From a virus: a DNA stretch of 21,492 nt. Position 1 is the first letter of the stretch. Each line of letters begins with the position of its first letter. Position numbers and translations under genes: made by a program. Below are positions 1 to 21,492 of this stretch, one piece after another. Location of the stretch: the IMG/VR virus record IMGVR_UViG_3300030116_000763, positions 1 through 21,492 of that record, one strand, 5' to 3'. The notes under the pieces are model-generated. The model searched no databases. It saw only the letters and a program-made list of their open reading frames with translations, and was not told the DNA's origin.

Positions 1-47
1 TAATGGAATCTGTGGCTATGCGTGAATTTAATAAGGAGAAGAAGTAG
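1..47 (+). CDS. 3' end of upstream tail gene (partial)
   Basis: The first 47 bases are open in the frame that ends at the TAG at 45-47. They give a short, charged C-terminus (MESVAMREFNKEKK). The stop overlaps the GTG start of the tape measure gene by one base (TAGTG). In lambda-like tail modules the gene directly before the tape measure encodes a tail assembly chaperone (G/GT type), so that is the likely identity by position only. Too little sequence is present to recognise a family. Confidence 0.55.
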   Translation, partial: MESVAMREFNKEKK

Positions 48-2092
48 TGGCTAAAGCTATAGATAAAATTCAATTAGTTTTAGATCTAAAAGGTTTTTCG
101 CAGATAAGTGGTCTTGGTAAAGATTTTGAAAAATTAAAATCAACAGTAAAAATAGCTGATAAAGATGTAGATGAATTTGTTAATACTTTAAGACAAGTTA
201 GAAAAGAAACTAAATTAAGTAAAAACGCTTTTCAAGGTCAAATTGACGCCTTAAAAAGAACTAAAGATAATGTAGCCATTGGTTCTCGTGAATATAAAAA
301 GTTAAGTGCAGCTATAAGAGAAACAGAACGAGAGATGAAAAGGCTTACTGCTGCTGGAGGTGGTGGTCGTTTTGGCGGTGCATTTGGCAAGATGAGTGTG
401 GGAGCGCAAGCTGCTGGAGGTGCTGCTATAGGTGCTGCTGCCTCAAGATTTTTGCCTGCTGGAGCAGCTACAGGTGCAAGTATTGGTGCAATAGCTGGAG
501 GTGCGCCCGGTGCGCTTGCTGGTGCTGCTATAGGAGGAACTATTGATGCTGTTGCTGGTGCTGCACAATTTGGAGCAGAGTCAGCTTCTTACGCAGCAGA
601 AATACAAAAGTTACAGATTGCGTTGGCTGGTGTAACGAAAAACCAAACAGATTTTAAAAAAGGTCTAGATGTTATTGCAACAACTTCTAGAAAACTAAAT
701 GTACCTATTGCTGCATCCACCAAACAATTCACAACTCTTTCTGCATCTGTGCTTGGTGCTGGTGGAACTATTGAGCAAGCAGAGCTTGTATTTACTGGAG
801 TTTCAAACGCTATAAAAGCAACTGGTGGTAATGCAGAAGATGTACAATCTGCAATTCGAGCAATGTCTCAGATCTTTGGTAAAGGTAAGGTTTCTGCGGA
901 AGAATTACAAGGTCAGTTAGGTGAAAGACTAGCTGGTGCTGTTGTGAAATTTGCAGAAGCTAATGGCAGTAGCTTGCAGAAGTTACAGAAAGACTTAAGA
1001 GATGGAACTGTTGGATTAGATCAGGTTATACAATTTGCTAAGAAATTAAATGTAGATTTTGCTGAGACAGCCGAGAAAGTAGCTAATTCATCTGCTGATG
1101 CTGGTCAAAGGTTAAAAACTACAATGGATAGATTAAAACTTGCAGTTGGTCAAATATTGCAGCCTATTGGAGCAGAGTTTCAAAAAGTTTTTGCTGATAT
1201 TGTTGCTGCTATCACAAGTGCTATTGAAGCATTTAATAGATTTATGGGTATAGGTCTTTCAAATGCGATTGATAAAACTGAAAAGGATTTAGAAAGGGCA
1301 AGACAAAGATTAATTAAAAGTCGAGGAGATAAAAGCAGGGGTAGTGTGCATGGTGGTGCAAGTGAATATGATAGAGCTTTATTAGATTATCAAAACTATT
1401 TAACAAAATTAAATGAATTAAAAAAACAACTTGGAGATGATGGTGCTGGAGGAGATGCAAAAGGATTGCCGGGGGATTTAGGAGGCGATAGCAGTGCATT
1501 AAAATCATTTGCTCAAAGTGCATTTAAGTTTGCAGAACAAGCAGAACAAGCTGTTGTAAATGCGTTTCAAGGTATGGAAGATGCACTCGTTAAATTTGTA
1601 ACAACAGGAAAACTTAATTTTAGTGATTTAGCAAGATCTATTATTGCTGATTTAACAAGAATGTTAGTTAGGGCAGCGATAGTAAAACCTTTATTTAATT
1701 TCTTGTTCCCCGGCCTAGCTAATGGTGGTGTTGTTAGTGGTGGTGAAATTGTAGAAAGTGCAAAAGGTAATGTCTTTGCTAAAAACAAGATTGTTCCATA
1801 TGCTTATGGAGGCATAGTAAACAAACCAACCATATTCCCAATGGCAAACGGAATGGGACTTATGGGTGAGGCCGGCCCGGAAGGAATCCTCCCACTAAAA
1901 CGTGGTAAAGATGGAAAACTTGGAGTTATAGCACAAGGTGGGGGTGGAACAAATATAACTGTTAATGTAGATGCAAGTGGTTCGTCTGTAGAGGGTGATG
2001 AACAACAAAGTAGAGAACTTGGTCGATTAATTGCAACTGCGATACAATCTGAATTAGTTGAACAAAGAAGACCGGGAGGTCTATTGACATAA
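47..2092 (+). CDS. Tail tape measure protein, lambda gpH-like
   Basis: This 681-aa protein is the tape measure: it sits inside the tail tube, sets tail length and helps DNA entry. The GTG start is supported by AAGGAG at 33-38, eight bases upstream. In order it shows a charged helical N-terminus (about 1-100), a Gly/Ala-rich hydrophobic stretch (about 101-180), a conserved tape-measure domain (about 184-370, with QLGERLAGAV and an RLK...GQILQPIG end) and a lambda-type C-terminus (about 500-640). The C-terminus carries the KLNFSDLARSIIADL segment and the typical GEAGPEGILPLKRG motif. Lambda gpH is 853 aa, so this is a short member. With the usual 1.5 angstrom per residue the tail would be about 100 nm, which is an inference. 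The stop overlaps the next start (TAATG). Confidence 0.95.
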   Translation: MAKAIDKIQLVLDLKGFSQISGLGKDFEKLKSTVKIADKDVDEFVNTLRQVRKETKLSKNAFQGQIDALKRTKDNVAIGSREYKKLSAAIRETEREMKRLTAAGGGGRFGGAFGKMSVGAQAAGGAAIGAAASRFLPAGAATGASIGAIAGGAPGALAGAAIGGTIDAVAGAAQFGAESASYAAEIQKLQIALAGVTKNQTDFKKGLDVIATTSRKLNVPIAASTKQFTTLSASVLGAGGTIEQAELVFTGVSNAIKATGGNAEDVQSAIRAMSQIFGKGKVSAEELQGQLGERLAGAVVKFAEANGSSLQKLQKDLRDGTVGLDQVIQFAKKLNVDFAETAEKVANSSADAGQRLKTTMDRLKLAVGQILQPIGAEFQKVFADIVAAITSAIEAFNRFMGIGLSNAIDKTEKDLERARQRLIKSRGDKSRGSVHGGASEYDRALLDYQNYLTKLNELKKQLGDDGAGGDAKGLPGDLGGDSSALKSFAQSAFKFAEQAEQAVVNAFQGMEDALVKFVTTGKLNFSDLARSIIADLTRMLVRAAIVKPLFNFLFPGLANGGVVSGGEIVESAKGNVFAKNKIVPYAYGGIVNKPTIFPMANGMGLMGEAGPEGILPLKRGKDGKLGVIAQGGGGTNITVNVDASGSSVEGDEQQSRELGRLIATAIQSELVEQRRPGGLLT

Positions 2093-2445
2093 TGGCTGCT
2101 TTTCCTACATCGCCTCAACCAAGCTATCCTGTACAGAAAACATCAAAACCATTTACTAGAGTTGTAAAGTTTGCTGATGGATATGAACACAGAATATTTC
2201 TAGGATTAGCGCAAAACCAAAATCCTAAAACTTTTAAATTTATTTGGAAAAATATAACAGAAACAGAATCAGATACGATAGAGACTTTCTTAGATGCAAG
2301 AGCAAACGACCATGCAAGCTTTACATACACTCCACCTAATGAAAGTGCTGAAATGAATTTTGTTTGTGAGTCATGGTCAAAAAGTATGAATTATTCTAAT
2401 TTAGCTACTATTAATGCAACTTTTAGAGAGGTGTTTGAGCCATGA
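2092..2445 (+). CDS. Minor tail protein, lambda gpM-like
   Basis: This 117-aa protein matches the small minor tail protein M family of lambda-like phages in size, position directly after the tape measure, and motifs. Those are an N-terminal FTRVVKFADGYEHR segment, a central F-W-L/I helix around TIETFLDARAND, and a C-terminal NATFREVFEP. Such proteins join the tail tip complex that primes tube assembly. It starts in a TAATG overlap with the tape measure stop and is preceded by GGGAGGT at 2074-2080. Its own stop overlaps the next start (ATGA), so it is part of a translationally coupled chain. Confidence 0.88.
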   Translation: MAAFPTSPQPSYPVQKTSKPFTRVVKFADGYEHRIFLGLAQNQNPKTFKFIWKNITETESDTIETFLDARANDHASFTYTPPNESAEMNFVCESWSKSMNYSNLATINATFREVFEP

Positions 2446-3020
2446 GTACAGCACCTATTGTTACAGATTTACAAAAACCTAATCCTTCTGCAATTATTGA
2501 ATTATTTACTTTAAAAACAGATTTAGCACTTCATGGTTCTGACCAAATATATAGATTTCACAATGGTACAAACTTGAATAATAATGGCGATATTATATGG
2601 GCTGGAGATCAGTATATAAAGATGCCAATCCAAGCAACTGGTTTTGCTTATAAAAGAGGACAGCTTCCAAGACCTAAGTTATCAGTTAGTAATGCTCTTG
2701 GTACAATTACAGCTATTTTATTGAATGTTAACAAAGTGACGGCAGGTAATGATTTATCAGCAGCTACAGTAACAAGAATAAGAACTTTAGCACGTTATAT
2801 TGATGCGGTTAATTTTGCTGGAGGGGTTAATCCTTTAGGGACTCCAGATCCTACAGCAGAGTTTCCAAGAGAGATATATAAAATAGATCGAAAATCAGCA
2901 GAAAATAGAAATGTTGTTGAATTTGAGTTAGCAGCAGTTTTTGATTTAATTGGAGTTCGTGCGCCACAAAGACAATGCACAAGAAGAGATTTTCCTTCTA
3001 TTGGTACATTTGTGGCATGA
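2442..3020 (+). CDS. Minor tail protein, lambda gpL-like, short C-terminus
   Basis: This 192-aa protein is a tail tip protein of the gpL family, judged by position between M and K and by motifs. Those are IVTDLQKPNPSAIIELFTL at the N-terminus, GQLPRPKLSVSNA near the middle, and EFELAAVFDLIGVRAPQRQ near the end. Lambda gpL is about 232 aa and ends in a cysteine-rich domain that binds an iron-sulfur cluster. Here the protein stops about 14 residues after the APQRQC segment and has a single cysteine (C179), so that domain is missing. No cysteine-rich continuation is visible in another frame, because gene K starts at the stop (ATGA). Confidence 0.85.
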   Translation: MSTAPIVTDLQKPNPSAIIELFTLKTDLALHGSDQIYRFHNGTNLNNNGDIIWAGDQYIKMPIQATGFAYKRGQLPRPKLSVSNALGTITAILLNVNKVTAGNDLSAATVTRIRTLARYIDAVNFAGGVNPLGTPDPTAEFPREIYKIDRKSAENRNVVEFELAAVFDLIGVRAPQRQCTRRDFPSIGTFVA

Positions 3021-3718
3021 CTTGGAAAGAAGACGCACTTCTTCATGCGAAAGACCAAGATCCTAAAGAATCTTGTGGTCTTTTGTTAAATGTAAAAGGT
3101 AAAGAGAGATATTTTCCTTGTCGCAATCTCTCAATGACAGAGCATCAATGTTTTATAATTGATCCAGAAGATTATATTAAGGCTGATAATACAGGTGAGA
3201 TAACTGCTGTTATTCATAGCCATCCTGTCACACCACCAACACCTAGCGATGCTGATAAAATTAGTTGCGAACAAAGTAACTTGCCTTGGCACATTGTTAA
3301 TCCTAAAACAGAACAATGGGCATATTTAGAGCCTTGTGGTTATAAACCTAAACTATTAGGAAGACCTTGGGTTTGGGGTATAACAGATTGTTGGAGTTTA
3401 GTAAGAGATTGGTATAAAGAGGAGAAAGGTATTGAATTGAGAGATTGGGAAAGACCTACAACTCCAGAAGAATTTATCCTTAATCCGTTATTTCAAAGTT
3501 GTGCTTGGAGAACTGGTTTTAGAGAATTAAGACCAGAAGAAAGATTAGAAGATGGTGATGCAATTTTAATGTCTATAGGTTCATCAGGTTTAAATCATGT
3601 AGCTATTTTTTTAAATGGGGATGTTTTACATCATTTAACCGATAGACTATCTTGTAGAGAGCCTTATTCTCAATGGCTACTAAAATGCACAGGAGCTAGG
3701 TATCGTTATGTTGCGTAA
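3017..3718 (+). CDS. Tail assembly protein, lambda gpK-like (JAMM plus NlpC/P60)
   Basis: This 233-aa protein has two peptidase-like domains. The N-terminal half is a JAMM/MPN metalloprotease fold, with E18 in KESCG and the HSHP...S..D motif at H67, H69, S77 and D80. The C-terminal half is NlpC/P60-like, with catalytic-type C125 in GITDCWSLVRDWY and H194 in LNHVAIFL. This pairing is the standard layout of gpK, a tail tip assembly protein thought to process tail or cell-wall material during entry. I chose the ATG at 3017 because it forms an ATGA overlap with the gpL stop. The longer in-frame start at 2975 would add 14 residues unlike the family and lie inside gpL. The end overlaps gene I by 11 bases. 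Confidence 0.92.
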   Translation: MTWKEDALLHAKDQDPKESCGLLLNVKGKERYFPCRNLSMTEHQCFIIDPEDYIKADNTGEITAVIHSHPVTPPTPSDADKISCEQSNLPWHIVNPKTEQWAYLEPCGYKPKLLGRPWVWGITDCWSLVRDWYKEEKGIELRDWERPTTPEEFILNPLFQSCAWRTGFRELRPEERLEDGDAILMSIGSSGLNHVAIFLNGDVLHHLTDRLSCREPYSQWLLKCTGARYRYVA

Positions 3719-4322
3719 ATTAAAATTATATGGAGAACTTGCAGAGTTTGTAGGTCATAAAGATTTTGAGATTGAGGCAAGTAATATTCCAAAAGCAATA
3801 AGTTTTTTAGTAAATAATTTCCCTCAAATAGAACAATATATGAACCCTAAATATTATCAAGTAAAAGTTGGTAATTATGCCATAAATGAAGATGAAATTT
3901 ATTATCCAATAGGACAGGAAGATATACATATAGTTCCTGTTATAAGTGGATCTGGAAGCGTTGGTAGGATCTTACTAGGAGGAGCATTAATAGCAGTTGG
4001 AATGGGTGCTTTTGGTGCCTTTGCAGGGCAAGCCGTTTCTTTTGGTGCTAATGGTATTGGTTTTGGTGCTGCTGCGTTTGGTGCTAAAGCTGCTTTTGCA
4101 GTAGGTGCTGGTTTAGTTTTAAGCGGAGTAAGTGATCTACTTTTCCCGATGCCTCCAATACCAGAATTTGCTTCCGAAGAAGACCCTAAACTTTCTTATA
4201 ATTTTGGAGGAACTCAAAATACAGGGAGGGCTGGAACTCCTGTTCCACTTGTATATGGGGAAATTGTTACTGGATCTATCGTTATTTCTGGAGCTATAGA
4301 TACTGAGCAGGTACAAGCATGA
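3708..4322 (+). CDS. Tail assembly protein, lambda gpI-like
   Basis: This 204-aa protein matches the lambda tail assembly protein I family. It has an N-terminal beta-grasp (ubiquitin-like) part, about residues 1-80, ending in the typical DIHIVPVISGSG. A Gly/Ala-rich hydrophobic stretch follows (about 84-145). The conserved tail holds GGTQNTGRAGTPVPLVYGE and ends near GSIVISGAI. The protein acts with gpK, L and J in building the tail tip and is not usually a major part of the finished virion. The start lies 11 bases inside gene K and the stop overlaps gene J (ATGA). Confidence 0.9.
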   Translation: MLRKLKLYGELAEFVGHKDFEIEASNIPKAISFLVNNFPQIEQYMNPKYYQVKVGNYAINEDEIYYPIGQEDIHIVPVISGSGSVGRILLGGALIAVGMGAFGAFAGQAVSFGANGIGFGAAAFGAKAAFAVGAGLVLSGVSDLLFPMPPIPEFASEEDPKLSYNFGGTQNTGRAGTPVPLVYGEIVTGSIVISGAIDTEQVQA

Positions 4323-7300
4323 CAAAGCCCAAGACTATTAGAGGTTCTGGCGGTAGAAGAAGCCCACCACCTCCACCACAACCGACTAGAACTCCTGACA
4401 CACTACATAGTAGACAGTTTGGAACTTTCCTTGATCTTATTTCTGAGGGTGAAATAGAAGGTTTTGCTACCGCCTCAAGAGAAGGTCATTCTAGAGGAAG
4501 TGGTGTGTACAATAATGCTGCTAAAAAAGATATTTTTTTAAACGATACACCTATATTAAAAGCTAACGCAAATTCACATAGCCCTATAACTACTGATTTT
4601 AACTTCAGAGATGTAAGGTTTGATGCAAGATATGGAACTTCAAATCAATCAAAAGTACATGGAATTGAAAGTAGCTCATCAACAACTGCAGTAGGAGTTA
4701 CTGTTGAATCTGGCATAACTGGTGAAGTAACAAGAAGGATTGCAGATAAAGCACCAAATGCAAATCCTGATAGAGCTAGAGTGACGATAACAATTCCACA
4801 AATGCAAGAGGTTAGTGATAAGGGCGATATTTTTGGTTCAGAAGTGCGATTACAAATATTTGTGCAATTTAATAATGGTGGCTATCAACAAAGAGTTGAT
4901 GACACTATAAGAGGTAGAACTGCTGATGCTTATCAAAAAGATTACAGCATAGTCTTAAATGGCGCATTTCCTGTTGATTTAAGAGTAAAACGAGTCTCCC
5001 CAGACAGTACAAGTTCAACCCTTATAAACGCTTTCCAATGGACAAGTTTTTCAGAAATAATTGATGACGCTAACAGTTATCCAGATAGTGCATATGCGTC
5101 ACTACGTCTGGATTCTATGCAGTTCTCATCCATACCATCTAGAAAATTTAAAGTAAGAGGTATAAAAGTAAGAATCCCCGGCGCAGGTGCTAATAATTCT
5201 GGAACGCCAACTATAGATAGTAATACTGGCAGAATTGTTTATCCAAATGGCTATATATTTAATGGTGTTATGGGTAGTGCAGTATGGACAACTTGCCCTT
5301 CATGTATCTTGCTCGACCTTTTAACAGACCAAAGGTACGGATTTGGCGTTCATATATCTCCTAATTTTAATCCTAGTAGCCCAAGCGATGCTGATCTATA
5401 TGAAAACTTGGATTTATTTTCTTTTGTGACTGCTAGTAAATTTGCAAATGAACTTGTAAAAGATGGATTTGGAGGGCAAGAAGCTAGATTTGCTTGTAAT
5501 GCAAATATACAATCATCAAGTTCAGCTTTTAATTTAATAAATGAGATAGCTGGCGTAATGAGATGTATGCCAATATGGTCAGCAGGTTCTATAACACTTA
5601 CTCAAGATAGTCCTAAAGATTCTAGTTATCTGTTTAATTTGTCAAATATAACTTCTGATGGGTTTAACTATACTGGTACAAGTTTAAAACAAAGACATAC
5701 AGCTATTGCCGTTTCATATTTTAATATGGACAGCAAAGAAGTTGATTTTGAGTTTGTAGAAGATAGTGCAGCACAAGCAAAGTTTGGCATTATTACAAAA
5801 AATGTAAAAGCATTTGGTTGTACCTCAAGAGGACAAGCTGCAAGACTTGGAAAGGCAATATTATTTGCAGAGCAAAATGAATCCGAGTTAGTATCTTTTA
5901 CAACTTCAATAGATTCTGGAGCTATTGTAAGACCGGGTGCTGTCATAGATATAGCTGATCCTGTTAGGTCTGGCGTGAGAAGAGGAGGAAGAATAAAAGC
6001 AGCAAGCCAAACACAAATTACAGTTGACGATGATTCAGATGCAACTGATCTTGCAGGTACAAATAATCCTTTTCTTTCGGTAATAATGCCAAATGGATCA
6101 GTAGAACGAAAAGAAGTCTTAAGTATCTCAAATAATGTAATTTTTCTTAAAAGTGGATTTAGTGCAACTCCAAATGTAAATAGTGTTTGGTTATTGGAAA
6201 ACGATGTTGTTTTACCTCAAAAATTTAGAGTTATAAGTGTAGAAGAACAAGATGACATAAATTATGCAATCACGGCTTTATCTTATATCCCAGAAAAATA
6301 TCAATTTATTGAAAATGATGATTTTGTTTTACCAGAAAGAACTGTATCTATTCTTAACTTACCAAAACCACCTCCTAATGCTTTAACAGCAGAAGAAAAA
6401 CTTGTTGTTATAAATAATGCAGCAGTTTCAAAATTAATTATCAGTTGGCAGCCTGTAGCTGGAGTTACTCAATATCAAGTCAACTACAGATACAACAAAG
6501 GAAATTTTGTATCTACATCAGTATCATCACCAGACTTTGAAATATTTAATACTGCTATTGGAACTTATGAAATCTCAGTATTTAGTTTTAACGCATCATT
6601 ACAATTAAGTTCTACTTCTACTGATATAACTTTCAATGCTGTTGGTAAAACTGCTGTTCCAGAAGACGTATCAGGCTTAGATATGGAGCCTTTCTCAGAT
6701 AAATTAATTAGGCTTAGATGGAATTTATCTACTGATATTGATGTTACTCATGGTGGTTTTGTTTATGTAAGACATTCTACAAAGACAGATGGTACAGGAA
6801 CTTTTGCCAATGCAGTTGATTTAGTAGATGCTTTGCCGGGAAACTCTACACAGGCTGTTGTTCCTTTTTTAGAAGGAGAATACATTTTAAAATTTCAAGA
6901 TGATGGTGGAAGGTTTAGTAAAGGGGAATCAAGTATTGTTTTAGATTTACCTGACAATAGATCAGAGCTATTAGCTTTAACTAGGAGAGAAGATAACGAT
7001 AATCCTAAATTCCAAGGAGATAAAACTAATATTAATTTTGATAATGCAAGCAACTCTTTGATGCTCACAAATCCAGCAAGGTTAGTTGGAACTTACGCAC
7101 AATCAGGAACAACAGTTACCATAACTATTGCTTCTCATGGGCTTACTCAAGGACAAGTCGTTGAGATAGATTACACAACTGGAAACGCAGTTGATGGTGA
7201 CTTTGCTGTCGCTTCTGTTACTAATACAAATGTTTTTACTGTTACAGCAAGTGTAGGACAAACAGCATCAGGAAATGTCGTAGTAAAACGCAATATGAAA

Positions 7301-7945
7301 GGAGAATATGAATTTGATAATATTGTTGATTTGGGTGGTGTGTTCAGCTTGGATCTAAAACGTCATTTTTTGACAGAAGGTTTTTATATCGGTACTTTAT
7401 TTGACCAAAGAACAGAATTAATTGACACTTGGACAGATTTTGACGGAGCAGAAGCTACAGATGTAAACGCAAAAATACTTGTTGCTCAAACGTCTACTGC
7501 TCCTAGTGGTTCAAGTTATGCAGATTCAGATTTTACTAATAAGCCGTTTAATACTTTTGCCAACGGAACATATAAAGGTAGAGCTTTTAAATTTAAGTCA
7601 CTATTAACAACAGATGATCCAGCGCAAAATATAAAAATTACTGAACTTGGTTTTACTGCAACACTTCTAAGAAGAACTGAACAAAGCAATGTAAAAACAG
7701 CTAACGGATCTACAAGTTTCACTTTTACTAATACTTTCTTTACTGGTGCTGCTGGACTTGATGCAGGTGCAAATAGCAATCCCCCTGCTATAGGTATTAC
7801 TGCATTAAATTTAGATGCTGGAGAATTTTTCCAATTATCAAACATAACAGGTACAGGTTTTACCATTGTGTTTAAAGATAGTGGAGGTAATCCTATCAAT
7901 GGAAAACAATTTACATTCCAAGCTGTCGGATTTGGCAAAGGATAG
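4319..7945 (+). CDS. Tail tip / host attachment protein, lambda gpJ-like
   Basis: This 1208-aa protein is the central tail tip (host specificity) protein. The N-terminus has a Pro-rich lead followed by the family signature LHSRQFGTFLDLISEGEIEGF. A conserved ILLDLLTDQRYGFG motif lies near residues 326-346 in the tail-hub part. Two fibronectin-III-like beta domains follow at about 697-770 and 780-880. A further beta module at about 922-990 (SHGLTQGQVVEIDY and DGDFAVASV) looks like a cassette found in other marine phage proteins. The C-terminus has ITELGFTATLLRR and ends GFGKG. Lambda gpJ is 1132 aa, so the length is normal. The C-terminal domains should contact the receptor. It is the last gene of the H-M-L-K-I-J unit. 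Confidence 0.93.
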   Translation: MTKPKTIRGSGGRRSPPPPPQPTRTPDTLHSRQFGTFLDLISEGEIEGFATASREGHSRGSGVYNNAAKKDIFLNDTPILKANANSHSPITTDFNFRDVRFDARYGTSNQSKVHGIESSSSTTAVGVTVESGITGEVTRRIADKAPNANPDRARVTITIPQMQEVSDKGDIFGSEVRLQIFVQFNNGGYQQRVDDTIRGRTADAYQKDYSIVLNGAFPVDLRVKRVSPDSTSSTLINAFQWTSFSEIIDDANSYPDSAYASLRLDSMQFSSIPSRKFKVRGIKVRIPGAGANNSGTPTIDSNTGRIVYPNGYIFNGVMGSAVWTTCPSCILLDLLTDQRYGFGVHISPNFNPSSPSDADLYENLDLFSFVTASKFANELVKDGFGGQEARFACNANIQSSSSAFNLINEIAGVMRCMPIWSAGSITLTQDSPKDSSYLFNLSNITSDGFNYTGTSLKQRHTAIAVSYFNMDSKEVDFEFVEDSAAQAKFGIITKNVKAFGCTSRGQAARLGKAILFAEQNESELVSFTTSIDSGAIVRPGAVIDIADPVRSGVRRGGRIKAASQTQITVDDDSDATDLAGTNNPFLSVIMPNGSVERKEVLSISNNVIFLKSGFSATPNVNSVWLLENDVVLPQKFRVISVEEQDDINYAITALSYIPEKYQFIENDDFVLPERTVSILNLPKPPPNALTAEEKLVVINNAAVSKLIISWQPVAGVTQYQVNYRYNKGNFVSTSVSSPDFEIFNTAIGTYEISVFSFNASLQLSSTSTDITFNAVGKTAVPEDVSGLDMEPFSDKLIRLRWNLSTDIDVTHGGFVYVRHSTKTDGTGTFANAVDLVDALPGNSTQAVVPFLEGEYILKFQDDGGRFSKGESSIVLDLPDNRSELLALTRREDNDNPKFQGDKTNINFDNASNSLMLTNPARLVGTYAQSGTTVTITIASHGLTQGQVVEIDYTTGNAVDGDFAVASVTNTNVFTVTASVGQTASGNVVVKRNMKGEYEFDNIVDLGGVFSLDLKRHFLTEGFYIGTLFDQRTELIDTWTDFDGAEATDVNAKILVAQTSTAPSGSSYADSDFTNKPFNTFANGTYKGRAFKFKSLLTTDDPAQNIKITELGFTATLLRRTEQSNVKTANGSTSFTFTNTFFTGAAGLDAGANSNPPAIGITALNLDAGEFFQLSNITGTGFTIVFKDSGGNPINGKQFTFQAVGFGKG

Positions 7946-7949
7946 TACA

Positions 7950-7976
7950 ATGGGAAAAACATTTCTTGTTAGATGA
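7950..7976 (+). other. 8-codon ORF (possible leader/coupling peptide)
   Basis: Five bases after the gpJ stop, AAAGGA (7937-7942) is followed at normal spacing by ATG at 7950. The frame encodes MGKTFLVR and ends in a TGA at 7974-7976 that overlaps the ATG of the next fibre gene (ATGA). The fibre start itself has no Shine-Dalgarno sequence. Ribosomes may therefore load here and restart at 7973. This is an inference from the layout; no peptide function is implied. Confidence 0.4.
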
Positions 7977-8602
7977 CTAGAGTAGTTAGCACAGGTAAAG
8001 AAACAGGAAATAATTTCCATCCCGATAATGGTACTGGTGCGGAAGTTCGCACTGCCATGAAAGATATTTTTCAAGCATTAAGAACACTTAACTCTGCTAG
8101 TGGAGATCCATCTGGTGCAGAAAACGTAGCTGCATTTCAACCTCATATAAATACAGCAACTAATGAGTTAAAGATATGTACTGCTGTTAACTCTGGGTCA
8201 GGGACTTTTACAACTATTGGAAATATTACGCAGCCAAATCTAGGACTTGCAACTCTAAGTGGAGCTACATTTACTGGTAGTGTTGTTCACAACTATACTT
8301 CTGCTTTAAGACTTCCAGTTGGCACAACAGCACAAAGGCCGAGTAGCCCTGCTGCTGGAGATATAAGATTTAATTCAACCACTACTGAAGCTGAGATATA
8401 TAATGGTACTATTTTCACAGCCGTTGCTGGAGGTGCAGGCGCAACAGGTGGCGGAAACGATCAATGGGTGTTTGAATCAGATCAGAACGTCACTCAAAAC
8501 TATCAAATCTCCGCAAACAAACACGCCCACACAGTCTCACCAACTATAAATTCTGGTGTAACTATAACTGTGCCAAGTGGCGCAATCCTTGTTATCCTAT
8601 AG
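7973..8602 (+). CDS. Tail fibre-type virion protein, 209 aa
   Basis: This 209-aa protein is probably a small tail fibre or tip protein. It has an N-terminal MTRVVSTGKETGNNFHPDNG segment and a middle part with the RPSSPAAGDIRFNSTT motif common in phage fibres. A glycine-rich linker (VAGGAGATGGGND) leads to a C-terminal beta region that ends in SGVTITVPSGAILVIL. Almost the same ending closes the 1237-aa fibre at 18430, suggesting a shared tip or trimerisation element. The start has no ribosome-binding site of its own and overlaps the stop of an 8-codon ORF. The fibre role is inferred from composition, motifs and position after gpJ. Confidence 0.75.
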   Translation: MTRVVSTGKETGNNFHPDNGTGAEVRTAMKDIFQALRTLNSASGDPSGAENVAAFQPHINTATNELKICTAVNSGSGTFTTIGNITQPNLGLATLSGATFTGSVVHNYTSALRLPVGTTAQRPSSPAAGDIRFNSTTTEAEIYNGTIFTAVAGGAGATGGGNDQWVFESDQNVTQNYQISANKHAHTVSPTINSGVTITVPSGAILVIL

Positions 8603-8604
8603 AC

Positions 8605-9570
8605 ATGGCTTTAAACATTAACGGAACAACTGGTATTTCTGGACTTGATGGTTCAGTTTCAGCACCAGTTTTAACCGGGACAGACAGCAATACCGGAATT
8701 TCATTTGGATCTGATATTGTCAATATAAATACAGGCGGAACTAGAAGAATAAACGTAAACAGTTCTGGTCAGGTTGGTATTGGCTGTGATGCTGGGGTTA
8801 CTCTTGATGTGCAATCTGCTGGTGGTAGTGCTGGTTGGCAAATGAGAGTAAAAAATTCAGGAGGTTCAAATGATAGCGGATTTTTTAGGGATGCTAACGA
8901 TCATTTTGAATGTGTTTTAAGAAACGCCTCTGGTGGACTCTCTTTTATAAAAAATAGCGGTGGTTCATCTACAGCTCGTTTAGAATTTACAGCTCAAGGT
9001 TCTGAAAGAATGAGGATTCAAGAAAATGGAGTTTTATTAATAGACAGTACAGCAGTATATGCAGATGGTTTTATTGGTAGAGGAATACTACAATTAGACG
9101 CTAAACAGGCTAATAGAAATGGTATGACAATAAGAGGCAAAAATTTAACTGGTTCTGCTTTTACATCTAGTACTGTCTGTGCGATTGGTTTTGTTAACAG
9201 TAATGGAGTCGTTGGACAAATACAAATGAGTGGCAGTGGTACCTCTTTTCTCACATCTTCTGATTACAGGCTTAAAGAAAATGCTGTTGCAATATCTGAT
9301 GGTATAACTAGATTAAAAACACTTAAACCATATAGATTTAATTTTAAAGCTGATCCAACTACAACAGTTGATGGATTTTTTGCGCATGAAGTAACAGCAG
9401 TTCCAGAGGCTATATCAGGAACAAAAGATAAAGTTGATTCTGATAACAACATCATGCCTCAAGGAATAGATCAATCTAAACTTGTTCCTTTACTTACTGC
9501 TGCTTTACAAGAGGCAGTAGGTAAAATAGAAACATTAGAAACTAAAGTTGCTGCATTGGAGGCTGCATGA
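8605..9570 (+). CDS. Tail fibre with C-terminal S74 self-cleaving chaperone
   Basis: This 321-aa protein combines a beta-rich fibre part (about 1-215, with VGIG and ERMRIQENGVLLI segments) and a C-terminal peptidase S74 domain, the intramolecular chaperone of endosialidases and many tail spikes. The S74 start motif is seen as TSSDYRLKEN. S219 and K224 are five residues apart, as in the Ser-Lys dyad of the family, so cleavage before S219 would release a chaperone of about 103 residues after trimer folding. Further family features are the LKPYRFNFK and GFFAHEV segments, the Q-G-I-D-x-S-K-L-V-P-L-L core and a terminal coiled coil (IETLETKVAALEAA). The stop overlaps the next start (ATGA). Confidence 0.88.
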   Translation: MALNINGTTGISGLDGSVSAPVLTGTDSNTGISFGSDIVNINTGGTRRINVNSSGQVGIGCDAGVTLDVQSAGGSAGWQMRVKNSGGSNDSGFFRDANDHFECVLRNASGGLSFIKNSGGSSTARLEFTAQGSERMRIQENGVLLIDSTAVYADGFIGRGILQLDAKQANRNGMTIRGKNLTGSAFTSSTVCAIGFVNSNGVVGQIQMSGSGTSFLTSSDYRLKENAVAISDGITRLKTLKPYRFNFKADPTTTVDGFFAHEVTAVPEAISGTKDKVDSDNNIMPQGIDQSKLVPLLTAALQEAVGKIETLETKVAALEAA

Positions 9571-10733
9571 GTTCAATAAAGTTAAAACATTCTGGTGGTA
9601 ATGCTGTTTCAATATCAGCACCAGATACAAACCCATCATCAGACAGAACAGTAAAACTACCAAGTACTGATGTTGACGGAGTAATAACAACAAAAGACTC
9701 GAATGATAATTTGCAATCAGTTACAGGTATTAATGGCAGTCAATTTGCCAATAGAAATATTATTATTAACGGAGAAATGCGAATAGCTCAACGAGCAACT
9801 TCTGTTTCCAGTTTAAGTAGCTCGAATGAAGTTCAAGCTGTAGATAGAATGTTTTGTCGTATTAATGGTGCAGGGACATGGACAGTTTCACAATCAACAG
9901 ATGCACCAGCAGGTTTTGGTCATTCTTTAAAATGGGATTGCACAACTGCTGATGCAAGTCCAGCAGCTAGTGATTTTAATTACATATCGCAAAGATTTGA
10001 AGGATTTAACTTACAACGCTTAAACAAAGGAACTTCTGACGCTGTAAAAACCACTTTAAGTTTTTATGTTAAATCAAACAAAACTGGCACTTTAGCTGTA
10101 TTGCTTACTGACAATGACAACAGCAGACAGATTGGTGCAACTTATACTATTAATTCAGCAAACACTTGGGAAAGAAAAACTATTACTTTTGCTGGTGATA
10201 CTTCTGGTGCTATAGATAATAATAATGGTCATTCAATGAATATTATTTGGTGGCTTGTCGTTGGAACTGATCGGACTTCTGGCACCGCAGCAACTTCTTG
10301 GCAAAGTTCAGTTAATGCAAATGCAGCAGTAGGACATAATGTTAACTTGGCTGATTCAACAAGTAATGAATTTTATATTACAGGTATTCAATGGGAAGTG
10401 GGAGAAGTTGCTACTAATTTTGAACACAGACTTATGGGACAAGATTTAGCAGAGTGTCAAAGATATTATCAAATAGTTAGAGGTGCTACAAGAAACGACT
10501 ATAGATCAAATAATGCTGCTAGGACTGGAAATAACATGAATTATTTTGTTGAGATGAGGGCTAATCCTACAGCTACAACTAAAACTGCTGTTCATTCACA
10601 AAATATGAGTTCAGTATTGTATGAAAGAGTAAGTAAACGTGGATTATTTTTTACTGCTGTTGGTATCGCTACAGCAGGTGGTACTGACGGACAGCAGTTA
10701 TGTAACGATGTTCAACTTAGTGCTGAATTATAG
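9567..10733 (+). CDS. Tail fibre/receptor-binding protein, paralogue 1 (388 aa)
   Basis: This is probably a receptor-binding fibre. The N-terminus (MSSIKLKHSGGNAVSISAP and DRTVKLPS) has the look of a tail-anchoring segment found in marine phage fibres. From NRNIIINGEMRIAQRA (about 62) onward it reads as a jelly-roll, carbohydrate-binding-like beta domain, with INSANTWERKTITFAGDT (about 195-211) and TGIQWEVGEVATNFEHR then AECQRYYQ near 300. The C-terminus varies and ends in LSAEL. The 404-aa protein at 10912-12126 shares this layout and several near-identical stretches, so the two are paralogues. A 55-aa gene follows each of them. The sugar-binding role is inferred. Confidence 0.78.
   Translation: MSSIKLKHSGGNAVSISAPDTNPSSDRTVKLPSTDVDGVITTKDSNDNLQSVTGINGSQFANRNIIINGEMRIAQRATSVSSLSSSNEVQAVDRMFCRINGAGTWTVSQSTDAPAGFGHSLKWDCTTADASPAASDFNYISQRFEGFNLQRLNKGTSDAVKTTLSFYVKSNKTGTLAVLLTDNDNSRQIGATYTINSANTWERKTITFAGDTSGAIDNNNGHSMNIIWWLVVGTDRTSGTAATSWQSSVNANAAVGHNVNLADSTSNEFYITGIQWEVGEVATNFEHRLMGQDLAECQRYYQIVRGATRNDYRSNNAARTGNNMNYFVEMRANPTATTKTAVHSQNMSSVLYERVSKRGLFFTAVGIATAGGTDGQQLCNDVQLSAEL
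10153..10206 (+). repeat. DNA segment shared by fibre paralogues, copy 1
   Basis: This stretch is nearly identical at DNA level to 11447-11500 and differs at only a few, mostly third-position, sites. It encodes the core SANTWERKTITFAGDT of the fibre beta domain. It marks the duplication of the fibre gene and could serve for recombination between copies. Confidence 0.75.
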
Positions 10734-10744
10734 GAGGTTTTATT

Positions 10745-10912
10745 ATGAAGTACGAATGGACTAGCTCAGAAAAACATACGATAAAGTTAACAGATGACAA
10801 TGGTAAGGAATTTTGTATTCCCCCTGATCCAGATAATGTTGACTATCAAGCATATTTGGAATGGGAAGCTATTGATGGAAATGATATAACTATAATGTCG
10901 GAGGCTTACTAA
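10745..10912 (+). CDS. 55-aa IPPDP-motif protein, copy 1 (possible fibre assembly factor)
   Basis: A strong AGGAGG (10732-10737) precedes the ATG at 10745 by seven bases. The 55-aa product has an N-terminal charged part (MKYEWTSSEKHTIKLTDDNG) and the core CIPPDPDNVDYQAYLEW. A core of the type IPxDPxNxDYxxYLxW is known from small proteins beside phage tail fibre genes (XkdW-like and fibre-assembly proteins), so a chaperone or accessory role for the fibre just upstream is plausible but unproven. The stop overlaps the next fibre start (TAATG). A paralogue of exactly the same length lies at 12129-12296. Confidence 0.8.
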   Translation: MKYEWTSSEKHTIKLTDDNGKEFCIPPDPDNVDYQAYLEWEAIDGNDITIMSEAY

Positions 10913-12126
10913 TGTCAGAAATTAAAGTAAATTCAGTTAAAGGTGTAGGAGCTAGTACTGCTGCTATCACTATTAATAATAGTGATGGAACCTGTGATGC
11001 AAACCTTACAGCTATAAGTGGAGGTCAGTTAACACATAGAAATATGATGATAAACGGAGCAATGGAGGTTTCACAAAAACTTAGTTTTGAAACTGGCAGG
11101 GCAAAAACTACAAATGCTGGTGCTGGCGATTTTTATGGGGTTGATATGTTTGTGTTGAGAAATAATACTGGTAACTTAAAACAAACACAATCTACAGATG
11201 CTCCTGATGGTTTTTATTATGCTTTAAGAGTAGACGTAGAATCATCAGGAACTCCCACTGCAAATCATTACAATCTTATTCAAGGAAGTATTGAAGGTAA
11301 CGATATTATTAGAACTGGTTTTGGGACAACAGGAGCAAAAACTTTAACTTTAAGCTGGTACGTTAAGAGTAATCTTACTGGTACATTCACAGGAGCAATT
11401 ATAAATGGAAATCAAGATAGAAGTTATGCTTTCGATTACACTATAAATTCAGCAAATACTTGGGAAAGAAAAACAATAACTTTTGCTGGCGATACTACTG
11501 GAACATGGCACAAAGACAATCAAATGGGAATGAGACTGAATTGGGCTTTAGCGATAGGTTCCACTTATTTAACAAGTACTGCAACGACTTGGCAAGCTGA
11601 TGAACACATGGGAACAACAAATGGGCAGAATGTACTTGCAAGTACAGATAATTATTGGTCAATAACAGGAGTACAGCTTGAAGTTGGTTCTATTGCTACT
11701 ACATTTGAACACAAACCTTGGGCTGATGAATTTAAGAGATGTTGTCGTTATTATCAAAAAACAAGGCAATATGGTCAACCTAATCAAGAAGCACCTCAAT
11801 CATGGAACACGCCAGAAGGTACATTAAGCTCTAATAAAAGAGCTAACTTTTACGACACACATACTTTTTTCCCTAACGGATCAATGCGAGTCAATCCATC
11901 TATTACATTTGTTGGGTCAAATGGCTCTATAAATCATTTTAGATTTGAAATTCCCGGTGTTCGTAATAATGAATTAAATATGGGGGCGCAAACCTTAACA
12001 GTTAACTTAGATGGTGTATTTTTTAGACTTGCACCCGGCTCTGGAACGCCCGATGATACTGGTTATCGAACTGGATCTGGAAATGCGTTTTGCAGAGCTA
12101 CTTTTTTTGTTAATGCGGAGCTTTAA
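10912..12126 (+). CDS. Tail fibre/receptor-binding protein, paralogue 2 (404 aa)
   Basis: This 404-aa protein shares the fibre design of its neighbour at 9567: HRNMMINGAMEVSQ near 43, TINSANTWERKTITFAGDT near 177-194, and TGVQLEVGSIATTFEHK followed by CCRYYQKTRQ. The N-terminus differs (MSEIKVNSVKGVGASTAAI and SDGTCDANL) and resembles another common marine-phage fibre anchor. The C-terminal third is also different and ends in VNAEL, so the copies have diverged where receptor contact would be expected. GGAGG at 10900-10904 and a TAATG overlap with the 55-aa gene set the start. Role inferred from paralogy and context. Confidence 0.78.
   Translation: MSEIKVNSVKGVGASTAAITINNSDGTCDANLTAISGGQLTHRNMMINGAMEVSQKLSFETGRAKTTNAGAGDFYGVDMFVLRNNTGNLKQTQSTDAPDGFYYALRVDVESSGTPTANHYNLIQGSIEGNDIIRTGFGTTGAKTLTLSWYVKSNLTGTFTGAIINGNQDRSYAFDYTINSANTWERKTITFAGDTTGTWHKDNQMGMRLNWALAIGSTYLTSTATTWQADEHMGTTNGQNVLASTDNYWSITGVQLEVGSIATTFEHKPWADEFKRCCRYYQKTRQYGQPNQEAPQSWNTPEGTLSSNKRANFYDTHTFFPNGSMRVNPSITFVGSNGSINHFRFEIPGVRNNELNMGAQTLTVNLDGVFFRLAPGSGTPDDTGYRTGSGNAFCRATFFVNAEL
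11447..11500 (+). repeat. DNA segment shared by fibre paralogues, copy 2
   Basis: This is the partner of 10153-10206 inside the 404-aa fibre gene and encodes the same SANTWERKTITFAGDT core. Regions on either side have diverged much more. Confidence 0.75.
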
Positions 12127-12128
12127 CT

Positions 12129-12296
12129 ATGAGCTATAAAAAACTTGAAAACAAAGATTATGACGGAAACATAGTTTCTGTCTATATAATCAACAAAGAG
12201 ACAGGTGCTTACATACCTCCTGATCCTTTAAATAATGATTATGCTGCATATTTAAAATGGGTTGCAGCAGGTAATACTCCAGAGGATGCTGATTAA
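12129..12296 (+). CDS. 55-aa IPPDP-motif protein, copy 2 (possible fibre assembly factor)
   Basis: GGAG at 12117-12120 precedes the ATG at 12129. The 55-aa product has the core YIPPDPLNNDYAAYLKW followed by VAAGNTPEDAD, an ending typical of small proteins next to phage tail fibres. It shares the core and exact length with the protein at 10745-10912. It directly follows the second fibre paralogue and overlaps the start of the next gene (TAATG). The matched pairs argue that fibre and small protein work together, for example in fibre folding or attachment. This is inference; no enzymatic motif is present. Confidence 0.8.
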   Translation: MSYKKLENKDYDGNIVSVYIINKETGAYIPPDPLNNDYAAYLKWVAAGNTPEDAD

Positions 12297-12640
12297 TGGC
12301 AATAACACCGGGTACATACAATATGACTGTTCAAAGAAGAGCAGATCATAGTATTCAGCTTGTGTTTAAAGATAGTACTAATAGTGCAATAAATTTAAGT
12401 GGATATACTGTTGCTGCTCAAGTATGGGATAAAGATAGGAAAGTCAAATTTGCAGATTTTAATGTGACATACACAAACAGAACAACTGGAACTGTTGATA
12501 TAGCTTTGACAGATGTTCAAACTGCTAGTTTTATCACAGATTCAGTTTTGTATTATGATGTATTGCTTACAGATGCAAGCGGATTAAAAGAGTATTATTT
12601 AGAAGGTAATATAAATGTAAGTGAAGGTTACACAACATGA
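12296..12640 (+). CDS. Virion-type beta protein, 114 aa
   Basis: This 114-aa protein begins MAITPGTYNMTVQRRADHSI and reads as a compact beta sandwich: alternating strands such as SIQLVFKDS, YTVAAQVWD, GTVDIALTD and YYDVLLTDASG, ending EGNINVSEGYTT. I recall similar proteins among marine phage structural genes, and the fold resembles the N-terminal domain of baseplate upper proteins. Neither point can be checked here. It sits in the fibre array, overlaps the upstream 55-aa gene (TAATG) and the downstream 74-aa gene (ATGA), and probably forms a connector or small decoration on the tail tip. Confidence 0.7.
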   Translation: MAITPGTYNMTVQRRADHSIQLVFKDSTNSAINLSGYTVAAQVWDKDRKVKFADFNVTYTNRTTGTVDIALTDVQTASFITDSVLYYDVLLTDASGLKEYYLEGNINVSEGYTT

Positions 12641-12861
12641 CTTCTGTAAATGTTACTGAACTAAAAAATACTGTTACAGTTAACGAAGGTGATGCAACAG
12701 TTGTTACTATAGCAACCGCCGGCCCACAAGGAGCTAGTACTGCTGTAGATGTAACTGACGCAGTTGACAATTCTATAGTGTACTACCAAGCATCAAGTGG
12801 TACATTAAAAGCAGATCAAACTACTACCAAACTAACACTCGTTAATGGAGGAAACTTTTAG
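12637..12861 (+). CDS. Small virion-associated protein, 74 aa
   Basis: This 74-aa protein starts MTSVNVTELKNTVTVNEGDA, then VVTIATAGPQGAS, and ends in a short beta part (SGTLKADQTTTKLTLVNGGNF). The single GPQGAS triplet resembles the start of collagen-like stretches that follow the same N-terminus in some marine phages, so this may be a version with the collagen repeats missing (inference from memory). It is coupled to the gene before it (ATGA). Function unknown; a structural role on the tail is likely from context. Confidence 0.65.
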   Translation: MTSVNVTELKNTVTVNEGDATVVTIATAGPQGASTAVDVTDAVDNSIVYYQASSGTLKADQTTTKLTLVNGGNF

Positions 12862-12864
12862 GCC

Positions 12865-14691
12865 ATGTCTAACACTATAAGAATTAAAAAGAGAGCATCA
12901 ACTGGGTCGGCTGGTGCGCCCTCAAGTTTATCTCCTTCAGAATTAGCGTTTAACGAAAATGATCTGAAACTATATTATGGTTTTGGTGATGATGGTGCTA
13001 CTCCTCCTTCTGCAAGTTCAATAATTACTATTGGTGGTTCTGGTGCATTTTTTAATAAAACAGATACAAGAAGTGCAAACGCCATACTCGCCGGCCCGAC
13101 CTCTGGATCTGCTGCTGCACCTACGTTCCGGTCACTCGTTGCTGGAGATATTCCTTCAATTACACATACCAAGGTCAGCGATTTCGATACAGGAGTTAGA
13201 ACAAATAGATTAAATGAAATGACTGCTCCAAATGGTGCGGTTAGTTTTGCAAGCCAAAAGATAACAAACTTAGCCGACCCAACTGCTGATGCTGATGCTG
13301 CAAATAAAGGTTATGTAGATGGCGTTGCACAAGGACTTGATATAAAAGAATCATGCCAAGCAGCAACAACAGCAAATATTACTATTGCAACGGCTCTAAA
13401 TAATGGAGACACATTAGATGGAGTTACTCTTTCAACAAATGATCGAGTGTTGGTTAAAAACCAAAACACAGCTTCGGAGAATGGTATTTATAAAGTCGGA
13501 TCTTCCCCAGCAAGGGTTGATGATTTAGCTTCTGGTGCTGATGCGTCAGGTGCTTTCACCTTTGTTGAGAGTGGAACTGTTAACGGAGATAATGCCTTTG
13601 TCTGTTCTTCAGATAAGGGATCTGCTGTTGTTGGAACGAATAACCTTACTTTTGTACAATTCTCTGGTGCTGGTCAGGTCATAGCTGGAGATGGACTTGA
13701 TAAATCTGGGAACACATTATCTGTTGACCTAAAAGCTAATGGTGGACTTACTATTGAATCTACTGAAATTGCTGTTAATCTTTCTGCTAGTTCTATAACA
13801 GGAACATTAGCTGTTGGAGATGGCGGTACAGGAAGTGCGAGTGCGTCAGGTGCAAGAACAAATCTCGGTCTAGTAATTGGCACAGACGTTGAGCCACATT
13901 CAGACAAGCTCACAGAACTCGCAACTATGAACCAAAATACTGCTAGTGCTTTAGCAGATTTAACAAATACAGAGGTTCAGATATTAGATGGAGCTACAGT
14001 AACCACAGCACAGTTAAACAGGTTAGATGCAACATCAAGTGTTCAAACTCAGTTAGATAATAAACAGCCTTTAGATGCTGAATTAACAGAACTTGCAACC
14101 ATGTCTAGTGGTACAGCTTCAGCACTTGCTGATCTTACTGGAACTGAAGTTGCAATTTTAGATGGTTTAACAACAACCACAGCAGAATTAAACAAGCTAG
14201 ATGGTGCAACTGTAACAACTGCTGAAATAAATATTTTGGATGGAGTTACAGCAACGACTTCAGAGTTAAACATAATGGATGGCGTAACAGCCACTACTGC
14301 TGAAATAAATAAATTAGACGGAGTTACTGCTACAACTACTGAATTAAACTTCACAGATGGTGTTACTTCTAATATTCAGACTCAGTTAAACGCAAAACAG
14401 CCTTTAGATGCTGACCTTACTTCTTTGTCTGGTTGTCAATCTGGTGCTGCTGCTGCATTAGCTTTATTAACATCTGCTGAAGTTGCAATTCTAGATGGTG
14501 CAACTGTAACTACTACTGAGTTGAATATTATTGATGGTGGAACTTCAGCTACATCAACAACACTTGCTTTAGCAGATCGTATGGTTATGAATGACAACGG
14601 AACAATGAAACAAGTTGCTTTGTCTGATTTGGTTACATTTTTAGAAGATGGTTCTACTTCTGGGTTCGACATTAATGGGGGTACCTACTAA
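12865..14691 (+). CDS. Large tail fibre with 13-residue repeats (608 aa)
   Basis: This 608-aa protein is a long fibre. Residues 1-60 (MSNTIRIKKRAS, then LSPSELAFNENDLKLYYG) look like an anchoring domain of the Mtd N-terminal type and align with the start of the 1237-aa fibre. A conserved fibre module follows (about 130-290) with KITNLADPTADADAANKGYV, DRVLVKNQNTASENGIY and FVQFSGAGQV. GTLAVGDGGTGSASASGART comes next, then a repeat shaft. The shaft contains three related LTELATM...TASALADLT units and five tandem 13-residue repeats of the LDGVTATTAELNK type. The end, ALADRMVMNDNGTMKQVALSDL, is a common closing module. GGAGG at 12847-12851 lies 13 bases from the ATG, a rather long spacing. Confidence 0.85.
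   Translation: MSNTIRIKKRASTGSAGAPSSLSPSELAFNENDLKLYYGFGDDGATPPSASSIITIGGSGAFFNKTDTRSANAILAGPTSGSAAAPTFRSLVAGDIPSITHTKVSDFDTGVRTNRLNEMTAPNGAVSFASQKITNLADPTADADAANKGYVDGVAQGLDIKESCQAATTANITIATALNNGDTLDGVTLSTNDRVLVKNQNTASENGIYKVGSSPARVDDLASGADASGAFTFVESGTVNGDNAFVCSSDKGSAVVGTNNLTFVQFSGAGQVIAGDGLDKSGNTLSVDLKANGGLTIESTEIAVNLSASSITGTLAVGDGGTGSASASGARTNLGLVIGTDVEPHSDKLTELATMNQNTASALADLTNTEVQILDGATVTTAQLNRLDATSSVQTQLDNKQPLDAELTELATMSSGTASALADLTGTEVAILDGLTTTTAELNKLDGATVTTAEINILDGVTATTSELNIMDGVTATTAEINKLDGVTATTTELNFTDGVTSNIQTQLNAKQPLDADLTSLSGCQSGAAAALALLTSAEVAILDGATVTTTELNIIDGGTSATSTTLALADRMVMNDNGTMKQVALSDLVTFLEDGSTSGFDINGGTY
14158..14352 (+). repeat. Five tandem 39-bp repeats (13 aa each) in fibre shaft
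   Basis: Five exact-length 39-bp units encode LDGLTTTTAELNK, LDGATVTTAEINI, LDGVTATTSELNI, MDGVTATTAEINK and LDGVTATTTELNF. Single related units lie before (near 13984) and after (near 14494). DNA identity between units is high at the LDG and TT positions. Regular short repeats like this usually form the stalk of a trimeric fibre and can change in number by slippage or recombination. Confidence 0.85.
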
Positions 14692-14702
14692 AATCAAACC
14701 AT

Positions 14703-14711
14703 AAGGAGGTG
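14703..14711 (+). promoter_or_regulatory. Strong ribosome-binding site of the 1237-aa fibre
   Basis: AAGGAGGTG is a full-length match to the 16S anti-Shine-Dalgarno sequence and lies at good spacing before ATG 14717. It is the best site in the window and sits in a 25-base gap, so this fibre is translated independently of its upstream neighbour, unlike most genes here. Confidence 0.8.
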
Positions 14712-14716
14712 AACCA

Positions 14717-17700
14717 ATGGCAAATACAATTAAACTTAAGACAGGAAGCGGTAGCGATCCAAGTGCAAGTGATTTAATTGTTGGCGAAATAGCTATCAGA
14801 ACTGACTCTGGTAAGTTATTTACAAAGAAGGACAACGGATCTGTAGCTGAAATATCTGGAAGTGGCACTGGCCTAGAAGATGGAGACAAGGGAGATATTA
14901 CTGTCAGCAATGGTGGCGATACATTTACTATTGATAATGGGGTCGTAACTTCGGCCAAGATAGCTGACGGAACTATCGTAAATGCTGATATAAACGCTAG
15001 TGCTGCTATTGCAGGTACAAAAATTAGTCCTAATTTTGGATCGCAGAATGTAACTTCAACTGGAACTTTTAAAGTCAGTACAAATTCTAGTTCATTTATG
15101 GAGTTTGATACTGGATCAAACTTGATATTAAATGCACCTACACCTCGTATTCAACTTAATGACGTAAATTCTGAAAGTGATTATCAGGTAATGAACGCAG
15201 ATGGAACATTTGAAATAAGAGATTTAGACAGATCTGTTAGTTTTTATTCCGTAAGTGCTGCTGGTGTTCAAACATTTACAGGTAATTGTGATTTTAGTGA
15301 TGGTATTGACGTAACAGGAGATATTACAGGAACAGGCAATCTAACACTTGCATCAACTGATTCTGGTAGTTCTGCTGCACCAGAATTTGAACTTTATCGA
15401 AATAGCTCTTCGCCAGCAGATGCAGATTATATTGGTCAATTAAAATTTACTGGGGAAAGTGATGATGGTAGTAAGGAAGTATATGCAAAGATTACAGGTA
15501 AGATTGATGATGCTAGTTCTGGAACTGAAGATGGAATCCTTGAATTTATGCTTCAAAGGGCTGGTTCAAATAATATTGCTGCAAGATTTACAAGCACAAC
15601 TTTAAAATTAATAAACGCAACAGGACTAGAGGTAGCTGGTGCTACTACTATGTCTGATAATTTAACAATAACAAACACGGCACCAAAAATATTTCTTACT
15701 GACACTAATAGTGATGATGATTTTTCTATAAGAAATGATAATGGTATTTTTAAAATTTATGACGAAACCAATAATGGTGGCAGGTTAAAAATATATTCTG
15801 ATGGACACACCGAGATAACTGGTAATTTAGATTGTGGTGCTGGTGTTGATGTAACAGGAAATATCACAGTATCAGGTACAGTTGATGGTCGTGATGTAGC
15901 AACTGATGGCTCAAAACTTGATGGAATAGAGAGTGGAGCCACCGCAGATCAGACAGCGAGTGATATAAAAACCTTATTTAACAGTAGCGGACTTGTTAAC
16001 GCACAGATAGATGCAAGTGCAGCGATAGCTGGTACAAAAATATCTCCCAACTTTGGATCGCAGAATATAGTTACAACTGGAACTCTAGATAGTGGTGTTA
16101 CAACTGTTGCTAGACTAAAAATTGAAGGTAATACTGTTCCAAAAATAGAATTTACTGATTCTGACGATAATCCAGACTATAGCATAAGCGTAAATGATGG
16201 TCGATTTAGTATTACTGATGCAACTAATAGTGCTAACAGGTTCAAAATAAATACAGATGGTCATATTGATATAGCTGGAAATGTAGATTTTGCTGCTGGA
16301 ATTGATGTCATAGGCAATATTACTGTCACTGGAACAGTAGATGGTGTAGACGTAGCAACTAGAGACACGCTATTTGGCGGATTAACTTCTAGCTCTGGTG
16401 TATTGACCAACGGAGTAACAGCAACGACCCAATCAGCAGGGGATAATTCTACAAAGGTTGCGACAACAGCCTACACAGATACAGCGATCAGCAATTTAAT
16501 CAATGGCGCACCTGCTGCATTGGATACACTCAATGAGCTTGCAGCAGCTATGAATGACGATGCTGCGTTCAGTACAACAGTTACAAATAGCTTGGCAACA
16601 AAAATGCCTTTAGCTGGTGGTCAGTTTACAGGTAACATTACTTTTTCTGGCAGCCAAACAGTAGATGGCAGAGACTTGTCTGTAGATGGTTCTAAATTAG
16701 ATGGAATAGAGTCAGGAGCAACAGCAGATCAAACTGCAAGCGAGATACTTACACTTATTAAAACTGTAGATGGTGCAGGGTCAGGGCTAGACGCTGACAC
16801 ACTAGATGGTTTAAGTTCTGCAAGTTTTGTCAGGTCAGATGCCAATGATACAATGACAGGAAATCTTATAATTAATAATTCAAGTCCAAGCCTAACTCTT
16901 ACTGATAATAACAATAATCCTGATTATCAAATAGGAAATGCCAATGGCACGTTGAGATTTAGAGATGTTACTAACGGAACTAACAGACTAACGATAACAA
17001 GTAGTGCTGTTGATATAAATGTAAATCTTGACGCAAACTCAGGATTAGACGTAACAGGCGATATATCCGTATCAGGAACTGTTGATGGCAGAGATGTGGC
17101 TACTGATGGTACAAAGTTAGACGGAATAGAAAGCAACGCAACAGCAGATCAAACTGCAAGTGAGATTGTAGCTTTAATAGCAGATCAGACAATCGCACCT
17201 TCAACCATTGATATGGAAGATGGTGAAAAGATATTACTTGGAAATGATGATGATCTAGAAATCTATCACGATTCTAATTCTTCAGTTATCCAGCACAACC
17301 CTACAAGCGTTGGAGAATTACAATTAAGAACAAGAATATTTAAAGTACATTCTCGTGATAATTCTGAAGTATTAATAAAAGGTGTTGAAAATGCACAAGT
17401 AGAACTCTATTACAACGGCAATAAAAAGATTAATACCGAAAATGGTGGTGTTACTGTAACAGGAAATATTGCAGTATCAGGAACAGTAGATGGCAGAGAT
17501 GTAGCTACAGATGGATCAAAACTCGATGGTATTGAGTCAGGAGCTACTGCAGACCAGACAAAATCAGATATAGATGCTCTCGGTATTGCAGCTTCCACAG
17601 CAGCTACACTTGCAACGGCTAGAACTATAGCTGGTGTTTCTTTTGATGGATCTGCAAATATATCTCTTAATAATAATGCGATTACAAACGGAGCAGGGTA

Positions 17701-18430
17701 TTTAACATCTGTGACGCAAGGTGACATTGCAAATGGAGCAGTAGGGCAAAATCAACTAGCTAGTGGAGCAGTAATAACAGCGAAAATAAACGATGATGCA
17801 GTTACTACAGCTAAGATTGCTGATACTGCGGTTACTGCTGCAAAAATTGCTAGTAATGCAGTTTATGATTCAGCGATTCAAAGTAATGCAGTTAGCACAG
17901 CTAAAATTCAAGATGATGCAGTAACTTATGCAAAAATTCAAAATGTATCAGCTACAAACAGAATTTTAGGTAGAGATTCTAGTGGTGCTGGTGCTATAGA
18001 AGAAATTACTCCAGCTAATCTGCGTACCATGATAAACGTAGAAGATGGAGCCACAGCAGACCAAAGTGCCTCAGAAATTAAAACTGCATACGAATCAAAT
18101 AGTAATACAAATGCATTTACAGACGCATTACTTTCAAAACTAAATGGCATTGCAGCTAGTGCGACTAATGTTACCAATAATAATCAATTAACAAATGGAG
18201 CAGGGTATATCACATCTGCATCATTCTCAGATATAGCTGGTGGTGGTACTTTTACTGGAGCTATTACCGCACCAAGAATCTCAGGTAGTAATGGAATCGT
18301 TGAAATGAAACAAGAGATAGGCACTTCTCAGACATTAACTTCTGGCTACAATGCTATTGCTGTTGCTCCTACAGTTGCGAGTGGTGTTACTATTACTGTG
18401 CCATCTGGAGCAGTTTGGGCTATAGTTTAA
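14717..18430 (+). CDS. Giant modular tail fibre (1237 aa)
   Basis: This 1237-aa protein is the largest fibre here. Residues 1-45 (MANTIKLKTGSGSDPSASDL, then GEIAIRTDSGKLF) match the anchor of the 608-aa fibre. The body repeats two modules. Module B starts at P143, P323, P475 and P724, each as P-x-I/L-x-x-x-D...DY/F...V/I-TGN/D-I-T/S. Module A, VDGRDVATDGSKLDGIESGA then TADQTAS, starts at D390, D650, D790 and D925, with a partial copy near 1109. A classic fibre segment sits near 570-640 (TKVATTAYTDTAISNLI, then ALDTLNELAAAMNDD). The end, SGVTITVPSGAVWAIV, matches that of the 209-aa fibre. It is probably a long trimeric side or tip fibre. Confidence 0.87.
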   Translation: MANTIKLKTGSGSDPSASDLIVGEIAIRTDSGKLFTKKDNGSVAEISGSGTGLEDGDKGDITVSNGGDTFTIDNGVVTSAKIADGTIVNADINASAAIAGTKISPNFGSQNVTSTGTFKVSTNSSSFMEFDTGSNLILNAPTPRIQLNDVNSESDYQVMNADGTFEIRDLDRSVSFYSVSAAGVQTFTGNCDFSDGIDVTGDITGTGNLTLASTDSGSSAAPEFELYRNSSSPADADYIGQLKFTGESDDGSKEVYAKITGKIDDASSGTEDGILEFMLQRAGSNNIAARFTSTTLKLINATGLEVAGATTMSDNLTITNTAPKIFLTDTNSDDDFSIRNDNGIFKIYDETNNGGRLKIYSDGHTEITGNLDCGAGVDVTGNITVSGTVDGRDVATDGSKLDGIESGATADQTASDIKTLFNSSGLVNAQIDASAAIAGTKISPNFGSQNIVTTGTLDSGVTTVARLKIEGNTVPKIEFTDSDDNPDYSISVNDGRFSITDATNSANRFKINTDGHIDIAGNVDFAAGIDVIGNITVTGTVDGVDVATRDTLFGGLTSSSGVLTNGVTATTQSAGDNSTKVATTAYTDTAISNLINGAPAALDTLNELAAAMNDDAAFSTTVTNSLATKMPLAGGQFTGNITFSGSQTVDGRDLSVDGSKLDGIESGATADQTASEILTLIKTVDGAGSGLDADTLDGLSSASFVRSDANDTMTGNLIINNSSPSLTLTDNNNNPDYQIGNANGTLRFRDVTNGTNRLTITSSAVDINVNLDANSGLDVTGDISVSGTVDGRDVATDGTKLDGIESNATADQTASEIVALIADQTIAPSTIDMEDGEKILLGNDDDLEIYHDSNSSVIQHNPTSVGELQLRTRIFKVHSRDNSEVLIKGVENAQVELYYNGNKKINTENGGVTVTGNIAVSGTVDGRDVATDGSKLDGIESGATADQTKSDIDALGIAASTAATLATARTIAGVSFDGSANISLNNNAITNGAGYLTSVTQGDIANGAVGQNQLASGAVITAKINDDAVTTAKIADTAVTAAKIASNAVYDSAIQSNAVSTAKIQDDAVTYAKIQNVSATNRILGRDSSGAGAIEEITPANLRTMINVEDGATADQSASEIKTAYESNSNTNAFTDALLSKLNGIAASATNVTNNNQLTNGAGYITSASFSDIAGGGTFTGAITAPRISGSNGIVEMKQEIGTSQTLTSGYNAIAVAPTVASGVTITVPSGAVWAIV
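15884..17572 (+). repeat. Four dispersed 84-bp A-modules in the giant fibre gene
   Basis: Copies of about 84 bp lie at 15884-15967, 16664-16747, 17084-17167 and 17489-17572. They encode 28 residues of the form DGRDVATDGSKLDGIESGA followed by TADQTASDI. A shortened fifth copy (EDGATADQSASEI) lies at 18041-18079. Between them lie the longer B modules, so the shaft is built from alternating units that have been duplicated and have diverged. Confidence 0.85.
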
Positions 18431-18438
18431 GAAAAACT

Positions 18439-18672
18439 ATGCAAAGCATTACTGAAAAACAAATTCTTGAGTGGAAAGAAGAACTAAAAGCTCACAAAGA
18501 AAGACTAGAACAAGCTGAAATTGTTGTTCAACAAGAAACTAGATTTATTTCAATGGTTGAGGGCGGTATTCAGTTTGGTGAGATGTTGTTGAAAAAGAAC
18601 GAGTCATTAACCCAGCAATCAGGTACAACGGAGCTAAACCAACAATCAGAAAAAGCACCATCAGAGAAATAG
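18439..18672 (+). CDS. Small coiled-coil protein (77 aa)
   Basis: The product has 77 residues: a strongly helical, charged N-terminal half (ITEKQILEWKEELKAHKERL, then EQAEIVVQQE) likely to form a coiled coil, a MVEGGIQFGEMLLKK segment, and a polar Gln/Ser-rich tail. Similar small helical proteins with a 'GGIQFGE' or 'GAIQ' segment occur next to tail genes in many phages; their function is unknown. I use the ATG at 18439, eight bases after the fibre stop, because the longer in-frame version from 18415 would need a TTG start and lie inside the fibre gene. The 3' part overlaps a long open stretch in another frame that runs into the next gene. Confidence 0.7.
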   Translation: MQSITEKQILEWKEELKAHKERLEQAEIVVQQETRFISMVEGGIQFGEMLLKKNESLTQQSGTTELNQQSEKAPSEK

Positions 18673-18710
18673 GTGCTAAAGCTTTAGTAAACGCTTCTTT
18701 CCACATAAAA

Positions 18711-18935
18711 ATGTTCCAAAAAATTTGTAATTATCTTTCCATCTTATCTACAGTTCTAGTGCTAGGCATCTTAGGCGGTGGATTCTTTACATACAAGTAT
18801 GTAACGTCAGAACAATTTAAGGCAAAAATGATGAATCAGGTTCTTGAAAATGTGCAAGGACTTATGCCTGACATATTAGAAAACTCGCTACCAAGTACAA
18901 CTGGTAAATCATTACCTTTACCTTTTAAAAAATGA
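18711..18935 (+). CDS. Small single-span membrane protein (74 aa)
   Basis: From the ATG at 18711 the product has 74 residues: a short N-terminus (MFQKICNYLS), one hydrophobic span (about 9-29, ILSTVLVLGILGGGFFTYKYV), then a helical tail ending in LPSTTGKSLPLPFKK. It could be a membrane-anchored accessory protein. A holin role is possible by size but unsupported, as no endolysin is nearby. There is no Shine-Dalgarno sequence before this ATG. The frame stays open upstream to 18582 with protein-like content (VINPAIRYNGAKPTIRKSTI...), so the real product may be longer or made by frameshifting. The stop overlaps the zinc-ribbon gene (ATGA). Confidence 0.65.
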   Translation: MFQKICNYLSILSTVLVLGILGGGFFTYKYVTSEQFKAKMMNQVLENVQGLMPDILENSLPSTTGKSLPLPFKK

Positions 18936-19081
18936 ATTGTTGGCATTGTAAGTCAGAATTGATTTGGGGTGGCGATAAAGACTTGGAAGAAGACACGCAG
19001 TATTCTATGGTCACAAATTTATCTTGCCCAAAATGTTTTAGCTTAGTAGAAGTGTATCTACCAAGAAATGCCTACGACTGA
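18932..19081 (+). CDS. Zinc-ribbon microprotein (49 aa)
   Basis: This 49-aa product is MNCWHCKSELIWGGD..., with two CxxC pairs (C3-C6 and C32-C35, the second in LSCPKCFSLVEVY) spaced as in a zinc ribbon. I recall similar proteins starting MNCWHC in marine cyanophages, where their role is unknown. It could bind nucleic acid or a protein partner. The start is in an ATGA overlap with the membrane protein gene, and the end overlaps the next gene by 14 bases, so it is tightly embedded in the operon. Four correctly spaced cysteines and overlaps on both sides make it a convincing gene despite its size. Confidence 0.82.
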   Translation: MNCWHCKSELIWGGDKDLEEDTQYSMVTNLSCPKCFSLVEVYLPRNAYD

Positions 19082-19712
19082 AATACCTAATATTTCTATA
19101 CCAGAAATAAAAATAGATATTCCATTACACATTCCATATCAAGTTTTAAATGTACCTCCACCATCTATAAAACTGCCGGGTTGCGTAAGGTATCACAGAG
19201 ATGCGTCACCTAAAAATACTGCTTTATATAATGATGATCCTACAGGAACAATGATTTCTTGCCCTTATGGGTCAATGCCAACTTTTGAACCTTTATTGTA
19301 TGACAGAAGAAGAATAGACATTGTTGAATCAAAAGAGCAAGAGAAAAGACAACAAGCAAACGAAACAATACAAGCACCTACAAGTAATCCAGAGTTACCA
19401 AAAGAAAAGAAAAAAATAGTTATACCAGAATGTCCGGGGTCAAAAGACCAGCGAGTAGGAGATTACAGAAATTCTAAAAAGCTTGAAATCGTAGTATCTC
19501 ATCGTTTAGATGGGACAGAGTGCATAACTATCTATGAAGACGTACCCTTCAAAGATCAATACATCCCTTCTGTTAATCAATTTGTTGGTGTTTTTAGTCT
19601 TGCTCTGGTCGGTGCTTCTGCACCGCTTGTTTTACAGCTAGTTAAACCTCTTGTTAAGCAAGTAATGACAAAACTGACAAAGAAGAAAAAAGACAAAAAA
19701 CCGAAGGTATAA
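19068..19712 (+). CDS. Pro-rich protein with C-terminal membrane segment (214 aa)
   Basis: This 214-aa protein opens with a Pro/Ile repeat-like region (IPNISIPEIKIDIPLHIPY). Conserved-looking blocks follow: LPGCVRYHRDAS, TMISCPYGSMP, then a charged linker (about 85-118), VIPECPGSKDQRVGDYRNSK and SHRLDGTECITIYEDVPF. One hydrophobic segment (about 172-192, FVGVFSLALVGASAPLVLQL) precedes a very basic tail (KLTKKKKDKKPKV). The four cysteines are C39, C65, C122 and C152. I recall proteins with this layout in marine cyanophages but no function is known. The C-terminal anchor suggests a membrane or virion surface location. It is the last gene of the plus-strand unit, 24 bases before the terminator stem. 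Confidence 0.75.
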   Translation: MPTTEIPNISIPEIKIDIPLHIPYQVLNVPPPSIKLPGCVRYHRDASPKNTALYNDDPTGTMISCPYGSMPTFEPLLYDRRRIDIVESKEQEKRQQANETIQAPTSNPELPKEKKKIVIPECPGSKDQRVGDYRNSKKLEIVVSHRLDGTECITIYEDVPFKDQYIPSVNQFVGVFSLALVGASAPLVLQLVKPLVKQVMTKLTKKKKDKKPKV

Positions 19713-19736
19713 ACATAAGCAAGCTTTTTTACAAGC

Positions 19737-19768
19737 CCCTTACAGACGATTCTGAAGGGACTTTTTTT
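19737..19768 (+). terminator. Rho-independent terminator at convergent junction
   Basis: CCCTTACAGA (19737-19746), loop CGAT and TCTGAAGGG (19751-19759) form a nine-pair stem with one bulged A, followed by seven Ts (19762-19768). It would stop plus-strand transcription from the tail and fibre genes before the opposing operon. The T run overlaps the stop codon of the minus-strand gene. Read from the other strand the stem lacks a good T tract, so it is probably one-way. Confidence 0.88.
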
Positions 19769-20432
19769 ATGGTTTTAGGTTAATTTTGTGATTATGAGGC
19801 AAAACTTGATTTGCTTTTGGCACTATCTCTATATCAGAGCATAAATCGTAATATGGGCTATCTTTTTTAAATCTGATACCAGCAATCGCCTTTTCTCCAC
19901 AATGACGTAACCTTGCCATATGCCAATCAAGTTCTTTGTTCTTCAATATTTGCTTGTTTATATCATTTTGCACTTGCGCTGCTTCTCTGCATTGCTTTGT
20001 AAGTTTTCTGTCTAAAGGTATAGAAAAATTTAGAGTAATACCTGTACCGAGTGCATAGCTATCTTTATTTGTTCCAGAATAATTTTGTTGCATAAATAAA
20101 ATTTTACCCGGATTGTCTGGAGTTCCATCTCCTATAGGATTTCCATCATCATCAAAATCACCTACTATATCAGTTTGATCGTAATAAGGAGTCTCATAAT
20201 AATCTCGATATGGCTTTCTGTAGTTTGAGTTAAAAGTTGTAAAAGGAGTTATTGTCATCATTGCACCTTGGCAAACAACACCACCTCCATATTGGTTCGT
20301 ATGAAAACTACCATTATTTACATTCCAGTTTTGATTAGTAACAGATCCGCTATTGCTTTGGCTAACAGCATTAGCTAAAGCACTTGCTGGTAAAAAAGCT
20401 ATTGAAAGACAGAGGTAGTGGTAACTACGGAT
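19767..20432 (-). CDS. Secreted protein with four cysteines, start uncertain (about 221 aa)
   Basis: The reading frame contains a clear Sec signal sequence (YLCLSIAFLPASALA, cleavage near ALA-NA). A mature domain follows: AVSQSNSGSVTNQNWNVNNG, GGGVVCQGAMMTITPF, an acidic loop DFDDDGNPIGDGTPD that resembles a calcium-binding loop, SLxxGxxxxFSIPLDRK-like strands, a helical KQCREAAQVQNDINKQI part, RHCGEK, and YYDLCSDIEIVPK ending in HNHKINLKP. Four cysteines in the mature part suit a periplasmic, disulfide-bonded protein. I recall related proteins in cyanophages with no known role. No ATG, GTG or TTG lies in frame near the signal peptide. I place the start at an ATC (20432) as the best fit; the longer frame to 20573 is unlikely because it reads antisense-like residues out of the neighbour gene. 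Confidence 0.65.
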   Translation of the reverse strand: MRSYHYLCLSIAFLPASALANAVSQSNSGSVTNQNWNVNNGSFHTNQYGGGVVCQGAMMTITPFTTFNSNYRKPYRDYYETPYYDQTDIVGDFDDDGNPIGDGTPDNPGKILFMQQNYSGTNKDSYALGTGITLNFSIPLDRKLTKQCREAAQVQNDINKQILKNKELDWHMARLRHCGEKAIAGIRFKKDSPYYDLCSDIEIVPKANQVLPHNHKINLKP

Positions 20433-20821
20433 TCCGTTTCTATGGTGCGATTTATGGTTGTGACGTTTTGAAGGCCGGGTGCTGAATATGTTTCTGTAAA
20501 TTGAAAGGCATCTCCTGATGTTGGATTTGTAAGAGTCCAATCTGGTTTTGTTGTCATATCTGCTCCTTTCCATGTGTATGTTTGACCTCCTACTGTTCCT
20601 GTAACATTAATCGCATCTGGAGAAATATCTCCTGACGCAGAAATGCCTGTACCTGTAACTGTATATTCATAGCCAGTTTTATAGTCTTTGCTAGTAACCG
20701 ATTCTGTAATTGTAGATTGGGTATTAGTCGTTGAAGACATAGTACCGGTGGTAAAATTTGGTACGATATTTGCGTTAGCTGGCAAGGCATATATAAATAA
20801 CAGTAATAAGAGTTTTTGCAT
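20399..20821 (-). CDS. Secreted beta-rich protein (140 aa)
   Basis: The product begins with a signal peptide (MQKLLLLLFIYALPANA, cleavage before NIV). The mature part is Thr/Ser/Gly-rich and beta-stranded, with YEYTVTGTGISASGD, TVGGQTYTWKG, GDAFQFTETYS and INRTIETESVVTT. It shares the pattern Y-x-V-x-GTG-I/V and a G-D/E-x-F-x-[FY] block with its 159-aa neighbour, so they may be distant paralogues. It starts six bases after the upstream stop (TAA TGAGTT ATG). Its last residues (SVFQ) and stop lie inside the signal-peptide coding part of the next gene, read in another frame, which is unusual. Function unknown; export to the periplasm or outer membrane is likely. Confidence 0.75.
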   Translation of the reverse strand: MQKLLLLLFIYALPANANIVPNFTTGTMSSTTNTQSTITESVTSKDYKTGYEYTVTGTGISASGDISPDAINVTGTVGGQTYTWKGADMTTKPDWTLTNPTSGDAFQFTETYSAPGLQNVTTINRTIETESVVTTTSVFQ

Positions 20822-20827
20822 AACTCA

Positions 20828-21307
20828 TTAGTCAACAGTTACAGAAGTTACATAAGAACCTGTTGCAGTTGTACCAGCCGACCCTGCTGTTATGGTAATT
20901 ACATGGTTATCGACAGTACCAGCTAAATTCGTAGCGGTGCCTCCACTCGTACTTGTTAAGTCTCCAAAGGGGCTTACCTCACCAACAGTCAGAGATGTTG
21001 CAATAGTATCTCCAGTTGTATGTGAAACTGTGTATGTAAAGCTTTCGCCATCTGTAAGCTGGCTGGCTGTAATTGGTGTGTAAGCGTTTATGCCGTTAGT
21101 AACTGCTCCTAGACCGCCTACCGAGCCAGCAGTTGTTCCATCTGTTGTATTAACTCCTGTTCCAGAAACGGAATATGAATTACCAATACGATCAGCAGTA
21201 GTTCCAGCAGCAGCAACTTCTAACTTTACGCTAGAACTGATTTGAGATGTTATATCAGCATAAGCTGGTGCTGATACAAGAAACAAAAACGGAAGAAGTT
21301 TTTTCAT
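20828..21307 (-). CDS. Secreted beta-rich protein (159 aa)
   Basis: The product starts with a textbook signal peptide (MKKLLPFLFLVSAPAYA, cleavage before DIT). The mature part is low in charge and rich in Thr, Ser, Gly and Ala, with SYSVSGTGVNTTDGTTAGSV, GESFTYTVSHTTGD and VDNHVITITAGSAG segments that suggest a beta sandwich or adhesin-like fold. There are no cysteines. It overlaps the gene before it (ATGA) and is closely followed by the 140-aa gene, so the genes form one minus-strand operon. I recall comparable proteins in marine phages labelled only as structural or hypothetical. Whether it is packed in virions or acts in the host envelope cannot be told. Confidence 0.78.
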   Translation of the reverse strand: MKKLLPFLFLVSAPAYADITSQISSSVKLEVAAAGTTADRIGNSYSVSGTGVNTTDGTTAGSVGGLGAVTNGINAYTPITASQLTDGESFTYTVSHTTGDTIATSLTVGEVSPFGDLTSTSGGTATNLAGTVDNHVITITAGSAGTTATGSYVTSVTVD

Positions 21308-21492
21308 TTTTTAGATTTGGGGTCGATTACTTCAGCACCTTCTATTTTGATAGGTGTTATTACCCTTATAGTCTGAACCATACCCTCGCTTTCTGCAACT
21401 TTGCTGTCTTTCTCACTACGTTTTTTTGACCCCTCCAAACCAAATGTTGCAAGTGCGCCTGTTAATAGCGAAGCTGGAAATGTAATATCTTT
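21304..21492 (-). CDS. C-terminal part of first visible minus-strand gene (62 aa, partial)
   Basis: The minus strand is open from the window edge to a TGA at 21304-21306, giving the last 62 residues of a gene. It reads KDITFPASLLTGALATFGLE, a hydrophobic stretch that could be a membrane segment or membrane-binding helix, then a charged linker (GSKKRSEKDSKVAESEG) and a short beta end (VQTIRVITPIKIEGAEVIDP). The stop overlaps the start of the 159-aa gene (ATGA), which supports it as a real gene in the same operon. The family is not recognised and the N-terminus is outside the window. Confidence 0.7.
   Translation of the reverse strand, partial: KDITFPASLLTGALATFGLEGSKKRSEKDSKVAESEGMVQTIRVITPIKIEGAEVIDPKSKK

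Follow-up and report, generated by a model that had tools for sequence, protein, structure and literature searches.

Organisation of the cassette

Four packed open reading frames (19767-21492) close the window, by which is meant the whole stretch of 21,492 nucleotides analysed here, and run on the minus strand against the tail operon, as the ORF list confirms (Table 1). The exported genes are identified by homology as the gp167, gp166 and gp165 types of Syn9, accompanied by a DUF6450 membrane protein cut by the end of the window. Two further genes of the module, one of the gp164 type and one of phrog_568, are convergent with them beyond a two-way hairpin, which folds with -12.0 and -17.1 kcal/mol on the two strands (z -4.4 and -6.5) and is absent from the output of a simple terminator scan. 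Judging from these homologies, the exported genes of the window make up one half of a cassette conserved in phages that infect marine Prochlorococcus and Synechococcus.

Table 1. Cassette genes and associated features in the window
Feature	Position	Strand	Remarks
DUF6450 membrane protein, C-terminal part	21304..21492	-	phrog_721/2714; Syn9 gp161 / P-SSP7 gp43 type; holin-like candidate
gp167-type exported protein, 159 aa	20828..21307	-	phrog_564; signal sequence MKKLLPFLFLVSAPAYA then DITS
gp166-type exported protein, 140 aa	20399..20821	-	phrog_650; PF19847 DUF6322; gp167 paralogue
gp165-type exported protein	19767..20573	-	phrog_848/1755; ATG 20571-20573 nested in gp166
gp165 signal segment	~20373-20414	-	mature part from ~20372
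Dual-coded stretch	20399..20573	-	gp166 frame 0 and gp165 frame -1
GGAGGT, Shine-Dalgarno-like	20585..20590	-	11 nt before nested gp165 start
Hairpin	19726..19770	both	T-flanked on one strand and A-flanked on the other; probable bidirectional terminator separating the convergent blocks
gp164-type protein	19068..19712	+	phrog_570; Pro-rich N-terminal region, C-terminal hydrophobic segment, Lys-rich tail
phrog_568 small protein ('plasmid stability' label)	18711..18935	+	one N-terminal hydrophobic segment

The gp166 product scores 107 bits against PF19847 (curated cut-off 30.6), and PHROG profiles match gp165 (E 2.9e-66), gp167 (8.7e-47) and gp164 (1.1e-37). The initial annotation had seen in the fourth gene only a hydrophobic stretch; what it encodes is the C-terminal half of a DUF6450 protein (PF20048, 26.3 bits, cut-off 25), full-length relatives of which are found at L035:4751-5110 and L086:10697-11059. 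The same annotation regarded the set as the window's best candidate for an undescribed system, a view that is not supported as far as a system peculiar to the window is meant: its proteins belong to PHROG 848/1755, 650, 564, 570, 568 and 721 and to Pfam DUF6322 and DUF6450, entries without a function except for the 'plasmid stability' label of phrog_568, which is doubted here.

Features of the encoded proteins

The signal sequences, judged by eye, are present in the window as quoted in the initial annotation, and all three have A-x-A at their end, the next residue being D, N and N, respectively. The P-SSP7 record carries a SignalP note on gp44, the gp166 homologue. Relatives keep the signal sequences, so the loss that the initial annotation had named as a refutation is not found, and its description of an exported, mostly beta-rich set is supported.

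Four cysteines are invariant in gp164 (289/289, 291/291, 296/296 and 301/303), and gp165 has four invariant cysteines together with a C-terminal HxH. No N-terminal signal sequence is seen in gp164, and its proposed N-out topology therefore rests on the positive-inside rule and on the cysteines. P-SSP7 gp42, which is devoid of cysteines, resembles gp164 over the C-terminal anchor only (hhalign probability 88%). The phrog_568 proteins have a single hydrophobic segment, near residue 4-5, in 250 of 255 cases. A class II holin is small, with two transmembrane segments and a charged C-terminus. A simple KD19 scan of DUF6450 relatives detects two hydrophobic segments in 52/254, one in 170/254 and none in 32/254; the record note of P-SSP7 gp43, of the DUF6450 type, reads '2 transmembrane regions'.

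Predicted structure models are weak (pLDDT 69 and 80). Searches with the gp166 and gp165 models retrieve no PDB match at E < 0.001 and none with Z >= 5, and weak hits to beta proteins that form rings or pores were not counted as evidence. Five viral proteins in BFVD match the gp166 model at E < 0.001, two being named phage proteins (from an uncultured phage and a Synechococcus phage) and three unnamed.

Distribution among cyanophages

The three exported genes are more than chance reading frames, each matching hundreds of phage records (gp165 423, gp167 404, gp166 401). As far as homology tells, the module is common to four unrelated phage types of marine picocyanobacteria, namely T4-, TIM5-, lambda- and T7-like, the lambda-like carriers being this window and MED4-117 and the T7-like carrier P-SSP7; a gp165 match is also found in the T7-like S-TIP37. 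Gene order is conserved across marine phages, as the initial annotation had proposed to check: the same layout recurs in Syn9, S-SM1, S-TIM54, MED4-117, P-SSP7, P-SSP2 and NATL1A-7, and the gp164-type gene is opposite in strand to gp165 at 312 of the 317 loci with both genes detected. The cassette of the larger phages includes phrog_568, and in T4-like phages the cassette adjoins replication or other genes, not known lysis genes. The whole genomes of S-PM2, Syn5 and PSS2 give no gp165 or gp166 match, and the module is absent from S-SZBM1 and S-CREM2.

A gp165 start nested in gp166

New here is the predicted position of the gp165 start, which is within gp166 in the -1 frame. The initial annotation had counted YLCLSIAFLPASALA among three signal sequences; the sequence is indeed present, but it does not stand at a gene start, for no ATG, GTG or TTG lies nearby. 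The first ATG of the gp165 frame (20571-20573) precedes the upstream gene's stop codon by 172 nt, and conservation shows, at the level of sequence, that this start is real. In general, gp165 begins 136-175 nt before the gp166 stop, and up to ~300 nt in some lineages. Owing to the nested start, the signal sequence is preceded by a long, basic extension whose DNA doubles as gp166 coding sequence.

The -1 relation is kept at 323 of the 324 loci having both genes (336 sequences were taken, 12 without a detectable gp166 being left out of the count; L098, with its gp166 call in another frame, was dropped beforehand). Across the last 45 gp166 codons the -1 frame is open in 262/262 distinct sequences, with 0 stops against ~472 expected, and no stop falls within the last 45-50 codons of any of them. 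In the controls, namely gp167, the 45 codons further upstream and the +1 frame, stops are near expectation, the +1 frame exceeding it in groups W and A. An upstream NTG start is present in 287 of 289 distinct gp166/gp165 junctions, and in most members a Shine-Dalgarno-like GGAGG stands 10-11 nt upstream of it. The third base of the codon preceding the ATG-creating Trp codon is A in 185 of the 186 printed cases, the remaining one giving GTG; in group A it is T in 75/75, yielding a TTG start. In members without the usual Trp codon, the start shifts with the open frame (to about -300 in P-SSM7 and S-SM2, and to an ATG at -64 in P-SSP2), and P-SSP7 keeps a GTG at -109 as its sole start. An ATA start overlapping the gp166 stop was ruled out as unconserved, for example in A17 and P-HM2.

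Programmed -1 frameshifting, producing a gp166-gp165 fusion, was considered as well; the fixed -1 relation, the signal segment lacking a nearby start codon and three loci (L055, L063, L064) with no ATG, GTG or TTG anywhere in the open -1 frame would suit it, but it was set aside as highly improbable because the stop-free zone begins at about the conserved NTG, with its upstream GGAGG, because the start tracks the open frame down to the lone GTG of P-SSP7, and because the gp166 ends of the printed junctions, inspected by eye, show no conserved slippery heptamer. The nested start, in turn, would tie the amount of gp165 to that of gp166, somewhat like Rz1 nested in Rz. It also explains why annotated gp165 starts differ or the gene is missed (S-RSM4, S-SCSM1), with the consequence that proteomic searches based on deposited annotations can miss the protein.

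Timing of expression

According to PMC2984593, the late motif of S-PM2 is NATAAATA. Of the distinct T4-like regions preceding gp167, 50 of 52 contain an NTAAATA motif, in most cases 28-35 nt from the gene start, as do 29/49 regions of the P-HM2-like group (background 5%); a putative late-promoter motif is thereby shown in most T4-like members. It precedes gp167 in 4/54 regions of the window group and 1/58 of the A group, groups in which DUF6450 is directly upstream of gp167. The separate strand had been taken by the initial annotation as a sign of separate timing, a reading that is not supported, given the T4-like late-promoter motif and the T7-like P-SSP7, where the cassette shares its strand with the tail and terminase genes.

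Possible envelope disruption and its alternatives

The role tentatively favoured here, at a confidence somewhat short of even, is to disrupt the host envelope late, at lysis. Late in infection, DUF6450 would act as a holin-like or holin-helping protein of the inner membrane, where gp164 (N-out, C-in) and phrog_568 would also reside, reaching into the periplasm; gp165-167 would leave the cytoplasm for the periplasm or outer membrane, where the cysteines conserved in gp164 and gp165 would be oxidised. Together, these proteins might do the job of the Rz/Rz1 spanins with unrelated proteins and other anchors. In P-SSP7, gp42-gp45 are located between the tail-fibre genes and the small terminase, the position of the T7 lysis genes, namely the holin 17.5 and Rz/Rz1 18.5/18.7. 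Several observations count against the lysis role: no enzymatic motif is seen in the cassette proteins, the cassette of T4-like phages is not next to known lysis genes, the late-promoter motif is largely missing before gp167 in the window and A groups, P-SSP7 gp42 resembles gp164 over the anchor only, most DUF6450 relatives show fewer than two hydrophobic segments in the simple scan, and the models match no solved fold significantly.

Cyanophage lysis of Prochlorococcus and Synechococcus is poorly understood. Table 10 of PMC6139136 lists P-SSP7, Syn9, S-SM1 and P-HM2, among others, as lacking spanins, and at least one module gene is matched in 16 of the 22 marine picocyanobacterial phages of that list; S-PM2, Syn5 and PSS2 are on it, yet lack gp165 and gp166, so the cassette is not the sole answer. 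The same survey names an unexplored spanin design, a C-terminally anchored inner-membrane protein paired with an outer-membrane protein, and also considers that outer-membrane disruption may simply be unneeded in picocyanobacterial hosts. A more specific possibility, held with less confidence than the general lysis role, is a non-spanin envelope-breaching machine exchanged among the four phage types, in which a C-anchored, Pro-rich inner-membrane protein would work with disulfide-bonded exported beta proteins, two of them frame-overlapped so that their amounts are tied; if true, it would account for the opening of the outer membrane by many 'spanin-less' cyanophages.

That the host surface is remodelled late in infection appears unlikely, though this is the strongest of the competing explanations. 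The exported beta-rich proteins would coat or change the outer membrane, thereby blocking adsorption of sibling phages or the sticking of virions to debris, or would alter the envelope during infection. Their export, conservation and host-group specificity agree with this, the late-promoter motif does not exclude it, and some phages of the estuarine strain CB0101, among others, are devoid of the module, as might be expected of a host-surface-specific function. On the other hand, the place of the cassette in P-SSP7 and the presence of DUF6450 next to it suggest lysis, and proteins that exclude superinfecting phages usually have to be expressed early. With late expression and the gene order of P-SSP7, a lysis role agrees better than either surface coating or exclusion of superinfection would.

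More doubtful still is that the products are virion or appendage proteins maturing in the periplasm and joining the particle at release, as the initial annotation had also suggested. The window cassette lies beside tail genes, and beta-rich repeats would suit appendages, but neither gp165, gp166 nor gp167 families have a PDB chain match at a significant E-value, and the S-SCSM1 record disfavours pick-up at release: over the record apart from 100-120 kb and 169-179 kb, a virion-protein tag is present on 47 CDS, many of unknown function (the paper reports 45 proteins detected), and none of the five annotated module genes, SSCSM1_163-167, bears it, gp165 being unannotated there and hence outside any search. 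Other virion data were discarded. The S-CREM2 virion proteins ORF174/176 fit gp167/gp165 in size and order, their sequences do not match; the virion table of S-SZBM1, which lacks the module, says nothing on its proteins; and names in the S-SM1 record are no sign of virion detection, since T4-GC 969, detected according to the paper text, is called hypothetical in the record.

Returning to lysis, the exported and membrane proteins are a good candidate for the missing envelope-breakout machinery of cyanophages, and a cassette kept across four unrelated phage types offers a named gene set to test for it.

Comparison with known systems

Like the spanins Rz/Rz1 (lambda; T7 18.5/18.7), the cassette would comprise small late envelope proteins encoded by overlapping or nested genes and, in T7-like phages, occupies the position of the T7 spanin and holin. 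With regard to spanin criteria, the gp166/gp165 pair has the adjacent, overlapping or embedded arrangement. As to the N-terminal transmembrane segment of an i-spanin, phrog_568 has a hydrophobic segment near that end but no link to an o-spanin, and that of gp164 is C-terminal. Unlike Rz/Rz1, the cassette has no lipobox or lipoprotein, no Cys being seen by eye at +1 of the three window signals; the hydrophobic segment of the anchored partner, gp164, is C-terminal, and there are three exported beta-rich proteins, with no sequence relation seen. No paper on the function of the cassette was found in the literature searched, most subscription papers lying outside the search.

The closest counterpart in T4-like cyanophages is Syn9 gp161-gp167 (T4-GC 218, 414, 219, 234-237), with homologous genes in the same convergent order. 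It differs in that DUF6450 and the exported genes share a strand in the window and in A17, and in that the window has a small CxxC protein in place of gp163 and its cassette comes after a lambda-type tail operon. The T7-like block, P-SSP7 gp42-gp45, forms one operon on a single strand, with a shorter gp165 than in the window and, in the stretch searched, no gp167 or phrog_568 match; it nonetheless combines a gp164-like anchor, DUF6450, gp166 and gp165, with the same -1 overlap.

Composition of the gene block

The four packed minus-strand genes described in the initial annotation are confirmed and extended: the block at 19767-21492 is transcribed in the order DUF6450, gp167, gp166, gp165 (named after Syn9 homologues), gp166 and gp167 being paralogues (29% identity, E 2e-6), while the plus-strand phrog_568 and gp164-type genes end just short of a two-way hairpin. 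That this is an undescribed system specific to the window is not supported: all four products fall in families that are already known, albeit of unknown function. No earlier description of the cross-lineage cassette (the exported gp165-167, DUF6450, gp164-type and phrog_568 proteins), of the nested gp165 start or of a role in lysis was found in the literature searched.

Features of the window and nuclease genes beside the module in related loci
Locus	Position	Strand	Feature	Match
Window	9567-10733	+	Tail-fibre gene	phrog_4492
Window	10912-12126	+	Tail-fibre gene	phrog_4492
Window	18711-18935	+	phrog_568 protein	PHROG family match
Window	18932-19081	+	49-aa protein, two CxxC pairs	
Window	19068-19712	+	gp164-type protein	phrog_570
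Window	19696-19772		77 bp around hairpin	P-SSP2, P-SSP3
Window	19767-20573	-	gp165-type protein	phrog_848/1755
Window	20399-20821	-	gp166-type protein	phrog_650, PF19847
Window	20828-21307	-	gp167-type protein	phrog_564
Window	21304-21492	-	DUF6450 membrane protein, C-terminal half, cut by window end	phrog_721/2714, PF20048
L086	13636-14103		Nuclease	
L090	6016-6477		Nuclease	
L096	2424-2885		Nuclease	

Otherwise the window is taken up by a tail operon of lambda type, which encodes the tape measure, minor tail proteins, gpJ and tail fibres. It most likely derives from a Prochlorococcus siphovirus, since gpJ has among its best matches three siphophages of Prochlorococcus (MED4-184, P-HS2 and MED4-117; 37-39%) and a single-cell virus, AG-345-A17 (69%, over 47% of the protein). 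The adjoining tail-fibre genes, both matching one family, probably arose by duplication. Between phrog_568 and gp164 lies the gene of the CxxC protein; DNA matching this gene occurs in pelagiphage HTVC027P and in two single-cell viruses of marine origin. The phrog_568 product is a small, N-terminally anchored membrane protein; its label "plasmid stability", propagated through cyanophage records, was adopted in the S-SCSM1 paper (PMC9602691). Given its position in the module, an envelope role is more likely.

A nested start for gp165

The 336 sequences compared were the window itself, 15 loci from phage records and 320 related loci from IMG/VR, the last in groups W, K, H and A (resembling the window, Syn1, P-HM2 and AG-345-A17, respectively). 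Both gp166 and gp165 were detected in 324, with gp165 in the -1 frame in 323; the sole exception, L098, was dropped. The hydrophobic segment of gp165, YLCLSIAFLPASALA, has no start codon nearby; from 60 nt before the gp166 stop to the mature gp165 start, an ATG, GTG or TTG occurs in 54 of 323, in the printed rows within or past that segment.

Over the last 45 gp166 codons the -1 frame is open in all 262 distinct sequences: there is no stop, where synonymous codon use predicts about 472 (W 133, K 104, H 114, A 121). The sequences are related and the counts therefore not independent, but the four groups are divergent and concur, as do T7-like phages. Read in the +1 frame, those codons hold 174, 147, 110 and 470 stops in W, K, H and A (99, 131, 139 and 297 expected), and stops are near expectation in the preceding 45 gp166 codons and at the gp167 end. 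Such openness indicates that the -1 frame is translated.

Resolved by position, the open zone begins about 50-60 codons before the gp166 stop in every group, and an NTG start stands at its boundary in 287 of 289 distinct junctions (all save L055 and L063). Groups W, K and H have an ATG there, formed where a Trp codon follows a codon ending in A (185 of 186 at the printed positions, the remaining one giving GTG); group A has a TTG, and all 75 of its preceding codons end in T. Most members of W, K and A carry a GGAGG- or GGAGTG-like sequence 10-11 nt upstream of the start; in H the sequence is mostly GGTGTG. Ahead of its signal sequence gp165 therefore has an extension, dual-coded with the gp166 end and 45-58 residues long in the common types.

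Where the Trp codon is lost (P-SSM7, S-SM2), the open frame and first ATG reach back to about -300 relative to the gp166 stop; P-SSP2 has a short signal sequence that begins at an ATG at -64. Three window-like loci (L055, L063, L064) hold no ATG, GTG or TTG anywhere in the open frame, so that gp165 either starts at a non-standard codon or is broken there.

In AlphaFold models of modest quality, built from the fetched alignments, gp165 (pLDDT 69) has a helix of 40 residues and a pair of long hairpins, and gp166 (pLDDT 80) has hairpins and a pair of strands, each about 23 residues long. Neither matched a solved fold significantly, and the sequence search with gp165-167 gave no significant match to a PDB chain.

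Distribution and layout

By tblastn over 50,697 phage records, gp165 was found in 423, gp167 in 404 and gp166 in 401, the organism and host tallies being of marine Synechococcus and Prochlorococcus phages and marine virus records. Only 9 loci turned up in cellular genomes of 84,980 species (8 metagenome-bin contigs, one Prochlorococcus single-cell contig), most simply read as phage contigs. Whole-genome profile searches found neither gp165 nor gp166 in Syn5, S-PM2, PSS2, S-SZBM1 and S-CREM2.

The gp164-type gene is opposite in strand to gp165 in 312 of the 317 loci where it was matched. The convergent layout is kept in Syn9 (gp161-164 facing gp165-167, then hsp20), S-SM1 and TIM5-like S-TIM54, and in MED4-117 DUF6450, gp167, gp166 and gp165 face phrog_570 and phrog_568. 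In T7-like P-SSP7, gp42 (Pro-rich, C-terminal anchor), gp43 (DUF6450), gp44 (gp166) and gp45 (gp165) share one strand between the tail-fibre genes and the small terminase, the position of the holin and spanin genes in T7. The gp164 profile aligned with gp42 over the anchor region (probability 88%; two control profiles, 0.3% and 0.1%). Used as a query, gp45 found 453 records; of the 60 matches listed, 51 are records 37-48 kb long.

The DNA around the window hairpin is 79% identical to that of T7-like P-SSP2 and P-SSP3, and in P-SSP2 the matching stretch directly follows gp165. This is a hint that unrelated phages sharing hosts have exchanged DNA. Nucleases also adjoin the module (see table), of PF00565 (SNase-type) in the S-SM2 and Syn1 records and SNase-like by eye in AG-345-A17. 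In freshwater cyanophage DSL-LC03 (L087:6153-8405), a few genes separate an autotransporter beta-barrel gene and an endolysin gene from gp167, gp166 and gp165, which form a divergent set.

Timing, export and virion content

In the T4-like group K, an NTAAATA motif, clustered 28-35 nt upstream, precedes gp167 in 50 of the 52 distinct regions. The figure for H is 29 of 49, against a background of 5%, and those for W and A, in which DUF6450 directly precedes gp167, are 4 of 54 and 1 of 58. The motif is a loose form of the S-PM2 late promoter, reported as NATAAATA (PMC2984593).

The predicted signals of gp165-167 end in A-x-A type sites. Four invariant cysteines in gp165 and four in gp164 (289/289, 291/291, 296/296 and 301/303) fit domains located in an oxidising compartment. 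gp164 lacks a signal sequence; of 317 relatives, 263 have a single hydrophobic segment, and the window protein ends in a Lys-rich tail. Under the positive-inside rule, the N-terminal part of gp164 would lie on the periplasmic side.

Mass spectrometry of S-SCSM1 reportedly identified 45 virion proteins (PMC9602691). Within 1-100 kb, 120-169 kb and 179-229 kb of its GenBank record, 47 CDS by our count are marked "virion protein", many of them otherwise unknown, and we infer that the mark denotes detection in virions. The module genes SSCSM1_163-167 do not bear it; gp165 is unannotated, yet strongly matched between _165 and _166, and was therefore undetectable in that proteome.

A possible role in lysis

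Late envelope disruption is the favoured, albeit tentative, role for the cassette, because many phages listed as spanin-less carry the module, because of its position in P-SSP7, and because its proposed layout matches a suggested spanin design. The sequences themselves show the conservation, the nested start and the late-promoter motif; the location of the proteins, their association in a complex and their function in lysis are inferred. Kongari and colleagues list phages without a findable spanin, 20 of 91 infecting Prochlorococcus or Synechococcus (PMC6139136). By our own count, their table holds 22 marine picocyanobacterial phages (Pf-WMP4 excluded). Of the 19 looked up (all save P60, S-CBS4 and S-ShM2), 16 gave a match to one or more module genes: P-SSP7, P-HM1, P-HM2, P-RSM4 (gp164 only), P-SSM2, P-SSM4, P-SSM7, Syn1, Syn33, S-RSM4, S-SM1, S-SM2, S-SSM5, S-SSM7, Syn19 and Syn9; gp165 and gp166 are missing from the other three (Syn5, S-PM2, PSS2). 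The same paper suggests that spanin function could be provided by an outer-membrane protein together with an inner-membrane protein whose membrane segment is C-terminal (PMC6139136). This is the layout proposed for the cassette, whose products may form a complex.
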